Positions 1-64,000 of a DNA stretch of 64,000 bases are shown in pieces. The number at the start of each line of letters is the position of its first letter. Position 1 is the stretch's first letter. The position numbers and the translations under genes are program-made. The stretch comes from Balneolales bacterium (GTDB taxonomy: Bacteria > Bacteroidota > Rhodothermia > Balneolales > Cyclonatronaceae). The notes below the pieces were generated by a model. That model made no database searches. It was not told the origin of the DNA and saw nothing but the letters and a program-made list of their open reading frames with translations. The stretch lies in assembly GCA_020832405.1 (NCBI GenBank), contig JAFIET010000002.1, positions 1 to 64,000 of the forward strand, given 5' to 3'.

Positions 1-117
1 CTGCTTCAAAATCTCCCCGAGGCTAAAGCCAGCCCCGGTTATCCCGAAGGCGTATCATTTAGGAAAGAGCAGCCCGGAACCACGGAGCCGGAGCCGCCCC
101 GGAACCCGGCAGCATAG
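1..117 (+). CDS. possible 3' end of a gene cut by the window edge
   Basis: Frame 1 is open from the first base to a TAG at 115-117 and gives 38 residues ending in a proline/glutamate-rich tail. That composition fits the disordered C-terminus of a protein whose body lies upstream of the window. No domain is visible and no function can be given. It could equally be a chance open frame, because 38 codons is short. The next gene on the same strand starts about 200 bases later. Confidence 0.3.
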   Translation: MLQNLPEAKASPGYPEGVSFRKEQPGTTEPEPPRNPAA

Positions 118-333
118 AAATGGGAGGGATCTCCTTTGCCGGAACATGCCCGGTTCGAGTTAATGGCACGCGGATTTCAGGGATTGGAGAGGTTTTTCGC
201 GGATTTCAATGTGATGCAGCTCCCTACAATCTTACTGGGTGCATTAAATAGTTTAATACCCGTTTTCTGCTTGAATATCCCGATTCAGCCCGATACTTTA
301 AGGTTTTGTAAACAAGTGCCCAAATTTTCAGAA
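118..333 (+). other. gene-less leader before the polyphosphate phosphotransferase gene
   Basis: The frame of the downstream gene stays open back to position 136, but the extra 66 residues are hydrophobic and unlike the family. I read this stretch as untranslated leader and promoter. No convincing -35/-10 pair or Shine-Dalgarno sequence is visible. Confidence 0.4.
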
Positions 334-1893
334 ATGCAGATCAATTCTTTTTCCACGCAGGAAACCATCACCCGAAAAAAAGACTACGACAAAATAATTG
401 AGCGGGACCGGGGGAAGCTGCTCATGAGTCAGTTTAAACTGCGGGATGCCGGGGTGCCGGTGATCATCCTGGTCTCCGGGGGGCAGACCTCCGGTTACAC
501 GCGGGTGATGAACCTGCTGAACGAATGGATGGATACCCGCTTCATCCAAACCCATGTGCACCGGCCCGACTCGGATGAAGAGGCCGACCGGCCGTACTTC
601 TGGAAATACTGGCGGCAGTTTCCGGCGGCGGGCAGTACCGGTCTGTTTTTGGGAGGATGGTACACGCAGCCGTTTCTGGAGCGCCTGCACGGCAAATGCG
701 ACCTGAGCTGTTTCCGCAAACGCATCACCGGCATCAAAGAAATGGAGCAGCTCCTCGCAGTTGACGGCGCCCTTATTGTGAAGATATGGCTGCATCTTGA
801 TTACAATCAGAAACAGCAAAACAAGGAGGAAGCCACCAACAACCGGCCGGAAAGTACTTGGCAGGTTACGATGGACGACTGGCAGGGAGACTTCACCTAC
901 GATAAAAAAATGGAGCTGGTGTCTGAGCTAACGGAGTCAACCCACAAGCCGCATGCGCCCTGGTTTAAAGTTGACGCTACCGACGCCAACACCTGCGATG
1001 TTTCGGTGATGCATCTTCTCACAAAGGTTTTTGAGGAGCACCTCCAAAGGGGCAGCTCTGATACCTCCGCAGTTAACGGCACGCCCCTACCGGAAGTAAC
1101 CCAAAAACCGCTGGACCGGATCGACCTGAAGGTGAAGCTCAAGCGCAGCCTCTACAAAGAGAAAATGGCCGGTTTTTGGGAAAGTATTTATGTGAAGGCC
1201 TGGCAGGCGCATCAGCGCAAGCAGTCCGTTGTGATTGTGCTGGAAGGCTCCGATGCGGCCGGAAAAGGGGGAAGCATCCGCCGCCTGATTCACTGCCTCG
1301 ATGCGCGCCTGTATCAGGTTATTCAGATTGCCGCACCTACCAAAGAGGAAAAATCACGGCATTATTTATGGCGTTTCTGGATGCAGATTCCGCGGGCAGG
1401 CTTCCTCACCATTTACGACCGCTCCTGGTACGGACGCGTGCTCGTGGAGCGGGTCGAGAATTTTGCCACCGAAGAAGAATGGAAGCGGGCCTACGCCGAA
1501 ATCAATCACTTTGAAAAACAGCTGACCGAGTCAGGCATCATTGTGCTGAAATTCTGGCTTCAGATCAGCAAGAAAGAGCAGATGAAGCGCTTCAAAAAGC
1601 GGGAGAAGACCGATTACAAACAGTACAAGCTCACCGACGAAGACTGGCGCAACCGCAAGAAATGGGATGAATACGCCGATGCGGTGAATGATATGATTGC
1701 CTACACCGACACCGATTACGCACCCTGGCACCTTGTTTCTGCCGAGGATAAAAAGAGTGCGCGCGTGAGCCTGCTCGAAGCCGTTGAGACCGCGCTCGCT
1801 GCCCATGAGCCTGAATCTGAGCCCGTACCCGTGGCGGAACCCCTCCCCGAATCAGAGGCCGGTTTGGAATCGTCGGGGGAATCGGCGCAATAA
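334..1893 (+). CDS. pap: two-domain PPK2, polyphosphate:AMP phosphotransferase type
   Basis: This is a cytoplasmic enzyme of the polyphosphate kinase 2 superfamily with two tandem PPK2 domains. In characterised two-domain members the reaction is transfer of phosphate from polyphosphate to AMP, giving ADP. The second half carries a clear Walker A loop (GSDAAGKGG) and the lid/Walker B segment DRSWYGR. The first half keeps the PPK2 fold signature (FWKYWRQFP, GWYTQPFLERL), but its loop is degraded to VSGGQTSGY, without the Lys of GK. That asymmetry is typical of the fused class. I chose the ATG at 334 because it leads into the conserved KKDYDK segment and gives about 520 residues, the usual length. 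The tail after the second domain is rich in Glu and Pro. A strong terminator follows directly. Adenylate-balance or stress function is inferred from the family only. Confidence 0.88.
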   Translation: MQINSFSTQETITRKKDYDKIIERDRGKLLMSQFKLRDAGVPVIILVSGGQTSGYTRVMNLLNEWMDTRFIQTHVHRPDSDEEADRPYFWKYWRQFPAAGSTGLFLGGWYTQPFLERLHGKCDLSCFRKRITGIKEMEQLLAVDGALIVKIWLHLDYNQKQQNKEEATNNRPESTWQVTMDDWQGDFTYDKKMELVSELTESTHKPHAPWFKVDATDANTCDVSVMHLLTKVFEEHLQRGSSDTSAVNGTPLPEVTQKPLDRIDLKVKLKRSLYKEKMAGFWESIYVKAWQAHQRKQSVVIVLEGSDAAGKGGSIRRLIHCLDARLYQVIQIAAPTKEEKSRHYLWRFWMQIPRAGFLTIYDRSWYGRVLVERVENFATEEEWKRAYAEINHFEKQLTESGIIVLKFWLQISKKEQMKRFKKREKTDYKQYKLTDEDWRNRKKWDEYADAVNDMIAYTDTDYAPWHLVSAEDKKSARVSLLEAVETALAAHEPESEPVPVAEPLPESEAGLESSGESAQ

Positions 1894-1894
1894 A

Positions 1895-1929
1895 AAAACC
1901 TGACGGAGTTTGAAATTCCGTCAGGTTTT
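1895..1929 (+). terminator. bidirectional Rho-independent terminator
   Basis: A perfect 13-bp stem (aaaacctgacgga paired with tccgtcaggtttt) encloses a 9-nt loop. It has A-rich and T-rich flanks and sits between the convergent PPK2 gene and the large surface-protein gene ending at 1978, so it can serve both. Confidence 0.85.
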
Positions 1930-1977
1930 GGACTGGCTTGAAGCTGTTTAGAAAAAACGGCTTCTTCCGAAGGCTGA

Positions 1978-4971
1978 TTAAAAGGGAATCACTGCCTTGA
2001 TGCGGTAGTAGATTTCCTCGTTGCGGCCGGTTCCGAAATCACGGAAGGGCTGTGCGTACCCCAGGCTGTGGGCGATTTGAAGGCCTGCGAAATTGAGCTC
2101 ATTTTTAAGCTCGAAGCCTGTACCGAGGCGGCGTACTGAGCCATCGGCAGGCAGCAGATCGTCATCCCAAACCGCGCCGCCGTCCATAAAGGCCGCTACA
2201 GTCGTGCGACCAAGGCTCACAAGCCCGAGAACCTGTGTCTGAAGGCTTGGAAACAGCGGGATGCGGTACTCTACGGTTCCGAAAAGCATGCGGTTGCCGG
2301 TCACGTATCCGTCAACCCAGGAGCTGTAGCCACGCACGCGTTCGGTATCGGAGTAGAGGATGTCGAGCCCGGGCAGGCTGTCGCCGAACTGAATATCGTC
2401 GTACCGGCTGAAGCCGATGTAATCCTGCCCGAAGCTTTCGCCGTTCTGGAAAATGGCACGTCCGTAGAAATAGAAGCGGGCATCGCCCAGGCCCGGAAGG
2501 ATGAGGAAGGCTTTTAGATCAGGCCGTAGGTAATTCGTTTCCCCGCCAAGGGCATCGGTTGCCAGGGTTACGCGGGCTTCGAGGCCGTAGCCTTCGAGGG
2601 GATGCACAACATTCCAGGCGTAAGGCACGGATTTGTGAATACGCACCCCGAGGCGTACATCACTCTGCCAGCCGCTTTCGGGGGTGGGCAGGCGCTGAAC
2701 CCGTGGTGAGGTCCAGTTTCGGTCGGCGTTGGTGTACTCGTAGCGCAGACGGCTGTAGAGTGTTGTTCGGATGAAGGCTGAGTCGAACCAGTCGCGCGGC
2801 AGGCTTGCCAGCAGGAAACCGCCTGAGTTGGTTGTAATCAGGAAATCCCGCTCGTAAAACCGCCCGGTAAAGCTGTTATGGTAAGCGTTAAGACTGAGCG
2901 ATGGCCGCAGCTGATTGTTGGTATAGCTTAGGAAAATGAGGCTGTTATCGGTAAAGCTCGGGAAGGATAGGGCGCCGACTGCGGTGATCATGTGTTTCGA
3001 CAGCGGTTCGCTCCACAGGCTGATGAAGCCTGCCCCGTAGTTATCCGCATCACCGAAAAACGGGAAGGGGATGGTGCTCACGTGGCTGATGTTCCGCCAG
3101 GAGTTGTAGCGGTAGCGATCTGTGATGAGACCCGGATCGGCCGGGATCTCCCGCGCGATGGGGTGCGGCGGCTGATGCGTGAGCCAGCGCGTATAGGCCG
3201 GGTTGATGTCAGGCCGGGGTTCAGCGGCCCGGCGGGAGGCATCGGCGCGGTACACGCGGTTGTCGCTTTTGGAATCGGTCGTAAGCAGGGTAAAGCGCCC
3301 CTGCGCGTGCAGCGAATCTGCGGGAAGCCATTGCACCGCACTTGCACCTGTAAACAGCGCCGTTACGCGCTCCTCTACGCTGTCGGTTTCAAAAGCGCTG
3401 CGCACAAACAGATTCGGCACCTGATCGCGCATGCTTGTGTAGGCAAGGTAACGGCCGTCCGGACTCCAGAGCGGGTTGCGGTCGTCGGTAACCGGGTCGG
3501 TGAATCGCATTTCCCGGCGGCTTTCCAGCTCAAGGACTATGATCTGACGGCTTCCGTCGGCATCGAAGAGGGCATAGGCAAGATGGGTGCCTTCGGGATG
3601 CATCGCCATGCGGCCGATCTGCACATCGCCGTGGTGTTCGGTCAGCTTTGTTTCCTGACCGCTTTCAAGGTTGAGGCGGTAGATGTTGCCCGTGCCCGCA
3701 TCATTCCCGACAAAAAAGATCGTGCTGCTGCCCGTACCAAACTGCGGATTCGAAGCCCGCCTGCTGTGCGTGATCCGTTCGCGCCTGCCCGTCTGGGTAT
3801 CGATGCGGTACAAATCGTTGATCAGCGAACCGTTGCGGCCCCGCACGTTGGCGGAGTAGGCGATATAGCGTGAATCAGGGCTCCAGCTTACCGGCCCGCT
3901 AATGCTGCCGCGGTCCACAACCCGGCGGTTTTGGCGGCTGTTGTTACTGTGCAGGGCAAGCTCAACGACCGGCTTACTTGTGGAATTTAAAGCGATGGAG
4001 GCAAATTTGGTACCATCCGGGCTGTACTGTACATCACTGATGATGAGACCGGCGAGGGTATCGGGCTTCACGCCGAGGGAATCGCTGCGCTCCATTTGCC
4101 CGGCGAGGGTGTTGTAGTAGATGCTCATGTGCCGGCGCCATTCGTCCTCAAAATCCCGGAAACGCTGACCCGTAACCGCGCGGAACGCATTGTCGAAATT
4201 GTGGGTGCGCACGAGTCCGAACAGGGTCGTATCGCGGTGCGCGAGAATTTGCGTGACCAGGGAGTCGCCGTAAGTGGAGGCAAAGTACCGAAGCTGCGCG
4301 TTGCCGCTTGCGTACATGAGGCCGCGGTCGCGGATGGATTCATTCCGGCGGAAATCGGGCCTGCCGTCGTAGATGGAAGTCCGCAGCAGCTGATCGCCCC
4401 GCAGCACGTGCCAGGGCTCGGTGTAATACTGCGCGATGCCTTCGGTCCAGGGTTCGGGCAGGGAGATGCCGGTAGCAACGGCCCCAAAGAGCGGCAGGTT
4501 CGATTTCACCGCTTCGAAATGGAAAATGTGGGCGAGCTCATGGGCAAGCACCGTGCGCAGCCACTTTTCGGGACCGCTCCAGGCCTCCGCCACATCATTC
4601 AGATTGACCCATATATTGGTGTAAGACCGCCAAAAGGGGACGGCAAAGCCGTTCACGATTTCATCCTCATCACTGAGGAAAATCCGGATTTTATAATCGA
4701 AGGTCACGTTCAGGTTGGCGGAAAGCGCCGCATAGGTCGCCTCGGCAATGGCCGCCGCTTCGGCCTCAATACCCGCAAGGTGCTCCGGGTAGGTGATAAT
4801 AAAATGTTCGGTTTCGGCACTCACCCACTTAAGCTCGGGGTGATTGCGCTCATTAAACATTGAAAAACCGAAGTTTTGATCAAAGGCAGGGTGCTGTGCA
4901 AAAAGCACAGCAGGTGCAAACAGCATGAGGGCCCCCGAAAACAGGAGCAGGTTTCTGATAGCGCGTTTCAT
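1978..4971 (-). CDS. outer-membrane peptidase-like / beta-propeller / barrel protein
   Basis: This large envelope protein (about 997 residues) has three visible parts. An N-terminal signal peptide ends near VLFAQ at about residue 26. A gluzincin-like metallopeptidase domain follows, with HELAH at about 144-148 and the downstream glutamate motif WTEGIAQYY at about 175. The middle is a TolB/WD40-like propeller with repeated blades of the type 'WSPDSRYIAYS', 'WSPDGRYLAYTS' and 'YSPDGTKFAS'. The last 350 or so residues look like a BamA/Omp85-type surface-antigen barrel: alternating aromatic strands, a 'GYSSW' loop and a terminal Phe, as in outer-membrane beta-signals. The ATG at 4971 starts a normal signal peptide; a TTG two codons upstream is less likely. 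It stands alone, with a long leader upstream. The substrate is unknown. A surface protease or an assembly/chaperone role are both possible. Confidence 0.75.
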   Translation of the reverse strand: MKRAIRNLLLFSGALMLFAPAVLFAQHPAFDQNFGFSMFNERNHPELKWVSAETEHFIITYPEHLAGIEAEAAAIAEATYAALSANLNVTFDYKIRIFLSDEDEIVNGFAVPFWRSYTNIWVNLNDVAEAWSGPEKWLRTVLAHELAHIFHFEAVKSNLPLFGAVATGISLPEPWTEGIAQYYTEPWHVLRGDQLLRTSIYDGRPDFRRNESIRDRGLMYASGNAQLRYFASTYGDSLVTQILAHRDTTLFGLVRTHNFDNAFRAVTGQRFRDFEDEWRRHMSIYYNTLAGQMERSDSLGVKPDTLAGLIISDVQYSPDGTKFASIALNSTSKPVVELALHSNNSRQNRRVVDRGSISGPVSWSPDSRYIAYSANVRGRNGSLINDLYRIDTQTGRRERITHSRRASNPQFGTGSSTIFFVGNDAGTGNIYRLNLESGQETKLTEHHGDVQIGRMAMHPEGTHLAYALFDADGSRQIIVLELESRREMRFTDPVTDDRNPLWSPDGRYLAYTSMRDQVPNLFVRSAFETDSVEERVTALFTGASAVQWLPADSLHAQGRFTLLTTDSKSDNRVYRADASRRAAEPRPDINPAYTRWLTHQPPHPIAREIPADPGLITDRYRYNSWRNISHVSTIPFPFFGDADNYGAGFISLWSEPLSKHMITAVGALSFPSFTDNSLIFLSYTNNQLRPSLSLNAYHNSFTGRFYERDFLITTNSGGFLLASLPRDWFDSAFIRTTLYSRLRYEYTNADRNWTSPRVQRLPTPESGWQSDVRLGVRIHKSVPYAWNVVHPLEGYGLEARVTLATDALGGETNYLRPDLKAFLILPGLGDARFYFYGRAIFQNGESFGQDYIGFSRYDDIQFGDSLPGLDILYSDTERVRGYSSWVDGYVTGNRMLFGTVEYRIPLFPSLQTQVLGLVSLGRTTVAAFMDGGAVWDDDLLPADGSVRRLGTGFELKNELNFAGLQIAHSLGYAQPFRDFGTGRNEEIYYRIKAVIPF

Positions 4972-5275
4972 AGGCAAAGTTATGAGTAGTTAAGGAAATG
5001 GAATCGCAATCCGTACGATAAAGGGGCAGACAAAGATAGGGTTAATTTTCAAAGAACTTTTGGGGTGAAATGAACAGGGCTGCGGGGGGATGTGAAACCG
5101 GACTAGCATTGTGATATCATTAAAAAGGAAAAATCTAACAGTTAACAGCACTACATAAGAGTACCATGTTCACTTGTTGTAAACAATCGTGCGCCCTTAC
5201 GAAAAACCATAACAGATATGTATCAGGGATTCAGGAAGCTTACATCACACCCCACACCCTCATATATACAAAAAT
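4972..5275. other. intergenic region between divergent genes
   Basis: About 300 bases lie between the start of the surface-protein gene (minus) and the fbp promoter area (plus). Apart from a degenerate copy of the dispersed 'ggggatgtg' repeat near 5082-5101, I see no gene, RNA fold or clear regulatory element. Short open frames here are A/T-rich and show no coding character. Confidence 0.5.
5082..5101 (+). repeat. degenerate copy of the dispersed GGGGATGTG repeat
   Basis: The sequence gcggggggatgtgaaaccgg matches the core of the repeat found at 25038-25064, 42529-42551 and 42705-42731 (reverse orientation, tatcgggggatgtgyttccgg). It is the weakest copy and is the only one upstream of genes rather than just after a stop codon. 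Confidence 0.4.
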
Positions 5276-5295
5276 GCCAAAAAGCGCTTTTTGGC
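5276..5295. promoter_or_regulatory. 20-bp perfect palindrome, candidate operator of fbp
   Basis: The bases gccaaaaagcgctttttggc form an uninterrupted 20-bp palindrome 150 bp upstream of fbp. Its right end overlaps the putative -35 box TTGGCT at 5291-5296. The position suits a repressor site, but the regulator is unknown. It could also be a small terminator of an unseen transcript, though it has no loop. Confidence 0.5.
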
Positions 5296-5319
5296 TTACA
5301 TGTTGGCAGGTGCTATATT
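5291..5319 (+). promoter_or_regulatory. putative promoter of fbp
   Basis: TTGGCT at 5291-5296 and TATATT at 5314-5319 are separated by exactly 17 bp, the best sigma-70-like arrangement before fbp. The -10 area also reads TATATTTA, one base off the Bacteroidota-type TAnnTTTG box. This would give a leader of about 120 nt. Confidence 0.45.
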
Positions 5320-5445
5320 TACGATTATGGATTTGTCTGTCTGTACATATATCTTCTGCAGTTCCCGAAAATGATTCTGACTCCCTGACAGGCATTTGCA
5401 CACATTTTTATATCAATCAGCCCATCAATTTCTTACGGTAAATCT

Positions 5446-7413
5446 ATGTATCTCGCTGAAGAAGAAATGCGGTTTCTCCGCCTGCTCGCCCAGCAGTATC
5501 CTTCAATCCGGGCCGCTTCCACCGAAATTATCAACTTAAGTGCCATCATGGAGCTGCCCAAAGGCACCGAGCACTTTCTTTCGGATATACACGGGGAGAA
5601 TGAAGCTTTTCTCCATGTACTGCGCAACGGCTCCGGTTCCATAAAGCGGCGCATTACCGAAATCTTCGACGGGGTGCTAAGCCTTCAGGAACAGCAGCAG
5701 CTCGCAACGCTGATTTACTACCCCGAGCAGAAAATGCCGCTCATCCTTAAAGATATCCCCAAAGACCGGCAGGGGGAGTGGTACAGCGATACCCTTTTCC
5801 GGCTTATTAAAATGTGTCGGGTGTACTCTTCCAAATATACCCGAAACCGCGTAAGGAAGGCGCTCCCTAAAGATTTTGCCTATATCATCGAAGAGCTGCT
5901 GCATCAGCAGGAGAGCATCAGCAACCGGCAGGAGTACTACACCAAAATTATCAATTCTATTATCGATACCGGCCGGGGTGGACCGTTTATCGTTGCCCTT
6001 TGCTATCTCATTCAGCGGCTCACGATTGCGCGGCTGCACGTAATCGGGGATGTGTACGACCGGGGCCCGGGGGCACACATCATCATGGATAAACTGCTTG
6101 AGCATCATTCGGTCGATTTCCAGTGGGGCAATCACGATATCGTTTGGATGGGCGCGGCAGCGGGCAGTGAGGCCTGTATCTGTAATGTCATTCGGGTGTC
6201 ACTCCGGTATGCCAATATGGAGACACTTGAGAACGGCTACGCCATCAGCATGCTGCCGCTCATTTCTCTCGCGGTTGATTTGTATGGCAACGACCCCTGC
6301 ACACAGTTTATGCCGAAAGAATGTTCGGACTTCAACTCACACGAACAGATGCTCATGGCGCGTATGCATAAAGCCATCACGGTTATTCAGCTGAAGCTCG
6401 AAGGGCAGATTGTACAGCGCAGGCCGCAGTACGGTATGAAAGACCGGCTCATGCTCGATAAAATCAACTTTGACGACGGCACTATAGATATCGGTGAGAA
6501 AACCTACTCTTTGGTTGATGCCAACCTGCCGACTATCAACCCGGATGACCCTTACGCACTCTCCGAAGATGAAGCCATTGTGATGGAGAAACTCGTGCTT
6601 TCCTTCAAAAACAGTGAGCGGCTTCAGGCGCATACGCGCTTCCTTTTTTCAAAGGGCAGTATGTACCTCACCTTCAATGGGAACCTGCTGTATCACGGCT
6701 GCATCCCCATGACCAAAGACGGCAAGCTTGCGCACTTCACCTTTGAGGGCGTTGATCACGGGCCGCGGGCTTTCATGGACCGGCTCGAGCGGCTTGCCCG
6801 GCAGGGATACTTTGCCAAAGATGACCCTGAGCAAAAGCTCTATGGTATGGATAGCATGTGGTATTTATGGAGCGGGCCGCAGTCACCGCTGTTCGGTAAG
6901 GACAAAATGGCTACTTTCGAGCGCTACTTCATTGCCGAAAAAGAAACCCATACCGAACACAAAAATCCCTACTACCATTATCGTACGGAAGAACCTGTTG
7001 CGAAAGCCATCCTGAAAGAGTTCGGCATGAATCCCGAAAAGGGCCACATCCTGAACGGGCACGTTCCGGTTAAGGTGAAAACAGGCGAAGATCCGATTAA
7101 AGCAGGCGGTAAACTGCTTGTGATCGACGGCGGCTTTGCAAAAGCCTATCAGAACCAGACCGGTATTGCAGGTTATACCCTCATTTTTAACTCCTACGGC
7201 CTGCTGCTTGCGGCTCATCAGCCGTTTGAATCGACCCAAAAAGCCATCGAACAGGGGGATGACATCCATTCACACACCAAAATTGTGGAGCACAACAAAG
7301 ACCGCATCCGTGTGAAGGATACTGACGACGGCCGCAAAATTCAGCAGACGATTGATGATCTCAAGATGCTGCTCGATGCCTACCGGACCGGCGCTATCAA
7401 AGAAATGGAGTGA
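5446..7413 (+). CDS. fbp: class III fructose-1,6-bisphosphatase
   Basis: This enzyme hydrolyses fructose 1,6-bisphosphate to fructose 6-phosphate, the committed step of gluconeogenesis, in the cytoplasm. The 655-residue length and sequence match the class III family typified by Bacillus subtilis Fbp (about 670 residues), which belongs to the calcineurin-like metallophosphatases. The metal-binding motifs are present in order: SDIHGENEAF near residue 46, GDVYDRGP near residue 200 and WGNHDIVW near residue 225. Further conserved blocks include GHVPVKVKTGEDP and VIDGGFAKAYQ near the C-terminus. The gene has its own promoter region with a palindrome and a strong terminator, so it appears monocistronic. 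Control by carbon source is inferred from the upstream palindrome. Confidence 0.95.
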   Translation: MYLAEEEMRFLRLLAQQYPSIRAASTEIINLSAIMELPKGTEHFLSDIHGENEAFLHVLRNGSGSIKRRITEIFDGVLSLQEQQQLATLIYYPEQKMPLILKDIPKDRQGEWYSDTLFRLIKMCRVYSSKYTRNRVRKALPKDFAYIIEELLHQQESISNRQEYYTKIINSIIDTGRGGPFIVALCYLIQRLTIARLHVIGDVYDRGPGAHIIMDKLLEHHSVDFQWGNHDIVWMGAAAGSEACICNVIRVSLRYANMETLENGYAISMLPLISLAVDLYGNDPCTQFMPKECSDFNSHEQMLMARMHKAITVIQLKLEGQIVQRRPQYGMKDRLMLDKINFDDGTIDIGEKTYSLVDANLPTINPDDPYALSEDEAIVMEKLVLSFKNSERLQAHTRFLFSKGSMYLTFNGNLLYHGCIPMTKDGKLAHFTFEGVDHGPRAFMDRLERLARQGYFAKDDPEQKLYGMDSMWYLWSGPQSPLFGKDKMATFERYFIAEKETHTEHKNPYYHYRTEEPVAKAILKEFGMNPEKGHILNGHVPVKVKTGEDPIKAGGKLLVIDGGFAKAYQNQTGIAGYTLIFNSYGLLLAAHQPFESTQKAIEQGDDIHSHTKIVEHNKDRIRVKDTDDGRKIQQTIDDLKMLLDAYRTGAIKEME

Positions 7414-7444
7414 GCGGCTTGCTTTCCTTTCTTGTAACTCAATT

Positions 7445-7484
7445 AAAGCTGCGGGAATGGCAGAGGTCATTCCCGCAGCTTTTT
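7445..7484 (+). terminator. bidirectional terminator after fbp
   Basis: A 15-bp perfect stem (aaagctgcgggaatg with cattcccgcagcttt) and an 8-nt loop are followed by T residues. It lies between fbp and the convergent DoxX-like gene, and reads as a terminator in both directions. Confidence 0.88.
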
Positions 7485-7488
7485 AAAT

Positions 7489-7971
7489 TTACGCCAGTAC
7501 CCGCTCCGGCTCATTCACAAGCAAACCGCCGCGGGCCGTTGCGCCGATCACAAGGGCTGCGCTGATCACCACAAAGTTTTTGAAGATGTACTGCCCCTCC
7601 ATGGTGAGCCCGTAAGGGAAGCTGGTGAAAACAAGCTCCGGAAAAAGCACGACTGGTGTCATTGTGCCAACCATCTGAAACATGAGCAGTAAGATGGTGA
7701 GGCGGAGCCAGCGGCCGGAAATCAGCAGCAGGCCAATGCCCACTTCGAGCGTTGCCAGCATGATGAGAGAGGTTTGCAGGGGAATGACGCCAAATGTGAG
7801 CAGGTCAATGGTGGAAGTAGCAAGCTCCTGCGCTGGGCTAAGCCCCGGAACAAATTTGAGAGCACCAAACCAGATAAAGATCAGGCCGATGCTGTAGCGA
7901 AGGAGGGAAATGCCGTAGCGGGCCATAAGTCCGGTAAGGACGCGATCAATGTAATCGAACAGAATTTTCAT
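7489..7971 (-). CDS. DoxX/YkgB-like four-helix membrane protein
   Basis: This 160-residue inner-membrane protein has four predicted transmembrane helices (about residues 22-42, 60-82, 88-108 and 125-148). The segments 'GLIFIWFGALKF', 'GLSPAQE' and 'LEGQYIFKNFVVISAALVIGA' resemble the DoxX/YkgB (DUF417) group. Members are often linked to redox or stress responses, but their biochemical role is unsettled. It is a single gene with an ATG start, closed by the shared terminator after fbp. It is assigned by overall pattern, so the exact subfamily is uncertain. Confidence 0.7.
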   Translation of the reverse strand: MKILFDYIDRVLTGLMARYGISLLRYSIGLIFIWFGALKFVPGLSPAQELATSTIDLLTFGVIPLQTSLIMLATLEVGIGLLLISGRWLRLTILLLMFQMVGTMTPVVLFPELVFTSFPYGLTMEGQYIFKNFVVISAALVIGATARGGLLVNEPERVLA

Positions 7972-8348
7972 GATAAGTATTTTCAGTTCAGGCAGTTGTG
8001 AATAGTATTTGTGAATCTACCTATCTCTCGTGAAAACAGTATGTAGGGGCAAGGGGCGCATCCCCCTAAAACCAAAAGAGCGCTTTCCCCTTTACGGAAA
8101 AGCGCTCTCACACAGGCAAAAAACCTCCACTAAATCCAAAACATCAGAAAAGTAAACCTCTCTTTATTTTTGGGAGAACTCCGTGCGCATCACGGTCTTT
8201 AGTGCCATCCCGAAAGCTCCACACCCTACGGCAAGTCCCTTGCTTTTTGGGTGCCGCTGCTCCCACATATCACGGTTTTGGAACAGCGCATTTCAAGACG
8301 TACAAAACAAAAATTACAGCACTTACCTGTTGGTTAATAAGCTTCCGC
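7972..8348. other. gene-less stretch holding a terminator
   Basis: About 380 bases lie between the start of the DoxX-like gene and the stop of the prolyl oligopeptidase gene (both minus strand). Besides the hairpin at 8077-8108 and A/T-rich sequence that must hold the DoxX-like promoter, nothing codes or folds convincingly. Confidence 0.5.
8077..8108 (-). terminator. terminator-like hairpin downstream of the prolyl oligopeptidase gene
   Basis: The arms agagcgctttcc and ggaaaagcgctct pair with one bulged A. On the minus strand the hairpin is followed by ttttggtttta. It lies about 240 bp after the stop codon at 8349, so the transcript would have a long 3' tail. Confidence 0.55.
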
Positions 8349-10559
8349 TTAATCGGTGAAGGGGTTAAGCCCCATTACGTACCAGGCGAAGGCGTAGCGG
8401 TCGGTCCATTCGCTGATGACGGACTCCGTGCTGCGGCCTGCACCGTGCCCGGCACGGGTTTCGATGCGGATCAGCACCGGGTTGTCGCCCGCGTGTTTGG
8501 CCTGCAGCTCAGCCGCGAATTTGAAGGAGTGCGCAGGAACAACGCGGTCGTCGTGGTCGGCGGTGGTGATCATGGTTGAGGGGTAGCGTACGCCCTCGCG
8601 CACGTTGTGTACCGGGGAGTACCCAAGCAGGTATTTGAACATTTCTTCGCTCTGTTCAGAAGTGCCGTAGTCGAAGGCCCAGCCGGCACCCGCAGTGAAG
8701 GTGTGGTAGCGCAGCATATCGAGCACACCGACGGCCGGAAAAGCAACGGCGGCAAAATCAGGCTGCTGCGTCATCACCGCGCCAACCAGCAGACCCCCGT
8801 TGGAGCCGCCAGCTATGGCGATGCGGTCGTGCGAGGTATAGCCCTGCTCAACCAGGAAATTGCCGGCCGCGATGAAGTCATCAAACACATTTTGCCGGTT
8901 TTTTTGGATGCCGGCATGGTGCCAGCGCTCGCCGTATTCCCCGCCGCCGCGAATGTTAGGCTGCGCGTAAATGCCGCCGTTCCGCAGCCAGGTGAGGTGC
9001 GCAATGCTGAAGGAAGGGCGCAGGCTCACGTTGAAGCCGCCATAAGCGTAGAGGTAGGTCGGGTTGGTACCGTCAAGTTCGAGACCTTTTTTGTAGGTGA
9101 TGAACATCGGGATGCGGGTGCCGTCTTTGCTTTCATAAAACACCTGCTCGGTTACAAAGTCTTCGGGATTGAAATCGATTTCCGGGGTCCAGTACAGCTC
9201 GGAGGTACCGTTTTCGATGTCGTACGCGAAAATGGTGGCCGGGTAGGTGAAGCTCGTGAAGGTGTAAAAAAGCGTGGTTTCATGGCTGCGGGCCGAGAAG
9301 CCGCCGGCGGTTCCGGCTGTCGGGAGCGCCACATCGCGAACGTGCTCACCGGCAAGCGTGAACTGCTTAACCTGCGTCTGCACATCAACGAGGTAGCTTG
9401 CGAACAGGTAGTTTCCGGCGCGGCTTACGCTGAGCACGTGTTCGGTCTCGGGGATCACGTCGGTCCAGTTTTCGGGCTGCGGCTGTGCGGCGTTCACGCG
9501 TACAAGCCGGTAGTTGGGTGCCCCGAGATTGGTGTAGATGTAGAGGTAGCCCTCGTTGGTGGTAATTACGGAGGCATCGCTGTCGAAACCGCTCAGTACG
9601 GGCCTGAGTGCCGGGTTTTCAGCATCAAAATCCATCACATAAAGCTCATTTCCTGAAGTGCTTACCGAGGCTGAAACGATCAGGAAGCGCTGATCTTCAG
9701 AAACCCCTCCGAAGATGTACCGGCGCGGGGTAATTTCGCCGCCAAACACCAGCTGATCTTCGCTTTGCGGCGTGCCGATGCGGTGGTAGTACAGCTTGTG
9801 CAGGTCGGTCATGGCCGAAAGCTGACTTCCGTCGGGTTTGTCGTAGCTGCTGTAGTAAAAGCCTTCGGTGCCGCGCCATGAAATCCCGGAAAACTTCACG
9901 TCAACGAGGGTGTCGCCAACGGCTTCCATGGTTTCGGTGTCGATTACGATAATTTTGCGCCAGTCGGAGCCGCCTTCGGAGATTGAGTAGGCCAACAGGG
10001 AACCATCGCGGGTGAAGCTCATCCCGGCCAGCGAAGTGGTGCCGTCTTCTGAAAAAGTGTTGGGGTCAAGAAAAACCTCCGCATCGCCGCGAACGCCGCG
10101 CTTGCGGAAAACGACCGAATGATTTTGCAAGCCGTCGTTACGGGAAAAGTAGTACCACTCGCCGTGGCGCACCGGCGCTGATTCCCGCACGTAGTTCCAG
10201 TCGGCCGTGAGCTGTTCGCGAATCAGACTCCGGAAGGGAATCTGCTCCAGAAAGTCGAAGGTCACTTCGTTTTGCGCCTGCACCCAGGCCTTGGTTTCGT
10301 CGGAGAGGTCGTCTTCGAGCCAGCGGTAGGGATCGGCGACCTCATGACCAAAGTACACATCCACATGATCGCTTTTGCGGGTTTCGGGATAGGGCAGCAG
10401 GCGCGGCCGCTCAGCTTCAGCATGAACGGAAGCACGGGCTGTTGCGCCGGCACTTGCACTTGCACTTGCAGATTGGGCTTGTGCCGTTGATACGGGGCCG
10501 AAGCCCGTCATCATCCCAAAAAAGAGGGAGGATAGAAAAACAGTCAGATTCATCGTCAT
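8349..10559 (-). CDS. secreted prolyl oligopeptidase, family S9A
   Basis: This serine peptidase cleaves short peptides after proline. The 736-residue protein has an export signal ending near STAQAQ (about residue 29), then a Ser/Ala low-complexity linker and the start of the mature domain (PYPETRKSDHVDVYFG, DPYRWLEDD). A seven-bladed propeller fills the middle. The C-terminal alpha/beta-hydrolase domain carries the catalytic triad: Ser in GGSNGG, Asp in ADHDDRVVP and His in RAGHGAGR. The oxyanion-side block YGGFNVSLRPSF and the RGGGEYGERWH segment are typical of S9A. It lies 24 bp after thrC on the same strand and could be co-transcribed with it. A periplasmic peptide-degrading role is likely, in keeping with the other proteases in the window. 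Confidence 0.93.
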   Translation of the reverse strand: MTMNLTVFLSSLFFGMMTGFGPVSTAQAQSASASASAGATARASVHAEAERPRLLPYPETRKSDHVDVYFGHEVADPYRWLEDDLSDETKAWVQAQNEVTFDFLEQIPFRSLIREQLTADWNYVRESAPVRHGEWYYFSRNDGLQNHSVVFRKRGVRGDAEVFLDPNTFSEDGTTSLAGMSFTRDGSLLAYSISEGGSDWRKIIVIDTETMEAVGDTLVDVKFSGISWRGTEGFYYSSYDKPDGSQLSAMTDLHKLYYHRIGTPQSEDQLVFGGEITPRRYIFGGVSEDQRFLIVSASVSTSGNELYVMDFDAENPALRPVLSGFDSDASVITTNEGYLYIYTNLGAPNYRLVRVNAAQPQPENWTDVIPETEHVLSVSRAGNYLFASYLVDVQTQVKQFTLAGEHVRDVALPTAGTAGGFSARSHETTLFYTFTSFTYPATIFAYDIENGTSELYWTPEIDFNPEDFVTEQVFYESKDGTRIPMFITYKKGLELDGTNPTYLYAYGGFNVSLRPSFSIAHLTWLRNGGIYAQPNIRGGGEYGERWHHAGIQKNRQNVFDDFIAAGNFLVEQGYTSHDRIAIAGGSNGGLLVGAVMTQQPDFAAVAFPAVGVLDMLRYHTFTAGAGWAFDYGTSEQSEEMFKYLLGYSPVHNVREGVRYPSTMITTADHDDRVVPAHSFKFAAELQAKHAGDNPVLIRIETRAGHGAGRSTESVISEWTDRYAFAWYVMGLNPFTD

Positions 10560-10583
10560 TATTTTTTGATTGGTTGATTAATG

Positions 10584-11909
10584 CTAAACAGCTTTGGTAA
10601 GCAGCTCACGGAAAGCCTTGAAAGAAGCGGGCATCGCCGTGGATTTTTTGGTACGGCTTTGCAGTTTTTCGAGGGCGGGGGGCAGGGTGATGTGTTTCGA
10701 GACCTCATCAGGCATCACGTCGCCGAATTTTGCCGGATGGGCGGTTGCGAGCACAACGCCGGTTGTATCCTCAATAAAATCAGACCGCTTGCGCTCCCAC
10801 GCTTTCAGACCAACAGCGGTGTGCGGGTCGGCAATATAGCCAAATTCCTTCCAGGTTTGCAGAATGCATGCGCGGGTGTCGTCGTCATTCACAAAATCCG
10901 CGAGAATGCCGGCTTTGATGCTTTTGTGATCTCTGCCGCAGAGGTCAAAAATCCGCTCGAAGTTGCTGGGGTCGCCTACATCCATGGCATTGCTGATGGT
11001 GCGGATTGAGGGCCGCGGTTCGTAGCGCCCGGTTTCGATGAAGTCAACAAAGGTTTTGTTTTGGTTGGTAGCAGCTACATATCCGCCGACAGGCATGCCC
11101 ATCAAGAACGCGAGTACTCCGGCCGTGAGGTTGCCAAAGTTGCCGCTTGGCACGATAAAGACCGGCGGTTCGCCGATCCCCTGTTCCTGAAGCTGTGCAA
11201 CCGCCCGGGCGTAATACACCATCTGCGGCAGCAACCGCCCGATATTGATGGAATTGGCTGAGGTGAGGTTCATTCGGGCACGGAGCGCTTCATCCGAAAA
11301 AGCCTGCTTCACCAGCCGCTGACAGTCATCGAAGGTGCCGTCAACCTCGAGGGCGGTCACGTTGCCGCCGAGGGTTGTGAACTGCTTTTCCTGAAGCGCG
11401 CTCACCTTGCCGGAAGGGTAGAGCACCCAAACATGGATGCCCTCCACGCCGAAAAAGCCGTCGGCGACGGCCGCGCCGGTATCGCCGGAGGTGGCGGTAA
11501 GTACGTGCAGGGTTTCGCCGGGTTTGCGCAGCAGCTGTGCCATGAGGCGGCCCATGGTGCGGGCGGCAAAATCTTTGAAAGCGAGCGTTGGCCCGTGGAA
11601 AAGCTCGAGCACATAGGTGTACTCGCTAAGGCGTACAAGCGGTGCATCGAAGTTGAGGGCGTCGTTAATCAGCGGCTCAAATATGTCGTCGCTGAGGTCA
11701 TCTTCCAGCCAGGGCAGAAGCAGGATGCGGCCGAGTTCGGATACGGACATGCCTGCAATATTATGCCAGAAGTCAGGGGTATAGGCCGGCACCTGATCGG
11801 GAATGTAGAGTCCGCCGTCGGGGGCAAGGCCCAGGCGCAGGGCTTCAGGGAAAATGGTGTGTTCTTCGGGCTTGGCGTTGGGCTGACGGGTAGAGCGGTA
11901 GAGAATCAC
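10584..11909 (-). CDS. thrC: threonine synthase
   Basis: This PLP enzyme converts O-phospho-L-homoserine to L-threonine, the last step of threonine synthesis. The sequence shows the N-terminal signature 'EALRLGLAPDGGLYIPDQ', the PLP-lysine block TLAFKDFAARTMG, the 'TATSGDTGAAVADGF' loop and VPSGNFGNLTAG. The frame stays open upstream to a TTG at 12035, but the extra 42 residues are unlike any threonine synthase. I therefore place the start at the GTG at 11909, giving 'MILYRSTRQ' and 441 residues, close to the usual length. No Shine-Dalgarno is visible there; the leader is A/T-rich. It follows thrA and thrB on the same strand but is separated from them by an antitoxin-like gene. Confidence 0.93.
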   Translation of the reverse strand: MILYRSTRQPNAKPEEHTIFPEALRLGLAPDGGLYIPDQVPAYTPDFWHNIAGMSVSELGRILLLPWLEDDLSDDIFEPLINDALNFDAPLVRLSEYTYVLELFHGPTLAFKDFAARTMGRLMAQLLRKPGETLHVLTATSGDTGAAVADGFFGVEGIHVWVLYPSGKVSALQEKQFTTLGGNVTALEVDGTFDDCQRLVKQAFSDEALRARMNLTSANSINIGRLLPQMVYYARAVAQLQEQGIGEPPVFIVPSGNFGNLTAGVLAFLMGMPVGGYVAATNQNKTFVDFIETGRYEPRPSIRTISNAMDVGDPSNFERIFDLCGRDHKSIKAGILADFVNDDDTRACILQTWKEFGYIADPHTAVGLKAWERKRSDFIEDTTGVVLATAHPAKFGDVMPDEVSKHITLPPALEKLQSRTKKSTAMPASFKAFRELLTKAV

Positions 11910-11963
11910 GGTTTTAAATTGGGTGAAGGATGTTTTTTCGATGGATGGGGTTCCGGGCGGGGA

Positions 11964-12044
11964 GAAAATCAGGGTGGCTAAAAAGCCGGATTTTTTTAGT
12001 AGCGGGTAAAGGATTCTTTTAATTGATGGCGGCAAATCATCAGC
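11964..12044 (-). pseudogene. possible scar of a DUF3368 (PIN-like) toxin C-terminus
   Basis: In frame with thrC but upstream of its likely start, the translation reads LPPSIKRILYPLLKKSGF then LATLIF. From memory this resembles the end of DUF3368 proteins, which finish with a pattern like 'iPsVkplLdeLrkaGFrlS'. DUF3368 is the usual partner of UPF0175, and an UPF0175 gene lies just upstream at 12137. If correct, all but the last 25 or so codons of the toxin have been lost. The match is short and could be chance. Confidence 0.3.
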
Positions 12045-12136
12045 TGAAACTGTATGTAATTCTCATGAACCGATGCGGATATTTGAATAGCATTTTACGC
12101 ATCATGATTAATAACAGAAATGGGAGCTGATGTTGA

Positions 12137-12376
12137 CTAATTGAATGTGGAAGCATTTTTGAAATCATCTGCAAGCTCTACATCATTATAACCGAAAAGA
12201 GACACACCGTATTTCCCCAACAGCTCCACAAATGCCCTTTTGGATATTCCGACGATCTCAGCTGCCTGTCCGGAGCTTAATCTTCCGTCTTCGAAAAGCT
12301 TTGAAGCGATCATCATCTTCAGCTCGAATTCGTTCACTTTTGCACTGTCGGGTATTTTTTCGGTGAAGACATTCAT
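12137..12376 (-). CDS. UPF0175 family protein, orphan antitoxin-like
   Basis: This 79-residue cytoplasmic protein has the clear UPF0175 pattern: a helical N-terminus, then 'LSSGQAAEIVGISKRAF' (a helix-turn-helix-like segment) and 'VELLGKYGVSLFGYND'. UPF0175 proteins are predicted antitoxins, usually followed by a DUF3368 PIN-like toxin gene. No intact partner exists here: only about 225 bp separate it from thrC. It sits inside the thr operon, 125 bp after thrB. The ATG at 12376 is preferred over the GTG one codon upstream. It may be a domesticated regulator or a decaying remnant. Confidence 0.8.
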   Translation of the reverse strand: MNVFTEKIPDSAKVNEFELKMMIASKLFEDGRLSSGQAAEIVGISKRAFVELLGKYGVSLFGYNDVELADDFKNASTFN

Positions 12377-12501
12377 CACATTAATCCCTTACTTTTGTGG
12401 TTGGTTGTTTTGCGTACAGGAAAAATAGTAAGATAAGAAGCAGAAAAATAAGTGATTCCGGCTGTTCACCTGGTTTTTAAGTCAGGGATGCTTTTCGCAG
12501 C

Positions 12502-13431
12502 TTACAATATGCGTACAACCGGTCCCTGACGGTTCACGGAAGAGACGTAGGTTTCGCTCTCGAGGCCGGCTTTGGTGAGGGCGGTTTGCATGGCGGCGGC
12601 AACCTCAGCCGCTTTTTCTTCTCCGCGGGAGAGGGCAAAAACCGACGGGCCCGAACCCGAAATACTGCACCCGAGCGCGCCGGTCTGCATCGCGGCCTGT
12701 TTCATCATATCGAAGCCGGGGATGAGCAGCGAGCGGGTCGGCTCAAAGATGATGTCGTTGAGCGAGCGGCCAATCAGCTGATAGTTGCGCTCGTAGAGTC
12801 CCGCGATGAGGCCTCCGAGGTTGGACCACTGCACCACGGCATCCTCGAGGCGGATGCGGCGGCGGAGCACGTTGCGGGCATCTTCCGTGAGGATTTCTAC
12901 ATGCGGATGAATTACGCTGCACCAAAGTTCTTCAGGCACGGGCAGCTGCACCACATCGAGCGGGTCGTAGCTGCGGATCAGCACGAAGCCGCCAAGCAGG
13001 GAGGGGCCCACATTATCGGCATGGGCAACGCCGCAGGCTGCGCGCTCGCCCTCCATGGCAAATCGGAGGAGTTCCCCGCGTTCAAAAGGCGAACCGATGA
13101 GCTCATTCACCGCTACAACCGCAGCAACCGAGCTTGCCGAACTTGAACCAAGCCCGCTTCCGAGCGGCATCTTTTTGTGGATTTCCATCTCAATGCCGCC
13201 CGCATACCCGGTTTCTGTGAGCAGCGCCAGCGCGCTTACGCCGGCCGTATTTTTTTCGGTTGAAAGCGGGAGTCTGCCTCCGTCGCCGGTAATGTTGGTA
13301 ATCCGCAGGCCGGGCGTGCCGGATTTCCGCACGATGACCTCATCGCCGGGTTCATGGATGGCGAAGCCGAGGGCGTCGAAACCGCAGGCCACATTGGCGA
13401 CCGTAGCCGGGGCAAAAACAGAAACGGACAT
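12502..13431 (-). CDS. thrB: homoserine kinase
   Basis: This GHMP-family kinase phosphorylates L-homoserine with ATP to make O-phosphohomoserine for ThrC. Visible signatures are the N-terminal 'VFAPATVANVACGFDALGFA', the ATP-binding glycine/serine loop 'MPLGSGLGSSSASS' near residue 90 and the C-terminal 'GCSISGSGPSVFAL' motif. The length of 309 residues is normal. Its start lies 27 bp downstream of the thrA stop, so the two are certainly co-transcribed. All key motifs look intact. Confidence 0.95.
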   Translation of the reverse strand: MSVSVFAPATVANVACGFDALGFAIHEPGDEVIVRKSGTPGLRITNITGDGGRLPLSTEKNTAGVSALALLTETGYAGGIEMEIHKKMPLGSGLGSSSASSVAAVVAVNELIGSPFERGELLRFAMEGERAACGVAHADNVGPSLLGGFVLIRSYDPLDVVQLPVPEELWCSVIHPHVEILTEDARNVLRRRIRLEDAVVQWSNLGGLIAGLYERNYQLIGRSLNDIIFEPTRSLLIPGFDMMKQAAMQTGALGCSISGSGPSVFALSRGEEKAAEVAAAMQTALTKAGLESETYVSSVNRQGPVVRIL

Positions 13432-13458
13432 AAAAAGTGAAAAAGGTGAAGGATTGGC

Positions 13459-15906
13459 TTAGCGCAGCGCTGATTTAATGATGTCGGCCACAACCCCGCT
13501 TGCCGTTACTTTGGGGCCGGCGCCGGGTCCTGCCACAACCAAGGGGCGGTTGCTGTAGCAGTCGGAATGGATGAGGATGAGGTTATCCGTGCTTTGAAGC
13601 CCGTAGCAGGGGTGCGACTGATCAACCTGCTGCAGCGAGATGCGCGCGCCTTCGGCATCTACTTTGGCGATGTAGCGCAGCTTTTTGCCGGCATCGCGGG
13701 CCTGCTCGTATCGGGCTTTGAAGGCGTCGTCCACAGAAGGCAGATCTTTGAGGAAAGCTTCGGTATCGGGCGCTTCAAAAAGGGATGCGGGCAGCAGGGG
13801 CTCCATGCTGATGTCCGCAAGCTCGAGGCTAAGCCCGATTTCGCGGGCGAGGATCAGCAGCTTCCGGGCCACATCCATGCCGTTGAGGTCATCGCGCGGG
13901 TCAGGTTCGGTGAAGCCTTTTTCGCGGGCCTCGGCCACAAGCTGCGAAAAGGGACGACTGCCATCATACTCGTTAAACAGGTAGCTGAGCGTACCCGAAA
14001 GCACGCCTTCGACCGAGTGGATGCTGTCGCCGGTGTGGTGCATTTCCTGCAGGGTTTTGATCAACGGCAGGCCGGCGCCGACATTCGTTTCGTACAGAAA
14101 GGAAACATCGCGGCGGGCTGCTTCGCGGTGCAGCGCAAGGTAGCGGCTCATGCTGCCGCTGCACGCTTTTTTGTTGGGCGTAACGATGGAAATGCTGTTT
14201 TTGAGGATGCGCTCATAAGCTGAAGCAATTTCCTCCGAGCTTGTGCAGTCCACGATGATGCTGTTGGGCAGGTTCAGCTCAGCCGTGTGTTTGAGGAAGG
14301 TGTCGGGCGTCATCGGGCCGCCTTTGGTTTCAAGCTGCTGTTTCCAGCTTTCACCATCCAGCCCGTTGAGATCAAACAGCATTTTCCGGCTGTTGCACAT
14401 GCCGATGATGCGCATATCAACTTTAAGCGTTTCCCGCAGTTTTTCGCGCTGCTTGTGCAGCATGTCGATGGCGGTACTGCCGATGAGTCCGACCCCTATG
14501 AAAAACAGGTTCACGGTTTTCAGACCGGAAAGGAAGAAGGCATCATGAATGGCGATGAGGGCTTTTTGCTCGTCTTTGCGGCTAATGACCACCGAAATAT
14601 TCAGCTCGGATGAGCCCTGCGCGATGGCTGAGACATTCACCCCGTTGCGGCCCAGTGCCTGAAAAACCTTGCCGGCAATGCCCGGGGTTGAGCGCATGTT
14701 TTCACCCACAACGGCCACAACGCACATGTTATCTTCCACAATTACATCGGATATGCGGCCGCGCTGCACTTCGAAGTCAAATTCCGCCATAATAACCTGA
14801 CGGCTGAGGGCGGCCTGTTCCGGACTTACCGCAAAGCAAACCGAGTGCTCACTCGAGGCCTGCGAAATGAGGATGGTGTTGATACCCGCTTTGGCGAGCG
14901 CACCAAAAATGCGCTGAGCCACGCCCACAACACCAATCATGCCGGCGCCCTGCACGCGCACAAGCGCCACATGACCGATCGAGGAAATGCCTTTCACCGG
15001 CAGCTCCGTTTTGTCAGGCTCCCCGGAAACGAGGGTGCCGATGGCATCGGGCGCAAAAGTGTTCTTGATCCAAATCGGGATATTTTGCGCCATAGCAGGC
15101 TGCATGGTCGGCGGGTAGATCACTTTTGCGCCGAAGTGCGACATTTCCTGCGCTTCCTCATAGGTGACGTACTGCACCGGGAAAGCCTTCCGGACCTTGC
15201 GGGGGTCGGCGGTCATGATGCCGCTTACGTCGGTCCAGATTTCGATGGCCTCAGCATCGAGGCAGGCTCCCAAAATGGAAGCCGTAAGGTCAGAGCCGCC
15301 CCGGCCGAGGGTTGTGGTTACGCCTTTGTTTGTTGAGCCGATGAAGCCGGTCACGATCTGTACTTCCGGGTGTTTCGCAAAATGTTTGCCGAGCAGCTCG
15401 CGGGTTGTTTCCATATCGGCCAGGGCCTGACCGAAGCGGTCATCCGTTTTTACAACCGTGCGGGCATCGAGGTAACCGGCGGGGATGCCTCTGTCGGTGA
15501 GGGTGCGGCTGATGATGTAGTTGCTGAGGCGCTCGCCGAAACTCATGATGAAATCGAGGGTGCGCGGGGTGAGTTCACCCACCAGCTGAATGCCCTGAAG
15601 CACATCTTCGAGCTCGTTCAGCATCATTTTAACCTGCCCCATTACCTGACTTTGGTTGGCAACTGAAATCAGCTCACGGGCCGCGCTGATGTGGCGGAGC
15701 TCGAGTTCTTTGAAGGAGCGGGTGAAGTCCTCATCGCCCGATTCAGCCTGCCTTGCCATGGCAATAAGCTGATCGGTTACACCTCCGAAGGCCGAAAAAA
15801 CAACGGCCCGGCAGTTGCGCTCCCGGGCTTTCGAAACAATGTTTACTACATCGAGGATACGCTGAGGCGTTGCGACGGAAGAACCGCCGAATTTGAGGAT
15901 TCTCAT
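13459..15906 (-). CDS. thrA: bifunctional aspartokinase / homoserine dehydrogenase
   Basis: One polypeptide catalyses the first and third steps of the threonine pathway: phosphorylation of aspartate and NAD(P)H reduction of aspartate semialdehyde to homoserine. The N-terminal aspartokinase begins with KFGGSSVATPQRI. A paired ACT regulatory region follows at about residues 310-460 (for example 'GMIGVVGVAQRIFGAL' and 'VAVVGENMRSTPGIAGKVFQ'). The dehydrogenase starts with the Rossmann loop 'FFIGVGLIGSTAIDML' near residue 470 and contains 'LYETNVGAGLPLI' and 'FTEPDPRDDLNGMDVARKLLILA'. The length of 815 residues matches the ThrA/MetL fusion type. Feedback inhibition through the ACT domains is family knowledge. 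It is the first gene of the thr operon; no leader peptide or attenuator is evident in the 105 bp before it. Confidence 0.96.
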   Translation of the reverse strand: MRILKFGGSSVATPQRILDVVNIVSKARERNCRAVVFSAFGGVTDQLIAMARQAESGDEDFTRSFKELELRHISAARELISVANQSQVMGQVKMMLNELEDVLQGIQLVGELTPRTLDFIMSFGERLSNYIISRTLTDRGIPAGYLDARTVVKTDDRFGQALADMETTRELLGKHFAKHPEVQIVTGFIGSTNKGVTTTLGRGGSDLTASILGACLDAEAIEIWTDVSGIMTADPRKVRKAFPVQYVTYEEAQEMSHFGAKVIYPPTMQPAMAQNIPIWIKNTFAPDAIGTLVSGEPDKTELPVKGISSIGHVALVRVQGAGMIGVVGVAQRIFGALAKAGINTILISQASSEHSVCFAVSPEQAALSRQVIMAEFDFEVQRGRISDVIVEDNMCVVAVVGENMRSTPGIAGKVFQALGRNGVNVSAIAQGSSELNISVVISRKDEQKALIAIHDAFFLSGLKTVNLFFIGVGLIGSTAIDMLHKQREKLRETLKVDMRIIGMCNSRKMLFDLNGLDGESWKQQLETKGGPMTPDTFLKHTAELNLPNSIIVDCTSSEEIASAYERILKNSISIVTPNKKACSGSMSRYLALHREAARRDVSFLYETNVGAGLPLIKTLQEMHHTGDSIHSVEGVLSGTLSYLFNEYDGSRPFSQLVAEAREKGFTEPDPRDDLNGMDVARKLLILAREIGLSLELADISMEPLLPASLFEAPDTEAFLKDLPSVDDAFKARYEQARDAGKKLRYIAKVDAEGARISLQQVDQSHPCYGLQSTDNLILIHSDCYSNRPLVVAGPGAGPKVTASGVVADIIKSALR

Positions 15907-16011
15907 AGCTTTGTAAATCGTAAATTCTAAAACCGGTGTCTGTTAAAAATAAGCATGAATAATACGTAAAAAAGCCGGCAGTTGAATCCTCAAATTGGGT
16001 TTAGCCACGGT

Positions 16012-17499
16012 TCAGGTGCCGCAAAACGTCCGGTAATCGCCATCACCGTCTTCGGGAGGAGCGGTCAGATTCCGGCGCAGTCCGGCTTCTGATGCTTCGG
16101 GTCGGCGGTAGGGCTGTTTCAGCTCTGAAAGTAGTTCATGGAAAAAGCGGTAATCATCTTTGAATGCCGCTTCCGTGAGTGCTTTCTCGACCTGATGGTT
16201 TCTGGGGATGATGAAGGGATTGTGGCTTTGCATCAGCTGCCGGGCCTGCGCTTCACCGCCGGGATTTTGCAGCTGCCGTTCGCGGATTTTCTGAATAAGG
16301 GCTGTGAAGCCATCCCCCGAAGGAACACCTTCAAGCCATTCAGCGCTGTTTTCGAGATATAGAAAGGAATTGGTGAAATCGGATTCCTGCTGCTGCATGA
16401 GTTTGAAAAAGTCGTCGGTAAGGCCTATGTCGCCATCACCCTTTACCTCAGCAATCCCAAGTTTGGCTGCCATGCGGCTGTACCAACTTTGCTGAAACTG
16501 CTCGTCAAAACTTTCGAGGATTTCGCGGGCGCTGTCTTTTGCTTTTTCCGGGTCTGCGTCAATCAGCGGCAGCAGCGCGCCGGCCAAAACGCCGAGGTTC
16601 CATTTCGCGATGCCCGGCTGATTCCCCCAGGCGTAGCGCCGGCCCGCATCGATGGAGCTGAAGGTTGTTTTGGGGTTGAAACGGTTCATGAAGGCACAGG
16701 GGCCATAGTCGATGGTTTCCCCGGAGAGCGCCATATTATCGGTGTTCATCACCCCGTGAATAAACCCGGCTGACATCCATTTGGTGATGAGGCTGATCTG
16801 AAGCGCCATCGCACTTCGGAGCAAATCGAGGGCTTTCTGACTGCTTTCGGTTAGCTCCGGAAAATGTCGGTCGATGGTGTAGTTGAGCAGCTGCTCAAGC
16901 GCTTCGGCAGGCAGGAACCGACGGGCGAACTCAAAGGTGCCAACGCGGATGTGGCTCGAACTCACCCGCGTGAGCACTGCGCCTTTGTGCATGCGGGTTC
17001 GGTAAACCTGCTCACCGGTTTCGGCAACAGCCAGGCTGCGCGAGCTGGGAATCTGAAGCCCGTGCATGGCTTCGCTGATGAGGTACTCCCGAAGCATGGA
17101 GTAAAGCGTTGCGCGGCCGTCGCCCCCGCGGGAGTAGGGCGTACGACCACTGCCCTTGAACTGAATATCGAACAGCTGCCCGCCCGGTTTTTTTTGTTCC
17201 CCCAAAAGTACGGCGCGGCCATCGCCCAGCATGGTAAACTGCCCGAACTGATGTCCGGCGTACGCCTGCGCAATCGGCGATGCCTGATCTGGAAGCGCGC
17301 TGCCGCTGAAGAGGGCGGCTTTCTCCGCAGAGGAAAGCTCACTGAAGTCGAGCCCCAGCTCAGCGGCGAGGCCGTCATTAAAGAGTACCAGTGACGGTGA
17401 CTCAGCGGGCTGAGGCTTCACCTGCGAAAACATCATGGGGTGCAGGTTCTGATAGGTAGTTTGAAAATTCCAGCCGGGGTTCAAAGTTGGTTCAGGCAT
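16012..17499 (-). CDS. selO: SelO/YdiU family pseudokinase-fold protein AMPylase
   Basis: SelO proteins transfer AMP from ATP to Ser/Thr/Tyr of target proteins and are linked to redox homeostasis. The 495-residue sequence has the family blocks: 'QAYAGHQFGQFTMLGDGRA', 'DIQFKGSGRTPYSRGGDGRA', the metal-binding 'GVMNTDNMALSGETIDYGP' and 'QPGIAKWNLGVLAGALLPL'. The C-terminus ends FCGT, with a Cys near the end where some members carry Cys or selenocysteine. No in-frame TGA selenocysteine signal is apparent. Its ATG overlaps the stop of the upstream DUF2237 gene, so the two form an operon. Targets here are unknown. Confidence 0.93.
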   Translation of the reverse strand: MPEPTLNPGWNFQTTYQNLHPMMFSQVKPQPAESPSLVLFNDGLAAELGLDFSELSSAEKAALFSGSALPDQASPIAQAYAGHQFGQFTMLGDGRAVLLGEQKKPGGQLFDIQFKGSGRTPYSRGGDGRATLYSMLREYLISEAMHGLQIPSSRSLAVAETGEQVYRTRMHKGAVLTRVSSSHIRVGTFEFARRFLPAEALEQLLNYTIDRHFPELTESSQKALDLLRSAMALQISLITKWMSAGFIHGVMNTDNMALSGETIDYGPCAFMNRFNPKTTFSSIDAGRRYAWGNQPGIAKWNLGVLAGALLPLIDADPEKAKDSAREILESFDEQFQQSWYSRMAAKLGIAEVKGDGDIGLTDDFFKLMQQQESDFTNSFLYLENSAEWLEGVPSGDGFTALIQKIRERQLQNPGGEAQARQLMQSHNPFIIPRNHQVEKALTEAAFKDDYRFFHELLSELKQPYRRPEASEAGLRRNLTAPPEDGDGDYRTFCGT

Positions 17500-17863
17500 C
17501 AGATTTCAGGGCGTGTTTAATAAGCTCGTTCATAGAAATGAAATTCAGGGCCTCCGCTGCTGTAGCCTCAAGTTCGACCTGCGGCGCACAGCCATGTTCG
17601 AGGGCTTCCTTCCAGCGCAGGGCACACAGGCACCAGCGATCGCCGGCTTTTAGACCAGGAAAACGGTAGTCAGGTCTGGGTGTGATCAGATCGTTACCCC
17701 GGGAAAGAGAGAATTGCAGAAATTCATCGGTCATTACAGCACAAACCACATGCCTGCCTGAATCAAAGGTATCGGTTCGGCAAAGGCCATCTCGATAAAA
17801 ACCGGTAAGAGGATCGGTACAGCAGCTTTTGAGAGGTTCATTAAAAATGTTTTTGTCAGCCAT
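17492..17863 (-). CDS. DUF2237 family protein
   Basis: This small cytoplasmic protein of 123 residues belongs to the widespread uncharacterised DUF2237 family. The hallmark segments are 'LKSCCTDPLTGFYRDGLC', 'VCAVMTDEFLQFSLSRGND', 'RPDYRFPGLKAGDRWCLCA' and 'RWKEALEHG'. The paired cysteines (CC, CLC) suggest metal binding or redox chemistry, but this is inference. Its stop overlaps the start of selO by a few bases, implying translational coupling and perhaps a shared redox role. It diverges from the RES-Xre operon. Confidence 0.88.
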   Translation of the reverse strand: MADKNIFNEPLKSCCTDPLTGFYRDGLCRTDTFDSGRHVVCAVMTDEFLQFSLSRGNDLITPRPDYRFPGLKAGDRWCLCALRWKEALEHGCAPQVELEATAAEALNFISMNELIKHALKSDA

Positions 17864-18030
17864 AGCATAAAATTTGTGATAAAGACAGATAGTAGTTCGA
17901 ATAAAAGGATAAAACAGAGCAGAGCCGGAATCAATTCAAAAAGGCAGGAAATAGGAAAAATAAATTGCAAAACTGGAAAAATGTCTGTAAATTAAAGACA
18001 GAATTCCAGAAGAAGTCAAAAACACCAAAC

Positions 18031-18037
18031 AAGGAGG
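18031..18037 (+). promoter_or_regulatory. strong Shine-Dalgarno before the RES-Xre antitoxin gene
   Basis: AAGGAGG lies 4 nt before the ATG at 18042. Most first-of-operon genes in the window (fbp, icd, fabH, the acyl-CoA synthetase, the amidohydrolase at 19171) have A/T-rich leaders with no such motif, so this site stands out. It may mark a horizontally acquired unit. Confidence 0.7.
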
Positions 18038-18041
18038 TTAC

Positions 18042-18491
18042 ATGTCAGATTCTCACGATGCGCACGAGCTTTCGTGCGCTGTACACTCAGCCGCAGAAAA
18101 ATACGAAATAACCCCCAACAACAATCTCGCCATGGTACACATCGCTCAGGGCGGCCTGCCTGCCTCCTCATTTAACGAACTGCTCCTCATTACCGGCTTC
18201 AGCAAAGATGAGCTCGCAGCCGTGCTCGGTATTTCCTACAAAACCGTGCAGCGCTACGAAAAAGAAAACAAGCGTTTCAACGCCCTCAACAGCGAGCAGC
18301 TGCTCAAAATCATAAGCCTGTACCAAAAAGCCGGCGAAATCTTCGAAGATCTCAACGCCTTCAACCGCTGGCTGCGCAAACCGGCTTATGGCTTAGGTAA
18401 TGAAGTTCCCGTAAGCCTGCTCACAACCTCCGGCGGCATCGATCTCATACGCGAAGAGCTGCTGCGTATCGAGTACGGTGCACTTGCATAA
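18042..18491 (+). CDS. Xre/MbcA/ParS-type antitoxin of a RES-Xre module
   Basis: This 149-residue antitoxin has a central helix-turn-helix ('ELLLITGFSKDELAAVLGISYKTVQRYEK', residues about 45-75). A C-terminal DUF2384-like segment follows ('AGEIFEDLNAFNRWLRKPAYGLGNEVPVSLLTTSGG'), which in this family binds the toxin. The protein would neutralise the downstream RES toxin and repress its own promoter; both are family knowledge. The toxin starts 11 bp after its stop. The promoter must lie in the A/T-rich 17864-18041 gap shared with the divergent DUF2237 gene. Confidence 0.9.
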   Translation: MSDSHDAHELSCAVHSAAEKYEITPNNNLAMVHIAQGGLPASSFNELLLITGFSKDELAAVLGISYKTVQRYEKENKRFNALNSEQLLKIISLYQKAGEIFEDLNAFNRWLRKPAYGLGNEVPVSLLTTSGGIDLIREELLRIEYGALA

Positions 18492-18502
18492 GCCCGAATC
18501 TT

Positions 18503-18946
18503 ATGCTTGTTTACCGTATTACTCTTGCCAAATGGGCCGGCGTGCTCACCGCATCGGGGCAGCCGGCCCGCTGGAACTCGCGGGGCACATTCGTGCTCTA
18601 CACGGCCTCAAGCAGGGCATTGGCCTGCCTCGAAAATGTGGTGCATTTAAGCGGCGAACGAACGGGGCTGCGGTATAAGATCACCGAGATCGAAATTCCG
18701 GACAGCTGTTCAAAGCATATCATTCTGCCGGCGGCATTACCCAAAGGCTGGCATAAACCCGGGAACTATCATCTTTGTCAGCCGTTCGGTGATGACTGGG
18801 CAGCCGCCGCAAAGTCTCTGGTGCTCGTTGTTCCTTCTGCCATTATTCAGGATGAACAAAATATCCTCATCAATACGGCACATCCTCAGCTACCCTTGGT
18901 TAGTGTAACTGATATTCGCGATTTCACATTCGATGAGCGCCTTTAA
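18503..18946 (+). CDS. RES-domain NAD+-degrading toxin
   Basis: RES-domain toxins degrade NAD+, halting growth. The 147-residue protein shows the three blocks that name the fold: Arg in 'VYRITLAKWA', the 'ARWNSRGTFVLYTASSRALACLE' region with its Glu, and Ser in the 'WAAAAKSLVLVVPSAII' segment followed by 'NILINTAHPQ'. All catalytic positions I can identify appear intact. It is paired with the upstream Xre antitoxin as a type II toxin-antitoxin module. No Shine-Dalgarno is obvious in the 11-bp gap, so translation may be coupled. Confidence 0.9.
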   Translation: MLVYRITLAKWAGVLTASGQPARWNSRGTFVLYTASSRALACLENVVHLSGERTGLRYKITEIEIPDSCSKHIILPAALPKGWHKPGNYHLCQPFGDDWAAAAKSLVLVVPSAIIQDEQNILINTAHPQLPLVSVTDIRDFTFDERL

Positions 18947-19170
18947 GAGGGGAGTTGTTCCGGCGGGTTCATTTAAGATTACATTCTGCGGCAGCTGATT
19001 AACATCATTTATCGGCAGCAGTGATGCAGCAAAAGTATTTTCAGAGGTTCAAAAAGAACAGCCGGTATTACTGATGGTGTCATTTTTCCAAACCGGACCG
19101 CGTAAACTAACCGGTTATCTGTCATTTTTTTTACAGATTTCCGGGAAACAACTCAACTAATCAATTCTGT

Positions 19171-22137
19171 ATGATGAACTGCTGCTATGTGAAATCCGGC
19201 CTGAGAAAGGCTGTGTTTGGCTTACTGCTGTTGCTGCTGCCTGTCGGGCTTTTTGCGCAATCGCAAACCTCACCGACTGACGGAATGCGCGACAATACGC
19301 CCGCCGTTTTTGCATTTACGAATGCAACCATAATTACTTCCCCGGGGAACAGCATTGCCGGCGGCACCCTTGTGGTCCGTAACGGCGTGATTGAAGCCGT
19401 GGGTCGCAATGCCCGGATACCGGCCGATGCCCGTGTTTTTGATCTCAGCGGGAAGACGATTTATCCCGGCTTCATCGATCCACATGCCCGGATTGGGATG
19501 CAGGATCCTGAAACGGATCTCGACCGGGGAAATCAGCCCTGGAATCCGCAGCTTCGTGCCCATCTTAGGGCTGAGCAGGTTTTTAATCATGAAAACGACG
19601 GCAGCGAGGCCCTGCGCAAAGCCGGATTTACCGTAGCTGCCGCTGTCCCGGAGCTGGGGATTTTCCGCGGTCAGATGGCTGTGCTCACGCTGAACGACGG
19701 CAGTGCTACCGACCGGACCGTTCGGAGCAGCGTAGCGCAGTCGGTTTCCCTGAACCGCAGTTCTGAGCTTGGTTTTTCCTACCCGACTTCCAACATTGGT
19801 GCGATTGCCCTTATCCGGCAGACCCTCTATGATGCCCGCTGGCATCATGACGCGCATGCTGCCTTCAACCGGAACCCGGCAGGCTTGCAGCGGCCGGAGT
19901 ACAACGCCATGCTCGATGCGCTAAGCACGGCAGCCCGCGGTGAGCGGCCGCTGGTTTTTGAAGCCGGGAGCGATGAGGAAGTGCTTCGTGCCCTGCGGAT
20001 TGCCCGGGAATTTAACAGCACGCTTTGGGTGCGCGGCAGCGGACACGAGTACCGCATGGCGGATTACCTCCGTACCCAGAACTTTTCTCTGATTTTGCCG
20101 CTCAGCTTCCCGGATACGCCCGAAATCGGAACCCCCGAAGATGCATTTAACCGGAACCTTGCTGAGCTTCGGCACTGGTATCTGGCACCAGAAAATCCTG
20201 CGCGGCTTGCGCAGGCAGGCATCCGGTTTTCTTTCACTTCAGACGGACTCAGCAATAAGGCTGATTTCCTTCCGAACCTTCGCAAGGCGGTAGAAGCTGG
20301 TCTGGATGCTGAGACTGCTCTCCGGGCCCTGACCTCACAGCCCGCCGAGCTGCTTGGCATCAGCGCTACGCACGGCACGCTGGAGCGCGGCAAGGCTGCC
20401 CATTTCGTGGTTGCCGATGGCGATATCTTCCATCATAACACCCGCATTATGGATGTGTGGATCGATGGCAGCCGGCACATCATCAATCGCGAGCCGCATC
20501 ATAACCCCGCCGGAAGCTGGGAGCTGGTAAGCAGCGGAAGCCTGTTTGACGGCACCATCACCCTCACCGAAACGCGCGCGGGGCGTTTCAGCGGAAAGCT
20601 GATGATTGGTGAAGAGGAAATCAGCCTGAGCAGCATTTCCTACGACGATAATGCCCGCCGTTTCCGGGCTGATTTTATGCACGACGATATTTCGACCACC
20701 GGTCCGGTGCGGCTTACGGCTTCGTTGAGCGGCGACAGGCTGCACGGCTGGGCTGAAGTTACGGGTCAGGCACGCATCAACTGGCAGGCTACCCGTACCG
20801 CTTACGGCGAACAGCCCGAGCCCCGTGAGCACAAGCCGTTGCGCCGGGATCTCGAGCTGGCCAACGTCAGGCCAAACATGGAGTTCGGGCGGGAAAGCAT
20901 GCCTGAGCAGCCAAGAGCAATTCTGGTACAAAATGCAACCATCTGGACGATGGGCGAGCAGGGTGTGCTTGAAAATGCAGACCTGCTGGTGCGTGACGGA
21001 AAAGTTGCCGAAGTCGGCCGGGATCTGCGTGCCCCTCGCGGCGCGGTCGTGATCGACGCGCAGGGCCGGCACGTAACCCCGGGCCTGATTGATGCTCACC
21101 TGCACTCCGGTGTGGACGGGGTGAATGAGGTTGGAAATGCGATTACCGCAGAAGTTCGCATGGCCGATGTGCTCAACATCAATAATATCTGGATGTATCG
21201 TCAGCTGGCCGGCGGACTTACAACTGCCCACGTAATGCACGGCTCGGCCAATCCGATTGGCGGTCAGAATGTGACGCTGAAAATGCGCTGGGGCGCATTG
21301 TCCCACGATCTGGTGCTGGAAGGCGCACCCCGTACGGTCAAGTTTGCGCTCGGTGAAAACCCCAAGCGTGTAGGCACGGGCCGCTACCCCGATACCCGCA
21401 TGGGCGTGGAGCAGATCATTGCCGACCGCTTCCAAATGGCGAAGGATTACCGGGCCCGCTGGCAGGCCTGGGAAAGCAGCCGCAACCCGACCGGCATCCC
21501 GCCGCGCCGCGATCTCCGGCTTGAAGCGCTGGCAGACATCCTCGACGGAAACATTGATATTCACTCTCACAGCTACCGTCAGGATGAAATCCTGATGCTG
21601 ATGGTACTGGCCGAGGAAGTTGGCTTCGAAGTGAAAGCCTTCCACCATGCGCTCGAAGCCTACAAGGTTGCGCCGGAACTGGCGGAGCGCGGCATCGGCG
21701 CTGTTGTATGGTCGGATTGGGGAGGTTTCAAAATTGAAGCCTACGACAATACCAACTACAACGCCCGGCTTTTGTACGAAGCCGGAGTGGTAACTTCGCT
21801 GCATTCCGACAACAGTCAGATTGCGACCCGGATGAACTGGGAGGCCGCCAAAATGGTGCGAACAGGCCTTGATCCCGAAACGGCGCTGTCGCTGGTAACA
21901 AGCCGCACCGCTGAACTGCTCGGGATTGACCATCTGGTTGGTTCCCTCGAGCCCGGAAAAGATGCCGATTTCGTAATCTGGAGCGGCGATCCGCTTTCCA
22001 CCTTCACCATTGCAGAACAAACCTGGATCGACGGCCGCAGATTTTTCGATATCGAAGAAGATGCCGCTATGCGTGAAGCTGTAGAGCGTGAGCGCGCTGA
22101 ACTCATCCGGCTCATTTTGGAGGTGAAAAATGACTAA
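19171..22137 (+). CDS. secreted double amidohydrolase, first half degenerate
   Basis: This 988-residue exported protein (signal peptide ending near LFAQS, residue 31) contains two amidohydrolase modules. The N-terminal one (about 45-440) keeps the fold but lacks the metal HxH: GFIDPHARIG replaces the usual DxHxH. A beta-rich linker (about 440-560) follows. The C-terminal module (about 580-985) has GLIDAHLHSGVD, a second histidine motif 'DIHSHSYRQDE' and 'TSLHSDNS', so it should be an active metal-dependent hydrolase. Similar paired proteins in Bacteroidota relatives are called imidazolonepropionase-like, but the substrate is unknown; dipeptides or cyclic amides are plausible. It overlaps the next amidohydrolase by 8 bp, indicating an operon and probably a complex. 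Confidence 0.85.
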   Translation: MMNCCYVKSGLRKAVFGLLLLLLPVGLFAQSQTSPTDGMRDNTPAVFAFTNATIITSPGNSIAGGTLVVRNGVIEAVGRNARIPADARVFDLSGKTIYPGFIDPHARIGMQDPETDLDRGNQPWNPQLRAHLRAEQVFNHENDGSEALRKAGFTVAAAVPELGIFRGQMAVLTLNDGSATDRTVRSSVAQSVSLNRSSELGFSYPTSNIGAIALIRQTLYDARWHHDAHAAFNRNPAGLQRPEYNAMLDALSTAARGERPLVFEAGSDEEVLRALRIAREFNSTLWVRGSGHEYRMADYLRTQNFSLILPLSFPDTPEIGTPEDAFNRNLAELRHWYLAPENPARLAQAGIRFSFTSDGLSNKADFLPNLRKAVEAGLDAETALRALTSQPAELLGISATHGTLERGKAAHFVVADGDIFHHNTRIMDVWIDGSRHIINREPHHNPAGSWELVSSGSLFDGTITLTETRAGRFSGKLMIGEEEISLSSISYDDNARRFRADFMHDDISTTGPVRLTASLSGDRLHGWAEVTGQARINWQATRTAYGEQPEPREHKPLRRDLELANVRPNMEFGRESMPEQPRAILVQNATIWTMGEQGVLENADLLVRDGKVAEVGRDLRAPRGAVVIDAQGRHVTPGLIDAHLHSGVDGVNEVGNAITAEVRMADVLNINNIWMYRQLAGGLTTAHVMHGSANPIGGQNVTLKMRWGALSHDLVLEGAPRTVKFALGENPKRVGTGRYPDTRMGVEQIIADRFQMAKDYRARWQAWESSRNPTGIPPRRDLRLEALADILDGNIDIHSHSYRQDEILMLMVLAEEVGFEVKAFHHALEAYKVAPELAERGIGAVVWSDWGGFKIEAYDNTNYNARLLYEAGVVTSLHSDNSQIATRMNWEAAKMVRTGLDPETALSLVTSRTAELLGIDHLVGSLEPGKDADFVIWSGDPLSTFTIAEQTWIDGRRFFDIEEDAAMREAVERERAELIRLILEVKND

Positions 22138-23506
22138 TCCCGATTTTAAATCCACACGCCAAGCTGTTACTGATATGCGTAATCTGAATTTTAACAGGGT
22201 GATGCGGGCCTTTGTGCCGGTTTCGGCCCTCCTGCTCCTGAGCCTGCTGCTGAGCAGTCCTGCCGTTGCGCAGACCCCGGCTGCGCCCCAAAGCCAGCCG
22301 GTTGCCCTCACAGGCGGAACCATACACACCCTCGCCGGTGAAACCGTCGAAAACGGTACCATTCTGTTTGAGAACGGTATCATCACTGCGATTGGCACAG
22401 ATGTCGAACTTCCCGCAGGCACGCTGGTTGAAGACATCACCGGCAAACACGTGTACCCCGGCCTGATTGATGCCTGGAGTCAGATGGGGATTTTTGAAAT
22501 CAGCGCTGTGGAAATGACGCTCGATATCAACGAGGTCGGGCCGATCAATCCTAACGTTCGGGTTGAGCGGGCTTTCCATGCAGCAAGCCGGCACATTGGT
22601 GTTGCGCGCTCAGCAGGGGTAACTACCTCGGTTACCACACCCGGCGGCGGCTGGGGCAGTCCGCTGATTGCCGGTCAGTCAGCCGCGATGATGATGGACG
22701 GCTGGACCTGGGAAGAAATGACGCTTCAGGCAGGCCTTGGCATGATGGTGAGCTGGCCAAATCCGGGAAATGCCCGGAACTATGCGCGTCAGCTTGGTGA
22801 GCTGCGTGATGCCTTTGCCGATGCCCGGGCTTACATGACCGCCGTGCGGGCACATGAGGCCGGCAATGCCCCCCGCCATGATTTTGATTCCCGCTGGCAT
22901 GCCATGATGCCGGTACTTGACGGCGATATGCCGGTCGTGGTAGGCGCCAACGATATGCGGCAGATACAGGATGCGATTACCTGGGCTCAGGAAGAAGGCG
23001 TTCGCCTGATTATTCTGGGCGGCCGCGATGCGCACCTGGTGACCGAGCACCTTATCGCTTATGAAGTGCCGGTGCTCATTACAACGGTTCAGTCGTCGCC
23101 TTCGCGCTGGTGGGAGCCGTACAATGCCTGGTACGAACTTCCGGCGCAGCTGCACCGGGCCGGCGTTACCTTTGCAATTGCCGGTTCGAACAACGCGGCG
23201 AACGTGAACCGCCTTCCTTTTGAGGCCGGTACGGCAGCTGCTTTTGGTCTGCCGGTTGAGGAAGCCCTCAAATCACTGACCGTTTATCCGGCTCAGATTT
23301 TCGGCCTCGATGACCGTATCGGAAGCCTGCAGCCCGGCTTGCATGCCGACCTGCTGATTACAACCGGAAACCCGATCGAGTACAGCACCCGCGTTGAGCA
23401 GGTGTACGTGCAGGGGCGCAAGAGCGACATGAACGACATGCACCGCCAGTTTTTTCAGCGGTACTCTGAAAAAATCAGGCAGCGTCAGGCGGCTTCAGGC
23501 CGTTAA
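22130..23506 (+). CDS. secreted amidohydrolase-fold protein without HxH
   Basis: This 458-residue exported partner of the preceding gene has a signal peptide running to SSPAVAQ. The amidohydrolase fold is recognisable ('GGTIHTLAGETVENGTILFENG', 'GKHVYPGLIDAW', 'LTVYPAQIFGLDDRIGSLQPG', 'ADLLITTGNPIEYSTRVEQVY'). However, the metal site reads DAWSQMG instead of DxHxH, so this chain is probably not catalytic on its own. GGAGG at 22119-22123, 6 nt before the ATG at 22130, supports that start inside the upstream gene. An alternative ATG at 22175 would give a more typical signal-peptide n-region. A role as a structural or regulatory subunit is inferred. Confidence 0.82.
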   Translation: MTNPDFKSTRQAVTDMRNLNFNRVMRAFVPVSALLLLSLLLSSPAVAQTPAAPQSQPVALTGGTIHTLAGETVENGTILFENGIITAIGTDVELPAGTLVEDITGKHVYPGLIDAWSQMGIFEISAVEMTLDINEVGPINPNVRVERAFHAASRHIGVARSAGVTTSVTTPGGGWGSPLIAGQSAAMMMDGWTWEEMTLQAGLGMMVSWPNPGNARNYARQLGELRDAFADARAYMTAVRAHEAGNAPRHDFDSRWHAMMPVLDGDMPVVVGANDMRQIQDAITWAQEEGVRLIILGGRDAHLVTEHLIAYEVPVLITTVQSSPSRWWEPYNAWYELPAQLHRAGVTFAIAGSNNAANVNRLPFEAGTAAAFGLPVEEALKSLTVYPAQIFGLDDRIGSLQPGLHADLLITTGNPIEYSTRVEQVYVQGRKSDMNDMHRQFFQRYSEKIRQRQAASGR

Positions 23507-23531
23507 GCTTTAAGGCTGATTTGCTTAACCA

Positions 23532-23569
23532 AAAACGGGCTTTCCGAACTGATTCGGAAAGCCCGTTTT
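23532..23569 (+). terminator. Rho-independent terminator of the amidohydrolase operon
   Basis: A perfect 17-bp stem with a ctga tetraloop (aaaacgggctttccgaa with ttcggaaagcccgtttt) starts about 25 bp after the stop codon. It is the strongest hairpin of its kind in the window. Confidence 0.92.
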
Positions 23570-23623
23570 GTTTGGGATGAACTGATATTTGCCACAGTTT
23601 TCAACTTAGATACTCGATACACT

Positions 23624-23639
23624 GTACGGAATTACGTAC
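23624..23639. promoter_or_regulatory. candidate YefM operator
   Basis: GTACG-N6-CGTAC forms an inverted repeat about 25 bp before the antitoxin ATG, and CGTACG within it is itself palindromic. In E. coli, YefM binds palindromes with a TGTACA core; the left arm here reads TGTACG. This suggests autoregulation by the antitoxin, but the match is partial. Confidence 0.45.
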
Positions 23640-23664
23640 GCTAATCGACGGTATCAATCCAATA

Positions 23665-23916
23665 ATGAAAACCATGAAAACACTTTCAGCTTCAAAAGCC
23701 AGAAAAGAAATCTATCGCCTGATCGATCATGCAGCTGATACGCATGAACCAATACTAATTACCGGTAAACGCTCAAACGCTATTCTTGTAAGTGAGGAAT
23801 ACTGGCGCGCCATTCAGGATACTTTGTATCTGATCTCTGTTTCCGGGATGGCTGATTCTATCAAAGAAGGCCTGAACACCCCTCTGGATGAGACCGATGA
23901 TGAGTTAGACTGGTGA
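23665..23916 (+). CDS. yefM: Phd/YefM family antitoxin
   Basis: This 83-residue antitoxin has an N-terminal DNA-binding Phd/YefM fold ('TLSASKARKEIYRLIDHAADTHEPILITGKRSNAILVSEEYW'). An acidic C-terminal tail ('ETDDELDW') would wrap the toxin. It would neutralise the YoeB-type toxin and repress the operon with it. The stop codon overlaps the toxin GTG start by 4 bp. An ATG four codons in is an alternative start. Length and sequence are normal. Confidence 0.92.
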   Translation: MKTMKTLSASKARKEIYRLIDHAADTHEPILITGKRSNAILVSEEYWRAIQDTLYLISVSGMADSIKEGLNTPLDETDDELDW

Positions 23917-24176
23917 GCACCTATCAACTTGATTTTACAAAAAAGACAACAAATCCCGGGAAAGCTGCTTCATCAGGGTTGAAGCCCAAAGTTGAAGAGT
24001 TGCTTCAGATTCTTCGGGAAAATCCGTTTCAAAAGTATCCGCCTTTTGAAAAATTGGTTGGGGAGTTGGCCGGACCTTACTCAAGAAGAATAAATATCCA
24101 ACACAGATTGGTTTATCAGGTTTATCCGGAGGAAAAAGTCGTCAAGGTCATTCGGATTTGGACTCATTACGACTAA
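23913..24176 (+). CDS. yoeB: YoeB/Txe family mRNA-cleaving toxin
   Basis: This ribosome-dependent endoribonuclease of the RelE superfamily is 87 residues long. The conserved C-terminal part reads 'PFEKLVGELAGPYSRRINIQHRLVYQVY' and ends IWTHYD. Glu of the EKLVGEL stretch, Arg of SRRIN and the terminal His-Tyr pair are the known catalytic positions in YoeB, and all are present, so it is probably active. The start is GTG in a GTGA overlap with the antitoxin stop, which implies translational coupling and a lower toxin rate. Confidence 0.93.
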   Translation: MSTYQLDFTKKTTNPGKAASSGLKPKVEELLQILRENPFQKYPPFEKLVGELAGPYSRRINIQHRLVYQVYPEEKVVKVIRIWTHYD

Positions 24177-24316
24177 GTTATTCTGTCAGAACTACACCGC
24201 TCCAATGATCCATGAATCAAACTGTCGGGCTCACATTTTTGCTGAATGAAAGGCTTAGCCGCTCCGCAGTTTAAAAAAGCAGTGTACTTGTTTTCCGGGC
24301 TCAGTTGTGCTCCGGG

Positions 24317-24787
24317 CTATTCCGCTGAGGGGGTTGTTTCCTTTAGTTTTTTCAGCGCAACGGAGTTCATGCAGTAGCGCAGGCCGGTCGGTTTGGGTCC
24401 GTCGGGGAACACGTGGCCGAGGTGTGCATCGCAGGTGTTGCACAGGGTTTCGACGCGCACCATGCCGAAGCTGCGGTCAACTTTGTAGCGGATGGCGTTT
24501 TCAGTAGCGGGACGGGTGAAGCTTGGCCAGCCGGTGCCGGACTCAAACTTCTCGGCTGCATCGAAAAGCAGGGTGTCGCAGCAGACGCAGGCGTAGCGGC
24601 CGGGCCCGAAGCTGTGGCAGTGTTCGCCGCTGAACGGGCGCTCGGTGCCGTGTTTGCGGGTTACGTGAAAGGCCTCATCGCTGAGCAGTGCTTTCCACTC
24701 GGCTTCGGTTTTTTCTACCCTGCGTTCAGGTTCGGGGTTGCCTTTGTCGGCGTAGCTGAGAATGGTTTTCCAGTTGAGTTCGCTCAT
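24317..24787 (-). CDS. msrB: peptide methionine-R-sulfoxide reductase
   Basis: This enzyme reduces the R-epimer of methionine sulfoxide in proteins, using thioredoxin. The 156-residue sequence has the zinc-binding CxxC pairs (CVCC and CNTC), 'KFESGTGWPSFTRP', 'HLGHVFPDGP' and the catalytic cysteine in RYCMNSVAL. It has no signal peptide, so it acts in the cytoplasm. It is a single gene between the toxin-antitoxin pair and the threonine catabolic genes. The length is normal for the MsrB family. Confidence 0.95.
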   Translation of the reverse strand: MSELNWKTILSYADKGNPEPERRVEKTEAEWKALLSDEAFHVTRKHGTERPFSGEHCHSFGPGRYACVCCDTLLFDAAEKFESGTGWPSFTRPATENAIRYKVDRSFGMVRVETLCNTCDAHLGHVFPDGPKPTGLRYCMNSVALKKLKETTPSAE

Positions 24788-25037
24788 GGGATATTTTTTT
24801 GATTTAAAGATTACGCAGTTGAAAACGAACCTCAGCTCTTAATTCATTCCTTACTGATGGTGCGCGGGCCGGATGAAAGGGTAATTAATTCGAAGCAGTA
24901 CTGAGTGCTTGCATGGCAACAGAAAAAGGCCGGGATGCCTTCTCTGTATTGAATGAGGTTTGGGATGCACTGCCGACGAGCCCTTCGGAGAGTGAACAAG
25001 CCACAAAGCTTATTCCGGATTCGGAGTTTTGAGCTGC

Positions 25038-25064
25038 CCGGAAACACATCCCCCGATAAAAAAA
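25038..25064 (-). repeat. dispersed GGGGATGTG repeat, copy after tdh
   Basis: Read on the minus strand, the sequence directly after the tdh stop codon is a T-run followed by atcgggggatgtgtttccgg. The same arrangement (stop, T-run, atcgggggatgtgcttccgg) follows the HD-domain gene at 42705-42731. This points to a short repeat inserted at, or derived from, gene 3' ends. Confidence 0.6.
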
Positions 25065-25068
25065 CAGA

Positions 25069-26019
25069 CTAAGTGTTTTGCCAGTAGTCGGGGATCCGGC
25101 TGAGCATTTCGGCAGTCATGGCGTCGAGGTCGAAGTCCGGCTTCCAGTTCCAGTCGGCGCGGGCGATGGCGTCGTCGATGCTGTTGGGCCAGGAGTCGGC
25201 AATTTGCTGCCGGTAGTCGGGTTCGTAGCTGATTTCGAAGCCGGGGAGGTGGCGGCGGATGGCCGCTGCGATCTCGGCCGGACTGAAGCTCATGGCTCCG
25301 AGGTTGTAGCTCGTGCGCACCGTGAGCCGGTCGGCAGGGGCGCTCATGAGGTCGATGGTGGCTTTTACGGCGTCATCCATGTACATCATGGGCAGGCGGG
25401 TTCCGGCGCTGAGGAAGCATTCGAAGGGTTCGCCGGCCAGGGCCTTGTGGTAGATATCTACGGCGTAGTCGGTGGTGCCGCCGCCGGGCAGGGTTTTGTA
25501 GCCGATGAGGCCGGGGTAGCGCAGGCTGCGAATATCAACGCCGAAGGTGCGGTGGTAGTAGGCGCACCACTGTTCGCCGGTGAGCTTGTTGATGCCGTAC
25601 ACGGTTGTGGGGTTGCAGGGGCTGTTCTGCGGGGTGAGGTCAGCATCGGCATCCGGACCAAAAACGGCGATGGAGCTGGGCCAGAATACGCGGTTCAGTT
25701 TTTGATCGCGCGCGATGTTGAGGATGTGATGGAGGCTGCCGATGTTGAGCTTGCGTGCCAGGGGGATGTCTTTTTCCGCACGGGCAGAGAGCAGCGCGGC
25801 GAGGTGGTAAATTTGCGTGATGCCGTGCCGTTTCACGCAGTCGAGAATGGCGGCTTCGTCGGTAACGTCGAGGATTTCGAAGGGCCCGTTTTTGAGCTCG
25901 CCCTCGGCCTGACGGATGTCGGTGGCTATAACGGCTTCAGCGCCGAGCTGCGCGCGAAGTTTGCTGATAATTTCTACCCCAAGCTGACCGGCTGCGCCGG
26001 TAAACAGAATTTTTTCCAT
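25069..26019 (-). CDS. tdh: L-threonine 3-dehydrogenase, SDR type
   Basis: This enzyme oxidises L-threonine with NAD+ to 2-amino-3-ketobutyrate. It belongs to the short GalE-like SDR class known from Flavobacterium and some archaea, not to the zinc alcohol-dehydrogenase class. Evidence includes the NAD loop GAAGQLGVE, 'FWPSSIAVFGP', the catalytic 'TVYGINKLTGE' (Tyr-x-x-x-Lys), 'LRYPGLIGYKTLPGGGTTDYA' and 'PMMYMDDAVKATIDLM'. The length of 316 residues is normal. It lies 46 bp after kbl on the same strand, so the product is passed straight to that enzyme. Confidence 0.95.
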   Translation of the reverse strand: MEKILFTGAAGQLGVEIISKLRAQLGAEAVIATDIRQAEGELKNGPFEILDVTDEAAILDCVKRHGITQIYHLAALLSARAEKDIPLARKLNIGSLHHILNIARDQKLNRVFWPSSIAVFGPDADADLTPQNSPCNPTTVYGINKLTGEQWCAYYHRTFGVDIRSLRYPGLIGYKTLPGGGTTDYAVDIYHKALAGEPFECFLSAGTRLPMMYMDDAVKATIDLMSAPADRLTVRTSYNLGAMSFSPAEIAAAIRRHLPGFEISYEPDYRQQIADSWPNSIDDAIARADWNWKPDFDLDAMTAEMLSRIPDYWQNT

Positions 26020-26065
26020 AAGTTGCGTGTAGTGAGTCGAATCAGGTGGTTGAACTGCTTTGGTT

Positions 26066-27256
26066 TTACTTCAGTACGCCGAGCTCTTTGCCGACTTCGG
26101 TGAAGGCTTCGATTGCCCGGTCGAGGTGCTCCTGCTCATGAACGGCCGAAATCTGAACCCGGATGCGGGCCTCGCCTTTCGGCACGACGGGATAGTAGAA
26201 GCCGATCACGTAGATGCCTTTTTCGAGCAGCTTTGCAGCGAATTCCTGCGCGATGTTGGCATCGTACAGCATGATGGGCACGATCGGATGCTCGCCGGGC
26301 TTGATGTCGAAACCGGCTTTGGTCATTTTGCTGCGGAAATAAAGGGTGCTGTTTTCGAGCTTGTCGCGCAGCTCGGTGGTTTCGTTAAGCAGTTCGAGTA
26401 CCTTAAGCGAAGCGCCGCAGATGGAAGGGGCGAGGGTGTTGGAGAAAAGGTAGGGGCGGGAGCGCTGCCGCAGCATGTCGATAATTTCCTGATGCGCGCA
26501 GGTGAAGCCGCCGAGGGCTCCCCCAAGGGCTTTGCCGAGAGTTCCGGTGATGATATCGACCCGGCCCATCACTTCGCGGTATTCGTGAACGCCGCGCCCT
26601 TTTTTGCCGATAAAGCCGGTGGAGTGGCATTCGTCGCTCATCACAAGGGCATCATATTTGTCGGCAAGGTCGCAGATTTTATCGAGCTGCGCGATGGTGC
26701 CGTCCATCGAGAAAACGCCGTCGGTTACGATAATGCGGTTGCGGGCACCGGAGGCTTCTTTCAGCTTTTCTTCGAGATCGGCCATGTCGTTGTGCTTGTA
26801 GCGGAAGCGCTGCGCCTTGCACAGCCGGATGCCATCGATAATGGAGGCATGGTTGAGCTGATCGGAAATGATGGCGTCTTCCTTTTCGAAAAGTGGCTCA
26901 AAAACACCGCCGTTGGCATCGAAGGCAGCGGCATAGAGGATGGTGTCATCAAATCCCAGAAATTCGGCGAGCTTTTGCTCGAGCGCTTTGTGGATGCTTT
27001 GGGTGCCGCAAATGAAGCGGACTGAGGACATGCCGTAGCCGTACTCATCGATGGTTTCTTTGGCCGCTTTGATGACTTCCGGGTGGGAGGACAACCCGAG
27101 GTAGTTGTTAGCGCAAAAATTCAGGACGCTGTCCATTTGCGTGGTGCGGATGGATGCCCCCTGCGGACTTGTAATAATGCGCTCCTGCTTGTAAAGTCCG
27201 TCGGATTTGATGCGGTCAAGTTCTTCCTGAAGCTGGGTTTTAAGTGATCCGTACAT
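26066..27256 (-). CDS. kbl: glycine C-acetyltransferase (2-amino-3-ketobutyrate CoA ligase)
   Basis: This PLP enzyme of the alpha-oxoamine synthase family splits 2-amino-3-ketobutyrate with CoA into glycine and acetyl-CoA, completing threonine breakdown. The sequence shows '[15 protein letters not shown]', '[19 protein letters not shown]', '[18 protein letters not shown]' and the PLP-lysine motif '[15 protein letters not shown]'. The length of 396 residues is the family standard. It is the promoter-proximal gene of the kbl-tdh operon and diverges from the secreted protease gene. Confidence 0.96.
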
Positions 27257-27686
27257 GGAGAAAAGTCGAATAAAATGTTGAATAAAAAGTCTGAAAAGGC
27301 TTGTTTTGGGTCCGTTTTAAAGGATTTTTTACACGCCCAAAGCGCCGTTTTTGCTGCTCAAAAGTATGAAAAAGGCAGGAGTATTTTTGAAGCAATTCGC
27401 TTTTTTGTTGGTTTTAATAGAAAGGCTATCTTCATTAACCTTCGTTAACAGGCAAACGGGCAATACGGTTAGGGCTGACAGCCGAACCGTTGTGTCGCTT
27501 GAGTACTTTGTTAATGAAATCCTTCAATTGCCATATTAACAGTGCACCTGAATCCTTCAGATAGTTTTCTGTCCGTCAAGCTGTTTGCGTGATGAAGTTT
27601 TTGTTTTATACCGGAATCTGATTTACGCGAATGGCTTCCCGGACTGTTTCTGAGTTTGCGGGTGTGCGTTCCTCAAATATTTCTTT
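27257..27686. other. divergent promoter region without genes
   Basis: These 430 bases lie between kbl (minus) and the secreted protease gene (plus). A 62-codon open frame at 27351-27539 has no recognisable family and no start signal, and I do not count it. No hairpin with a T-run was seen. Confidence 0.5.
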
Positions 27687-30600
27687 ATGACACTTAAATT
27701 ACGGATAAGCTTTCTCGGGCTTATGATACTGATGCTGCCTTTCTTATCAGTAAAGGCACAGCTTAATCAGGGGGGAATCCCGCTGAGTTTTCAGATGGAT
27801 GCGAAACAGGAACTGGCTTCTGTGCCGGTTATTTCGCTCTCAGCAACCGGCCTCGAGCAGCAGCGCCTTGAAGATATGGAGCTGGATTTTGAGCCCAATA
27901 CCCCGTTTCGTTTTGGTTATAATATTGATGTGAACCTGAACCCCGCCAATTCCGGTGTTTGGGAAACCATGAAAGAAGATTTCCGCGTGTGGCGGCTTGG
28001 GGTAAAGAGTGATGGCGCACGTACCCTGAATCTGCTTTTTGATGATTTCAAGCTTCCCGAAGGTGCGCGTTTGTATGTTTACAGCAAAGACCGCGAAACC
28101 ATTCTTGGTGCCTTCACGGCCTTCAACAATCAGGAGGATGGCTATTTTGCCACAACTTTGATTTGGAGTGATGAAGTCATCATCGAATACATCGAGCCGG
28201 TTGATGTGGCCTTTCAGGGCACCCTGAACCTGGCGCGTGTTACGCACGGGTACCGCGATCTGAAAGACGGCAGCTTCGGGGCCTCAGGCTCCTGCAACCT
28301 GAACGTGGCCTGTGAAGCAGCTGAAGGCTGGGAAGAGCAGATCAGCTCGGTTGCCCGCATGGTGGTTGGCGGAAACAGCTGGTGTACCGGTCAGCTGATT
28401 AACAACACCGCCAACGACGGAACCCCTTACTTTTTGTCGGCCAACCACTGTTACCGCGATCCCGGTCAGCTGGTGTTTATGTTCAACTATGAAAGTGAAA
28501 CCTGCCAGAACCCTTCATCCCCGCCGTCTCATGATGCGATGTCGGGTGCGGTAAGCCTTGTGCGGCATTCCCCCTCTGATGTATGGCTGCTTCAGCTGAA
28601 TCAGGATGTGCCGGAGGAGTACGAGCTGTTTTTCTCAGGTTGGAACCGCACCATGGATGAAACCATCGACGGATATATTTTCGGTGTGCATCACCCCCGG
28701 GGCGACATCAAAAAGTTCAGCTACCTGTTTGATGGCGTTACGACTTCGAGCTACCTGGGCGCACCCGGCAGCGGCAGTACACACTGGCGCGTAGGCACCT
28801 GGGCCGACGGTACGACGACTGAGCCCGGTTCATCCGGTTCCGGTTTGTTCGACGGCGAAGGCCGCCTTATCGGTCAGCTCCACGGCGGCTACGCGGCCTG
28901 CGGCAACACCCTCGAAGACTGGTACGGAAAATTCGGCGTATCCTGGACCGGCGGCGGCACGCCGGCTACAAGCCTTGAGCCCTGGCTCGACCCTGCAGGT
29001 ACCGGAGCCTTGACCGATCCCGGATTTAACCCCTTTGCAAACCCGCTGGACAATGACGCGCAGCTGTCATCTGTTCTCAGCCCGATTGGCTCGTTCCAGA
29101 TCTCAGACCCCATCATTCCGGAAGTCCGCATTCGCAACGCAGGCCTTGAAACCATAACTGCTGTTACCGTAGGCTACGAGGTTTTCGAAGCCGGCGGTGA
29201 GTCGGTTGTCAGCACCACTTTAGAGTGGACCGGTGAGCTGGAAAACAGACAGCTTGCGAACGTGGTTTTCCCTGAAATTGAACTTCCTGCGGGTGAGTAC
29301 CTCTTTTCTGCTTTTGTTGACCTGCCGGGTGATGAAAACCCCGACAACGATACACGCAGCTCCGAGTTCCGCATTGTGGACTGCACGCAGCCTTTCAAAG
29401 CACCTTTTACCGAAGGCTTCGACGGACCGCTGGGCGCACCCGATTGCTGGGAAATCACCGATAACATCGGCAACGGTCAGGTATGGCAGTTCGGGAACAT
29501 CGGCAGCCGGGGAATTGATGGCGGCGACCGCTACGCCTACCTCGACAGCGACGCCTACGGCAACGGCAACAGTCAGAATTCCGATCTGATTACGCCCCGC
29601 CTCGATCTTACCTATGCCGAAGATGTAAGCCTTTCCTTCACACACTTCTTCCGCGATTTCAATTCTTCAACGGCAACGGTTGCCTACAGCATCGACGACG
29701 GCGAAACCTGGACGACGCTTGAGCAGTGGACCTCAGGGCAGACTTCGAACCCGGCTTTCTTCAGTATGGATGTGCCCGAAGCCGACGGGCAGGAAGCCGT
29801 GCGCTTCAAATGGAACTTCACCGGCAGCTGGGACTGGTACTGGTCGGTAGATGATGTACTGGTTGATGCAACCGTAAACGAGCCGGAACCGGAACCGGCT
29901 TTTGCAAACATTTTCCTGATTCATAATGCCTCTGATCCTGCCCTACAGCTGATTGATTTATACCTCGACGGAGAACTGACTGCCATTGGCATCCCTTACC
30001 GTATCGGCCTGCCTGACGGGCTGATTCCCGCAGAAACAGAAGTTACCGTTGGTGTTGCGGCATCCGGCACAGAAACGCTGCTTTACGAGCAGTCATACAC
30101 CTTCGCTGAAGATGAAAACTACCTCATCATCGCAACAGGTGTGCTCGATACCGAAGCCTTCGCCGAAAACCCGGATACCCGCAGCACGGCGTTTCGTTTT
30201 GAAGTGTACAACATGGATATGATGCACGAGCCCGGTGAAGGCATGCATGCGCTCTATCTTTTCCACGGTGTTACTGACGCGCCAAACCTTGATATTGCTG
30301 TGAAAGGAGAAGCGCCTTTCCTCAGCAGCTTCGGTTTCGGCGACATGTTTGTACCCGAATTCGGGATGATGCCCGATGCATATGAGCTGCACCTCATGGA
30401 GGCTGGCTCAGGTGAAATGCTGTTTGCCTTCACCGCCGATTTAAGCGGGCACGAACCACAGCTCGTTGGCATTCTGGCCTCCGGCTTTGCTGATCCGTCA
30501 GCGAATCAGGACGGCCCATCCCTGGCCCTGCTTGCTGTTTTTGAAAACGGTCAGGTTGTGGAGCTTCAGAATGTGACGAGCGTTACCCGCGACACAAATG

Positions 30601-30872
30601 AGGCGCCGCAGGAGTTTTATCTCGCGCAGAATTACCCGAACCCGTTCAACCCTACGACCCAGATCAGCTATCAGCTGCCAACCTCTGCTGAGGTGCTGCT
30701 GGAAGTGTACAACCTTACGGGTCAGCGGGTCGCAACCCTGGTGAACGGTACGCAGGCCGCCGGCACACACACGGTCACCTTCGATGCCGGCGCCCTCTCA
30801 AGCGGGGTGTACCTGTACCGCATTCAGGCCGGAGGTTTCACCAAAACCAATAAAATGCTGCTGGTGAAATAA
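27687..30872 (+). CDS. secreted trypsin-fold protease with type IX-style sorting domain
   Basis: This 1061-residue exported protein is built in blocks. A signal peptide (1-24) and propeptide-like region come first. A serine protease domain (about 200-420) resembles lysyl endopeptidase, with His254 in SANHCY, Asp298 in SPSDVWLLQL and Ser383 in PGSSGSGLFDG. A CARDB-like adhesion region and a jelly-roll-like domain (about 560-730) follow, then a DUF4397-like domain (about 740-960). The C-terminal sorting domain starts at AQNYPNPFNPTT, near residue 978, and ends MLLVK. Cysteine pairs around the catalytic core fit extracellular disulfides. The sorting tail implies export by a type IX-like system, whose components are not in this window. 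It probably degrades external protein. Confidence 0.9.
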   Translation: MTLKLRISFLGLMILMLPFLSVKAQLNQGGIPLSFQMDAKQELASVPVISLSATGLEQQRLEDMELDFEPNTPFRFGYNIDVNLNPANSGVWETMKEDFRVWRLGVKSDGARTLNLLFDDFKLPEGARLYVYSKDRETILGAFTAFNNQEDGYFATTLIWSDEVIIEYIEPVDVAFQGTLNLARVTHGYRDLKDGSFGASGSCNLNVACEAAEGWEEQISSVARMVVGGNSWCTGQLINNTANDGTPYFLSANHCYRDPGQLVFMFNYESETCQNPSSPPSHDAMSGAVSLVRHSPSDVWLLQLNQDVPEEYELFFSGWNRTMDETIDGYIFGVHHPRGDIKKFSYLFDGVTTSSYLGAPGSGSTHWRVGTWADGTTTEPGSSGSGLFDGEGRLIGQLHGGYAACGNTLEDWYGKFGVSWTGGGTPATSLEPWLDPAGTGALTDPGFNPFANPLDNDAQLSSVLSPIGSFQISDPIIPEVRIRNAGLETITAVTVGYEVFEAGGESVVSTTLEWTGELENRQLANVVFPEIELPAGEYLFSAFVDLPGDENPDNDTRSSEFRIVDCTQPFKAPFTEGFDGPLGAPDCWEITDNIGNGQVWQFGNIGSRGIDGGDRYAYLDSDAYGNGNSQNSDLITPRLDLTYAEDVSLSFTHFFRDFNSSTATVAYSIDDGETWTTLEQWTSGQTSNPAFFSMDVPEADGQEAVRFKWNFTGSWDWYWSVDDVLVDATVNEPEPEPAFANIFLIHNASDPALQLIDLYLDGELTAIGIPYRIGLPDGLIPAETEVTVGVAASGTETLLYEQSYTFAEDENYLIIATGVLDTEAFAENPDTRSTAFRFEVYNMDMMHEPGEGMHALYLFHGVTDAPNLDIAVKGEAPFLSSFGFGDMFVPEFGMMPDAYELHLMEAGSGEMLFAFTADLSGHEPQLVGILASGFADPSANQDGPSLALLAVFENGQVVELQNVTSVTRDTNEAPQEFYLAQNYPNPFNPTTQISYQLPTSAEVLLEVYNLTGQRVATLVNGTQAAGTHTVTFDAGALSSGVYLYRIQAGGFTKTNKMLLVK

Positions 30873-30892
30873 GAACGAATTGGGTGAGGGAT

Positions 30893-30908
30893 GGAAACAC
30901 ATCCCCGG
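30893..30908 (-). repeat. short copy of the dispersed GGGGATGTG repeat
   Basis: The bases ggaaacacatccccgg lie 20 bp after the protease stop codon and match the repeat core at 25038 and 42529. The copy is truncated, lacking the ATCGG/T-run end. Confidence 0.4.
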
Positions 30909-30918
30909 AAAGCCGTTC

Positions 30919-30961
30919 AAAAAAAAAGTCCTCTCCGTTAAAGCGGGGAGGACTTTTTTTT
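30919..30961 (+). terminator. Rho-independent terminator of the protease gene
   Basis: The stem gtcctctccg/cggggaggac is extended by pairing A and T runs, with a 6-nt loop and eight T residues. It is also usable on the minus strand for the histidine kinase gene that ends at 30991. Confidence 0.9.
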
Positions 30962-30990
30962 GCAGGAAGCTTGGGTTAATCCTTGAAAAC

Positions 30991-31950
30991 TTACTCAACC
31001 AAAAGCGATTTAGGCAGATAGATGGTAAAAACGGTTCCTGATTCCGGACTGCTGCTGAATTCAATCTGACCATCGAGACCGGTAACTATTTTATGAACAA
31101 TGGCCAACCCTGAACTCTGCCCCGTGAGCCCGCCCGTTGAATCAGGAGAAAAAAGGATGAAGATGTTGGCTCTTTTATCAGGCGCAATGCCCGGCCCGTT
31201 ATCCTGAACACGAAACACAAGATACTGCTCTTCTTCCTTACAGCTGACGTGCACCCGAAACGGGTTGATGTTACCGGCATAGCGCAGGCTGTTGCGTATC
31301 AGAATTTCAAAAAGCCGGAAAATACGCTTATTACTTACGTTTAGTACCGGCAGCTTATCCCAGGTGAACAAAGCATTACGTTGCTCAATTAAGCGGATAT
31401 TCCATAAGCGGATTTCATCCATTGTAAGGTTCAGGTCAACCGGGCTTATTTCATCAGATGTATGTGCGCTCACCTCGTAATAATTGTACATTTTGTCGAT
31501 GAGCAGCTTCATCTGATCAACTGTTTGTTCCGAATTTTTCAGATAGAAAGAACCCTTCTCATCGAGTTTGTCGCCATATTTGCGGTGAAGCTGTCTGAGG
31601 GTCATCCGAATAACCTGAAGGGGCTGTTGCAGGTCGTGTGAAATTACATAGGTGAATTGTTCCAGGTTGCGGTTGACCTGGTTCAGATGAATAGCTTTTC
31701 GGTCAAGATCTTTATTTAAATTTCTGACTACCTTAAGATTCTGAAGAATCGTTTTCTGATAGTAGTCGGTCAGGAAATATAGAAGAACACCTGTAACAAG
31801 TACAAAAGCTGAGCCTTTGTAGGTCTGAATATACACGTACGTTTCAAGTTCAATGTAGTCATAAAACCATAAAATGACGTTATCGCTGATAAGGATCCAT
31901 GCATAGCCGAATATCAGATAGATTAGGGTGATTTTGGCTGCAGGTTTCAT
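30991..31950 (-). CDS. orphan membrane sensor histidine kinase
   Basis: This 319-residue kinase has two N-terminal transmembrane helices (about 7-30 and 45-62) with only a short loop between them. A coiled coil (70-100) follows, then the phospho-acceptor His105 in VISHDLQQPLQ, and a HATPase domain with 'RNSLRYA' (N box), 'VQDNGPGIAPDKRANIF' (G1) and 'GQSSGLAIVHKIV' (G2). It has no PAS, HAMP or large periplasmic sensor domain, so the signal may be sensed within the membrane or in the cytoplasm. No response regulator lies nearby. It is read as a single gene facing the protease terminator. Confidence 0.9.
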   Translation of the reverse strand: MKPAAKITLIYLIFGYAWILISDNVILWFYDYIELETYVYIQTYKGSAFVLVTGVLLYFLTDYYQKTILQNLKVVRNLNKDLDRKAIHLNQVNRNLEQFTYVISHDLQQPLQVIRMTLRQLHRKYGDKLDEKGSFYLKNSEQTVDQMKLLIDKMYNYYEVSAHTSDEISPVDLNLTMDEIRLWNIRLIEQRNALFTWDKLPVLNVSNKRIFRLFEILIRNSLRYAGNINPFRVHVSCKEEEQYLVFRVQDNGPGIAPDKRANIFILFSPDSTGGLTGQSSGLAIVHKIVTGLDGQIEFSSSPESGTVFTIYLPKSLLVE

Positions 31951-34533
<2,583 letters not shown>

Positions 34534-34544
34534 GTAAGTTAAAC

Positions 34545-34587
34545 AAACCGGTGCCTTTTGTACTTTGAAAAGCGCACCGGTTTTTTT
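34545..34587 (+). terminator. Rho-independent terminator of icd
   Basis: The stem aaaccggtgc/gcaccggttt is extended by ctttt/aaaag pairing, and seven T residues follow. It starts 12 bp after the stop codon. Confidence 0.88.
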
Positions 34588-34747
34588 CTTATAATAGGGC
34601 TTATTTTCTCTGCCAGGTACACATGCAGTACTTTCGCAGCTGCTTGGGAATACAACTTTGAGAAAGCGAAACAACCAAACCTGTGCCGGGTCAGATTCCG
34701 GTATTTCAGTGAGGGAGCTCATCCCATAATTATTTAACTCAATTTAT

Positions 34748-35737
34748 ATGATTCGATATTACGGAAAGTTAACCGGGTACGGCAAGTATATACCCGAAAC
34801 AGTAGTTACTAATGCGGATTTGTCCGCTCGTATTGATACGACTGATGAGTGGATCACGGAACGTACCGGAATAAAGGAACGCCACATGGTCTCAGATGAT
34901 GAGCACTGCTCTGATCTGGCAACAAAGGCCGCGCAGGCCGCGATGGATAAGGCCGGGATAACTGCTGATGAAGTTGATCTCATCATCGTGGCAACTTCGA
35001 GTCCGGATTATCTCACTCCGCCGGTTTCTTCGCAGGTGCAGCATAATTTGGGCGCTCAAAATGCCGGCGCTTTTGTGATGGTTGTGGGATGCACGGGCTT
35101 CGTGTATTCACTTGTTACTGCAGATCAGTTCATTCGCTCCGGTCAGTACCGTAATATTGTGGTTGTAGGCGTTGAAGTTATCACAAGGAATGTGGACTGG
35201 AACGACCGCAACACCTGTGTGCTGTTCGGCGACGGGGCTGCGGCAGTAGTAATTCAGCGTTGCGAAGAGGAAGGCAAAGGGATGCTCGCGCATCACCTCG
35301 GTTCTGACGGCAGCGGGGCTGAGCATATCATTCAGGTTTCGGGCGGTTCGCGCTATTCCACAACACATGAGCGGCTTGATCAGGGGCTGCAATACCTCAA
35401 AATGAACGGTCGTGAGGTATTCAAGTTCGCTACCGTAAAAATGGGCGAAGCCCTCAAAATTGTACTCGATCAGACCGGCTACACAACCGCTGATATCGAT
35501 TTATTTATCCCGCATCAGGCCAACGCCCGTATTATCGAATTTGCATCTCGTCAGGCCGGGCTTCCTCAGGAAAAAGTATTTGTAAATGTTAATCGTTACG
35601 GAAACACTTCAGCCGCTTCCGTACCGATTGCGCTCACAGAAGCTTTCGAGGAAAACCGGCTGAAAGAGGGCGATCTGCTGGCAATGGTCGCTTTCGGCTC
35701 CGGCCTCACATGGGCATCCTGCCTTTTCAGGGTTTAG
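34748..35737 (+). CDS. fabH: 3-oxoacyl-ACP synthase III
   Basis: This thiolase-fold condensing enzyme starts fatty-acid synthesis by joining acetyl-CoA (or a branched acyl-CoA) to malonyl-ACP. The catalytic triad is complete: Cys in VVGCTGFVYSL, His in IPHQANARI and Asn in VNRYGNTSAAS. The N-terminal 'GYGKYIPETVVTNADLS' and 'DEWITERTGIKERH' are typical, as is the length of 329 residues. No fatty-acid synthesis cluster surrounds it. Precursor preference cannot be read from the sequence; a KAS III homologue for another pathway is less likely but possible. Confidence 0.94.
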   Translation: MIRYYGKLTGYGKYIPETVVTNADLSARIDTTDEWITERTGIKERHMVSDDEHCSDLATKAAQAAMDKAGITADEVDLIIVATSSPDYLTPPVSSQVQHNLGAQNAGAFVMVVGCTGFVYSLVTADQFIRSGQYRNIVVVGVEVITRNVDWNDRNTCVLFGDGAAAVVIQRCEEEGKGMLAHHLGSDGSGAEHIIQVSGGSRYSTTHERLDQGLQYLKMNGREVFKFATVKMGEALKIVLDQTGYTTADIDLFIPHQANARIIEFASRQAGLPQEKVFVNVNRYGNTSAASVPIALTEAFEENRLKEGDLLAMVAFGSGLTWASCLFRV

Positions 35738-35759
35738 CTCCGGCTTATATCGCATTCAT

Positions 35760-35802
35760 AAAAAAAGCCTGATGCTGCTAAACACAGTATCAGGCTTTTT
35801 TG
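35760..35802 (+). terminator. bidirectional terminator between fabH and a lipoprotein gene
   Basis: The arms aaaaaagcctgat and atcaggctttttt form a 13-bp stem around a 15-nt loop. Both strands end in T-runs, which suits the convergent gene pair. Confidence 0.88.
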
Positions 35803-35823
35803 ATTGATGTTGAGGTGATGGCA

Positions 35824-36708
35824 TCAGTCGCCGATTACGGCCTCCCGGGCTGATTCCAGTTTTTCAGTGAGTTCTTCGCCGAGGTGTCTTTCGAGTATAC
35901 TGCGGTAAACCGATGAAGTACGGAAACCAACTCCGCGCTCAAAGAAATCGGTGATAACCGGCTGCCAGTCGCTGTTCAGCGGCATAATGATACCAAAGCG
36001 CTCACTCGCCAGATCTCCTGCCGCGTGCTGCCGCAGGGGTTTGCCCCGTTCAACGGCCCGCCAGAAATTATAAATATCGATATAAGCAAACAGATCGTCC
36101 CTTTCAGAAAGCATATTCAGAATTTGCGTATTGGAGCCGGCAAATTCAACGGGTGTTCCGGGTATGTAATTCGCGATCAGCCGCTCAATACGATCCTGAT
36201 GAAGGGTACCTTCAAAGGCAAGCCCGCTCATGCCCGCAAACTGCTGCCCGATTTCAGACATTTCAGAAAGTTCACTTACGGAATCATTGGTGATGAGCAC
36301 TGCTATGTTGGTAAGGTAGGGCGGACTGAACCGCAGTTCAAGCTTGCGCGCTTCCGTAATCGTAACATTCCCAAGACCAAAAACACCGCCCTCTGAGTTT
36401 TTGATGTCGCTGTAAAACTGCTGAAATCTGTCGGCTGTAACAAACTCATAAGTGATGTCAAGCCCCATAGAAACATCCAGGAAATCACGAAATTCCTCCA
36501 TGATGTCGATAGTTACCCCGGTTAACTTTCCTCTGTCGTCAATATAAGCGAAGCCTTCCGCGGGGATATATACTACTGTAAGGGTTCCGTAGCCGCGCTG
36601 TTTAACAAGCTCAAAACTGTCGCCGGAGAAGGGCGGATGCTCAGAACAGGCGCTAAACATCAGCAGCGTACTAACGATAATGAGAGGAAGAACTGAAAAT
36701 AGTTTCAT
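35824..36708 (-). CDS. solute-binding lipoprotein, SBP family 3 type
   Basis: This 294-residue periplasmic lipoprotein has a signal peptide ending in the lipobox FSACS (Cys at about residue 21). The mature part resembles polar-amino-acid-type binding proteins: 'YGTLTVVYIPAEGFAYIDDRGKLTGVTIDIMEEF', 'FGLGNVTITEARKLELRFSPPYLTNIAVLI' and a late 'ERFGIIMPLNSDW' lobe. No permease or ATPase gene lies next to it, so it may serve a distant transporter or act as a sensor or enzyme-like domain. The ligand is unknown. The adjacent gene at 36743 has its stop 34 bp upstream on the same strand, so the two may be co-transcribed. Confidence 0.82.
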   Translation of the reverse strand: MKLFSVLPLIIVSTLLMFSACSEHPPFSGDSFELVKQRGYGTLTVVYIPAEGFAYIDDRGKLTGVTIDIMEEFRDFLDVSMGLDITYEFVTADRFQQFYSDIKNSEGGVFGLGNVTITEARKLELRFSPPYLTNIAVLITNDSVSELSEMSEIGQQFAGMSGLAFEGTLHQDRIERLIANYIPGTPVEFAGSNTQILNMLSERDDLFAYIDIYNFWRAVERGKPLRQHAAGDLASERFGIIMPLNSDWQPVITDFFERGVGFRTSSVYRSILERHLGEELTEKLESAREAVIGD

Positions 36709-36742
36709 TTATTCGGAATTGGGTTTTCGTAAATATTAGGTA

Positions 36743-37690
36743 TCAAAGTGTTGTTTCGGTAACGGGTATCTCATTCCCGCTGCTGGTTAATACTTGCTCC
36801 ATCTGTCGTAGATGGTACAGTAATGCCTGCCTAACCGGCCGGGCGTCATCATAAATTGCAGCCTGTCGCTTTTTGTATATGCGCCGGCCTTCATCGGTTT
36901 CAATACAAACAGGTTCGAAGCCAATGCTGCGAAGATCGTAAGGGCCTGCCTGCATATCAAGCTCCCGGGCCTTACAGGCAACTTTAAAAGCCTGCAGGGT
37001 TAGGGAGGATGGTACCCAGGGGGTCAGCTTATAGCACCACTTGTAAAGATCCATGTTGGTATGAAGGCAACCGGGCTGCTCCATATCGTGCATGCTTTCC
37101 CGGCTCAGCTTGTGTGCATTTTTGGGCTGCGCGGCCGGTGTGAAAAAGCGAAACGCGTCGAAATGGGTGCAGGTCACGGGCTTGCTATCTACCAGGTCTT
37201 TAATCTCTGAACTGCTGAGCCTGAGCGGGAATTTTTCATGGCGTACCTCATCGGCCCCGTACACCATTGCCCATTCGTGCAACCCGCAGCAGCCGAAATT
37301 CGGCTGACGGGCCGCACTGAACTCCAGAAGGGCGGTTATCCATCGCAACCCCCGGATCTTTTTTGCAGGGAACAGCTTCATATCAGCTATTGCACCTTCT
37401 GTGGTGAAGGTGAAATAGCGCGGGTCAAAACCATGCTCAGCTTTTGCACTTTCCAAAAACGTGAAAGCACCCGGCGTCCATTTTTTTAGTTTGGCCGGCC
37501 GGAATTGGTAATAGGTGAACATAAAATCCATCACGGGATTTTGTATCTGATGAGATTTGTCGTTCACATACCCATCTGTAAGCTTGCTTACTTCCCCGCT
37601 GTGCAAGCGGGCCAGCTCCATCCAGTCCGTAAAACCAAGCTGAGAGCAGGTTTGCAGAACTTCGTTATAATCTGATGGTTGTTGCAGCAT
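36743..37690 (-). CDS. conserved protein, sometimes named 3-methyladenine DNA glycosylase
   Basis: This 315-residue soluble protein belongs to a conserved family common in actinobacteria and Bacteroidota relatives. From memory, some databases label it 3-methyladenine DNA glycosylase without clear experimental support. Striking conserved blocks are 'PVMDFMFTYYQFRPAKLKKWTPG', 'GCCGLHEWAMVYG', 'VTCTHFDAFRFFTPAA', 'MEQPGCLHTNMDLYKWCYKLTPW' and 'MQAGPYDLRSIGFEPVCIET'. The many His, Cys, Asp and Trp residues suggest a metal or cofactor site. None of the usual helix-hairpin-helix DNA glycosylase motifs is seen, so I leave the function open. Confidence 0.65.
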   Translation of the reverse strand: MLQQPSDYNEVLQTCSQLGFTDWMELARLHSGEVSKLTDGYVNDKSHQIQNPVMDFMFTYYQFRPAKLKKWTPGAFTFLESAKAEHGFDPRYFTFTTEGAIADMKLFPAKKIRGLRWITALLEFSAARQPNFGCCGLHEWAMVYGADEVRHEKFPLRLSSSEIKDLVDSKPVTCTHFDAFRFFTPAAQPKNAHKLSRESMHDMEQPGCLHTNMDLYKWCYKLTPWVPSSLTLQAFKVACKARELDMQAGPYDLRSIGFEPVCIETDEGRRIYKKRQAAIYDDARPVRQALLYHLRQMEQVLTSSGNEIPVTETTL

Positions 37691-37854
37691 GAGTACAAAA
37701 AGATTGAGGCCTGCTTCATGAAATAAGTCAGGTCATGAATGTATTAATCATCTAACCTGTTTAAGTGCCAAATATAGAGCAAGCTGTTGGTTTACAAAAA
37801 CCGTACTTAGTGCATAAAATTTTTTTAACAATAATCATAAAAACAATCTTTTAG

Positions 37855-38472
37855 ATGAAGCAAACTATTCTTGTTGCTGAAGAAATTTCAGGCGAAATGA
37901 GCTATGATACTTATCGTGAAATGACAGATGCGTTGCTCGCCGCCGGCAAAACGACCGGCAGCAATCATTCAGAAATGATGATCAATTACACCAAAATGAA
38001 CGTGACGCGCATGAAGCGGATCGATAAGCACATCGCGCTGAACACGGAGCTTGCCGGTTTTGCCGCAGCTTTAGAGCGGCCGCAGCGCTGGGTTGTGCTC
38101 ACCGAGCCCTGGTGCGGCGATGCGGCGCAGATCTTGCCGGTATTTAATAAAGTGGCGGAAGCTTCAAACGGATATATTGAGCTCGTGCTGCTGCTGCGTG
38201 ATCATCACGAGGAGCTGATGAACAGATACCTTACCAACGGCGGAAAGTCGATTCCCAAACTCATCGTGTCCGACCGCGAAACCGGTGAGGAGCTGTTTAA
38301 CTGGGGCCCGAGACCGGCGGCCGCGCAGAAGCTTTTCCTGGAGCTTAAAACAGCGCAAGCCCCGTTTACGGAGCTTGCGGAAAAACTGCATAAGTGGTAC
38401 GCCGATGACAAAACTGCTTCGACGCAGGCAGAGTTGCTGCGCTTTCTGATGATGTTTACTTCAGAACCGTAA
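37855..38472 (+). CDS. thioredoxin-fold protein with a single-Cys WCGD motif
   Basis: This 205-residue cytoplasmic protein has a thioredoxin-like core from about residue 80. The active-site position reads 'EPWCGDAAQ', one Cys followed by Gly-Asp, not CxxC. The downstream 'GGKSIPKLIVSD' has the expected cis-proline. This WCGDA type is frequent in Bacteroidota relatives and is called a thioredoxin family protein; a reductase, peroxidase or bacilliredoxin-like role is possible but unproven. The gene overlaps the 3' end of the convergent secreted-protein gene by 17 bp. Confidence 0.78.
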   Translation: MKQTILVAEEISGEMSYDTYREMTDALLAAGKTTGSNHSEMMINYTKMNVTRMKRIDKHIALNTELAGFAAALERPQRWVVLTEPWCGDAAQILPVFNKVAEASNGYIELVLLLRDHHEELMNRYLTNGGKSIPKLIVSDRETGEELFNWGPRPAAAQKLFLELKTAQAPFTELAEKLHKWYADDKTASTQAELLRFLMMFTSEP

Positions 38473-39613
38473 ACCGCCCGAACGCTGTGGTTTGCACGCC
38501 GCTCTGGTTTCCGGTTGCTGTTACCCGATAGCTGTACATACCGGATGCCAGCGCGGATGCATCAAAGGGAAGGTGATGTGCGCCTGAGCTGAAGCCCGCT
38601 GAGGCAGCAACCGCAACCCGCCGACCCTGCAGGTCAAATACTTCAATGAGCACCTGTGCGCTTTCACTCAGTTCAAATACCAAATTCGTGGTGGGGTTGA
38701 ACGGGTTGGGATAGTTGGGATGAAGGGAAATCAGCCCGGCAATTTCAGCATTTCCAGGTGCCGGTATGCTTGTACCGGGAACTTCGGTGAGCGACTGCTT
38801 CTCATAAATGCTGCCATTTATGTCAGCAATGGGCTGGTTAATATCAAAAATGCTCAGTACGATGGCAATGGAAGTCGGGGGAAGCTCTTCATAAACAAGC
38901 CCGAAGCCTTCAGCCATATAAAACTCCGGCCCGAATGATTCGAGGATGGGTATTGTGAAGGGCTGCGGGCCGAAAATCGGCACCACAACTGTGAGGGTAA
39001 CGTCAAGGTTTAAAGCGAGCCTGCCGCCTTCTGCTGTGAATACGCCCAGGCTGTTGTTGAAATTTCGGGGCTGCAAACGCTCATAGTTGAGGCTGATGTC
39101 AATATCCACTGAGTCGCCCAGGGTAATACCGGTTGGCAGGTCGATAAGGTCCAGTATTTCCTCAGGCAATTCGATGCGCAGGTTTTGGGCAGCAAGTTCA
39201 ACACTTGTGCCCGGGGCAACATCAAGGTTGATGAGGTCAACATCAGCATCGAAATCAACCGGCAGGCCGAAATCATCGAGAGCGCTGAGGTCAATTAAAT
39301 CGCTGAGAGCTGCAAATGCACGCGAGCCTTCGGTACGGATCACACGCTGTGCCAGCGGAGGGTAGGGTGAGATGCTGTAAAACAGGATTTCAGAGGCTAA
39401 ATCGCCTTCAAAGCCGACTGTTTCCTGAGAGGTGAAGAGGCTGTCTGCAACCACATTGTCATCAACATCGGTTACAATCACGCGCCACTGCGATTCAAAG
39501 GCGGCATCGGTTTGGGCGGGAAACAAGACGGAAGCCTGCTGTGCCTGAGCTGGTAAAATGCTGATAAACAGCATCAGCGCCAGGGCAGAAAAGAGCGTAG
39601 CGGATAATTTCAT
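38456..39613 (-). CDS. secreted protein with C-terminal sorting domain
   Basis: This 385-residue exported protein has a signal peptide ending near PAQAQ (residue 24). The central part is beta-rich with no family I recognise. The C-terminal sorting domain starts with 'HPNYPNPFNPTTNLVFEL' and ends RFTVLK, the type IX-style tail also seen in the protease at 27687. The middle repeats hydrophobic 'LDLINLDVAPG'-like strands that suggest a beta-sandwich cell-surface protein. It lies 26 bp after the larger secreted protein on the same strand, so the two probably form an operon. Substrate or binding partner is unknown. Confidence 0.82.
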   Translation of the reverse strand: MKLSATLFSALALMLFISILPAQAQQASVLFPAQTDAAFESQWRVIVTDVDDNVVADSLFTSQETVGFEGDLASEILFYSISPYPPLAQRVIRTEGSRAFAALSDLIDLSALDDFGLPVDFDADVDLINLDVAPGTSVELAAQNLRIELPEEILDLIDLPTGITLGDSVDIDISLNYERLQPRNFNNSLGVFTAEGGRLALNLDVTLTVVVPIFGPQPFTIPILESFGPEFYMAEGFGLVYEELPPTSIAIVLSIFDINQPIADINGSIYEKQSLTEVPGTSIPAPGNAEIAGLISLHPNYPNPFNPTTNLVFELSESAQVLIEVFDLQGRRVAVAASAGFSSGAHHLPFDASALASGMYSYRVTATGNQSGVQTTAFGRFTVLK

Positions 39614-39639
39614 AAACAGATTGATTGGTGAAAATTTCG

Positions 39640-42303
39640 TTAGCGCAATCTAATCATTTTACGGGCTTCAGTAAAAGATTCGTTGCTGTTTACAGCATCA
39701 GCACGGAGGCGGTAAAAGTAAGTGCCGTTGGCCATCCATCTCGATTCCCACTCATATTCGTGAATACCGGCTTCAAGGGAGGTGTTGCTGAGCATGGTAC
39801 CTACAAGCCGCCCCTGTATGTCATGAATGGTGAGCTCAACAACGGAAGCTTCAGGAAGTATAAAGCTGATGGTGGTACGCTGGCGGAAGGGATTGGGGAA
39901 GTTTGGGGACAGGCTGAAGTCGTCGAGGCGCAGGCCCACAAAAACTTCGTTGCTGAGCACCGAGCCGCCCGGGTTGGAAACCCGCACGGTGTACACGCCT
40001 TCGTCGGCGTTACCCATATCTGTGATCTGGTAAAAATTGCGGTTTTCGCCGTAGAGCGGAAGCCCGTTTCTGAACCACTGGAATACGGGTTCCGGCACGC
40101 CTGTTGCGCCGACTTCAAGGGTTAAGTTTCCGCCCGGCGTAACCATGGCCGGCTGCGGCTGCAGGGTAATTACCGGTGCTTCAACAGGCCCGTCGTACTT
40201 GCCCGTGATCCGGACGGATGCAATCATGTTGTTGCGGTTGCTGTACCTGAACCATGCAGGGTTGTTCGCGCTGGGCGGCTCTACGAACAGTCGCGTGCGC
40301 GCGGGGAAGTAGTTCGGATTGCCGGGGTTCTCGCTGCCGCTGTCGAGCAGGAATTCCACTCTTGAAGCCGGACTCATCACCTCAAATACGATGAAAAAAT
40401 CCTGCTCCCCGACCGTGCGCCAGTCGGCTGAGCTCACATTTATACTGTTTGCACCGCGTACAAGCTGACTTACGGGCACCGTTACCGCATCAATTTCAGT
40501 TCCGGGGATGGGGTCGCTGGCCGGGCCTGCAAGCTGATGCAGGCTGATGCGCAGGTCGTCGCTGCCAACAAGGCTTGAGTCGCGGCCGTTAACGGTGAAC
40601 CTTACTTCCGTAATGCGGCCTGATACGTTTGGTGAAAACCGTTTTGCAAGTTTGCGGATGCCGCGGCGGTCCTGCTGGGCCGGGTTGCCGGGTAGCTCTG
40701 CAAATGCTGTGGGCTGACCCGCGTAGGTGAGCGTCTGGGTTACAATCGGGAGCGTATCCCAGCTTGCGGTGTAGCTGAATGACTGCGACGGAGTGTTGAG
40801 CGGGGAAAAAGCAGGGCCGGCATCGGGCTCAAAAGATGCGGGTACGGAAATGACAGGGGGCTCGGCTGCAACAGCCGTGAGAATCACACGCTCGAAGGGT
40901 CCGGGCAGCTCGTAAGCGCCGGGATTGAGGAAGAGCACTTCCGGATCCTGATTAACATCTTCCGGGAAGGTTATCACCGCGAAGCGGACGCCGTCGGCTC
41001 CTCCGAAACTGAGGTTCATATTTTCGACGCCGATAAATTCGCTGTACTCGGCGCCTCCGTAAAGCAGGTCAGAACTGCGGCCGGCTTCCGTCTGACCGCT
41101 GAAATACTGAAAGGTCGGGAAGGTGACCCGGTTTGAGCGGCGGCGGATATCCGTATAGGCAAACCGCGTGTTGCCGCCAATGGCGCGGTTGATGAAATTG
41201 GCGATATGGAAATCCACAAGAATTTCTTCGAAGGTGAGGTCCTGTGCCGCTGCCAGGGTTTCGTAGGCCTGAAGGCGCCCGCCATCCGCGCGGGTGATGG
41301 CGCCGGTGGCTTCTGCGCCGAAGCGCTCAAACAGGTAGGAGTGCAGCAGCGAGGCCCGCTGATAGTCGATGAGCACCTCGGGGGAGTTGCGCCGCCAGCT
41401 GTAGAGTTCCTGATCGATTTCCAGCGGATCGGAGAGGTAGTTGGGGCTGCGGCCTGCAAAACCGGTGAGAAGCTCTGCCCACTCGCTCTGCCCCTCATTT
41501 TGGAAAATGTGCAGGGCGCCGTAGTTGGCGTGAATCAGGTGTTGCAGCTCGTGAGATGCCACGCTCCGAACCCGCTGTGTGTTTACCTGCCCGTCGTTGT
41601 AAATCAGCGGCGTCGAGTTCAGGTAGATGATGTCGGTGCCGTTGCTGTTGCTGTTGCCGGGGGTGAGATCGACGGGGTCGAAGAAACCGGCCACAAAGCC
41701 GCGGTTGCTGCCGGGCGTCCAGCCGTCGATTACATCGGTGATGAGGATGTTGAGGATGCCCGAGCCGTCAACATTTGGCATGTTGCCGAAAACTTCGGTA
41801 TTGATGGAAATGATGCCGCGCTCAGGGGCAATGGAAAGCTCAGGGGTGCTGTGGCTCATTGCTTCGAGCAGGCCGTCGATCACTTCCTGATTGACTTTGT
41901 CCGGGGCGAATTCTCCGTTTTCGACCCAGATACGGATGTCGCTGCTGAGGCCGCGAAGCGTGAAGCCGACCGTGCGCCAGGTATTATTGGTGAGGTTCCT
42001 GACCCGGAAGTTGCGGGTATCGCCTACGGATGCTTCCGTGAGCAGGCTCTCGAAAAGGGCGCCTTTGGGCTGCATGCGCCGCAGTTCGCGGTACTGCCGC
42101 AGGGCTTCGATGGAAATCTCATCCTGCAAAATGCCGTCGGCGCTGCACATCATGCGGGACTGCTGACCCAGCTCAAGGCGGTCCCAGAAATTCAGGTGCC
42201 CGGCGGAGCCTTCGAAGGGTACGGTTTGGGTAACAAATTGGGCCGAAGCAGCCGGAAACAGCCCGGCAAGCAGCAGGCTCAGAAGCAGAAGAAATTTTGC
42301 CAT
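39640..42303 (-). CDS. secreted metallopeptidase-like protein with Ig and sorting domains
   Basis: This 887-residue exported protein has a signal peptide ending near AASAQ (residue 21). A gluzincin-like zinc motif is present at about residues 254-258 (SHELQHLIH), with a downstream glutamate in NEGQSEWAE, so it is a plausible metalloprotease. A beta-sandwich region comes next. An Ig-like domain follows at about 720-800 ('VTPGGNLTLEVGATGVPEPVFQWFRNG' to 'DEGVYTVRVSNPGG'). The last 80 residues are a sorting domain beginning 'LSPNFPNPFRQRTTISF'. It is the first gene of a two-gene unit with the secreted protein at 38456. It probably acts outside the cell; the substrate is unknown. Confidence 0.83.
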   Translation of the reverse strand: MAKFLLLLSLLLAGLFPAASAQFVTQTVPFEGSAGHLNFWDRLELGQQSRMMCSADGILQDEISIEALRQYRELRRMQPKGALFESLLTEASVGDTRNFRVRNLTNNTWRTVGFTLRGLSSDIRIWVENGEFAPDKVNQEVIDGLLEAMSHSTPELSIAPERGIISINTEVFGNMPNVDGSGILNILITDVIDGWTPGSNRGFVAGFFDPVDLTPGNSNSNGTDIIYLNSTPLIYNDGQVNTQRVRSVASHELQHLIHANYGALHIFQNEGQSEWAELLTGFAGRSPNYLSDPLEIDQELYSWRRNSPEVLIDYQRASLLHSYLFERFGAEATGAITRADGGRLQAYETLAAAQDLTFEEILVDFHIANFINRAIGGNTRFAYTDIRRRSNRVTFPTFQYFSGQTEAGRSSDLLYGGAEYSEFIGVENMNLSFGGADGVRFAVITFPEDVNQDPEVLFLNPGAYELPGPFERVILTAVAAEPPVISVPASFEPDAGPAFSPLNTPSQSFSYTASWDTLPIVTQTLTYAGQPTAFAELPGNPAQQDRRGIRKLAKRFSPNVSGRITEVRFTVNGRDSSLVGSDDLRISLHQLAGPASDPIPGTEIDAVTVPVSQLVRGANSINVSSADWRTVGEQDFFIVFEVMSPASRVEFLLDSGSENPGNPNYFPARTRLFVEPPSANNPAWFRYSNRNNMIASVRITGKYDGPVEAPVITLQPQPAMVTPGGNLTLEVGATGVPEPVFQWFRNGLPLYGENRNFYQITDMGNADEGVYTVRVSNPGGSVLSNEVFVGLRLDDFSLSPNFPNPFRQRTTISFILPEASVVELTIHDIQGRLVGTMLSNTSLEAGIHEYEWESRWMANGTYFYRLRADAVNSNESFTEARKMIRLR

Positions 42304-42733
42304 CTAATCAGGTGGGCTAAACAAATGAGCGGTTGAGGTATTACCAAAAACTGAAACTACTACAAACTTCGATAAGCCAAAATAGTTCTTTTGGGATTCA
42401 AATCCGCAGTTTTCCCGGAATGCGACAGGCGGACGGGTGATGTAATTGGGGCAGGTCGATTTTCGTCGCGCGATTACAGGCGTCGGGTTTAGCACCTGCG
42501 GTTTTGCTGTTTTGGGATGTGGGAGAAGCCGGAAGCACATCCCCCGATAAAGAAATGCTGAATTTTGAGAGGAAGCAGGCTCTGGTTTTCCCGGAATACG
42601 ACAGGCGGGCGGGTGATGTGATTGGGGCAGGTCGATTTCCGTCGCGCGATTACTGAAGTCGGGTTTAGCACCTGCGGTTTTGCTGTTTTGGGATGCGGGA
42701 GAAGCCGGAAGCACATCCCCCGATAAAAAAAAC
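42304..42733. other. gene-less stretch filled mostly by a tandem repeat
   Basis: These 430 bases lie between the stop of the HD-domain gene and the start of the secreted metallopeptidase-like gene (both minus). About 320 bases are an imperfect tandem duplication. Open frames across it translate the same repeat twice and are not genes. The remaining 100 bases must hold the promoter of the secreted-protein operon. Confidence 0.7.
42410..42731 (-). repeat. imperfect tandem repeat, period 176 bp, about 1.8 copies
   Basis: Unit 1 runs from 42410 to 42585 and unit 2 from 42586 to about 42731; both begin ttttcccggaat. Over about 145 bp the units differ at only around ten positions. Each ends in ccggaagcacatcccccgat followed by an A-rich run, the core of the dispersed repeat also found after tdh. 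Unit 2 ends 3 bp from the HD-gene stop. Confidence 0.85.
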
Positions 42734-43999
42734 TCAGGATTTGAGTTCTTTGAGGTGGATGGCGTAGTGTTTCACGATGGGGTGGCTGAGAGCTTCGATA
42801 TGGCGGGCGTCGGCGGCTTTGGAGAATTCGACGGCTACGCCGGGCTGCTCCATAATGTAGATGCCGGAGCGCTCGAAGCGGTAGGCCTCGTTGCGGGTTT
42901 CGGTGGTGCCGAAGTAGTAGCCCGCGGTTTTTTCGTCGAAGGGCATGCGCATGCTCCGCAGGATTTTGGAGGTCGCGAGGCGGTAGCGGTGTTTATCTTC
43001 AGGGCTGAGCTTGTTGTTGAGTGCAGTGGCACGGAAGAAGCGGCGGTTTAGGAAACGCGTGCAGAGGTCGGCGAGGATGGGGTCTTTTTCGTGCTGCCAG
43101 AATTTGAGGCACATGAGCACATCGGCATCGTCGAGCATCACGTAGTGCTGCAGCAGCTCCTGAGAGATCCCTTTTTTTGCGCTGGGGCGCTGCTCAAGAA
43201 AATAGCGGATGGCCTGCGACGGGAAGTTGAGCTGATAGCCTTCGGTTACGAGATCGGCGGCGCGCCGGAAGACTGAGCGGATGAGCATATCGGCGCTGAG
43301 CACGGTTTTGTGCAGGTACACCTGCATGTACATGAAGCGCCGGGCCATGATGTAGTTTTCGACCGCGTAGATGCCTTTTTTCTCGATCACGATGCTGCCG
43401 TTGTGCACGCGCAGGGTTTTGATGATGCGGTCGATGCCGATGGAGCCTTCGAGCACGCCGGTGTAGAAGCTGTCGCGCTTGATGTAATCGAGGCGGTCGG
43501 CATCGAGCTGGGAGGAGATGAGCTGATGCAGGAAGGGCTTGGAGTACTGATCGGTGAAAATCTGAATGGCGGTTTCGAGCCCGCCATTGAACTCAGCGTT
43601 GAGCTGCTTCATGAGGGCGAGGGTCATCATCTCATGGTTGAAATCGGCCACGAGGGTGTGCTCGAGGGTGTGCGAAAACGGGCCGTGACCAATATCGTGC
43701 AGAAGGATGGCGGCAAGTACGCCCTCAACTTCCTGATTGTTGATGGTGGTGTTTTTGTCGCGCAGGGTCGTGAGCATTTTGAGCATGAGCCCGACCGCGC
43801 CGAGGGCGTGGGAAAAACGCGAGTGCTCGGCGCCCGGAAATACGGTGTAGGCAAGCCCCAGCTGACGGATGCGTCTGAGCCGCTGCACATACGGGTGATC
43901 GAGCAGCCGCAGGGTTTGCCCCTTGGGCACGTGCACAAAGCCGTGGATGGGATCGGTAAAGACTTTGTAGAGCTGGTCTTTTTTATTTTCTGAAAGCAA
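42734..43999 (-). CDS. HD-domain phosphohydrolase, dGTPase-like
   Basis: This cytoplasmic HD-superfamily enzyme is related to SAMHD1/dGTPase-like dNTP triphosphohydrolases. The metal-binding HD motif is intact: His in 'AEHSRFSHALGAVG', then 'LLHDIGHGPFSHTLEH' and a late Asp in 'QLDADRLDYIKRDSFYTG'. The N-terminal 'YKVFTDPIHGFVHVP' is diagnostic of this branch. No ATG fits: the open frame begins with TTG at 44080. I place the start at the TTG at 43999, just before the conserved part, giving about 421 residues; the longer form is possible. Its dNTP-hydrolysing activity is inferred. It stands alone. Confidence 0.85.
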   Translation of the reverse strand: MLSENKKDQLYKVFTDPIHGFVHVPKGQTLRLLDHPYVQRLRRIRQLGLAYTVFPGAEHSRFSHALGAVGLMLKMLTTLRDKNTTINNQEVEGVLAAILLHDIGHGPFSHTLEHTLVADFNHEMMTLALMKQLNAEFNGGLETAIQIFTDQYSKPFLHQLISSQLDADRLDYIKRDSFYTGVLEGSIGIDRIIKTLRVHNGSIVIEKKGIYAVENYIMARRFMYMQVYLHKTVLSADMLIRSVFRRAADLVTEGYQLNFPSQAIRYFLEQRPSAKKGISQELLQHYVMLDDADVLMCLKFWQHEKDPILADLCTRFLNRRFFRATALNNKLSPEDKHRYRLATSKILRSMRMPFDEKTAGYYFGTTETRNEAYRFERSGIYIMEQPGVAVEFSKAADARHIEALSHPIVKHYAIHLKELKS

Positions 44000-44320
44000 A
44001 AGCCTGAAATTGGTTGATTGAGATGAAGCGCCCGGGCCGGAATGGTTAAACTGCTGCAAGATAAGAAGGAAGCAGGCCAAACTCGCTTAATTGTGGCGGT
44101 TTAGTTTTTGTGATGCCAGCAGGGGGGTTAAAACCGGGCGGGCTATTGACATTTTTTGCGTGATAGGTTTAATTAAGGGCAGTGTTACTTCCTGATAAAC
44201 CGTTCGGTGTGCAGATCCGGTACTTTTAACGTTTAGGGTTTACCTGAGGCCGCAGACTTCTGCTCTCAGGACAGGTACGGAGCTGACAATTTAAACCGGG
44301 CATCAGCAACAGTGTATTCT

Positions 44321-45055
44321 ATGAAAGCAGATTTATCTCTCGATTTTTTCACTCAGGTGAATGATGATTTTGAAAAGCGGCAGTATCTGCTGCTCGGCAA
44401 CCTGAAAGCGGTGAAGCAGGCGTTCAAAATGAACCTGCTGTATCCGTATCTGGGCAGGCTGATTGAGCTGCGTGAGCAGTTACAGCAGGTTCTCGACGGA
44501 TTTTCGTTGGTTGAAAACGGAGGTCCGCGCCGGATAAAGAGTATTAACCTGGAAGAGAAGCGAATCGAGTTTGAATCAGTATTGCCGGAAAAGCTGGATC
44601 TTGGGGCGGTAAAAGAGTTCATCCGCTGGGCTCAGCCGCTTATTACGGAGGCCATTAAAGAGGGCGTGAGCATTTACGAATTTGTGGATGAAAACCTGAG
44701 TGTGGATCAGGTAGGCATACAGCCGGCGTATCAGGATGAGGGCTATTTTTTCATGCCGGATTATGAAGCCGGCGGGTTAATGCTGTTTCGCTACGAGCTC
44801 TCCATTTATTCGGATGCGCGTGAGCGCTACCGCTCGCTGAAAACAACCCTCGTGAAGAAAATGAGTGAGGGCACGGCAGCGCAGGAAGACCCTGCGAGCA
44901 TAAAGCTGAATCTGATCCGGGAGTACCGAGACCTGCCGAATCCGGCAACCTTTGCGTTCCACAGCCCGATTGCGTTTGCCTTTGAGCAGACGCTTTTCCC
45001 GGTAGCACGCCGGCGCCTGCTTCGGATACTGCATGAAGCTCAGGGCAGGGGATAA
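44321..45055 (+). CDS. conserved hypothetical protein
   Basis: This protein of about 244 residues matches no family I recognise. It is soluble, helical and charged, with a repeat-free sequence. Visible features are an N-terminal helical stretch ('FEKRQYLLLGNLKAVKQAFKMNLLYPYLGRLIELREQL'), a central 'FVDENLSVDQVGIQPAYQDEGYFFMPDY' segment and a C-terminal 'FPVARRRLLRILHEA'. There is no signal peptide or membrane span. I chose the ATG at 44321 over a GTG three codons upstream. It ends 9 bp from the convergent thioesterase gene. The coding signal is strong (long frame, ordinary codon use), so the gene is real even though its function is unknown. Confidence 0.75.
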   Translation: MKADLSLDFFTQVNDDFEKRQYLLLGNLKAVKQAFKMNLLYPYLGRLIELREQLQQVLDGFSLVENGGPRRIKSINLEEKRIEFESVLPEKLDLGAVKEFIRWAQPLITEAIKEGVSIYEFVDENLSVDQVGIQPAYQDEGYFFMPDYEAGGLMLFRYELSIYSDARERYRSLKTTLVKKMSEGTAAQEDPASIKLNLIREYRDLPNPATFAFHSPIAFAFEQTLFPVARRRLLRILHEAQGRG

Positions 45056-45064
45056 ACTGCTGCC

Positions 45065-45517
45065 TTAGGCCTGGCTGTTTTTGCGGACTGCCCGGTTGGA
45101 GATTACAGCCATGGTGCAGCGGCCGGTACACACATGCTTACCGGTTTCGGTGTACACATCGTACTGCCAAACCTGCGTGCTTGCTCCTCTGTGGATGGGT
45201 CTGGCGATGCCGGTAACGGTGCCGGAGCGCACGGCCCGCAGGTGGTTCGCATTAATTTCGAGCCCCACGGCCGACTGCGTCTGCTGATCTACGTTCAGCC
45301 ATGCGCCCACCGAGCAGATCGTTTCGCCCAGCGCAACCGAAGCCCCCCCGTGAAGCAGACCGAAAGGCTGAACCGTGTTTTCATTTACGGGCATAGTTGC
45401 CTGCACTTCATCCCTGAAAAGGGATGTAAATGTAATACCGAGGGCATGCCCCATGTTCCGGCTTTTTTGATTCAAAAAAGCGGTTACAATTTCCTGTAAA
45501 TCGTCCTGAATATTCAT
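45065..45517 (-). CDS. hotdog-fold acyl-CoA thioesterase, PaaI/MenI type
   Basis: This 150-residue single-hotdog protein hydrolyses acyl-CoA esters. The signature 'QPFGLLHGGASVALGETICSVGAW' holds the catalytic Glu, and 'VGLEINANHLRAVRSGTVTGIARPIHRGASTQVWQYDV' is typical of the PaaI/YdiI/MenI group. Members act on phenylacetyl-CoA or on 1,4-dihydroxy-2-naphthoyl-CoA in menaquinone synthesis; the sequence does not decide between them. The frame is open to 45616, but the ATG at 45517 gives the family's usual length and start. It diverges from the acyl-CoA synthetase gene. Confidence 0.88.
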   Translation of the reverse strand: MNIQDDLQEIVTAFLNQKSRNMGHALGITFTSLFRDEVQATMPVNENTVQPFGLLHGGASVALGETICSVGAWLNVDQQTQSAVGLEINANHLRAVRSGTVTGIARPIHRGASTQVWQYDVYTETGKHVCTGRCTMAVISNRAVRKNSQA

Positions 45518-45806
45518 TATTAGCTTTGAAACTACGGCCAAATATGGCATATTAACACTGTTGACTGCAGAGAAAGGTACCTCTAAATCCTCACCAAAAC
45601 CAACATGCTTCGGCAATAGTTTTTTTTAACTCCTTGCACATGCAGTTTTTACTAATGAGTTGAATTTACGGGGTTTTCCTTAATCCGCGAGCTTATGACG
45701 TATCTTATGCTGACCGGTAAAAATGCATAAGTACAGCGGTTTCTCTTTTGTCGGTAGCTGTGCATCCATAACACAACACTCAATCTAATCAAAAAATCTG
45801 CTTACT

Positions 45807-47582
45807 ATGGAATTCAAGCCTTCAACCATTTTCGAGATTGCCGAAGCCGGAAGGGCTAAAAATAATACGGGAATCATCGGTGCGACCAAACGCAACGGCA
45901 CCTGGATAACGACTACGCTTGACGATTTCGACCGTATGAAACGGCACCTCGCTCTTGCACTTTATAAAATGGGAATTCGGAAAGGGGATCGTGTTGCACT
46001 TCACTCTGAAAACTCAGTACGCTGGATTCTGGCTGATGCAGCCATTCTGTCTATTGGCGCCATTAACGTGCCCATTTATACCACGCAGCCCGGCGATCAG
46101 ATCAAATACATCCTGGAAAACTCAGAGGCCAAAATCTACATGTTTTCGCAGGATAAGCTCTTCGGCAACTTCAAACCCTATTATAAAGATGTTAAGGGAC
46201 TCGAAATCGTGTGTCTGGTAAGCACAAAAGAAACAGGCTTTAAGATGTTCGACGACATGCTGAAAGAAGGTGAAGCCTACGAAAAAGAGCACCCCGATTT
46301 ATTTGACAAACTCCGCAGCGAGGTAAAGCCTGAAGACCTTGCTTCCTTTATCTACACTTCCGGTACCACCGGTTTGCCGAAAGGGGTGATGCTCACCCAT
46401 CAAAACATCTCCTCAAACGTGCAGTATTCGATTGAGCGGATTCCGTTTGATATCGACGGCGAGCGCGGCGGCAGAATTCTGAGCTACCTGCCGCTTTCCC
46501 ACATCTTTGAGCGCATGCTCAACTACCTGTACATGAATATCGGCTACCCGATTTATTACATTGAAGCAGTTGAGGAAATCAAGGATGATATCGGGCATAT
46601 CAAACCGATGTTCTTTGCAACCGTGCCCCGGCTTCTTGAAAAGATTTATTCCGGTATCCTCAACAAGGTAGCTTCCGGCGAGGGTCTGAAGCTCAAAATC
46701 GGGATGTGGGCCATGGAGCAGGCCAAAGCCTACCGTATCGATACGCCTCCAACCGGTCTTGCGGCTTTCAAGCTTCGCATGGCTGATAAGCTGGTTTACA
46801 GCAAAATACGTGAAGGATTCGGCGGCAACCTTCTGGGCTTCATCAGCGGGGGGGCTGCGCTTTCCCCTACGATGATGAATTTCTTTACCGCCATTGGTTT
46901 CAGGTGTCATCAGGGCTATGGCCTTACCGAAACCTCACCGGTAATTTCGGTTACCACAACCGGCGGCATCAAAGAGGGCTCATCCGGCAGGGCCATCCGC
47001 TGTGTGGAAGTCAAAATTGCTGACGACGGCGAAATTTGTGCCCGCGGACCGAACATCATGAAGGGGTACTACAAAAACCCTGAAGCAACCGCCGAAGTAA
47101 TCGATAAAGACGGCTGGTTCATGACAGGGGATGTAGGCAAGGTTGATGCTGACGGCTTCATTTATATCACAGACCGCAAGAAAGATATCTTCAAGCTTTC
47201 GACCGGTAAATATGTTGCGCCGCAGCATGTTGAAAATACCCTGATGAACAGCGGCCTCATCGAGCAGATAGTGGTGCTTGGTGCAAGCCGTAAATTTTGC
47301 TCCGCGCTGATCGTGCCGAATATGGAAGCCATCAAAGCCAAACTCGCGCCGCTTTCAGAAAATGACCCTGCTTTTATGAAGAAGCTGGAAGACCTGATTC
47401 AGGCTGAGGTGGATCACCTTAATGAAAAACTTCCGGGCTGGGAGCAGATTAAGAAATTCGCCCTCCTGGATAACCTGCTGAGTATTGATGGCGGGGAACT
47501 CACGCCTACCATGAAAACCAAGAGACGCGTAATACACGATAAATACAAACTTGAAATCGAACGAATTTATGAGGAGAGCTGA
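45807..47582 (+). CDS. fadD: long-chain acyl-CoA synthetase
   Basis: This AMP-forming enzyme activates fatty acids with ATP and CoA for beta-oxidation or lipid synthesis. The P-loop motif 'FIYTSGTTGLPKGVMLTH' near residue 175 is complete. Other conserved blocks are 'LSYLPLSHIFERMLNYLYMNIG', 'GYGLTETSPVIS', 'WFMTGDVGKVDADGFIYITDRKKDIFKLSTGKYVAP' and a late Lys in 'TPTMKTKRRVI'. The 591 residues match the Faa1/long-chain class. It is followed 2 bp later by a dienoyl-CoA reductase gene, pointing to unsaturated fatty-acid breakdown. The leader has no Shine-Dalgarno. Confidence 0.93.
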   Translation: MEFKPSTIFEIAEAGRAKNNTGIIGATKRNGTWITTTLDDFDRMKRHLALALYKMGIRKGDRVALHSENSVRWILADAAILSIGAINVPIYTTQPGDQIKYILENSEAKIYMFSQDKLFGNFKPYYKDVKGLEIVCLVSTKETGFKMFDDMLKEGEAYEKEHPDLFDKLRSEVKPEDLASFIYTSGTTGLPKGVMLTHQNISSNVQYSIERIPFDIDGERGGRILSYLPLSHIFERMLNYLYMNIGYPIYYIEAVEEIKDDIGHIKPMFFATVPRLLEKIYSGILNKVASGEGLKLKIGMWAMEQAKAYRIDTPPTGLAAFKLRMADKLVYSKIREGFGGNLLGFISGGAALSPTMMNFFTAIGFRCHQGYGLTETSPVISVTTTGGIKEGSSGRAIRCVEVKIADDGEICARGPNIMKGYYKNPEATAEVIDKDGWFMTGDVGKVDADGFIYITDRKKDIFKLSTGKYVAPQHVENTLMNSGLIEQIVVLGASRKFCSALIVPNMEAIKAKLAPLSENDPAFMKKLEDLIQAEVDHLNEKLPGWEQIKKFALLDNLLSIDGGELTPTMKTKRRVIHDKYKLEIERIYEES

Positions 47583-47584
47583 AT

Positions 47585-48445
47585 ATGTTTAAAGAGGACA
47601 CCCTGAGCACCAAAACGGTTTTGATCACCGGCGGGGGCTCAGGCCTCGGTCTGGCAATGGCAAAAGGTTTTGCAGCTCTTGGCGCGCAGCTTCTGATCTG
47701 CGGCCGGAGGCTCGAAAAGCTGGAAGCTGCGGCGAAAGAAATCGACGCGGTTTCATCCGCCGGAAAAAACACAGCTTTCTATTCGGTTGATGTACGCGAT
47801 TATGAAGCTGTAGGTGCCATGATGGATAAGATTGAAGCCGGTTTTGGCGGATGCGACGTGCTCGTGAACAACGCTGCCGGCAATTTCCTGTCTGCCTCGG
47901 AAGACCTCAGCCCCAACGCCTTTAAGTCGGTCGTTGATATTGTGCTGAACGGCACCTTTAACTGCTCGCAGCAGTTTGGCCGCCGCCTTATTGATGCCAA
48001 AAAGCAGGGGAGCATCCTCAATATCGTGACGACCTACACCGAAACCGGTTCTGCCTTTGTGCTGCCTTCGGCCTGTGCCAAGGCCGGTGTTTATGCCATG
48101 ACGAACACCCTTGCCTACGAGTGGGCTACTTACGGCATCCGGGTAAACAGCATCGCCCCGGGACCCTTCCCCACAGAAGGCGCCTGGACTCGCCTGATGC
48201 CCGATCCCAAGATGGAGCAGGCCTACCTGAAGCAGATCCCGGCCGGCCGTTACGGCGAGCATGATGAGCTTGCAAACCTGGCCTGTTTTCTGATTTCCGA
48301 CCTCGCAGCTTACATTACCGGGGAGTGTGTAACCATCGACGGCGGCGAGCGCCTGAAAGCCGGGCAGTTTAACTTCATCACACAGGCTGCCCCCCGTGAG
48401 CAGCTGAAGCAGTTTTTCAGGATGATGAAACCCGGGAAGAATTAA
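47585..48445 (+). CDS. 2,4-dienoyl-CoA reductase-like SDR
   Basis: This 286-residue NADPH-dependent short-chain dehydrogenase has the cofactor loop TGGGSGLGLAMA and 'LVNNAAGNF'. The usual YxxxK is replaced by SACAK, with a Tyr upstream in 'VTTYTETGSAFVLPSACAKAG'. That arrangement is the one seen in mitochondrial DECR1, where the upstream Tyr, Ser and Lys form the active site. 'RVNSIAPGPFPTEGAWTRL' also matches that family. The likely role is to reduce 2,4-dienoyl-CoA intermediates during oxidation of polyunsaturated acids. A gagGAG stretch upstream may aid translation. It is coupled to fadD with a 2-bp gap and closed by a terminator. Confidence 0.9.
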   Translation: MFKEDTLSTKTVLITGGGSGLGLAMAKGFAALGAQLLICGRRLEKLEAAAKEIDAVSSAGKNTAFYSVDVRDYEAVGAMMDKIEAGFGGCDVLVNNAAGNFLSASEDLSPNAFKSVVDIVLNGTFNCSQQFGRRLIDAKKQGSILNIVTTYTETGSAFVLPSACAKAGVYAMTNTLAYEWATYGIRVNSIAPGPFPTEGAWTRLMPDPKMEQAYLKQIPAGRYGEHDELANLACFLISDLAAYITGECVTIDGGERLKAGQFNFITQAAPREQLKQFFRMMKPGKN

Positions 48446-48466
48446 GTCCCGACCGGCTAATAAAAT

Positions 48467-48505
48467 AAAAGTCCGCTCTGATGTGCTGCATCGGAGCGGA
48501 CTTTT
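48467..48505 (+). terminator. Rho-independent terminator of the fadD operon
   Basis: The arms aaaagtccgctc and gagcggactttt pair, extended by a few more bases toward a short loop, with a T-rich end. It lies 21 bp after the SDR stop codon. Confidence 0.88.
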
Positions 48506-48556
48506 CTGTTTCAGGGGGATGGATGAAGAAGCCGGAGCCCGGCTCATGTGTTCATC

Positions 48557-49486
48557 CTAAAGTTTTTCGGCAATATTGAGGTGCGTGCGGATGGAGCCTT
48601 CGAGAACTGTCACGGCCTGACCCGCAATCTGAAGCATGGTAACCTCATTATCTTTCACAGCCATGTTCACCGTAACGTAGCCGGGGCGGTTCATCAGATA
48701 GCCCTGATAGCCCTTGAAGGAAAAGAACTTTTTGTTTCGATCAACAAGGTTGTTGTGCCACAGAAAAACGGCCATTGGTCCGTTGGCGGAGCCGGTTACC
48801 GGATCTTCCTGAACGCCGAGTGAGGGCGCAAAAAAGCGCATGTGCCAGTCGATGTCGTATTCCCCCGTATCGGTAGTTACAACGGCAAAACCTGTAATAG
48901 CATGGCGCTCGTTGATCTTGCGCATCAGCATAAGGTTAGGCTCAATGGTTTTCAGGCTCTCATACGAAGCGAGGGGGATGAAGCAGTAGCCATCCTGTGT
49001 AATTTGCGGCTTCACCTTTTTGCTCAGCTCAACTTCGGCTACACCGATGGCTGCACAAAGCAGGGAGTAGTCATCCGGAAAGGGGAAAAACTTCGGAATG
49101 GGCAGGCCCATTTTGATATAGGGCTGCAGGTCTTTCCATTCCACATCAACAGCGAGCACACCGGAGCGGGTTTCGACATTGAAGCTTTGGGGTTCATCAA
49201 CGGTTAAGCCGAACAGGCCTTCTTCTGCAAGGGCATGGAAAGCAGCTATGGTAGCGTGCCCGCAAAGGTCAACTTCACGGGTGGGCGTGAACCAGCGCAG
49301 GCGAAGATCGCAGCTTTCAGAAGTTGGCTTGAGCACGAAAGCGGTCTCAGATACAGCCATTTCGCTGGCAATCCGCTGCATGTCGGTAGAAGAAAGGTGG
49401 TCGGCATTTGTTACAACGCCGGCCGGATTTCCGGCGAAGGGCTTCCGGGTGAAAGCATCGATTTGTTTAATGGGTATGCTGCTCAT
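48557..49486 (-). CDS. PhzF-family isomerase-like protein
   Basis: This protein of about 309 residues is a PhzF/YddE-type protein with the diaminopimelate-epimerase fold. Markers are 'IKQIDAFTRKPFAGNPAGVV', the catalytic-type Glu in 'MAVSETAFV', 'FTPTREVDLCGHATIAAFHAL' and 'GVQEDPVTGSANGPMAVFLW'. PhzF itself isomerises a phenazine precursor, but no phenazine genes are here and most homologues have unknown substrates. The ATG at 49486 starts the conserved part; the upstream extension in the open frame is unlike the family. It is a single gene with the PPIase gene upstream. Confidence 0.92.
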   Translation of the reverse strand: MSSIPIKQIDAFTRKPFAGNPAGVVTNADHLSSTDMQRIASEMAVSETAFVLKPTSESCDLRLRWFTPTREVDLCGHATIAAFHALAEEGLFGLTVDEPQSFNVETRSGVLAVDVEWKDLQPYIKMGLPIPKFFPFPDDYSLLCAAIGVAEVELSKKVKPQITQDGYCFIPLASYESLKTIEPNLMLMRKINERHAITGFAVVTTDTGEYDIDWHMRFFAPSLGVQEDPVTGSANGPMAVFLWHNNLVDRNKKFFSFKGYQGYLMNRPGYVTVNMAVKDNEVTMLQIAGQAVTVLEGSIRTHLNIAEKL

Positions 49487-49547
49487 AATCGGGTGTGGTG
49501 GAAAAAGAGGATGAAAATAATCAGCGGGAGGATTTAGCTGCCAGAAC

Positions 49548-49590
49548 AAAATAACTGCAGGCTGCCGTCTTCTCAGGCAGCCTGCAGTTA
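49548..49590 (-). terminator. Rho-independent terminator of the FKBP gene
   Basis: A 15-bp perfect stem (taactgcaggctgcc with ggcagcctgcagtta) encloses a 9-nt loop. On the minus strand it is followed by ttttgttc, just after the FKBP stop at 49601. Confidence 0.88.
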
Positions 49591-49600
49591 AGAATCGAAA

Positions 49601-50425
49601 TCAGTCAGTCGCTTTATCGACATCAACCACGTTCACATTGAAAACGAGGGTTGAGTTTGCGGGAATTAAGTCGCCGCGGGCACGGTCGCCGTAACCGAGC
49701 TCAGAAGGGATAATGAGCACACGGCGCTCGCCAACGCGCATCCCCTGCAGGCCTTCGTCCCAGCCTTGGATTACCATGCCTACGCCAACTACAATGCTCA
49801 GCGGCTGTCCGCGCATGGCGGATGAATCAAACATAGTGCCATCGGTAAGGAAACCATCATAGTGAACAAAAGCGCGGTCATTTACTTCAACAAGTTCGCC
49901 GGTGCCTTCTTCGATGATTACGTACTGAAGGCCGCTTGGAGTAGTTACAACATCCGATTCATTGTACTCCCAAACACCGTCGGGCATTTTGAAAACTTCA
50001 AGCAATTCTACTTCAAAACTAATGGTAGCATTTGGAGGAATTACATTTCCTGCACCACGCTCACCGTAAGCCAGATCAGGAGGAATGGTAAGGTTGCGTT
50101 TTCCGCCTTCCCGCATTCCCTCAAGGCCGCGGTCCCAGCCCGGGATAACCTGACCGGCACCGAGCTGAAAGCTGAAAGGCCCGCGGCCCTCGCTGCTGTC
50201 AAATACAGTACCATCTTCGAGAAAGCCGGTGTAATTTACACTCAGAATGTCATCCTGCCGTACCTGAACACCTTCACCGGTAACAATATCTTCAACGATA
50301 AGCCCTTCAGGAAAAACCGGCTGAAATTCTGACTCCCCGTTTCCGTTGTCAGGGCTTTGGCAGGCAACAAAACTGATTGTGAATGCGAACAGGACAAAAA
50401 ATGCGATTAACTTCGGAAAACTCAT
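49601..50425 (-). CDS. tandem FKBP-type peptidyl-prolyl isomerase lipoprotein
   Basis: This 274-residue envelope protein has a lipoprotein signal (SFVACQS, Cys at about 22), an acidic linker and two complete FKBP domains. The first (about 45-145) contains 'VNYTGFLEDGTVFDSSEGRGPFSFQLGAGQVIPGWDRGLEGM' and 'PPDLAYGERGAGNVIPPN'. The second (about 165-270) contains 'VHYDGFLTDGTMFDSSAMRGQPLSIVVGVGMVIQGWDEGL' and 'PSELGYGDRARGDLIPAN'. Both keep the aromatic and GYG binding-site residues, so both may be active. It probably helps fold periplasmic or surface proteins. The ATG at 50425 gives a clean lipoprotein signal; the open frame upstream does not. Confidence 0.92.
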   Translation of the reverse strand: MSFPKLIAFFVLFAFTISFVACQSPDNGNGESEFQPVFPEGLIVEDIVTGEGVQVRQDDILSVNYTGFLEDGTVFDSSEGRGPFSFQLGAGQVIPGWDRGLEGMREGGKRNLTIPPDLAYGERGAGNVIPPNATISFEVELLEVFKMPDGVWEYNESDVVTTPSGLQYVIIEEGTGELVEVNDRAFVHYDGFLTDGTMFDSSAMRGQPLSIVVGVGMVIQGWDEGLQGMRVGERRVLIIPSELGYGDRARGDLIPANSTLVFNVNVVDVDKATD

Positions 50426-50679
50426 AAATTTAATTTTGAATGTTGTTGAAAGAGCGGCAACCTTGTGAGCGAAAATGCAGCTGCGGTTTGTTGCCGGAGG
50501 TTGATTGCAGGCAAAAGCTGCGCAGTCAAGATAAGAAGATAAAGGCACTGCAAAAAAACAAAGCGATGGTTCGATAAAAAGGCAAAACCGTATGGAATTT
50601 TTCAGAAATGGTATTAGTTTCAGGCAACCCAATTCATTCAAAGCCGCAATTTTTTTTTATTCAGTAAATATATCCATTT

Positions 50680-51369
50680 ATGAGTATTCCAGAACTACAT
50701 GCATGTGCTGCATCGGGCGATCTTAAGGGTCTGACGCGCTTGTTGAGCGAGGGTGCAGCAATTAATGAGCAGGCTAAAAACGGTTCATCCCCTCTAATTT
50801 ACGCGGCTGAAAACAACCGGTTTGATGTGGTTCAGGCTCTGATTAAGGCAGGTGCTGATCCCAATATTTCGAATAAAATGGGTGGTACAGCGCTCAACCG
50901 GGCTGCCGAAAACGGTAATATTGAGATGATGAAGTATCTGCTGGAAAACGGCGCCCAGGTAGGCCCGCTGGCTCTTATCATAGCTGCGCGAGAGGGGCAG
51001 CTGGAAGCTGTTAAACTGCTGCTTAAAGAAGGTGCTGATATCAATGCACGTCAGTCGTGGGGGCAAACTCCTCTCATGCTTGCAGCCAGAGAAGGTCATC
51101 TCGCCGTTTGTACCTACCTTGTGCGCCACGGTGCAGATGTTCGCGTTAAAGACAAGAGCGGTAAATCGGCTTTAAGAATGGCCACTGATAATGATCATCC
51201 CGAAGTTGGTGCTTACCTGCGCAGGGCTGGTGCAGTTGAGGAAAAGGAAAAGAAAAAACCAGCTGCGCCAGTTGCGCAAGAAGATGACGACGATGATGAT
51301 GATTCCATTCAGGATGATATAGTTGTAAGCAGCGGTGATGATGAAATATCAGAAGAATCTCTGGATTAA
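50680..51369 (+). CDS. ankyrin-repeat protein with acidic tail
   Basis: This 229-residue soluble protein has about five ankyrin repeats (residues 5-185), for example 'GSSPLIYAAENNRFDVVQALIKAGADPN' and 'WGQTPLMLAAREGHLAVCTYLVRHGADV'. The last 40 residues are strongly acidic, with a run of seven Asp and a Ser/Glu-rich end. Ankyrin repeats bind proteins; the partner is unknown. No signal peptide is present, so it is cytoplasmic. The gene is monocistronic, with a terminator overlapping the neighbouring convergent gene. Confidence 0.9.
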   Translation: MSIPELHACAASGDLKGLTRLLSEGAAINEQAKNGSSPLIYAAENNRFDVVQALIKAGADPNISNKMGGTALNRAAENGNIEMMKYLLENGAQVGPLALIIAAREGQLEAVKLLLKEGADINARQSWGQTPLMLAAREGHLAVCTYLVRHGADVRVKDKSGKSALRMATDNDHPEVGAYLRRAGAVEEKEKKKPAAPVAQEDDDDDDDSIQDDIVVSSGDDEISEESLD

Positions 51370-51401
51370 CCCTGAGTGCCAATCAGCAGCGTACTTTTCA
51401 G

Positions 51402-51437
51402 AAGCCCGTGCATAAATTTATTGCGCGGGCTTTTCTT
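51402..51437 (+). terminator. terminator of the ankyrin gene, overlapping the end of the DUF2721 gene
   Basis: The arms aagcccgtgca and tgcgcgggctt form an 11-bp stem with one G-T pair and an 8-nt A/T loop, followed by ttctttt. The hairpin contains the stop codon of the convergent gene at 51418. Confidence 0.75.
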
Positions 51438-51837
51438 TTGGAACGGGGTTGCTTTCAATCAGGCTCAGCTGAAGATTCAGCGCTTCGACGGAGATGTATA
51501 TTTCCTGAATTGACAATGCCAGTGAATAAAGCAGGAAAAGCAGTGCTGCCCCGAATACATAACTGCCGGCTAAAAGGTAATCCGCAAAAAGAAGGAACAT
51601 GCAAAAAACGCACAAAAAGAGGCTGAGAACTCCGTGAAGCTGCATAGATTTTATCAGGTTTACACGCTTGCGCAGGTTTACAATCTGCCCGTAGATTAAG
51701 TGATCGGGGTTTTCCCGGTATTTTTGCGATAAGCCGCGGATTAGGCCGGAGAGGGTCAGAAACCGGTTGGTGTAGGCCAGCAGTAATAATGAAATGGCCG
51801 GAAATAACAGTGCCGGTGTTGTCAGGTCGAGAGACAT
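51418..51837 (-). CDS. DUF2721-like membrane protein
   Basis: This 139-residue inner-membrane protein has three predicted transmembrane helices (about 5-25, 70-90 and 95-112). A charged loop, 'RGLSQKYRENPDHLIYGQIVNLRKRVNLIKSM', lies between the first and second helix. The overall pattern, with 'LTTPALLFPAISLLLLAYTNRFLTLSGLIR', fits the uncharacterised DUF2721 family. It starts 9 bp after the 5'-nucleotidase stop, so it is the second gene of that operon. Nothing indicates its role. Confidence 0.75.
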   Translation of the reverse strand: MSLDLTTPALLFPAISLLLLAYTNRFLTLSGLIRGLSQKYRENPDHLIYGQIVNLRKRVNLIKSMQLHGVLSLFLCVFCMFLLFADYLLAGSYVFGAALLFLLYSLALSIQEIYISVEALNLQLSLIESNPVPKEKPAQ

Positions 51838-51846
51838 AGCTGCATA

Positions 51847-53484
51847 TTAGTAAACGATTTGCCAGTATTTACGGGCAACATCCTGTGGGTTGATGTGTCC
51901 TTTTTCCAGGAGGTATTGCTCAACCAGAAGTCTTACTGAGGTATCTATAACGCCGACCACTTCTGCACCGGCTATCATGTGGTAGTCGCCTCCGCCTACG
52001 GCACGATAGGAGTTGAGTGCAATGGTGAAGCTGTCTGAATCACGTACCGGCCTGCCGTTCACGCGGAGGTTTTCGATGCGTTCACCGGCGGGTTTACGCA
52101 GGTTTATCTGGTAGTTGGCCCCGTAAACGACGTCAAAATTGAAGCCGGGTATGTGGCCGGCAGGCTGCGGGAGCGCAGTACCGTCGCCATTGTAGGTTTC
52201 ATAGTAGCGGGCTGAAAATTCCAGATACTCCCGTAACACAGCCCCGCTTATCCGCAGCTTGAAAAGCGTATTTTCAAAAGGATATACCCTCGCAAGCGAC
52301 CCACGGTTGATGATGCCGTCTGTAAAAGCTGCATCGGTATGAAATATGGCACTGCCTGAGAGGTCTGCACCTGTTGCTCTTCGCTGAACATATTGTATAA
52401 GGTCAGTAATGGCACGGTCTGCAAGGCGGGCATCGGAGCTGCTCCATACAGAATCTGTTGTGGCAATGGCTTTTTGCATGTGGGAGCGCACCAATTCGTG
52501 TTCCCCAAGAAACTGCTCATACAAAGCTGTATGCGGTTTTGCGCCTTCAACAGGAAGGGCGATGTTCTTGCCGTAGGCGACCTGTACAGTTCCGGTGGCA
52601 TCACGGCTAAGCAGCAGCTCTGTATAACCTATGTGCGATGCCCAGCGACCCGGCTGAGTTACAGCTACTCCCTGCGGGTTGGCTTCTGATAAATAAATTA
52701 AATCATCGATTAACCGGTGTGTGTGCGACGTAACCATGGCATGAATGCCGGGCACCTCATCTGCAATTGCCCGGCCGAAATGCTCTTCACCCAAAACGTC
52801 GGATGTGTAGCTCGTAGAACCTTCAAAGCCTGAGTGAATCACCAGAATAATCACTTCTGCACCGTTTTCCAGCATTTCCGGCACATACCTGCGTGCAGAT
52901 TCAACCCCGTCTTCAAACCGAAGCCTGCCTTCGAGCCTTGGGCGGTCCCAAATGGCGGAACCCGGAGTTGTAAGGCCAAGTATGCCAATCTTATATCCGT
53001 CAACTTCTTTAATCAGCCATGGGGTATAGGCTGCTTGCCCTGTTTCGGAATGTAAGGCGTTGGCTGCCAGAAAGGGAGTATCGGACTGAGACATACGGAA
53101 GTGCAGGTGTTCAAGGCCGAAGTTGAACTCATGGTTTCCGACGACAACGGCGCTGAAATCAAGCGCATCAACGACACTCAAAAAAGGGTAGGCCAGGGTG
53201 GTATCAACCCTGGCAAAGTATTCAGCAAAGGGGTTGCCCTGAAGCCAGTCGCCGGCGTCTAAAGCAAGGGTGTGCGGGTTTTGCGAGCGAACGGAGTCGA
53301 TAATGGTGGCAGCTTTTAGAAGGCTGTAGCGCTCTTCAGGCTGATCATTATAGTAATCCCAGGGGAATACATAACCGTGAACATCAGCTGTAGAAAGTAA
53401 AACAAGCTTGGTTTCTTTTTCTGAGGTTGAGCATGCCCCTGCAATCAGGGGCAGAAGTAAAAGGAGTAACAGGGAAGGGCGCAT
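51847..53484 (-). CDS. 5'-nucleotidase / cyclic phosphodiesterase-type lipoprotein
   Basis: This protein of about 545 residues belongs to the UshA/CpdB-like metallophosphatase family, which dephosphorylates external nucleotides in the envelope. The lipobox is IAGACST near residue 18. The N-terminal metallophosphoesterase has STADVHG, 'LDAGDWLQGN', 'VVVGNHEFNFG' and 'MVTSHTHRL'. The C-terminal 5_nucleotid_C domain has 'NRGSLARVYPFENTLFKLRISGAVL' and 'NSYRAVGGGDYHMI'. The ATG at 53484 gives a true lipoprotein signal, while the open frame upstream runs through the terminator of the Hc1 gene. Nucleotide salvage fits the cytidine deaminase gene nearby. Confidence 0.92.
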   Translation of the reverse strand: MRPSLLLLLLLPLIAGACSTSEKETKLVLLSTADVHGYVFPWDYYNDQPEERYSLLKAATIIDSVRSQNPHTLALDAGDWLQGNPFAEYFARVDTTLAYPFLSVVDALDFSAVVVGNHEFNFGLEHLHFRMSQSDTPFLAANALHSETGQAAYTPWLIKEVDGYKIGILGLTTPGSAIWDRPRLEGRLRFEDGVESARRYVPEMLENGAEVIILVIHSGFEGSTSYTSDVLGEEHFGRAIADEVPGIHAMVTSHTHRLIDDLIYLSEANPQGVAVTQPGRWASHIGYTELLLSRDATGTVQVAYGKNIALPVEGAKPHTALYEQFLGEHELVRSHMQKAIATTDSVWSSSDARLADRAITDLIQYVQRRATGADLSGSAIFHTDAAFTDGIINRGSLARVYPFENTLFKLRISGAVLREYLEFSARYYETYNGDGTALPQPAGHIPGFNFDVVYGANYQINLRKPAGERIENLRVNGRPVRDSDSFTIALNSYRAVGGGDYHMIAGAEVVGVIDTSVRLLVEQYLLEKGHINPQDVARKYWQIVY

Positions 53485-53518
53485 AGCTAAAAAGAGGGGA
53501 CGTGTGTTGGCTTTGAAA

Positions 53519-53552
53519 CAAAAAAAAAGCCACACGCTGAGCTGTGGCTTAG
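53519..53552 (-). terminator. terminator of the Hc1-like gene
   Basis: The stem aagccaca/tgtggctt encloses an 8-nt loop and is followed on the minus strand by a run of ten T residues. It lies between the Hc1-like stop (53578) and the nucleotidase start (53484), so the two are separate units. Confidence 0.85.
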
Positions 53553-53577
53553 TTTGGATAGGAGAAAAAATGAGTAG

Positions 53578-53754
53578 TTACTCTTCGTTTTTCTTATCCT
53601 GAATATCAATGCGGATTTCCTGAGCAAGTTTTTTCAGGTCCTGAAGCGTTTTACGCGCGCGGGTACCGGCAGTTTTGTTTGACTTGTTGTAGAACTTATC
53701 CATGTCCTCTTCGAGAGAATCTACGAGGGCTTTAACTTCGTGAAAACGACTCAT
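53578..53754 (-). CDS. Hc1-like histone H1 homologue
   Basis: This 58-residue basic protein begins MSRFHEVKALVDSLEEDM and contains the lysine/arginine-rich middle 'KTAGTRARKTLQDLKKLA', ending KKNEE. Proteins of this size and pattern are common in Bacteroidota and Chlorobi relatives, where they are called histone H1 or Hc1-like. They are thought to bind DNA as nucleoid proteins, as in chlamydiae. The gene has an ATG start, a strong terminator just after it and a 185-bp leader, so it is probably well expressed. DNA binding is inferred from family and charge. Confidence 0.88.
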   Translation of the reverse strand: MSRFHEVKALVDSLEEDMDKFYNKSNKTAGTRARKTLQDLKKLAQEIRIDIQDKKNEE

Positions 53755-53939
53755 TTTGTTGAACTCCGTTTATCTGTTAATTAAGATGAAAGAAACAATG
53801 TTGAATGCCTTAGAATCTAATTATATGATTCACGTGAATCAAGACTGAAGGCTAAAAAAAGGGGTTTCGGGCTAATTTACAATAGTTTTTTGTATGCAAT
53901 TGTTTTTTAAGCGTTTGTGGATAATGTTGTAAAATATAG

Positions 53940-54563
53940 CTATATCTTTGATGAACGGAGCTTTTTTTGAAAGACTTCTGAAGAGGTCATTTGCGCAGGT
54001 TGAAGCAGGTTCAGCGGCATTGATGTTCCCGAAAGTTCTTCCGGAAGTTTTGCCGGTAAAGGATTGTCATCATGCCTGGTAAAAAGTAGTGCCTCGGGAT
54101 TGTCATTTGAGTCAAATGCACACAGATAGGTGAAGTTCATTGTTTCATGCAGCACCTCTGCAAGCTGTGCCAAGGGAAGGGCAGCTTGCATTCCGTTTTC
54201 GTCTTCAATCAGGTTTGAGAGCAGTACATTGGTCTTTGTTCCGAGCTCTTTCAGGAAGTTTGCATTGACCCTTATTTTATTTCCGTCTTTAACTATAGTT
54301 TTACGCTGATACCCGTTAATGGCGATCAGCGGGATGCCCTCATCGGCGAAAAGTGCGGTGAGCCTGTGGTTGAGCTCTTTTGTAGCCCTGATTCTCGCAG
54401 TTTCGGTGAGCACCCCCGTTTCTGTTATTCGGGATGTGTACTCGCTGTCAGCATGAATCATCATGAAAGAATCGAGTTTAAGACCGGCGAGTGAACGTGC
54501 GAAATGTTTGAGGAAAGTACCCTGATCAAGGCGGGTATAATCAAGGATGAAAAGGTATTTCAT
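53940..54563 (-). CDS. hypothetical protein, function unknown
   Basis: I do not recognise this 207-residue protein. It is soluble with no signal peptide or membrane span. The N-terminal half alternates strands and helices ('MKYLFILDYTRLDQG', 'LDSFMMIHADSEYTSRIT', 'GIPLIAINGYQRKTI'), like a Rossmann-type alpha/beta fold. The C-terminal half ('LAQLAEVLHETMNFTYLCAFDSNDNPEALLFT') is mixed. The vague similarity of 'LIAINGYQR' to amino-acid-kinase folds is too weak to use. It follows the cytidine deaminase by 85 bp on the same strand, so it may be the last gene of the salvage block. Confidence 0.65.
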   Translation of the reverse strand: MKYLFILDYTRLDQGTFLKHFARSLAGLKLDSFMMIHADSEYTSRITETGVLTETARIRATKELNHRLTALFADEGIPLIAINGYQRKTIVKDGNKIRVNANFLKELGTKTNVLLSNLIEDENGMQAALPLAQLAEVLHETMNFTYLCAFDSNDNPEALLFTRHDDNPLPAKLPEELSGTSMPLNLLQPAQMTSSEVFQKKLRSSKI

Positions 54564-54648
54564 GCGGCTTTGCTGTGATAGAGATGTATTGCAGGTGGTT
54601 AAATTTCCGGTACTGTTACAAAGGTCGGCAACAGCCTTTCGGGATTCA

Positions 54649-55395
54649 TCATTCAGAAAAAGCAGATTGTTGGTTTTTGCCGGATTTCTTACTCAACTCA
54701 TCGCTTGAAAAATGATAGGGGAGAAGGTCTGTGCAGCCTACTGAAAGCAATTCAGTATGATTTTGGTAAAGATGAATCCGCTGCGATTGTATATGTTCCA
54801 TCATTACCTGACGGCATGCTCCGCACGGGCTCACGTAGTCGCCCATGGGTGCAGCGATATACATGTTGCCCGTTTCTGACGGGCCATAGCCGGCAGAAAT
54901 CGCCCTGCTGAGTGCAATCCGCTCGGCACACAGCCCAAGCTCCCAGCCGGTTGTTTCAGCATTTACCCCCGGTATAAATCCGTCATTTACCTGAAGCAAA
55001 GCAGCTACCGGAAAAGAGGAGTTGGGAATTACGGCCTTCTTGCAAAGCTCAAGCAGATGGTCGTATCGGATATTTCCCGAAATTTTAACGACCAGATTTT
55101 TGGGGCTGAATGTGAAATCAGCATCGGTAATGGTCGTAAAGCCAAAGGTTGTTTCCCAGTAGGATAGAAGTTCCCCTGTATCGGCTTCGTCAGGAAGTAT
55201 CAGTGTTTCGGGTTTTTCCCCGTCAGCAATGCAGGAAAATACTGCGGCCTGAATACGGCCGATGGTGAGGGGGTAAGAGATGTTTTCTATCCTCACACCG
55301 GGATAAAAATGCCCGGATACGGATTGGATTACACAGGCTTGTGGCTTTCCTGAATAGGGGACGTAGCTGAAAGTGCTTAATTTCTTGAAATTCAT
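54649..55395 (-). CDS. cdd: two-domain cytidine deaminase, N-terminal half degenerate
   Basis: This 248-residue protein has two cytidine-deaminase folds. The C-terminal half has the full zinc site: Cys and Glu in GLCAERIAL and the pair in SPCGACRQV. It also keeps the ligand residues Phe (NSSFPVAAL) and Asn-Glu (GVNAETTG). The N-terminal half keeps only fold residues ('FSYVPYSGKPQACVIQS', 'YPGVRIENISYPLTIGRIQAAVF'). Its CAE has become GRI, Asn is replaced by Arg, and no PCGxC is present. In E. coli Cdd the order is the reverse: the active half comes first. It should convert cytidine or deoxycytidine to the uridine form. The GH3 stop lies 3 bp upstream, so the two are co-transcribed. Confidence 0.88.
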   Translation of the reverse strand: MNFKKLSTFSYVPYSGKPQACVIQSVSGHFYPGVRIENISYPLTIGRIQAAVFSCIADGEKPETLILPDEADTGELLSYWETTFGFTTITDADFTFSPKNLVVKISGNIRYDHLLELCKKAVIPNSSFPVAALLQVNDGFIPGVNAETTGWELGLCAERIALSRAISAGYGPSETGNMYIAAPMGDYVSPCGACRQVMMEHIQSQRIHLYQNHTELLSVGCTDLLPYHFSSDELSKKSGKNQQSAFSE

Positions 55396-55398
55396 AAA

Positions 55399-58296
55399 TC
55401 AGTCTGTAACATCGGTGATGGCCTCAATCACGGCGTCCATCACCCTCGCTCTCACCTGATTAATGCCGGCGGAAGTTCCTCGCTCCGGATAGGTACGATT
55501 GGTAAGAATGATGACGGCAAGATTCCGCTGCGGGTCAACCCAGAGGCTTGTTCCGGTGAACCCCAGATGGCCAAAGGTGTCGTTGCTGCTCAGCTGACCG
55601 GCAGTAGTGAAGCCGTTAAGGCTTTTTAAGTCGAATCCCAGAGCCCTTCCCCCGCGGGAAGCGTCTCGGGAGGTAAAGGTACGCATAATTGCGTCCGAAA
55701 CATATTCACGCCCGCCGTAGCTTCCGTTGTTGAGCAAAAACTGCCCGTAAATGGCCAGGTTTCCGCTTGTGGAAAAAAGCCCTGCATGGCCTGCTATGCC
55801 ACCCATAAAGTGCGCGCGCTCGTCATGCACATCCCCGCGAATAATGGTGTTTCGCCACTGCCGGTCAACTTCTGTTGGCGGAATCCTGTTTAGCGTCCAT
55901 CTTCCGCGCCTTCTGGGGTTGAACAGCGTATCCGTCATGCCAATCGGGTAAAAAAACTGCGTGTTTAAAAACCGGTCGAGCGGCATTTCAGTAATCTGTT
56001 CAACAATTTCAGCAAGCAGGATGAAGCCAAGGTCGCTGTAGATTACCCCTTCGCCCGGCGGCTGAAGCAGCGGCTCAATGATAACGGCCTGAAGTATGGC
56101 CTCCCGGCTCTGAAACTGATCCACATAGAAGCGGTAAGCCGGCAGGCCGGAGGTGTGGTTGAGCAGATGCTCTATGGTGATGTCGCCTTTCATGCCTGAG
56201 CGGAAGCCCGGGATAAAAGACTGAACGGTTTGATCGAGCCGTAGCCTGCCCTGCTCGGCAAGCATCATTACAGCGGTAGTTGTAGCTACCGGTTTGGTGA
56301 GCGAAGCTATATCGTAAATATCAGTGCTGCGTACCGGGCGCCTTTTGTTATAGTCGTGATATCCATAGCCTTCATTCCAGGCTAAAATACCGTTTCGTAC
56401 AACTGCTACAGTTCCTCCGGGAAAGACAGAGTCCTGAACGGCCCTGTTCATGATTCGGGTGATTTCGTATAGTTTTTCGGTGGAAAGCCCTGCTGCTTCC
56501 GGGCGGTCCTGCCTTAAGATAGTTTTAGGAATTTCGATGCCTTCACCACGCACATACAGGCCCGGTATGGATATGGGCAGGCGTCCGGAAACATCGCTTG
56601 CTCCGAAAAGGGCTGCAGCTGTTGCTGCAGAATGGCTGCCGAGGGAAGTCCATGATAGTATGTGCACATCAGCATCCGGAATTTCATTAACCACATACGG
56701 GCTGGAGAATGAAATAACAACTTTCGGGCGCCCGAGTTGCTGAATGCGCCGTACAAAGCGCTGCTGTTCGCGGTTGAAAGTGATAGGCCTTCCTGTTGTA
56801 AGGGGCAGAAACGAGCCTACGATAATCAGGTTGGCTTGTCGGGCGGAAGCTATCGCTTCGTTGAGCTCCTGTTCGGAAGTTCGTTCGTCATACAAATGGA
56901 ATGAAATATCCGGATGATATTTTGAAAGTTCACTTCTGAATTCGGAACCCACATTGCCCGTACGGCCGCCGGCTATGGCGATAACGGTAATTTTGGGGAA
57001 CCGGTCGGGCCTTATCGGCAGAATGTCCCGGTTATTGCGCAGCACGGTAATCGATTCGCGTGCTATACGATCGGCCGTAAGCTGGTTTGCACGCGTATTT
57101 ACAACCCGTGAAATACGGTTGATGTTTACTTCGGCGTTGCGCATCAGCCCGTGATCGATTTTAAGCGCAAGGATGCGAAGCACCGAATCATCGATGCGGC
57201 TTTCGGAGATCTCGCCGCGTTGTACGGCCTCCTTAATCTGGAAAATGGCAGTGAGCTCATCCGGGGAAAGCAGCAGTACGTCGGCTCCTGCATTCAACGC
57301 TAGAACGGCCGCTTCACCCGGCGCATAATTCGACGCAATGCCCTGCATCTCAAGCCCGTCTGTTACGATGAGGCCGTCGAAGCCGAGTTCATCCCGCAGT
57401 AAACCGTGCATTAAACCGGGTTCAAGTGTGGCCGGTCGGTTAATACCCTCGGTAATATTAGGGAAGGCAATGTGCGCCGACATAACACTGCCAACGCCTG
57501 CATCAATTACCCGGCGAAAAGGCAGTAGTTCAAGCTGATTGAGGCGCTCGCGGGTGTGCTGCACAACCGGCAGACCGATATGGGAGTCAACGTCGGTATC
57601 TCCGTGTCCCGGAAAATGTTTGGCAGTTGCAACAATGCCCTGACTCTGCACTCCCTTTATGAAAGATTCGGCGTACATGCTCACGGTTTCAGGATCTTCG
57701 GAAAATGAGCGTACATTAATTACCGGGTTCTCAGGGTTGTTATTGATATCCACAACCGGAGCGTAAATCTGATGAACGCCGATAGCGCGTGCTTCAAGTG
57801 CTGTGATGCGTCCTTTTTCAAAGGCATTGTGAGGGTTGCCTGTAGCAGCAATGCCCATAGCGGGCGTGAATCGGGTTGTGCCGGAAATACGCATAGCTGC
57901 ACCGAATTCCATATCCTGACTGATCCAAAGGGGGATTCTGGACAGCCGCTGCAGTTTGTTATGCAGTACAGCCTGGTTGTAAATCTCCCCCCGGAAAAAT
58001 ATAATACCGCCAACCTGATACTCATTTACCATTCGTGAAAGGTGCAGAAACTCATCCGCATCTTCCGAATAGTAATTGCCTTGTGCCCGAATAACGATAA
58101 GCTGAGCAATTTTTTCCTGTAAACTCATGTCCCGAAGCAGGTGCAGGGCCTGTTCCTGTATGTGATTTCTCACATCATCAGTTGAGCCCGTTCCGGAGCT
58201 GAGGGCAGTTTCACCTAATGTTGTTGATTGAAGCGGAGTTGACAGTAAGATTAAAATGAAGAAGAAGCTAAAGGTTACACAAAATGGCCTGCACAT
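55399..58296 (-). CDS. GH3 beta-N-acetylhexosaminidase fused to a beta-lactamase-like domain
   Basis: This 965-residue exported protein (signal peptide about 1-24) contains three parts. A glycoside hydrolase family 3 N-domain has the NagZ signature 'TAKHFPGHGDTDVDSHIGLP' and nucleophile Asp in 'GLIVTDGLEMQGI'. A GH3 C-domain occupies about 410-570. A serine beta-lactamase/esterase domain (about 600-965) has the SxxK motif in 'IASLTKPVATT', YSD in place of YxN, 'GIAGHAGLFST' and GHLGFTGTSL. NagZ-type enzymes remove N-acetylglucosamine from peptidoglycan fragments. The fused domain may be an amidase or esterase for wall peptides, not a drug resistance enzyme. Upstream lies a sugar kinase and an acylase, giving a wall-salvage theme. 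Confidence 0.92.
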   Translation of the reverse strand: MCRPFCVTFSFFFILILLSTPLQSTTLGETALSSGTGSTDDVRNHIQEQALHLLRDMSLQEKIAQLIVIRAQGNYYSEDADEFLHLSRMVNEYQVGGIIFFRGEIYNQAVLHNKLQRLSRIPLWISQDMEFGAAMRISGTTRFTPAMGIAATGNPHNAFEKGRITALEARAIGVHQIYAPVVDINNNPENPVINVRSFSEDPETVSMYAESFIKGVQSQGIVATAKHFPGHGDTDVDSHIGLPVVQHTRERLNQLELLPFRRVIDAGVGSVMSAHIAFPNITEGINRPATLEPGLMHGLLRDELGFDGLIVTDGLEMQGIASNYAPGEAAVLALNAGADVLLLSPDELTAIFQIKEAVQRGEISESRIDDSVLRILALKIDHGLMRNAEVNINRISRVVNTRANQLTADRIARESITVLRNNRDILPIRPDRFPKITVIAIAGGRTGNVGSEFRSELSKYHPDISFHLYDERTSEQELNEAIASARQANLIIVGSFLPLTTGRPITFNREQQRFVRRIQQLGRPKVVISFSSPYVVNEIPDADVHILSWTSLGSHSAATAAALFGASDVSGRLPISIPGLYVRGEGIEIPKTILRQDRPEAAGLSTEKLYEITRIMNRAVQDSVFPGGTVAVVRNGILAWNEGYGYHDYNKRRPVRSTDIYDIASLTKPVATTTAVMMLAEQGRLRLDQTVQSFIPGFRSGMKGDITIEHLLNHTSGLPAYRFYVDQFQSREAILQAVIIEPLLQPPGEGVIYSDLGFILLAEIVEQITEMPLDRFLNTQFFYPIGMTDTLFNPRRRGRWTLNRIPPTEVDRQWRNTIIRGDVHDERAHFMGGIAGHAGLFSTSGNLAIYGQFLLNNGSYGGREYVSDAIMRTFTSRDASRGGRALGFDLKSLNGFTTAGQLSSNDTFGHLGFTGTSLWVDPQRNLAVIILTNRTYPERGTSAGINQVRARVMDAVIEAITDVTD

Positions 58297-58374
58297 GAGA
58301 TTCCGGAAAATGGGATTCGGGGATTGATGAACAATATTGAAGCGTGCTGCCCTTAAGATTAATGCTAAAATGTT

Positions 58375-59295
58375 CTAAAGGCAAACAACAGGTATGTTGC
58401 TGATTTCCTTTTTGGCCAGAAAACCGGCTGTATCCTGATAGCTGCGTTTGATCTGAATATCCGGGTAAGCAGCTGTGAGTTCCTGAATCACCCTTTCCAT
58501 AAACCAGCTGCTGTTAAATAAGCCGCCGTGCAGTGCAACCTGCTTCAGGCTGCGCTTAACACTAAAAGCTGCCGCGAAAAGGCTTAAAAGGGATTCAATG
58601 TGATGTTCTGCAATTTTCCGGCAGCTTGAATGTCCTGTGCTTGCCAGCTGCAGACAGGTTGGGGCGAGTGTGGAAGGGTTGAAATCGGAGCTGTACAGCA
58701 GTTTTAAGGCGTCAAGGCGGGTATTCAGGTAGAGGCCGTCTTTTTCCAGTATAGCTTTTACTTCAGGGTCGCGTGTGCCTTTATCCATGCAGCTCATCAG
58801 GCAGCTCATAAAATCTTTACCCAGCTGACGCCCGCTTCCGTATTCGTTGAGAGCGGGGCCGAAACCTCCGGCAACTTTTAAAATTCCGTCATGTCCGTAC
58901 ACAAGTACAGATCCGGTTCCGCAAATCAAAACAGCTCTGCCCTCAATTTTGCTGTCAGGGAAATTGGTAACAAATGTGGCTGCAATATCCGACATAACTG
59001 TAATTTTTGCGGCCCTGAAGATTCCTTTCAGACTTTGCGTGAGGGCCTGCCTGATTTCAGCCTGTGCGGCACCCGCTATGCCGGCTGTAATGCGTGAGGG
59101 CATCGGATAATTTTTTTTCTCACAAATATGACCGATAATCTGCGCGATAAGCCCTGCCGTTTCATCTGCGGGCTTAATCCGTGCCTGCAAAATGGGCCCG
59201 ACGGCTGAATAGGGTTGATCGTTATAATAAAACACGAAACGGGAACCACTGCCACCGCCGTCAATCCCGATACTGAGTTCGTGTGATGATGTCAT
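58375..59295 (-). CDS. BadF/BcrA-type ATPase, amino-sugar kinase-like
   Basis: This 306-residue protein has the actin-like ATPase fold of the BadF/BadG/BcrA/BcrD family, which includes N-acetylglucosamine kinase and MurNAc/GlcNAc kinase (MurK). The phosphate-1 loop is 'IGIDGGGSGSRFVF', the connect-1/phosphate-2 region is 'AVLICGTGSVLVYGHDG' and a later adenosine-type motif is in 'ALHGGLFNSSWF'. No cysteine cluster of the benzoyl-CoA reductase activators is seen, so a sugar kinase is favoured. It lies 78 bp before the GH3 gene on the same strand and would phosphorylate the GlcNAc that enzyme releases. The exact sugar is inferred. Confidence 0.85.
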   Translation of the reverse strand: MTSSHELSIGIDGGGSGSRFVFYYNDQPYSAVGPILQARIKPADETAGLIAQIIGHICEKKNYPMPSRITAGIAGAAQAEIRQALTQSLKGIFRAAKITVMSDIAATFVTNFPDSKIEGRAVLICGTGSVLVYGHDGILKVAGGFGPALNEYGSGRQLGKDFMSCLMSCMDKGTRDPEVKAILEKDGLYLNTRLDALKLLYSSDFNPSTLAPTCLQLASTGHSSCRKIAEHHIESLLSLFAAAFSVKRSLKQVALHGGLFNSSWFMERVIQELTAAYPDIQIKRSYQDTAGFLAKKEISNIPVVCL

Positions 59296-59335
59296 ATAAT
59301 AAACAAAAGGGTGAGGTGTAAACGTGCTAACTGTT

Positions 59336-61507
59336 TCACGTACCAGCCGGTTTTAGCCTTAGCTGAGATCGTGTTTTTGTGGATGGGATGAGTGAGAAGC
59401 GTTCGAAGTAGGGCCAGTAGCCCATGCCTGTATCAAACCAGGTTGAAAAAGGGTTATCAGAATGACCCGGGATAAGCATTGAAACATGTTCAGCATTGCC
59501 GTTTGGATCTGTGCGGCTTTGAAGCAGTGCTGTAGTGAATGAACTTGTCTGCACGCTGCCGTCACGCAGGTAAACGACGGCAGCGTTCACAAGGTCCTGT
59601 TGCCCGAGTATGGTTACATCACGCACGGCTTCGAGGGTGAAGCACGCCCTTTGGCGGAAAAATGCTGATTGCTGCGTATCCCCGCAGAGGGCAAGGTCAG
59701 TAAACGTATTCTTGTTTACATTTCCCCAGCGCCAGGCATATGGTTCTGGTCCGAAAATGGACTCCAGCTCAAAAAGAGCTTCCTGAACCCGGCGGGCAAA
59801 AAACTGATTGCTCACAGGGGAAGCTCCCTCCCGTGCTGTGAGGTGGGCATTAAGCAGAAAAACGCCGATCTCCGGATCGATCAGGTTTATATTGCGCAAA
59901 ACGCCAACAACTTCAGGGTCAAGATAAGCTGCAAGGGCATTTTCGGCTGTTTTAAACAGGCTAAGCTCTGTGAGGGTCGCAGCCGTGAGGTACCGGTTGT
60001 ACTGCCCGTCCCAATTCGACAGGTATTCGGCCGCCATCGAAAGAGATGGTACTGAAGTGTAGCCTGAAAGAATGTTGCTCAGGTTTTGCGCAAATTGAAG
60101 CCGGCCTTTATGGGTAACAAGTAATTCCGGATTGCTGAATTCAAGCAGCCGGTTGTATCCAAAAAAAGTCTGCCCCGAAAGGGCATCACTTACCGTGCTC
60201 CGGTAACCGGAGAAACGAATCGGGTACTGAGCCTGTAACTGAGGTTGAGTAAGCATGTTTTCATCATTATGGGTATTAATGATGTTGATATGCCTTTGTT
60301 CATAAACTTGCAGATTTTCCCGGCCAGATATGCCAATGCCCATGTAATCTCTGAAAATAGCACCGGTTTGTGTGTTAGATCTTTTGAAGGCAAAGCGGCT
60401 GCGCTGGTCGGGCAGCATTGTGAAGGAATCCGGGGTTATGTTCAGATGAAAAAGCATACTGCCGCCTTCGGCGGTTCTTACCGAAATACGGGAAGATGGC
60501 GCATAATCCTCATTTTGATAAAGGATATCTGTAATGACTTTAGAATTAACCGGATGCCAGCTTTTGTGCTCAGTTGAGCCTGCCCATAATACGGGTGTGC
60601 CGGGCAGCGTGAAGGCTCGTATGCCATTTCCGCTAAATGCCGGCCCTGTAAATGCTGCATCATACCAAAAACCTGGTGTGCCCGGCCCTGACTGAAAAGA
60701 GAGCAGGCTTGTGACAGTCCCGTCTTCATGCCATTCAGCTATCGACCTTACCGGATCAATCTGCCTTGGAGCATTCAGCAGTACCCTGAGCTGATAATCA
60801 GCTGTGAGCAGTTCACTAATCTGTTCAAGAAAGGCCGGACCCGCGTCAATTTCAGCAAATTCTGAGGTAATAGTGCGGCCAAAAAGCAGCGGTACAAGCC
60901 CCTGTGGAAGAAGTTTCGATACTTTCAGGTTGGCGAGCTGCTGTTGCCAGTCGGTTTCGAGCAGCCACAGCTGAAGTACAAAAGATGCTGCAACATCTTC
61001 AGCGGTCCATCGGGATGCACTGCTACCGCTAATCGTAAACTGCATAGGTAAATTTCTTCCGGCCTGATCAATAAAAGCATTAACACCTGCTGCGTAGCGC
61101 TCAAAACGCTGCATATCGGCAGCGGTAAACCCAAAAAAATCCTCAAACCGCTGATTGCCGGTTTCAAGTAGTAAGCGGGTGAGTAAATCAGCCCGCATGA
61201 AATCCTTACCGGCATATACCGATTGGGTACCCTGCACTGCGCGCTGCATTTTTTCGAGCTGCCATAGCCGGTCGCGGGCGTGCACGAAACCTAAAGCGGT
61301 TTCATAGTCCTCAATCTGCAGCAGCTTAATACTCACCATACCACTTTCAGTACGGTCAAGGCTTAGGGGTTGGTGAAGCGAATGGATGGTAAGGGTGCCG
61401 CTTTCAAAGCCCGAAGAACCAAATAATACAGAGCGAACGGTAAGAAAAAGTGATGCAGAAATCAGTACTGCAAGAAAAACCAGAAGTGCCGGTGATGTGA
61501 ACTTCAT
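59336..61507 (-). CDS. divergent penicillin-acylase-like (S45 family) protein
   Basis: This 723-residue protein has an N-terminal membrane anchor or signal (about 6-25) and a long alpha chain ('ALGFVHARDRLWQLEKMQRAVQGTQS', typical of S45). A central region follows where the autocatalytic Ser is expected: 'PAFSGNGIRAFTLPGTPVLWAG'. The usual G-SN-x-W and DPHL motifs are not clear there (GSTEHK replaces DPHL), so catalysis is doubtful. A C-terminal beta-chain region ('PYAWRWGNVNKNTFTD', 'GHSDNPFSTWFDTGMGYWPYF') is recognisable. S45 enzymes hydrolyse amide bonds of acylated compounds such as acyl-homoserine lactones or penicillins. It is the first gene of the block and starts 345 bp from lysA. 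Confidence 0.75.
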   Translation of the reverse strand: MKFTSPALLVFLAVLISASLFLTVRSVLFGSSGFESGTLTIHSLHQPLSLDRTESGMVSIKLLQIEDYETALGFVHARDRLWQLEKMQRAVQGTQSVYAGKDFMRADLLTRLLLETGNQRFEDFFGFTAADMQRFERYAAGVNAFIDQAGRNLPMQFTISGSSASRWTAEDVAASFVLQLWLLETDWQQQLANLKVSKLLPQGLVPLLFGRTITSEFAEIDAGPAFLEQISELLTADYQLRVLLNAPRQIDPVRSIAEWHEDGTVTSLLSFQSGPGTPGFWYDAAFTGPAFSGNGIRAFTLPGTPVLWAGSTEHKSWHPVNSKVITDILYQNEDYAPSSRISVRTAEGGSMLFHLNITPDSFTMLPDQRSRFAFKRSNTQTGAIFRDYMGIGISGRENLQVYEQRHINIINTHNDENMLTQPQLQAQYPIRFSGYRSTVSDALSGQTFFGYNRLLEFSNPELLVTHKGRLQFAQNLSNILSGYTSVPSLSMAAEYLSNWDGQYNRYLTAATLTELSLFKTAENALAAYLDPEVVGVLRNINLIDPEIGVFLLNAHLTAREGASPVSNQFFARRVQEALFELESIFGPEPYAWRWGNVNKNTFTDLALCGDTQQSAFFRQRACFTLEAVRDVTILGQQDLVNAAVVYLRDGSVQTSSFTTALLQSRTDPNGNAEHVSMLIPGHSDNPFSTWFDTGMGYWPYFERFSLIPSTKTRSQLRLKPAGT

Positions 61508-61852
61508 AATTTTGAGAGAGAGTAAATGCTGCCGATTTTATCTGTAGAAGGTGCTAAATAAATAAGGTGTACTGCTTCGAAGGCATACCCTTCACAAATC
61601 AGGATAAGGTTATTTGTTACGATAGCCCTGAAGTTAGGTAAATCAGTCCGAAATTTTACAAGCTTTAGGGGCTTGCTGCGCGTACTGCACAGCAAGCATG
61701 CATTATTGAAAATAATTGAATTGTGAGCGGTGAAAGATAGTTTGAGAGCTTATTTTTGGAATGCCCGGTTTACCTCAGATCGAAGCTCTGAGTTTGCAGG
61801 TGCTTTTCACATAAATTTGAAAGTGTAATATAACGAACTGATACGAGGAATT
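61508..61852. other. intergenic region between the acylase-like gene and lysA
   Basis: This A/T-rich stretch must hold the divergent promoters of the acylase-like gene (minus) and lysA (plus). No gene, riboswitch-like fold or clear terminator is visible; in particular, no lysine riboswitch could be recognised by eye. Confidence 0.45.
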
Positions 61853-63103
61853 TTGACAAAAATAAGAGAAACTGACACAACAGCATTGCTTCAGGTTGCC
61901 CGGCAGCTTGGCACGCCCTGCTACGTTTACAATGAAGCCGTAATTATGAGACAAAGCAGAATTGTGCTTGATACATTTGAAAATCAGCCGGTTAAGTGGC
62001 TGTATGCAATAAAAGCCAACGACAACCCGCATATTCTTTCTCTGATTCAAAAATCCGGTATTGGCTTTGATACCGTAAGTTTCGAGGAAGTGCTGCTGTG
62101 CCGGCATTTTACAGATAATCCCCGGCAGATTTTCTACACTGAAAACAGCATGAGCGATGCTGAAATGGATGCTGCCATACAGATGGGCGTAATTCTCAAT
62201 ATTGGTTCATTAAAACGACTTGAACGCTTTTGCCGGCACCCTGAAGCGACTGAATGCTGCGTGCGAATTAATCCGGCAATTGGCGACGGGCATCACGCAC
62301 GGGTAAACACCGGCGACTCCGAAAGTAAATTCGGAATCCGGATCGGGCAGATTGAAGAAGCAGTAGCACTGGCCAAAAAATACGGCAAACGCATTATCGG
62401 TTTGCACGCTCATATTGGCAGCGGTATTAAAGAACCCGAAAACCTGATTGCAGCCATGAAAGTGTTAATAGAGCTCTCAAAGGAGTTTTCTGACCTTACC
62501 TTCATAAACTTTGGCGGCGGAATGCCGACCCCTTACCGGAGTTCGGAGAAACCTTTTGATATGGCGCATTTCGGCAGGCTTGCATCTGCGCTTTTTGAAG
62601 CTGACCTGAAAGGCCGGCCGGAGGGCTTTCACTATTTGTTTGAGCCCGGCCGCTGGTTTGTAGCTGAAGCCGGGTTTTTACTCACGAAGGTGCAAACCAT
62701 CAAAGATCAGCTCGAAACACGTTATCTTGGCACTGATACGGGTATGCATCACCTGATGCGCCCAATTATTTATGATGCCTGGCATGATGTGGTAAACCTC
62801 ACCAAAATTGAGCACACGCCAGATCAGCTCTACACAATTTCGGGTAACATATGCGAAAGCGGCGATATTCTGGCCTTCGACCGACTGCTTCCAGAGGCCG
62901 AAATGGATGATGTGCTCGCGTTCTGCGATGCCGGAGCCTACGGTATGACGATGGCTTCACAATATAACCGGCGGGCGCTGCCGGCTGAAGCACTGCTTAA
63001 AACCGACGGCACGTTTCAAATAATCAGACCTGCGCAAACGGCAGAAGAAACGGTTGCCGAATTTTTGGATAAATGCAGGTTTACAACTACCATCAATAGC
63101 TGA
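61853..63103 (+). CDS. lysA: diaminopimelate decarboxylase
   Basis: This PLP enzyme decarboxylates meso-diaminopimelate to lysine. The fold-III sequence shows the PLP-lysine in 'WLYAIKANDNPHIL', the glycine loop HIGSGIKEP, 'NFGGGMPTPY', 'YLFEPGRWFVAEAG', 'GNICESGDILAF' and the C-terminal 'DAGAYGMTMASQYN'. The 416-residue length is normal. It starts with TTG at 61853 in the sequence ggaattTTGACAA, with GAGGAATT just before as a weak ribosome site. An arginine/ornithine decarboxylase is unlikely, because CESGD and the GAYG block are typical of LysA. It lies 81 bp before the next gene. Confidence 0.92.
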   Translation: MTKIRETDTTALLQVARQLGTPCYVYNEAVIMRQSRIVLDTFENQPVKWLYAIKANDNPHILSLIQKSGIGFDTVSFEEVLLCRHFTDNPRQIFYTENSMSDAEMDAAIQMGVILNIGSLKRLERFCRHPEATECCVRINPAIGDGHHARVNTGDSESKFGIRIGQIEEAVALAKKYGKRIIGLHAHIGSGIKEPENLIAAMKVLIELSKEFSDLTFINFGGGMPTPYRSSEKPFDMAHFGRLASALFEADLKGRPEGFHYLFEPGRWFVAEAGFLLTKVQTIKDQLETRYLGTDTGMHHLMRPIIYDAWHDVVNLTKIEHTPDQLYTISGNICESGDILAFDRLLPEAEMDDVLAFCDAGAYGMTMASQYNRRALPAEALLKTDGTFQIIRPAQTAEETVAEFLDKCRFTTTINS

Positions 63104-63183
63104 TTCATCCTAAGCTCCGCAGGCTGGCGGAGTGGTTCATGTACTGTTATATCAACTGAAACAATCCTTAAATCATAAAATGT

Positions 63184-64000
63184 ATGAGCATTCAGAAAAT
63201 TGTAGTTATTGGCGGCGGAACCATGGGCAACGGTATTGCGCATGTTGCTGCACAATCCGGCTTTAACGTAACCCTGGTGGATATCAGCGCTCCTGTACTT
63301 GAGCGTGCTTTAGGCACCATCACAAAAAACCTCACCCGAATGGTTGCCAAAGAAAAGATTACAGAAGCCGGCAAAGACGCTGCGCTCGGGCGGCTTACTA
63401 CATCAACCGATCTTGAAACCGCTGCTGCTGAGGCTGATCTGGTGATCGAAGCTGTAAACGAGAATTTCGACCTGAAAAAAAAGATTTTCAGCACACTCGA
63501 TGCGGTTACCCCCCCGGAAACCATTCTTGCATCTAATACTTCATCCATATCCATCACAAAACTTGCAGGGGTAACAAAACGCCCGGATAAGGTTATTGGC
63601 ATGCACTTCTTTAACCCTGTTCCGGTCATGAAACTGGTTGAAGTTGTTCGCGGGCTTGAAACGAGCGACGAGGTGAACAGTACAATCGAGAAGCTATCCC
63701 GCGATTTCGGGAAAGTTCCGGTTCCTGTAAATGACTCTCCGGGCTTTGTTTCAAATCGGGTACTTATGCCCATGATTAATGAAGCGATATTTTGTGTATA
63801 TGAGGGAGTTGGTACCCCCGAGCATGTGGATGAGGTAATGAAGCTCGGAATGGCGCACCCGATGGGGCCGCTGCGTCTTGCCGATTTTATTGGTCTTGAT
63901 GTCTGCCTCGATATCCTCAACGTGCTTTACGACGGCTTCAGAGACCCAAAATACCGGCCGTGTCCGCTGCTGGTTAAAATGGTAGATGCCGGCAAGCTGG
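63184..64000 (+). CDS. 3-hydroxybutyryl/3-hydroxyacyl-CoA dehydrogenase, cut by window end
   Basis: The first 272 codons of a gene continue past the window. It opens with the NAD loop VVIGGGTMGNGIAHVAA and continues with 'ADLVIEAVNENFDLKK', 'ILASNTSSISITKLA', the catalytic His in 'VIGMHFFNPVPVMKLVEVVRG', 'VNDSPGFVSNRVLMPMINEAI' and 'LGMAHPMGPLRLADFIGLD'. This is the 3-hydroxyacyl-CoA dehydrogenase (HADH/Hbd) family, usually about 285 residues, so only the last 10-15 are missing. It oxidises 3-hydroxyacyl-CoA in beta-oxidation or runs in reverse for butyrate-type metabolism. It fits with the fadD/dienoyl-CoA reductase pair. The ATG at 63184 follows a gene-free 80 bp that includes a short weak hairpin. 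Confidence 0.93.
   Translation, partial: MSIQKIVVIGGGTMGNGIAHVAAQSGFNVTLVDISAPVLERALGTITKNLTRMVAKEKITEAGKDAALGRLTTSTDLETAAAEADLVIEAVNENFDLKKKIFSTLDAVTPPETILASNTSSISITKLAGVTKRPDKVIGMHFFNPVPVMKLVEVVRGLETSDEVNSTIEKLSRDFGKVPVPVNDSPGFVSNRVLMPMINEAIFCVYEGVGTPEHVDEVMKLGMAHPMGPLRLADFIGLDVCLDILNVLYDGFRDPKYRPCPLLVKMVDAGKL

Follow-up and report, generated by a model that had tools for sequence, protein, structure and literature searches.

Why should a gene for a cytidine deaminase (CDA) lie among genes that appear to serve the cell wall? The question arose from 64,000 nucleotides of a Balneolales bacterium (assembly GCA_020832405.1, contig JAFIET010000002.1), hereafter called the window, in which an earlier note had described a four-gene block for wall-sugar and nucleoside salvage and had called the coupling of the deaminase to it unexpected. 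Our preferred answer, to which we give an even chance, is a Balneolales locus for the salvage of wall fragments and cytidine nucleosides.

Gene content and order of the cluster

All four noted open reading frames were found on the minus strand, separated by the gaps of 40, 78 and 3 bp that had been given for them. Beginning with the S45 acylase-like gene, they encode proteins of 723, 306, 965 and 248 amino acids (Table 1). The four genes are thus real, but the cluster comprises five: the gene beyond CDA, which codes for a protein of the amino-acid-kinase fold (AAK), is a further member that had been omitted. Within the window neither Rfam matches at the gathering threshold nor tRNA genes were detected, and PADLOC, run on six proteins, gave zero matches. 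Promoter-like sites (15 vs 11.9, sd 3.9, in shuffled sequences) and terminator-like sites (19 vs 13.1, sd 3.7) were in small excess.

Table 1. Features of the cluster and the adjoining gene, with positions in the window
Feature	Position	Strand	Basis
S45 penicillin-acylase-like protein, apparently membrane-anchored, probably catalytically dead	59336..61507	-	Pfam PF01804, motif loss
Stretch aligned with the lost Ntn-nucleophile segment, residues 252-278	60674..60754	-	alignment
BadF/MurK-type kinase, presumed amino-sugar kinase	58375..59295	-	Pfam PF01869, NCBIfam NagK_SO3507, PDB 8zo3
NagZ-type GH3 beta-N-acetylglucosaminidase with serine beta-lactamase/PBP-fold domain, presumed exported	55399..58296	-	Pfam, conservation, RmNag3-like architecture
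GH3 N-terminal domain, KHFPGHGDT..DSH loop and Asp313 nucleophile	57166..58122	-	Pfam, conservation 49/49
GH3 C-terminal domain	56560..57051	-	Pfam
Beta-lactamase-fold domain (Ser665-x-x-Lys668, Tyr753, His910-x-Gly912)	55474..56457	-	Pfam, conservation
Two-lobe cytidine deaminase, catalysis in second lobe	54649..55395	-	Pfam, NCBIfam, structure match, conservation
Degenerate first CDA lobe	55096..55395	-	Pfam PF08211 at residues 10-63; hhalign
Catalytic second CDA lobe (Cys156-Ala-Glu158, Cys191, Cys194)	54688..55080	-	conserved 48/48
Amino-acid-kinase-fold protein AAK, kinase motifs replaced, presumed non-kinase CDA partner	53940..54563	-	AlphaFold, fold match, adjacency
CpdB-like 2',3'-cyclic phosphodiesterase/3'-nucleotidase, next after the cluster in the window's family	51847..53535	-	NCBIfam NF006938

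Gene order was compared in 49 Balneolales loci with a called CDA frame, 29 of them chosen via the GH3 fusion and 20 via CDA. A separate set consisted of 57 named loci chosen via AAK, where 26 of 56 CDAs were identical to CDAs already counted. Conservation of the order, which had been set beforehand as the refuting test, was observed in the order Balneolales: the gene immediately upstream of CDA encoded a GH3(-lactamase) protein in 34 of the 49 loci and S45 in the other 15. Recurrence of the same arrangement in relatives argues that it is not due to chance. CDA was present in 54 of 59 genomes of the order, at a single place in each and in two pieces in nine, and in 15 of the 20 CDA-chosen loci (families f1, f2, f3 and f4) it directly followed S45 with no GH3 gene between them. 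CDA is no incidental guest in the cluster. On the same figures the core appears to consist of S45, CDA and AAK, while GH3(-lactamase) and BadF look like variable extras.

A conserved order may also reflect nothing more than a housekeeping neighbourhood, in which co-transcription or slow rearrangement keeps the genes together while wall turnover and cytidine salvage are unconnected. We consider this explanation possible, though clearly less probable than a salvage locus. It would suit the 15 CDA-chosen loci just mentioned as well as the flanks of S45, which depend on the family: lysA adjoins S45 in loci of f1, f3 and f5, and in those of f4 it is a gene for a 3-hydroxyacyl-CoA dehydrogenase. Furthermore, in the examined loci of other orders of the same class the neighbours of CDA are quite different, by eye Na/Ca-exchanger-like and VWA-like, and the link of CDA to wall genes is therefore not universal. 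Against such a neighbourhood stand the linkage of S45, CDA and AAK, which persists across families with unlike flanks, and the short gaps (median -1 between GH3 and CDA, 10.5 between CDA and AAK).

The GH3-lactamase fusion and the BadF kinase

A single frame holds the Pfam domains Glyco_hydro_3 (E 1e-89), Glyco_hydro_3_C and Beta-lactamase (E 3e-65), and its N-terminus is hydrophobic by eye. The proposed fusion of a NagZ-type enzyme with a beta-lactamase domain was corroborated by the invariance of both active sites in all 49 aligned fusions. On the GH3 side this concerns the pattern KHFPGHGDT..DSH and D313, which we take to be the catalytic loop and the nucleophile, and on the other side S665-x-x-K668, Y753 and H910-x-G912. 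The serine beta-lactamase/PBP fold is recognised by SxxK, YxN-type and K/HxG motifs; the window domain carries motifs of this kind, with Y753 preceding S-D, not x-N.

The kinase encoded between S45 and the fusion scored slightly below the cut-off of BcrAD_BadFG (PF01869; 30.9 vs 31.5 bits) and reached 35.7 bits (E 7e-9) against a cut-off of 370 for NCBIfam NagK_SO3507. It matched the MurNAc/GlcNAc kinase 8zo3 of the PDB with E 3e-8. The motifs GIDGGG, SD, GTGS and GG.., presumably those of the ATPase fold, are found in the window protein and are widely retained in the alignment. No gene of the genome apart from BadF matched PF01869, and murQ (above cut-off in 40/40 genomes searched) and AnmK (38/40) were both found there. 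Phosphorylation of MurNAc or GlcNAc is therefore plausible, and the amino-sugar specificity suggested for this kinase holds to that extent. The murQ gene of this genome sits on another contig than BadF. In relatives, weak BadF-like matches were located near another GH3 gene (G021:C44, G048:C7) or near murQ (G007:C119). BadF was lacking in all f4 loci that were read, in the single one of f2, in most of those of f3 and in L073 of f1.

Deaminase, kinase-fold neighbour and S45 protein

Pfam detected two cytidine-deaminase regions in CDA, and the protein exceeded the cut-off of TIGR01354 (115.3 vs 113.65 bits). The earlier note was right in naming a cytidine deaminase but overlooked the reversed order of its lobes. 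In dimeric CDAs of the E. coli type, such as Cdd, the first lobe is catalytic and the second broken, whereas the window CDA has its catalytic lobe second. Its residues N145, E147, C156, A157, E158, C191 and C194 were kept in 48/48 sequences; they make up the zinc motif C-A-E ... P-C-x-x-C and N-x-E, the ribose-binding motif of cytidine deaminases. The first lobe is still recognisable by comparison with the protein's own second lobe (hhalign, P 2.5e-7). Two-lobe CDA matches were confined to the class among the genomes sampled.

AAK comprises 207 amino acids, and its AlphaFold model (pLDDT 93.3) could be aligned with N-acetylglutamate kinases (1gs5, 2wxb, 3t7b) over 192-198 residues with Z values of 16.6-17.4. 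Since the lowest E-values of a Foldseek search with this model belonged to isopentenyl phosphate kinases, fold likeness does not pick a function. PF00696 was found in two of ten AAK members (best E 2.5e-4), and a sequence-profile search of the PDB gave a single match at chance level (E 1). The amino-acid kinase family possesses catalytic lysines. In AAK, 42 of 45 sequences have Asp at residue 8, which by eye corresponds to the N-terminal lysine, and HADS stands where ArgB of the same genome has HGGG (weak alignment, probability 23%). AAK shares the predicted fold of N-acetylglutamate kinase and has probably lost kinase function. It is not the genome's own ArgB, for which there is another gene, ArgB-like and of full length, with an aminotransferase-like gene behind it; a role as UMP kinase was unsupported, as hhalign with the PyrH-like protein of this genome covered 11 columns only.

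About as doubtful as the housekeeping neighbourhood is the assumption that CDA and AAK form one unit, in which AAK, as the sensor of a nucleotide or an amino-acid-like ligand, controls CDA, the wall genes being passengers. AAK lay directly downstream of CDA in 40 of the 49 loci, and of the 56 AAK-chosen loci with a called AAK frame, 55 had the end of a CDA at most 1 kb upstream of it. In addition, the polar set H37, S40, T43, R45, R59, R67, D74, Q86 and S116 was conserved in 45/45 sequences despite the lost kinase motifs. Such a unit is harder to reconcile with the nine loci lacking a called AAK frame after CDA (one of which leaves its contig and one of which has a weak AAK match), and with four AAK-like frames recovered outside the order, none of which adjoins CDA.

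The N-terminal part of the S45 protein matched Penicil_amidase (best stretch residues 51-318, E 2e-37), and its N-terminus is likewise hydrophobic by eye. S45 Ntn-hydrolases carry an autocatalytic Ser (GSN.W) followed by a DPH/NPQ-type motif. Of 65 distinct orthologues, 42 carry the Ntn-serine (GSNAW) and DPH motifs, which the window protein and seven other distinct orthologues of its family lack. An active acylase, as had been proposed, was rejected for this genome on account of the missing motifs; the protein is probably a pseudo-acylase. In a CDA tree of 60 rows, all 22 dead S45 forms fell on the same side of one branch (89/58). A CDA+AAK tree of 31 rows, which included split-contig genomes, required three changes and showed a single origin in 0/200 bootstrap trees, while an AU test on it did not reject one clade of dead forms (p 0.22).

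A bolder and rather improbable idea is that AAK would be the dedicated non-kinase partner of the swapped-lobe CDA, in a sensor-enzyme unit tying pyrimidine salvage to wall turnover, with the dead S45 as an envelope-side binding component. Least probable is a route of acyl-nucleoside salvage or detoxification, in which S45 acts on N-acylated cytidine-type or other amides and CDA takes the product: S45 adjoins CDA in the 15 loci without a GH3 gene and retains its motifs in the 42 orthologues, but it looks membrane-anchored and exported while CDA is by eye without an export signal, and most members of the window's family and many of f3 have a dead S45 but an intact CDA.

The proposed salvage locus and its known relatives

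From the directly observed gene order, domain content, residue conservation and predicted folds we infer all activities of a salvage locus and any coupling of its wall and nucleoside halves. The presumably exported fusion would trim GlcNAc off wall fragments, an activity biochemically demonstrated solely for the homologue from Rhodothermus marinus. Its lactamase-fold domain is likely to attack peptide or ester bonds. In the window's family, BadF may phosphorylate MurNAc and/or GlcNAc after import, and MurQ, whose gene has another place in the genome, would convert MurNAc-6-P to GlcNAc-6-P. CDA would deaminate cytidine and deoxycytidine, possibly supplied in this family by the CpdB-like nucleotidase (NF006938, E 6e-77, below cut-off). 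Seven of the 49 loci have the nucleotidase gene right behind AAK, and in an eighth one frame separates the two. AAK, having lost its kinase motifs, probably binds a ligand or CDA; S45 of this genome would no longer cut amides and may have been retained for another role, e.g., binding or as a partner.

The salvage locus is supported by the conserved order, the invariant GH3 and lactamase sites, murQ, AnmK, the lone BadF and the conserved CDA residues. It is weakened by BadF, which scores under both curated cut-offs and is missing from many loci, by the GH3 gene, absent between S45 and CDA in most CDA-chosen loci, by the unlike CDA neighbours in the examined loci of other orders, and by the fact that no wall-sugar transporter was recognised within the cluster. 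It would provide an order-level, testable link of wall recycling with pyrimidine salvage. AAK adds a protein family without a Pfam or NCBIfam name for the window protein, and the swapped CDA suggests that a two-lobe deaminase can host catalysis in either lobe. The label 'penicillin acylase' calls for caution, as it covers here a protein without the catalytic motif. A search of openly available papers by selected terms brought up no account of the cluster, of a CDA with swapped lobes or of a CDA neighbour with the AAK fold.

The GH3-lactamase fusion is of an already known kind. In PMC6987092, RmNag3 (Rmar_0925) of R. marinus is described with GH3 domains 1 and 2 followed by a C-terminal beta-lactamase domain, the same architecture as in the window, by which the two were compared. 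RmNag3 cuts chito-oligosaccharides, and the same architecture is named there for Rhodohalobacter halophilus. The neighbours named there for the RmNag3 gene are an 'ATPase' gene, atpase, upstream of it, and rlmN, methylmalonyl-CoA mutase, menB, sfp, sodA and others; genes for CDA, S45 or a kinase-fold protein are not among them. NagZ/YbbD of Bacillus subtilis (PDB 3bmx, 4gyj; chains of 642-648 residues) gave a two-domain GH3 match to window residues 51-581 (E 5e-81), which stops before the beta-lactamase domain. BadF appears to belong to the same type of kinase as MurK (8zo3), of which Tf_MurK of Tannerella forsythia is, according to PMC5790795, a characterised MurNAc 6-kinase, and MurQ is encoded in this genome as well. 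The match with 8zo3 is no better than E 3e-8, and the window gene sits with the GH3 fusion and CDA, with murQ apart. S45 penicillin acylases share PF01804 with the window protein, from which their Ntn-serine and DPH motifs are gone. Finally, CDA superposed nearly over its full length on the E. coli-type two-lobe enzyme 1ctt (Z 17.1, 198 residues, 3.4 A); unlike 1ctt, it has the three-cysteine zinc motif that PMC6686228 assigns to the tetrameric CDA class.

Gene order at the locus

The earlier note had described four clustered genes. As minus-strand ORFs all four were found where claimed, separated by gaps of 40, 78 and 3 bp, on a contig of 131 kb belonging to a 3.96 Mb genome in 188 contigs. 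Pfam identified Penicil_amidase, BcrAD_BadFG (slightly below the cut-off) and two cytidine-deaminase regions. The cluster does exist and is conserved; its details are more unusual than that note held.

Features of the locus and its flanks
Feature	Positions	Strand
lysA (diaminopimelate decarboxylase)	61853-63103	
S45 protein	59336-61507	minus
BadF kinase	58375-59295	minus
GH3-lactamase fusion	55399-58296	minus
Cytidine deaminase (CDA)	54649-55395	minus
Degenerate first CDA lobe	55096-55395	minus
AAK (predicted amino-acid-kinase fold, fifth gene)	53940-54563	
CpdB-like nucleotidase	51847-53535	
DUF2721 gene	51418-51837	

Gene order was read in 54 loci of the order, the window included, of which 34 were picked by a GH3-fusion search and 20 by a CDA search; some of the genomes spread over two contigs. 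A CDA ORF was called in 49 loci (29 GH3-picked, 20 CDA-picked), and in all 49 the next same-strand called ORF upstream was a GH3(-lactamase) or S45 gene, so that the gene order proved to be kept. GH3(-lactamase) took this place in 29/29 GH3-picked and 5/20 CDA-picked loci, and S45 in 15/20 CDA-picked loci; the GH3 share is inflated because the loci were partly picked by the GH3 fusion. Judged by match positions only, a GH3 gene adjoins CDA also in four further genomes of the order (G032, G040, G049, G053). AAK directly followed CDA in 40 of the 49 loci (21/29 GH3-picked, 19/20 CDA-picked).

BadF immediately preceded the GH3 gene in 10/49 loci (of the families coded f1 to f5, these are f3, f5 and the window's own, f1) and likewise in four of the five loci without a called CDA ORF (L056, L061, L063, L065). 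Among the loci read it was missing from those of f4, from the one of f2, from most of f3 and from L073 of f1. S45 was not found at four f4 loci (L041, L044, L051, L054); five other loci (L012, L027, L059, L062, L064) start right at a contig end or close to it. The gaps had medians of -1 (GH3-CDA), 10.5 (CDA-AAK), 3 (S45-BadF) and 30 bases (BadF-GH3), with wide ranges. As in the window, lysA lies divergent from S45 in many f1, f3 and f5 loci; its place beside S45 is occupied by a 3-hydroxyacyl-CoA dehydrogenase gene in many loci of f4.

The same gene order was seen in 57 named loci picked by AAK, 26 of whose 56 CDAs are identical to ones counted before. CDA ended less than 1 kb upstream of AAK in 55 of the 56 named loci with a called AAK ORF. 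At the exception, L132, an over-long AAK ORF overlaps, and the CDA search matches that place in genome G017; L142 stops inside AAK. The records are mostly titled Balneolales or Balneolota. Five of the 57 bear other titles (one 'Chitinophagaceae', four 'Bacteroidetes' assemblies), and the CDA tree places the 'Chitinophagaceae' locus with Rhodohalobacter halophilus. L119 possesses the fusion, CDA and AAK; upstream, three same-strand ORFs without assigned identity replace S45.

S45 protein and BadF kinase

The description of the first gene product as an S45-like acylase was right as to the Pfam family, but the window protein has neither GSNAW nor DPH. Both motifs occurred at the aligned place in 42 of 65 distinct S45 orthologues of at least 600 aa, a count that excludes shorter fragments and duplicates. 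In the window's family eight proteins (that of the window, L035-L040, L063) lacked both, as did 15 others, comprising f3 loci L075-L085 and the named loci L123, L125, L131 and L133, which cluster with them in the CDA tree. L073, also of the window's family, has intact motifs. The alignment indicates a loss of the catalytic motifs; the trees do not discriminate between a single loss of catalysis and several. At the nucleophile place, L075-L085 exhibit other letters, often GTG-like, which differ from those of the window's family.

BadF is the sole PF01869 match of its genome, with a score below the cut-off, and MurNAc/GlcNAc kinase was its sole PDB sequence match at E 0.001 (E 3e-8). murQ exceeded the cut-off in 40/40 genomes searched and AnmK was found in 38/40, the own genome included in both cases; therefore, a MurNAc-6-P route exists there. 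BadF-like matches were obtained in 39/59 genomes of the order, many without a listed GH3 or murQ neighbour; weak ones elsewhere adjoin another GH3 gene (G021, G048) or murQ (G007).

Cytidine deaminase and the fifth gene

CDA occupied one place per genome in 54/59 genomes of the order, nine of them in two pieces as reported by the search. Its second lobe retained N145, E147, C156, E158, C191 and C194 in 48/48 sequences. The first lobe aligns with the CAE segment but lacks the CAE residues; it kept E37, S40 and C55 in 48/48, the cysteine thus being invariant in a degenerate lobe. A profile comparison of the two lobes with each other gave P 2.5e-7. In E. coli Cdd it is the first lobe that holds catalysis. 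Residues 1-213 of the CDA AlphaFold model (pLDDT 92.5) superposed on Cdd 55-294 (Z 17.1), first lobe on first and second on second, the catalytic duty being exchanged. Single-lobe tetrameric CDAs scored slightly higher against the second lobe alone (Z 18.6). CDA was matched in 108/117 genomes of the class sample, most matches spanning into both lobes, and in 109/148 of the phylum sample, class members among them; outside the class, the matches listed start at model position 62 at the earliest and essentially cover the second lobe only. This is most simply read as a duplication that took place within the class or earlier, after which the first copy decayed.

At E 0.001 neither Pfam nor NCBIfam matched AAK of the window, and PF00696 appeared in 2/10 relatives. 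The predicted model of AAK is confident (pLDDT 93.3) and, with Z as high as 17.4, matched N-acetylglutamate kinases along 192-198 of its 207 residues; isopentenyl phosphate kinases ranked first by Foldseek E-value. HGGG of the genome's own ArgB-like protein aligned with HADS of AAK, though weakly (hhalign probability 23%, P 9e-4). Since H37, S40, T43, R45, R59, R67, D74, Q86 and S116 were invariant in 45/45 sequences, some site is probably under selection despite the altered kinase motif. The window protein deviates from near-invariant residues twice: it has Glu48 where 44/45 have Gln, and Thr53 where 44/45 have Arg. AAK was detected in 47/59 genomes of the order and in 70/117 of the class sample (48 in the order, 22 weaker matches outside). 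Six matching loci outside the order were read; four contained AAK-like ORFs, none beside CDA. In two of the outside loci (L175, L178) the AAK-like gene is followed in shared order by ORFs of ~305-323 aa and 700-715 aa.

Salvage reading and the GH3-lactamase fusion

The reading as a wall-sugar and nucleoside salvage block combines family knowledge with residue conservation, from which we infer all activities in the window organism. Within its family the CpdB-like gene followed AAK directly in seven loci and after an intervening ORF in one, a placement compatible with cytidine supply; the DUF2721 gene behind it was seen again in own-family loci. A survey credits Balneolota with cpdB-like and no ushA-like genes (PMC10454023). 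The cultured Balneolota isolate Ca. Cyclonatronum proteinivorum is described as obtained on sonicated cyanobacterial cells, a lifestyle that would provide wall fragments and nucleic acids.

The claimed fusion was borne out by Pfam, which placed GH3 N, GH3 C and Beta-lactamase in a single 965-aa chain. Among 49 distinct aligned fusions of more than 900 aa, the GH3 loop K226-T234, D237-S238-H239 and the nucleophile D313 were invariant, as were S665, K668, Y753, H910 and G912 of the lactamase part. In several f3 genomes a GH3-only gene (~610 aa) occupies the place of the fusion. The fusion is the best-known part of the cluster and has already been described: its homologue RmNag3 of Rhodothermus marinus, a known example of the GH3-lactamase architecture, is reported to cleave pNP-GlcNAc and chito-oligosaccharides, and an 'ATPase' gene lies upstream of the RmNag3 gene (PMC6987092).
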